A stretch of 5,051 bases of DNA, taken from NCBI GenBank assembly GCA_030621075.1, contig JAUXII010000115.1, positions 1 through 5,051 on the forward strand, in the 5' to 3' direction. This document shows, one piece after another, positions 1 to 5,051 of this stretch. Made by a program: the position numbers and the translations under genes. The notes beneath the pieces are model-generated. The model was not told the origin of the DNA. It searched no databases and saw nothing but the letters and a program-made list of their open reading frames with translations. Source of the stretch: Lentimicrobiaceae bacterium. GTDB lineage: Bacteria; Bacteroidota; Bacteroidia; Bacteroidales; JAGONC01. Numbering within the stretch: the stretch's first letter is position 1; the number at the start of each line of letters is the position of its first letter.

Positions 1-233
1 TAATTTTGATTAATAAAATGAAAAATAAATAGATTGAATTATTCTAATTTTAGTATTGAACATATATCTATTAATCATTTTTTTAGGTAATACAAACAAT
101 ATGGATATTTATTAACAATTTATGAATATAGTTCTTGAGATGTGAATAATTCTAATAGTAACTCCTGTTTTCTGCACTTCTTTTTAAATCGTATTTAAAT
201 ATTCGTATCTCTAACGTGTAAATCATTGATTAG
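1..233. other. AT-rich non-coding stretch, no gene seen
   Basis: Together with the mobile-element region to its right, this forms a gene-free stretch of about 430 bases. It is strongly AT-rich and all six frames are broken by frequent stops; the only start-like codons lead to peptides of a few residues (for example MKNK from position 19). I see no tRNA, riboswitch-like conserved block or CRISPR-like repeat. It probably contains the end region or upstream flank of a gene lying outside the left edge. Confidence 0.6.
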
Positions 234-240
234 CCCCGGA

Positions 241-246
241 CTTCAG
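241..246. repeat. Left copy of 6-bp target-site duplication CTTCAG
   Basis: CTTCAG directly abuts the left terminal repeat of the 108-bp element. The same hexamer in the same orientation abuts the right end at 355-360. Because it is a direct repeat lying inside an otherwise inverted structure, it breaks the palindrome at its two central bases. A single long hairpin would not explain this, but a target duplication would. Confidence 0.72.
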
Positions 247-354
247 AGGCTGTGTGGAAATTAAAAGTCAACCCTCTGAGAATTGAATATTTGAATTCTT
301 TCTCAGATACCTACCCGAGTAAACTACGCAGGGGAAATCGTTTTCACACAGCCT
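247..354. mobile_element. 108-bp MITE-like element with terminal inverted repeats
   Basis: The ends are AGGCTGTGTGGAAA (247-260) and TTTTCACACAGCCT (341-354), which are inverted repeats matching at 13 of 14 positions. A 6-bp direct repeat CTTCAG lies immediately outside both ends, as expected for a target-site duplication. The interior has no coding capacity, so any movement would need a transposase supplied in trans; this makes it a MITE or an internally deleted insertion sequence. The end sequence resembles the terminal repeats of some DDE-transposase insertion sequences that begin with GAGGCTGT-like tips (IS1182-like families come to mind), but that family assignment is from memory and needs a database match. 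Orientation and parent element are unknown. Confidence 0.75.
275..307. repeat. Inner inverted repeat of the 108-bp element
   Basis: TCTGAGAA (275-282) is the exact reverse complement of TTCTCAGA (300-307). Further inside, GAATT (280-284) can pair with AATTC (294-298), so the stem can be extended with a small bulge. RNA or single-stranded DNA from the element could therefore form a second hairpin inside the one made by the terminal repeats. Such internal palindromes are common in MITEs. Confidence 0.55.
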
Positions 355-360
355 CTTCAG
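355..360. repeat. Right copy of 6-bp target-site duplication CTTCAG
   Basis: This is the direct-repeat partner of 241-246, sitting between the right terminal repeat of the element and the right arm of the GC-rich stem. In the reconstructed empty site the two copies collapse to one and form the entire loop of the hairpin. Confidence 0.72.
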
Positions 361-401
361 TCCGGGGAAATAGAGGAGAAACAGAATTCGCGTTTAAATA
401 G

Positions 402-409
402 TATCTTTG
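402..409 (+). promoter_or_regulatory. Candidate Bacteroidota -7 promoter element for the dehydratase gene
   Basis: TATCTTTG matches the TAnnTTTG -7 consensus of the Bacteroidota primary sigma factor. It ends 20 bases before the ATG at 430, so transcription would start only about 15 bases upstream of the gene. I see no clear TTTG at the expected -33 position (about 377-383), so the promoter is incomplete by consensus. The hairpin and mobile element end 34 bases upstream of it. Confidence 0.45.
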
Positions 410-429
410 CAAATAAAGAAAAATGCTCC

Positions 430-2304
430 ATGTTAACCATTATTAAACACACCCCTCGCTGGCTGATATTCCTGATCGATATACTGATCGTGCTCAGTTC
501 ACTCCTCCTCGCTTACCTCGTAAGATTTAATTTTAATATTCCACCAAATGAATTGGGCCCACTGCCATCAATTTTACTTTTTGTATTGCTGATCAGAGGC
601 TTGAGTTTTGTTTTGTTGCGGACGTATGCCGGCATTATCAGATACACAAGCACCGAAGATGCTGTTCGTATATTTCTCGTGATCCTTGGCGGTAGTTTGT
701 TTTTTGTTTTAACAAACATTTTTACTTATTATTTCATAAACCAAAAATATTTCATCCCCTTTTCAATTATTATTATTGAATTTATTACCAGCATTTTCAT
801 CATGACCACCTTTCGTTTGCTGGTCAAGATCACCTATCTCGAAATCATCAACCCTTCTAAAGAAAAATCGAAAGTGATCATATTTGGTGCAGGAGAAGCC
901 GGAGTGATCACAAAAAGGGCACTGGACAGGGATGCCGGTTCAAAATTAAAGGTTATTGGTTTTATTGATGATGATAAAAAGAAGGCTGGTAAAAAACTTG
1001 AAGGGGTTGATATTTTCGGGCCGGAAAAAATGGAAAGGCTTTTAAGGAGACATCAAATTGACCACCTTATTCTTTCTGTCCAAAATCTTTCTCCCGACAG
1101 GAAAAAAGAGATCATTGAAACCTGCCTTGAATACGAAACGAGGGTACTGAATGTTCCGCCTGTTATAAAGTGGATTAACGGTGAACTGAGCTTCAGCCAG
1201 ATCAGAGAAATTAATATTGATGACCTGCTTGGACGCGAGATCATTAAGTTGGACGACAAGGCGGTCAGTGAAGAACTCTCAGGAAAAAACATCCTGGTTA
1301 CAGGGGCTTCAGGTTCTATTGGGAGTGAAATAGCCCGTCAGGTTGCTAAGTATAAGCCAAATAAGCTAATGCTCCTCGATCAGGCAGAATCCCCTTTGCA
1401 TCAACTGGAGCTGGAATGTGCTGATATTTTCAGATCAAAGAACTGTGAAATTATTATTGCCGACATCTGTAATAAAGTAAGAATGGAAAAGATATTCCAT
1501 GACTTTAAACCAACTATTATTTACCATGCAGCAGCTTATAAGCATGTACCTATGATGGAGAACAACCCTGTTGAAGCGTTGCATACAAATGTTATAGGCA
1601 CCAGAATATTGGCTGATCTGGCCGTAAAATATAATGTCGGTAAATTCATTATGATCTCTACTGATAAAGCCGTTAACCCGGCCAACGTAATGGGAGCTTC
1701 CAAGAGAATTGCCGAGATGTATACACAATCACAGAACCAACAGGATACAACCAGGTTTATTACTACCCGGTTTGGCAATGTGCTGGGCTCTAATGGCTCG
1801 GTAATACCTCTTTTTAAAAAGCAAATAGCAAGTGGAGGTCCAATCACGATCACACATCCGGAGGTAACGCGTTATTTTATGACCATTCCGGAAGCAAGCC
1901 AATTGGTATTGGAAGCAGGTGCTATGGGTAAAGGTGGTGAGATCTTTATTTTTGACATGGGTAAATCAGTGAAAATTACCGACCTGGCAAAAAAAATGAT
2001 TAAACTTTCCGGGCTTACACTGGGGAAAGATATTCAAATTGCCTATTCAGGCCTTCGCCCCGGTGAAAAATTGTATGAAGAATTGCTAAACGATAAGGAA
2101 AACACAGTTCCTACACACCACCCTCAAATCATGATTGCTAAAGAGAGAGAGTATAATAGGATAGCAAATAATGGAAAAATAAATGAGCTAATTGCGTTGT
2201 TTGAGGAACAAAATAATGAGAAAATAGTCAGAAAGATGAAACAAATTGTACCGGAATTTAAAAGCGCCAACTCCATTTATGAAGAACTGGACACCGTTTG
2301 CTGA
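430..2304 (+). CDS. Membrane-anchored nucleotide-sugar 4,6-dehydratase (CapD/WbpM/PglF family)
   Basis: This 624-residue protein is complete and of usual length for the long, membrane-bound members of the family. Residues 1-135 contain about four hydrophobic helices (roughly 12-31, 47-64, 81-102, 108-133). A first Rossmann-like domain starts at about 147 with FGAGEAG (152-158). The catalytic extended SDR domain starts at about 286 with the NAD(P)-binding TGASGSIG (291-298), followed by HAAAYKHVPMMENNP (366-380), STDKAVNP (410-417) and MGASKR (421-426). Met421 sits where ordinary SDRs have the catalytic Tyr, which is typical of WbpM and PglF; Lys425 is retained. Known members remove water from UDP-GlcNAc to give a 4-keto-6-deoxy sugar, the precursor of QuiNAc, FucNAc or bacillosamine-type sugars for capsule, O-antigen or protein glycans. 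The exact product and stereochemistry cannot be read from the sequence. An ATG at 423 is out of frame; 430 fits the family N-terminus (TPRWLIFLID). No Shine-Dalgarno lies at normal spacing. No glycosyltransferase is adjacent in the window. Confidence 0.95.
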   Translation: MLTIIKHTPRWLIFLIDILIVLSSLLLAYLVRFNFNIPPNELGPLPSILLFVLLIRGLSFVLLRTYAGIIRYTSTEDAVRIFLVILGGSLFFVLTNIFTYYFINQKYFIPFSIIIIEFITSIFIMTTFRLLVKITYLEIINPSKEKSKVIIFGAGEAGVITKRALDRDAGSKLKVIGFIDDDKKKAGKKLEGVDIFGPEKMERLLRRHQIDHLILSVQNLSPDRKKEIIETCLEYETRVLNVPPVIKWINGELSFSQIREINIDDLLGREIIKLDDKAVSEELSGKNILVTGASGSIGSEIARQVAKYKPNKLMLLDQAESPLHQLELECADIFRSKNCEIIIADICNKVRMEKIFHDFKPTIIYHAAAYKHVPMMENNPVEALHTNVIGTRILADLAVKYNVGKFIMISTDKAVNPANVMGASKRIAEMYTQSQNQQDTTRFITTRFGNVLGSNGSVIPLFKKQIASGGPITITHPEVTRYFMTIPEASQLVLEAGAMGKGGEIFIFDMGKSVKITDLAKKMIKLSGLTLGKDIQIAYSGLRPGEKLYEELLNDKENTVPTHHPQIMIAKEREYNRIANNGKINELIALFEEQNNEKIVRKMKQIVPEFKSANSIYEELDTVC

Positions 2305-2311
2305 ACCCTTT

Positions 2312-3505
2312 TTATTTTTCTAATATCTTAGTTACCAATTCTGCAGCTTCACCCAGACTGATAGCAGAATACACCTTGAGCCCCGATTCATCAATAATCT
2401 TTTTACCTTCTTCCGCATTTGTTCCCTGAAGCCTGACTATTATAGGTACGTTAATCTCCCCTATATTTTTATAAGCATCAACAACACCTTGTGCAACAAC
2501 ATCGCATCTGACAATTCCGCCAAAGATATTTAACAGAATCCCTTCAACATTCTTATCTTTAAGAATAATACGAAACCCTGCCTCAACCCTTCTTGTGCTG
2601 GCTGTACCACCAACATCAAGGAAATTTGCAGGATCACCGCCAGAAAGTTTTATAATATCCATCGTAGCCATTGCCAGACCTGCTCCATTAACCATGCAAC
2701 CAATATTACCATCCAGTTTAACATAGTTCAAATCGTATTTACTGGCTTCAACTTCCATCGGGTCTTCCTCGTCAAAATCTCTCATCTCCTGAATATCAGG
2801 GTGGCGATAAAGTGCATTGTCATCAATAACTACCTTTGCATCGGCAGCAAAAATTTTATCATCTGCTGTTTTAAAAACAGGATTGATTTCAAATAATGAA
2901 GCATCAGATTCAACAAAAGCTTTGTAAAGAGACTGTACAAAAGCAACCATCTGTTTAAATGCTTTCCCTCTTAATCCAAGATTAAAGGCAATTTTCCTTC
3001 CCTGAAAGGGTGTAATGCCAATTCCCTGACTAATTTCTTCTTTAAAGATCAATTCAGGGGTTTCTTCAGCCACTTTTTCGATATCCGTACCGCCCTTCGG
3101 AGAGTACATAATCATATTTTTTCCTATCTCCCTGTTAAGAAGAATACTCATGTAATATTCCTCTATTTCCGACTCCCCTTCATAAAAAATATTTTGCTCA
3201 ATAAGCACTTTTCTCACTTTTTTACCCTGCGGGCTGGTTTGAGGGGTTATGAGGTTCATGCCAATCATTTTTTTGGCGTATTGTTTAACCTCATCAAATG
3301 AATTGGCAATCTTAACGCCCCCTCCGTTGCCGCGGCCTCCGGCATGGATCTGTGCCTTCAGCGCCCATTTTTCCACTCCTGTCTTTTCTTTTATAAGCCA
3401 TGCGCAATCAACAGCTTCTTCTGGTGAACGTGCTACCATACCCTCCGGTACCTGGACACCATGTTTTTTTAATATGGATTTTCCCTGGTATTCGTGTAAA
3501 TTCAT
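2312..3505 (-). CDS. sucC: Succinyl-CoA ligase (ADP-forming), beta subunit
   Basis: With the alpha subunit SucD this enzyme interconverts succinyl-CoA and succinate with formation of ATP (or GTP) in the cytoplasmic TCA cycle. The 397-residue product begins MNLHEYQGKS, the hallmark SucC N-terminus. The ATP-grasp domain includes KAQIHAGGRGNGGGV (50-64), EINPV (206-210) and the metal-side Asp in ADAKV (about 222). The C-terminal CoA-ligase domain has GNIGCMVNGAGLAMATMD (266-283), FLDVGG (295-300) and NIFGGIVRCDVVAQG (326-340). Length is close to the roughly 390 usual for the family and no key motif is missing. The frame is open upstream to a TTG at 3544, but the ATG at 3505 matches family starts and leaves room for a promoter. 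No sucD adjoins it; downstream is the convergent dehydratase gene, with 7 bp between stop codons. Nucleotide preference (ADP or GDP) is not determinable here. Confidence 0.97.
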   Translation of the reverse strand: MNLHEYQGKSILKKHGVQVPEGMVARSPEEAVDCAWLIKEKTGVEKWALKAQIHAGGRGNGGGVKIANSFDEVKQYAKKMIGMNLITPQTSPQGKKVRKVLIEQNIFYEGESEIEEYYMSILLNREIGKNMIMYSPKGGTDIEKVAEETPELIFKEEISQGIGITPFQGRKIAFNLGLRGKAFKQMVAFVQSLYKAFVESDASLFEINPVFKTADDKIFAADAKVVIDDNALYRHPDIQEMRDFDEEDPMEVEASKYDLNYVKLDGNIGCMVNGAGLAMATMDIIKLSGGDPANFLDVGGTASTRRVEAGFRIILKDKNVEGILLNIFGGIVRCDVVAQGVVDAYKNIGEINVPIIVRLQGTNAEEGKKIIDESGLKVYSAISLGEAAELVTKILEK

Positions 3506-3528
3506 TTTTGAAAAATTAATCTGTTTGT

Positions 3529-3549
3529 TAATTTTGGATGCCAAAATTA
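3529..3549. promoter_or_regulatory. Perfect palindrome in the sucC promoter region
   Basis: The arms TAATTTTGG (3529-3537) and CCAAAATTA (3541-3549) are exact reverse complements around a 3-base centre. Each arm contains a TAnnTTTG sequence, one facing each strand. The right arm is the candidate -7 element for sucC, and the whole palindrome lies over the expected sucC transcription start. A dimeric regulator binding here could control sucC, but a pair of back-to-back promoter elements that happen to be symmetrical is an equally simple explanation. Confidence 0.5.
3542..3549 (-). promoter_or_regulatory. Candidate -7 promoter element for sucC
   Basis: Read on the minus strand this is TAATTTTG, matching the Bacteroidota TAnnTTTG consensus. 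It would place the start of transcription near 3535, giving a leader of about 30 bases before the sucC ATG at 3505. It also argues against translation from the upstream TTG at 3544, which would lie inside the promoter. No clear -33 TTTG is seen. Confidence 0.5.
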
Positions 3550-3582
3550 CGACTTCTGTTAAGATAACATAGTATATTTTAC

Positions 3583-3590
3583 TAATTTTG
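3583..3590 (+). promoter_or_regulatory. Candidate -7 promoter element for the ABC ATPase operon
   Basis: TAATTTTG matches TAnnTTTG and ends 16 bases before the ATG at 3607, implying a very short leader of about 10 bases. A second plus-strand TAATTTTG at 3529-3536 could instead give a leader of about 65 bases. No convincing -33 element is seen for this copy. Confidence 0.4.
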
Positions 3591-3606
3591 TCGTTTTTAG
3601 TTTTTC

Positions 3607-4266
3607 ATGATAATGATTCAAGCAATTAACATTCATAAATCATTCGGCAACCTCGAAGTGCTTAAAGGAATAGACCTGTCAATACAAAAAGGTGAAATTA
3701 TTTCGATTGTTGGGGCCTCCGGGGCCGGAAAAACGACTCTTTTACAAATTCTCGGCACACTTGACCGGCCTGATAAAGGAACGTTGAATATTAATGGGAT
3801 AAATATCGCCGGCTTGCCGGAGAAAAAACTCTCGGAATTCAGAAACGAGCAGATCGGTTTTGTGTTTCAGTTTCACCATCTTTTACCTGAATTCACTGCA
3901 CTCGAGAACACTTGCATCCCTGCTTTTATTTCAAGAAAAACCAGAAAAGAAGCTGAAAAACAAGCGCTTGAAATTTTTGATTTTCTCGATTTGCGGCCAC
4001 GCATGAACCATAAACCATCAGCTTTATCCGGTGGCGAACAACAAAGAGTGGCTGTTGCCAGGGCGCTGATAAATGCTCCTTCAGTTATTCTGGCTGATGA
4101 ACCTTCAGGTAACCTCGACTCTGTAAATGCAAAAGAATTGCACAAATTATTCTTTTCTTTGAGAGATAGGTTTAATCAAACGTTTATTATTGTCACCCAT
4201 AATGATGAATTTGCTGATATGGCAGACCGCAAACTGCTCATCAAAGATGGGTTGATTATGGATTGA
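3607..4266 (+). CDS. lolD: LolD-type ABC transporter ATP-binding protein
   Basis: This is a 219-residue single nucleotide-binding domain with every ABC motif intact: Walker A GASGAGKT (36-43), Q-loop Gln88, signature LSGGEQQ (140-146), Walker B VILADEP (160-166), D-loop NLDS (169-172) and H-loop His198. The stretch [14 protein letters not shown] (88-101) is characteristic of LolD, the ATPase that with LolC/LolE extracts lipoproteins from the inner membrane for delivery to the outer membrane; the wider LolD/MacB/FtsE group also includes efflux and cell-division ATPases. It has no membrane segment and would work on the cytoplasmic face with a separate permease, none of which is in this window. 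Met1 and Met3 (3613) are both possible starts; neither has a Shine-Dalgarno. The next gene begins 5 bp after the stop codon, suggesting co-transcription. The ABC ATPase call is certain; the Lol role is likely but not proven. Confidence 0.92.
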
Positions 4267-4271
4267 AATTT

Positions 4272-5051
4272 ATGACTCGTATTATTACCACAAATATTTA
4301 CAGCAACCAACTATTGAAGCTACTGCTTTGTTGTATCTTTTCCTTTTTTGTTTCATTCCTTTTTGCTCAAACAAATGTGACTATTGAAAATGACTATCAG
4401 GATGCAATAAAAAAAGGTGATCAATACTTGTCTGAAGAAAAATTCGATAAAGCCTTGTATTACTTTGAGAGTGCAAGCCGCTTAAAGCCCGAAGAAAATT
4501 ATCCAAAAACTAAAATTCGTGTAATTAAGGATCAACTTGATGATCAAAAAACAAAAAATATACTTTTTGAAGTATCAATTACATCAGCCGAACGATGGTT
4601 TAAAGCTTCTGAGTTTAAAAAAGCCAAAATCGAATATGAAAATGCGTTGAAAATAAACCCAACAGCACAATATCCAAAAGACAGATTAGCTCAAATAAGT
4701 AAATTGTGGTCCGATCCTGAAGTTGATGCTGCTTATGCCAAAGCAATCATGAAAGCAGATGACCTTTTTTCCAGAGAATCATATCAAAGAGCTAAAGCTG
4801 AATATATGACAGCAAGCGATCTTAAGCCTCACGAACAATACCCTCTTGATAGAATATTGGATATTAACGATATTTTAGCAAGCAGGCAGGCATTACAACA
4901 GGCTTATGAAGAGTTGATCAGGCGAGCTGACGATCATTTTGACCAAAATGAATATGAAAGTGCCCGCGACAATTATTCTGATGCTTCAGGACTTAAACCA
5001 GACGAAATATATCCAAAAACCCGGATCAGGGAAATAGAAAAAATCCTGGCT
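4272..5051 (+). CDS. Secreted TPR-like repeat protein (3' end beyond window)
   Basis: The frame is open for 260 codons from the ATG at 4272 to the right edge, so the C-terminus is missing. Residues 1-32 look like a Sec signal peptide: basic start, hydrophobic run LLKLLLCCIFSFFVSFLF, then probable cleavage at FA-Q (after Ala32). There is no Cys after the cleavage point, so it is not an evident lipoprotein. From residue 42 onward the mature part is made of regular repeats of 56-57 residues beginning at 42, 99, 155 and 212. Each unit has a TPR-like helix pair (A..aD..F....y..Ak..Y..As.LKP) followed by a third predicted helix opening with the motif YP(K/L)..(R/K)I. The protein should face the periplasm or cell envelope and act as a protein-interaction scaffold. 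It follows the LolD-type ATPase by 5 bp with no visible Shine-Dalgarno, suggesting an operon. I recognise the repeat style as typical of Bacteroidota but not a specific named family; what follows the repeats cannot be seen. Confidence 0.88.
   Translation, partial: MTRIITTNIYSNQLLKLLLCCIFSFFVSFLFAQTNVTIENDYQDAIKKGDQYLSEEKFDKALYYFESASRLKPEENYPKTKIRVIKDQLDDQKTKNILFEVSITSAERWFKASEFKKAKIEYENALKINPTAQYPKDRLAQISKLWSDPEVDAAYAKAIMKADDLFSRESYQRAKAEYMTASDLKPHEQYPLDRILDINDILASRQALQQAYEELIRRADDHFDQNEYESARDNYSDASGLKPDEIYPKTRIREIEKILA
4395..5051 (+). repeat. Tandem 56-57-residue TPR-plus-helix repeats
   Basis: There are four units at 4395-4565, 4566-4733, 4734-4904 and 4905-5051 (the last cut by the window edge), with lengths of 57, 56 and 57 residues for the complete ones. 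The Tyr-Pro pair recurs at residues 77, 134, 190 and 247, each 35 residues after the unit start. Conservation is at the protein level (LKP, YPK, RI) while the DNA has diverged. These are therefore old repeats under structural constraint rather than a recent DNA duplication. Confidence 0.8.

What the first reader, a model, noticed from the sequence alone, without database searches (positions are those of the whole stretch)
234..367. Small mobile element inserted exactly into the loop of a hairpin
Seen directly: perfect 7-bp arms (234-240, 361-367), direct CTTCAG repeats (241-246, 355-360), and a 108-bp interior with near-perfect 14-bp terminal inverted repeats. The three layers nest without a spare base. 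The restored empty site is a stem whose whole loop is the duplicated hexamer. Inference: the transposase that moved this element recognises hairpin loops (cruciform or terminator-like DNA) as targets, and duplication of the loop keeps a stem flanking both ends. Insertion sequences that prefer palindromes or terminators are known, but loop-exact insertion of a non-coding element of this size would be a specific targeting rule worth testing.
Basis: partly seen in the sequence, partly recalled or inferred. Interest (0 to 1): 0.78.

Follow-up and report, generated by a model that had tools for sequence, protein, structure and literature searches.

The report
Miniature transposon in a hairpin loop
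A 110-base passenger transposon has landed exactly in the four-base loop of a small DNA hairpin, and related elements in other bacteria do so far more often than chance, which gives a concrete test of whether some bacterial transposases choose targets by hairpin shape.

Summary
The sequence facts hold; the parse changes. The element is 246-355 (110 bp, ends GAGGCTGTGTGRAAA), the duplication is TTCA (242-245, 356-359), and the empty site is an 8-bp stem with a 4-base loop, CCCCGGAC-TTCA-GTCCGGGG. A 1704-bp autonomous IS1182-family element with the same ends sits in the same kind of hairpin. Of 22 related insertions with an exact 4-bp duplication, 9 lie in perfect 8-bp stems, against 0.2% with swapped flanks. 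With partners taken blind, 19 of 38 pairs have an exact duplication and 12 of those 19 pair at 7-8 of 8 positions; genomic background 0.11%. Identical cores sit in different stems and the hairpins also occur empty, so the stem is the target: a REP-like palindrome, concentrated beside Y1_Tnp genes. Hairpin targeting by IS1272 (IS1182 family) and REPs as IS targets are published; duplication of the loop alone was a hypothetical pathway (PMC5678879). Nine of the 22 copies and a CAG-ended IS1182 subgroup do not fit. Shape versus sequence recognition is open. The window's own genome is not held.

The parts
234..241 (+). Left arm of the target hairpin (CCCCGGAC)
   Evidence: Exact complement of 360-367; same position as the stem arms of related insertions
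242..245 (+). Left copy of the duplicated loop, TTCA (4-bp target duplication)
   Evidence: Identical to 356-359; in 20 of 22 exact-duplication insertions the repeat is TTTA, TAAA, TTCA, TGAA or TTAA
246..355 (+). 110-bp non-coding miniature element with IS1182-type ends
   Evidence: No ORF of 60 aa or more overlaps it; ends match the autonomous IS1182 element L233:2969-4672
246..260 (+). Left terminal inverted repeat GAGGCTGTGTGGAAA
   Evidence: 14 of 15 bases match the inverted right end
341..355 (-). Right terminal inverted repeat, GAGGCTGTGTGAAAA on the minus strand
   Evidence: Identical over 15 bases to both ends of the autonomous element L233
356..359 (+). Right copy of the duplicated loop, TTCA
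   Evidence: As for 242-245
360..367 (+). Right arm of the target hairpin (GTCCGGGG)
   Evidence: As for 234-241
430..2304 (+). Downstream gene: membrane-anchored nucleoside-diphosphate-sugar 4,6-dehydratase-like protein (624 aa)
   Evidence: ORF list; NCBIfam matches to PseB and other sugar dehydratases, those shown all below their cut-offs; membrane anchor is my reading of the N-terminus

Best explanation
Positions 246-355 are a MITE, a non-autonomous derivative of an IS1182-family insertion sequence, moved in trans by an IS1182-type DDE transposase. It was inserted into the 4-nt loop of a 20-bp REP-like palindrome (CCCCGGAC-TTCA-GTCCGGGG). The two element ends were joined to opposite strands at the two stem-loop junctions, 4 bp apart, and gap repair duplicated TTCA, so each copy of the loop keeps one arm of the stem. 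Shown: the anatomy, the shared ends, the recurrence of loop-exact insertion in other genomes, and the independent existence of such hairpins. Inferred: that the window's element belongs to this group (it matches relatives only in the terminal repeats), that the transposase acts in trans, and that it prefers the hairpin or dyad form of a site with a TTYA-like centre.
For: Same ends, 4-bp duplication and hairpin in an autonomous IS1182 element (L233) and, with 7 of 8 pairs, in one with a 54% identical transposase in another genome (L341). Flank pairing in 22 exact-duplication insertions: 9 at 8/8, 3 at 7/8, mean 5.95 of 8; swapped-flank control mean 3.04, 8/8 in 0.2%. Background of 42,393 TTTA/TAAA/TTCA/TGAA/TTAA sites in 787 kb: 8/8 at 9, 7/8 or better at 46. 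Nearest-partner selection blind to the duplication: 19 of 38 pairs have an exact duplication and 12 of those 19 pair at 7/8 or better. One hairpin type lies filled once and empty twice within about 1 kb in L244. 21 empty hairpins of one type in G583, none in 14 other genomes; 20 of 21 have TTCA or TTTA loops on one strand. Hairpins are concentrated at Y1_Tnp genes.
Against: Of 22 exact-duplication insertions, 9 pair at 5/8 or less; one of these, L196, is an 8-bp stem with a 3-nt loop by inspection. 19 of 38 blind pairs lack an exact duplication, though 6 of those 19 still pair at 6/8 or better. Of 13 distinct IS1182-type elements whose ends could pair (18 examined), 4 show the loop-exact hairpin (L233, L341, L349, L326), 1 has a stem but no duplication (L342), 4 with CAG or CAA ends duplicate ACGT without a hairpin (L344, L348, L351 in one genome; L345) and 4 show neither (L325, L346, L328, L127). 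In 9 loci looked at, I saw no loop-exact hairpin. The window's core shares only its ends with other copies, and its own genome is not held, so copy number and transposase could not be checked.
Confidence: 0.85

Rival explanations
1. The transposase recognises the REP-like palindrome, or the TTYA centre with its C/G-rich arms, as ordinary double-stranded sequence with dyad symmetry. Hairpin extrusion plays no part.
For: Duplications are restricted: 20 of 22 are TTTA, TAAA, TTCA, TGAA or TTAA. The targets are members of repeat families. Copies L187, L201 and L212 have a TTTA/TAAA duplication without a stem. In 10 relatives from viral contigs (an exact duplication was required) the repeat is GGCC, GGTC or GACC, and pairing does not exceed swapped flanks (5.3 against 5.6 of 12).
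Against: Stem sequences differ between genomes and within one (CCCCGACC, CCGTCCGC, CCGTTACC in G292) while complementarity is kept. Two more distant IS1182 elements sit in unrelated hairpins with other loops (L349, ATGG in a 10-bp stem; L326, ACG in an 8-bp stem).
Confidence: 0.45
2. The whole 134-bp block 234-367 is one mobile unit and the outer stem is part of its ends.
For: In a single copy the 27-nt inverted repeat is continuous. One relative, L188, has an inverted repeat running on through the loop.
Against: Identical cores lie in different stems (L203/L244), or in one stem type with different loops (L255/L266); near-identical ones in unrelated stems (L162/L180, 94% over 134 bp). Stems occur empty.
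Confidence: 0.04
3. The structure is a cis-acting RNA or terminator of the downstream gene, kept for regulation, and not a mobile insertion.
For: Strong predicted fold; 62 bases separate it from the ATG at 430.
Against: No Rfam family matches. No T-run follows the hairpin on either strand. TATCTTTG, resembling the Bacteroidota -7 box TAnnTTTG (recalled), lies between it and the gene at 402-409, so it is probably outside the transcript. The anatomy recurs at other places.
Confidence: 0.05

Closest known systems
IS1272 / TnSha1 (IS1182 family), Staphylococcus (PMC4923244, PMC5678879)
   Same: IS1182-family transposase; reported targets are inverted repeats (hairpins) with little sequence in common.
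   Different: IS1272 removes part or all of the stem-loop and leaves no target duplication, and some of its targets were reported as non-inverted repeats. Here the stem is intact and the loop is duplicated, the outcome that PMC5678879 drew as a hypothetical pathway c.
IS elements that target REPs: ISPsy8 (IS3), ISRm22 (IS4), ISPa11, ISPpu9, ISPpu10 (IS110) (PMC1525189)
   Same: Insertion into REP palindromes; ISPsy8 (3-bp repeat) and ISRm22 (6-bp repeat) insert at the axis of symmetry.
   Different: Other IS families, Proteobacteria, autonomous elements. Here an IS1182-type MITE, Bacteroidota hairpins, and a 4-bp duplication equal to the loop.
TnpA-Y1 genes and their REPs (PMC6006769)
   Same: The target hairpins lie beside Y1_Tnp genes and are dispersed in the genome, like REPs around REP-associated transposases.
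   Different: That is the target, not the inserted element. The adjacent genes carry the Y---Q--HH signature of subclass 1.2 in 9 of 11 loci, for which that paper's table gives no REP; the GTAG foot was not seen.

Membership tests
MITE of an IS1182-family IS | Terminal inverted repeats shared with an autonomous IS1182 element | tested here: met
   Right end 15/15 and left end 14/15 identical to the ends of L233, whose transposase scores 352.6 bits against NF033551 (cut-off 270)
MITE of an IS1182-family IS | No transposase gene of its own; small size | tested here: met
   110 bp, no ORF of 60 aa or more
MITE of an IS1182-family IS | Target duplication of the same length as the autonomous relative | tested here: met
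   TTCA, 4 bp; L233 TTAA, L341 TGAA
MITE of an IS1182-family IS | Multiple copies and a mobilising transposase in the same genome | not testable with these tools
   No whole genome is held for the window
IS1272-type stem-loop replacement | No target duplication, stem-loop deleted | tested here: not met
   Both arms and both loop copies are present
REP element (target hairpin) | Short palindrome dispersed in many copies | tested here: inconclusive
   In relatives: 21 copies of one hairpin type in G583; CCCCG-type stems like the window's at 7 places in 6 of 15 genomes. Copy number in the window's genome unknown
REP element (target hairpin) | Association with a REP-associated (class 2) Y1 transposase gene | tested here: inconclusive
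   In relatives: 21 hairpins (<=1 mismatch, one inside a MITE) in 25.6 kb around the 8 Y1_Tnp genes fetched as loci, in 6 of 8 loci, against 77 in 787 kb. But 9 of 11 loci encode the subclass 1.2 signature, not class 2; 2 were not resolved. Not testable for the window
REP element (target hairpin) | GTAG/GGAG tetranucleotide at the foot of the hairpin | tested here: not met
   Foot reads TTAG in the window and mostly AATAG, AATTG or ATAA in relatives, by inspection
Intrinsic terminator | T-run after the stem | tested here: not met
   Right flank AAATAGAGG; left flank read on the minus strand CTAATCAATG

The most novel reading that the evidence does not exclude
A clade of IS1182-family transposases in Bacteroidota selects targets by hairpin shape (extruded cruciform or single-stranded hairpin) with a TTYA-like loop, and joins the element exactly at both stem-loop junctions so that only the loop is duplicated. 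Hairpins spread by Y1 (HUH) transposases thus act as a moving set of landing pads for another transposon family.
Probability: 0.45. Interest if true: 0.7.

Novelty: new variant of a known kind. Interest (0 to 1): 0.53.

Why it matters
IS1182-family IS1272 is reported to replace hairpins without target duplication. Relatives that keep the stem and duplicate only the loop, with autonomous copies, MITEs, empty and filled sites available, turn a hypothetical pathway into one that can be tested with point mutations in one arm and compensating mutations in the other. It also suggests that one mobile family (Y1 transposases and their hairpins) supplies landing sites for another.

Tried and rejected
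Terminator or RNA element: no Rfam match, no T-run. Copies in plasmids or phages: only short matches at E of about 1 or worse. A longer left-end pattern in viral contigs: 0 matches. A MITE pattern in viral contigs returned 5 loci, all found before. The 18-base core of the window's palindrome is intact in 7 viral contigs; I did not interpret these. Orthologous empty site: the closest relatives of the downstream protein are 66% identical over their full match, and 80 loci hold no exact copy of the ends or of the palindrome core; SucC in G292's family is at most 62% identical over its full length. An exact-end search in 32 genomes of those relatives found none. Relatives in viral contigs: flank pairing did not exceed swapped flanks. 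A generic end search on further IS1182 hits gave mostly unconvincing ends and was used only for L326, L341 and L349, already seen. Perfect 8-bp stems with a 4-nt loop (at least 4 G+C) number 6 in 400 kb of G569 and 10 in 387 kb of G292, against 0.0 and 0.7 in triplet shuffles; 2 of the 6 and 6 of the 10 have target-type loops, and two of those 6 lie inside MITEs. The G292 stretches were partly chosen around MITE tips, which raises rather than lowers the background. My first label for the Y1 genes, RAYT, was withdrawn.

Rows dropped: chose, for each left end, a partner (up to 4 mismatches) that gave an exact 4-bp duplication; pairs without one were dropped there and are counted (38 pairs, nearest partner, up to 2 mismatches; two of the 38 are doubtful, the 1150-bp L161 pair and L265). 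L195 (4 mismatches) is doubtful. In one search, 20 of the 22 rows were compared with background. From viral contigs, 11 of 39 loci gave an end pair with an exact duplication, 10 of which one search used.

Full report
Window and observation. The window reads as Bacteroidota-like DNA: a sugar-nucleotide dehydratase-like gene (430-2304), then a SucC-like gene on the minus strand, an ABC-transporter ATPase and a repeat protein (these last three names are my reading of the translations). No Rfam family matches.

Correct boundaries. One copy cannot say where flank ends and element begins, because two neighbouring bases match by coincidence. A scan of viral contigs for the 15-base end gave 39 loci. 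In 5 of 5 loci with both ends exact, a 4-bp duplication flanks GAGGCTG...CAGCCTC. Allowing mismatches and requiring a duplication, 11 of 39 loci gave a pair: 9 MITEs of 139-159 bp and two full-length elements, L082 (1587 bp) and L113 (1611 bp), whose transposases are IS1182 family (NF033551, 390.2 and 452.2 bits, cut-off 270). Applied to the window, the element is 246-355, the duplication TTCA, the stem CCCCGGAC/GTCCGGGG.

Relatives in Bacteroidota. Of 395 genomes drawn from the phylum, 1 (G292) carried a MITE with these ends. It holds 29 tips with at most one mismatch, against 3 for the reversed control. In its family 15 of 79 genomes carry the exact 15-mer. I fetched these places and paired ends by script.

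Loop-exact insertion. With partners chosen to give an exact 4-bp duplication, 22 insertions (window included) were found. Outside the duplication the two flanks pair at 8 of 8 positions in 9, at 7 in 3, at 6 in 1, mean 5.95; the other 9 pair at 5 or less. Left flank of one copy against right flank of another (462 ordered pairs) gives mean 3.04, 6 or more in 6.9%, 8 of 8 in 0.2%. Taking the nearest partner without looking at the duplication gives 38 pairs: 19 with an exact duplication, of which 12 pair at 7 or 8 of 8; 19 without, of which 6 pair at 6 or more. In 787 kb of two of these genomes, 42,393 sites carry TTTA, TAAA, TTCA, TGAA or TTAA; 46 of them (0.11%) have 7 or 8 paired flanking positions. 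The duplication is one of those five in 20 of 22.

Autonomous elements. L233 (1704 bp, ends identical over 16 bases) lies in AACCCACGAC-TTAA-GTCGTGGGTT; its 486-aa transposase is IS1182 family (352.6 bits). L341 (transposase 54% identical, another genome) lies in CCCCTCCA-TGAA-TGGCGGGG, 7 of 8 pairs. Two more distant elements lie in other hairpins with other loops: L349 (ATGG, 10-bp stem) and L326 (ACG, 8-bp stem). L342 is flanked by a stem of at least 8 bp but has no duplication. L344, L348, L351 (one genome) and L345 duplicate ACGT with no hairpin; L325, L346, L328 and L127 show neither. For L336, L327, L343, L347 and L128 the script found no end pair (L323 is L233 again). Nine loci looked at showed no loop-exact hairpin, with ends only roughly defined. 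The rule therefore belongs to part of the family.

The stem is not part of the element. Cores L203 and L244 (one genome) are 100% identical over 98 bp yet sit in CCGCGACC-type (7 of 8 pairs) and CCACGATG stems; L255 and L266 are 100% identical with loops TTCA and TTTA; L162 and L180 are 94% identical in CCCCGACC and CCGTCCGC. In L244 one hairpin type occurs filled once and empty twice within about 1 kb. G583 has 21 intact CTCCRCCG-NNNN-CGGYGGAG hairpins (control 1), none in 14 other genomes; 20 of 21 have TTCA or TTTA loops on one strand, one has GTTA. In that genome L193, L255 and L266 are filled copies of this stem type, and L259 is another with inverted loops. CCCCG-type stems like the window's occur at 7 places in 6 of 15 genomes, 6 of the 7 with TTTA/TAAA loops.

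What the hairpins are. Y1_Tnp (PF01797) genes are present in 11 of 12 of these genomes. Around the 8 fetched as loci by that call (25.6 kb) 21 hairpins of 8+4 form with at most one mismatch were found, in 6 of 8 loci, 19 of 21 with TTTA, TAAA or TTCA loops; one of the 21 lies inside a MITE. The background is 77 in 787 kb, 13 with those loops or TGAA. In L404 and L407 such hairpins flank the gene on both sides (genes located), and likewise in L244, L256 and L354. I first took this for the REP/RAYT arrangement. But 9 of 11 loci encode a protein with the signature Y---Q--HH (L403 and L408 gave no match to my motif and were not pursued), which PMC6006769 (passages read) gives for subclass 1.2 of TnpA-Y1, a Cyanobacteria/Bacteroidetes group with no REP listed. 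The GTAG foot is also absent. I therefore call the hairpins REP-like.

Mechanism. Shown: position, duplication, recurrence. Inferred: an IS1182 DDE transposase joins the element's ends to the two strands at the two stem-loop junctions, 4 nt apart, and repair duplicates the loop. PMC5678879 (abstract, passages and part 1 of 2 of the Discussion read) drew this as pathway c of a model, while reporting that IS1272 itself replaces the stem-loop without duplication and that some older copies had non-inverted-repeat targets. PMC4923244 (passages read) reports hairpin targeting and stem-loop deletion for IS1272/TnSha1 and says, citing a review that I did not read, that some IS1182 members target palindromes. 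PMC1525189 (abstract, Results and passages read) shows IS3, IS4 and IS110 elements inserting in REPs, ISPsy8 and ISRm22 at the symmetry axis, and explains imperfect duplications by recombination between copies; the same may explain mixed flanks seen here (for example L157, L160, L168).

Shape or sequence. Complementarity kept across different stems favours shape or dyad symmetry over a fixed sequence. But the targets belong to repeat families, their loops are restricted, and some insertions with a TTTA or TAAA duplication have no stem. In relatives from viral contigs pairing did not exceed swapped flanks. The question is open.

Novelty. Ten searches of the open library listed no report that I recognised as loop-exact duplication by an IS1182-family element or MITE; I read only the papers named here, and subscription papers and ISfinder were not searchable. 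I class it as a new variant of a known kind.

Limits. The window's genome is not held. Its element shares only the ends with other copies.

Noticed in passing
L404, L407, L244, L256, L354 (also L405, L406, L409, L410); Y1_Tnp genes with the Y---Q--HH signature that PMC6006769 assigns to subclass 1.2 (no REP listed there) are, in five loci, flanked on both sides by 8+4 hairpins with mostly TTTA/TAAA-type loops: a possible REP-like system for that subclass. L405 and L406 have the signature but no such hairpins within the locus.
   Followed up: partly
L259, L167, L177, L188: In these copies the loop beside one end is the reverse complement, not a repeat, of the loop beside the other (TGAA/TTCA, TTTA/TAAA, TAAA/TTTA, GGAA/TTCC). 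L259 and L188 have perfect 8-bp stems. Exchange between copies in oppositely oriented hairpins, or another insertion mode, would explain it.
   Followed up: no
L349:1172 and 1414: Two left ends 242 bp apart, both flanked by the same half-stem (CTGTCAAGG), before one transposase gene; it recalls the tandem left-side duplications reported for IS1272 (PMC5678879 abstract).
   Followed up: no
G292 contig C21:62878-63210 (L161, L218): A 333-bp element with matching ends contains two further intact 8+4 hairpins (L218:18012 and 18120), so hairpins and elements are nested or clustered there.
   Followed up: partly
L218:6177, L231:12298, L407:2875: Some G292 elements carry an internal hairpin GAGCGAAA-TAAA-TTTCGCTC of the same 8+4 form as the target.
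   Followed up: no
L352-L366 (G583): Most of the 15 hairpins printed are followed about 20 bases later by a second palindrome, GGGCTTTAGCCC or GGGCTTCAGCCC, suggesting a two-part repeat unit.
   Followed up: no
L081, L082, L088, L091, L101, L107, L108, L111, L113, L117: Elements with the same 15-bp ends in viral contigs duplicate GGCC, GGTC or GACC, in some cases at the centre of a GTCCGCT...AGCGGAC-like palindrome (L082 most clearly).
   Followed up: partly
window 402-409: TATCTTTG, resembling the Bacteroidota -7 promoter box TAnnTTTG (recalled), lies between the element and the dehydratase start, so the insertion sits just upstream of the likely promoter.
   Followed up: no
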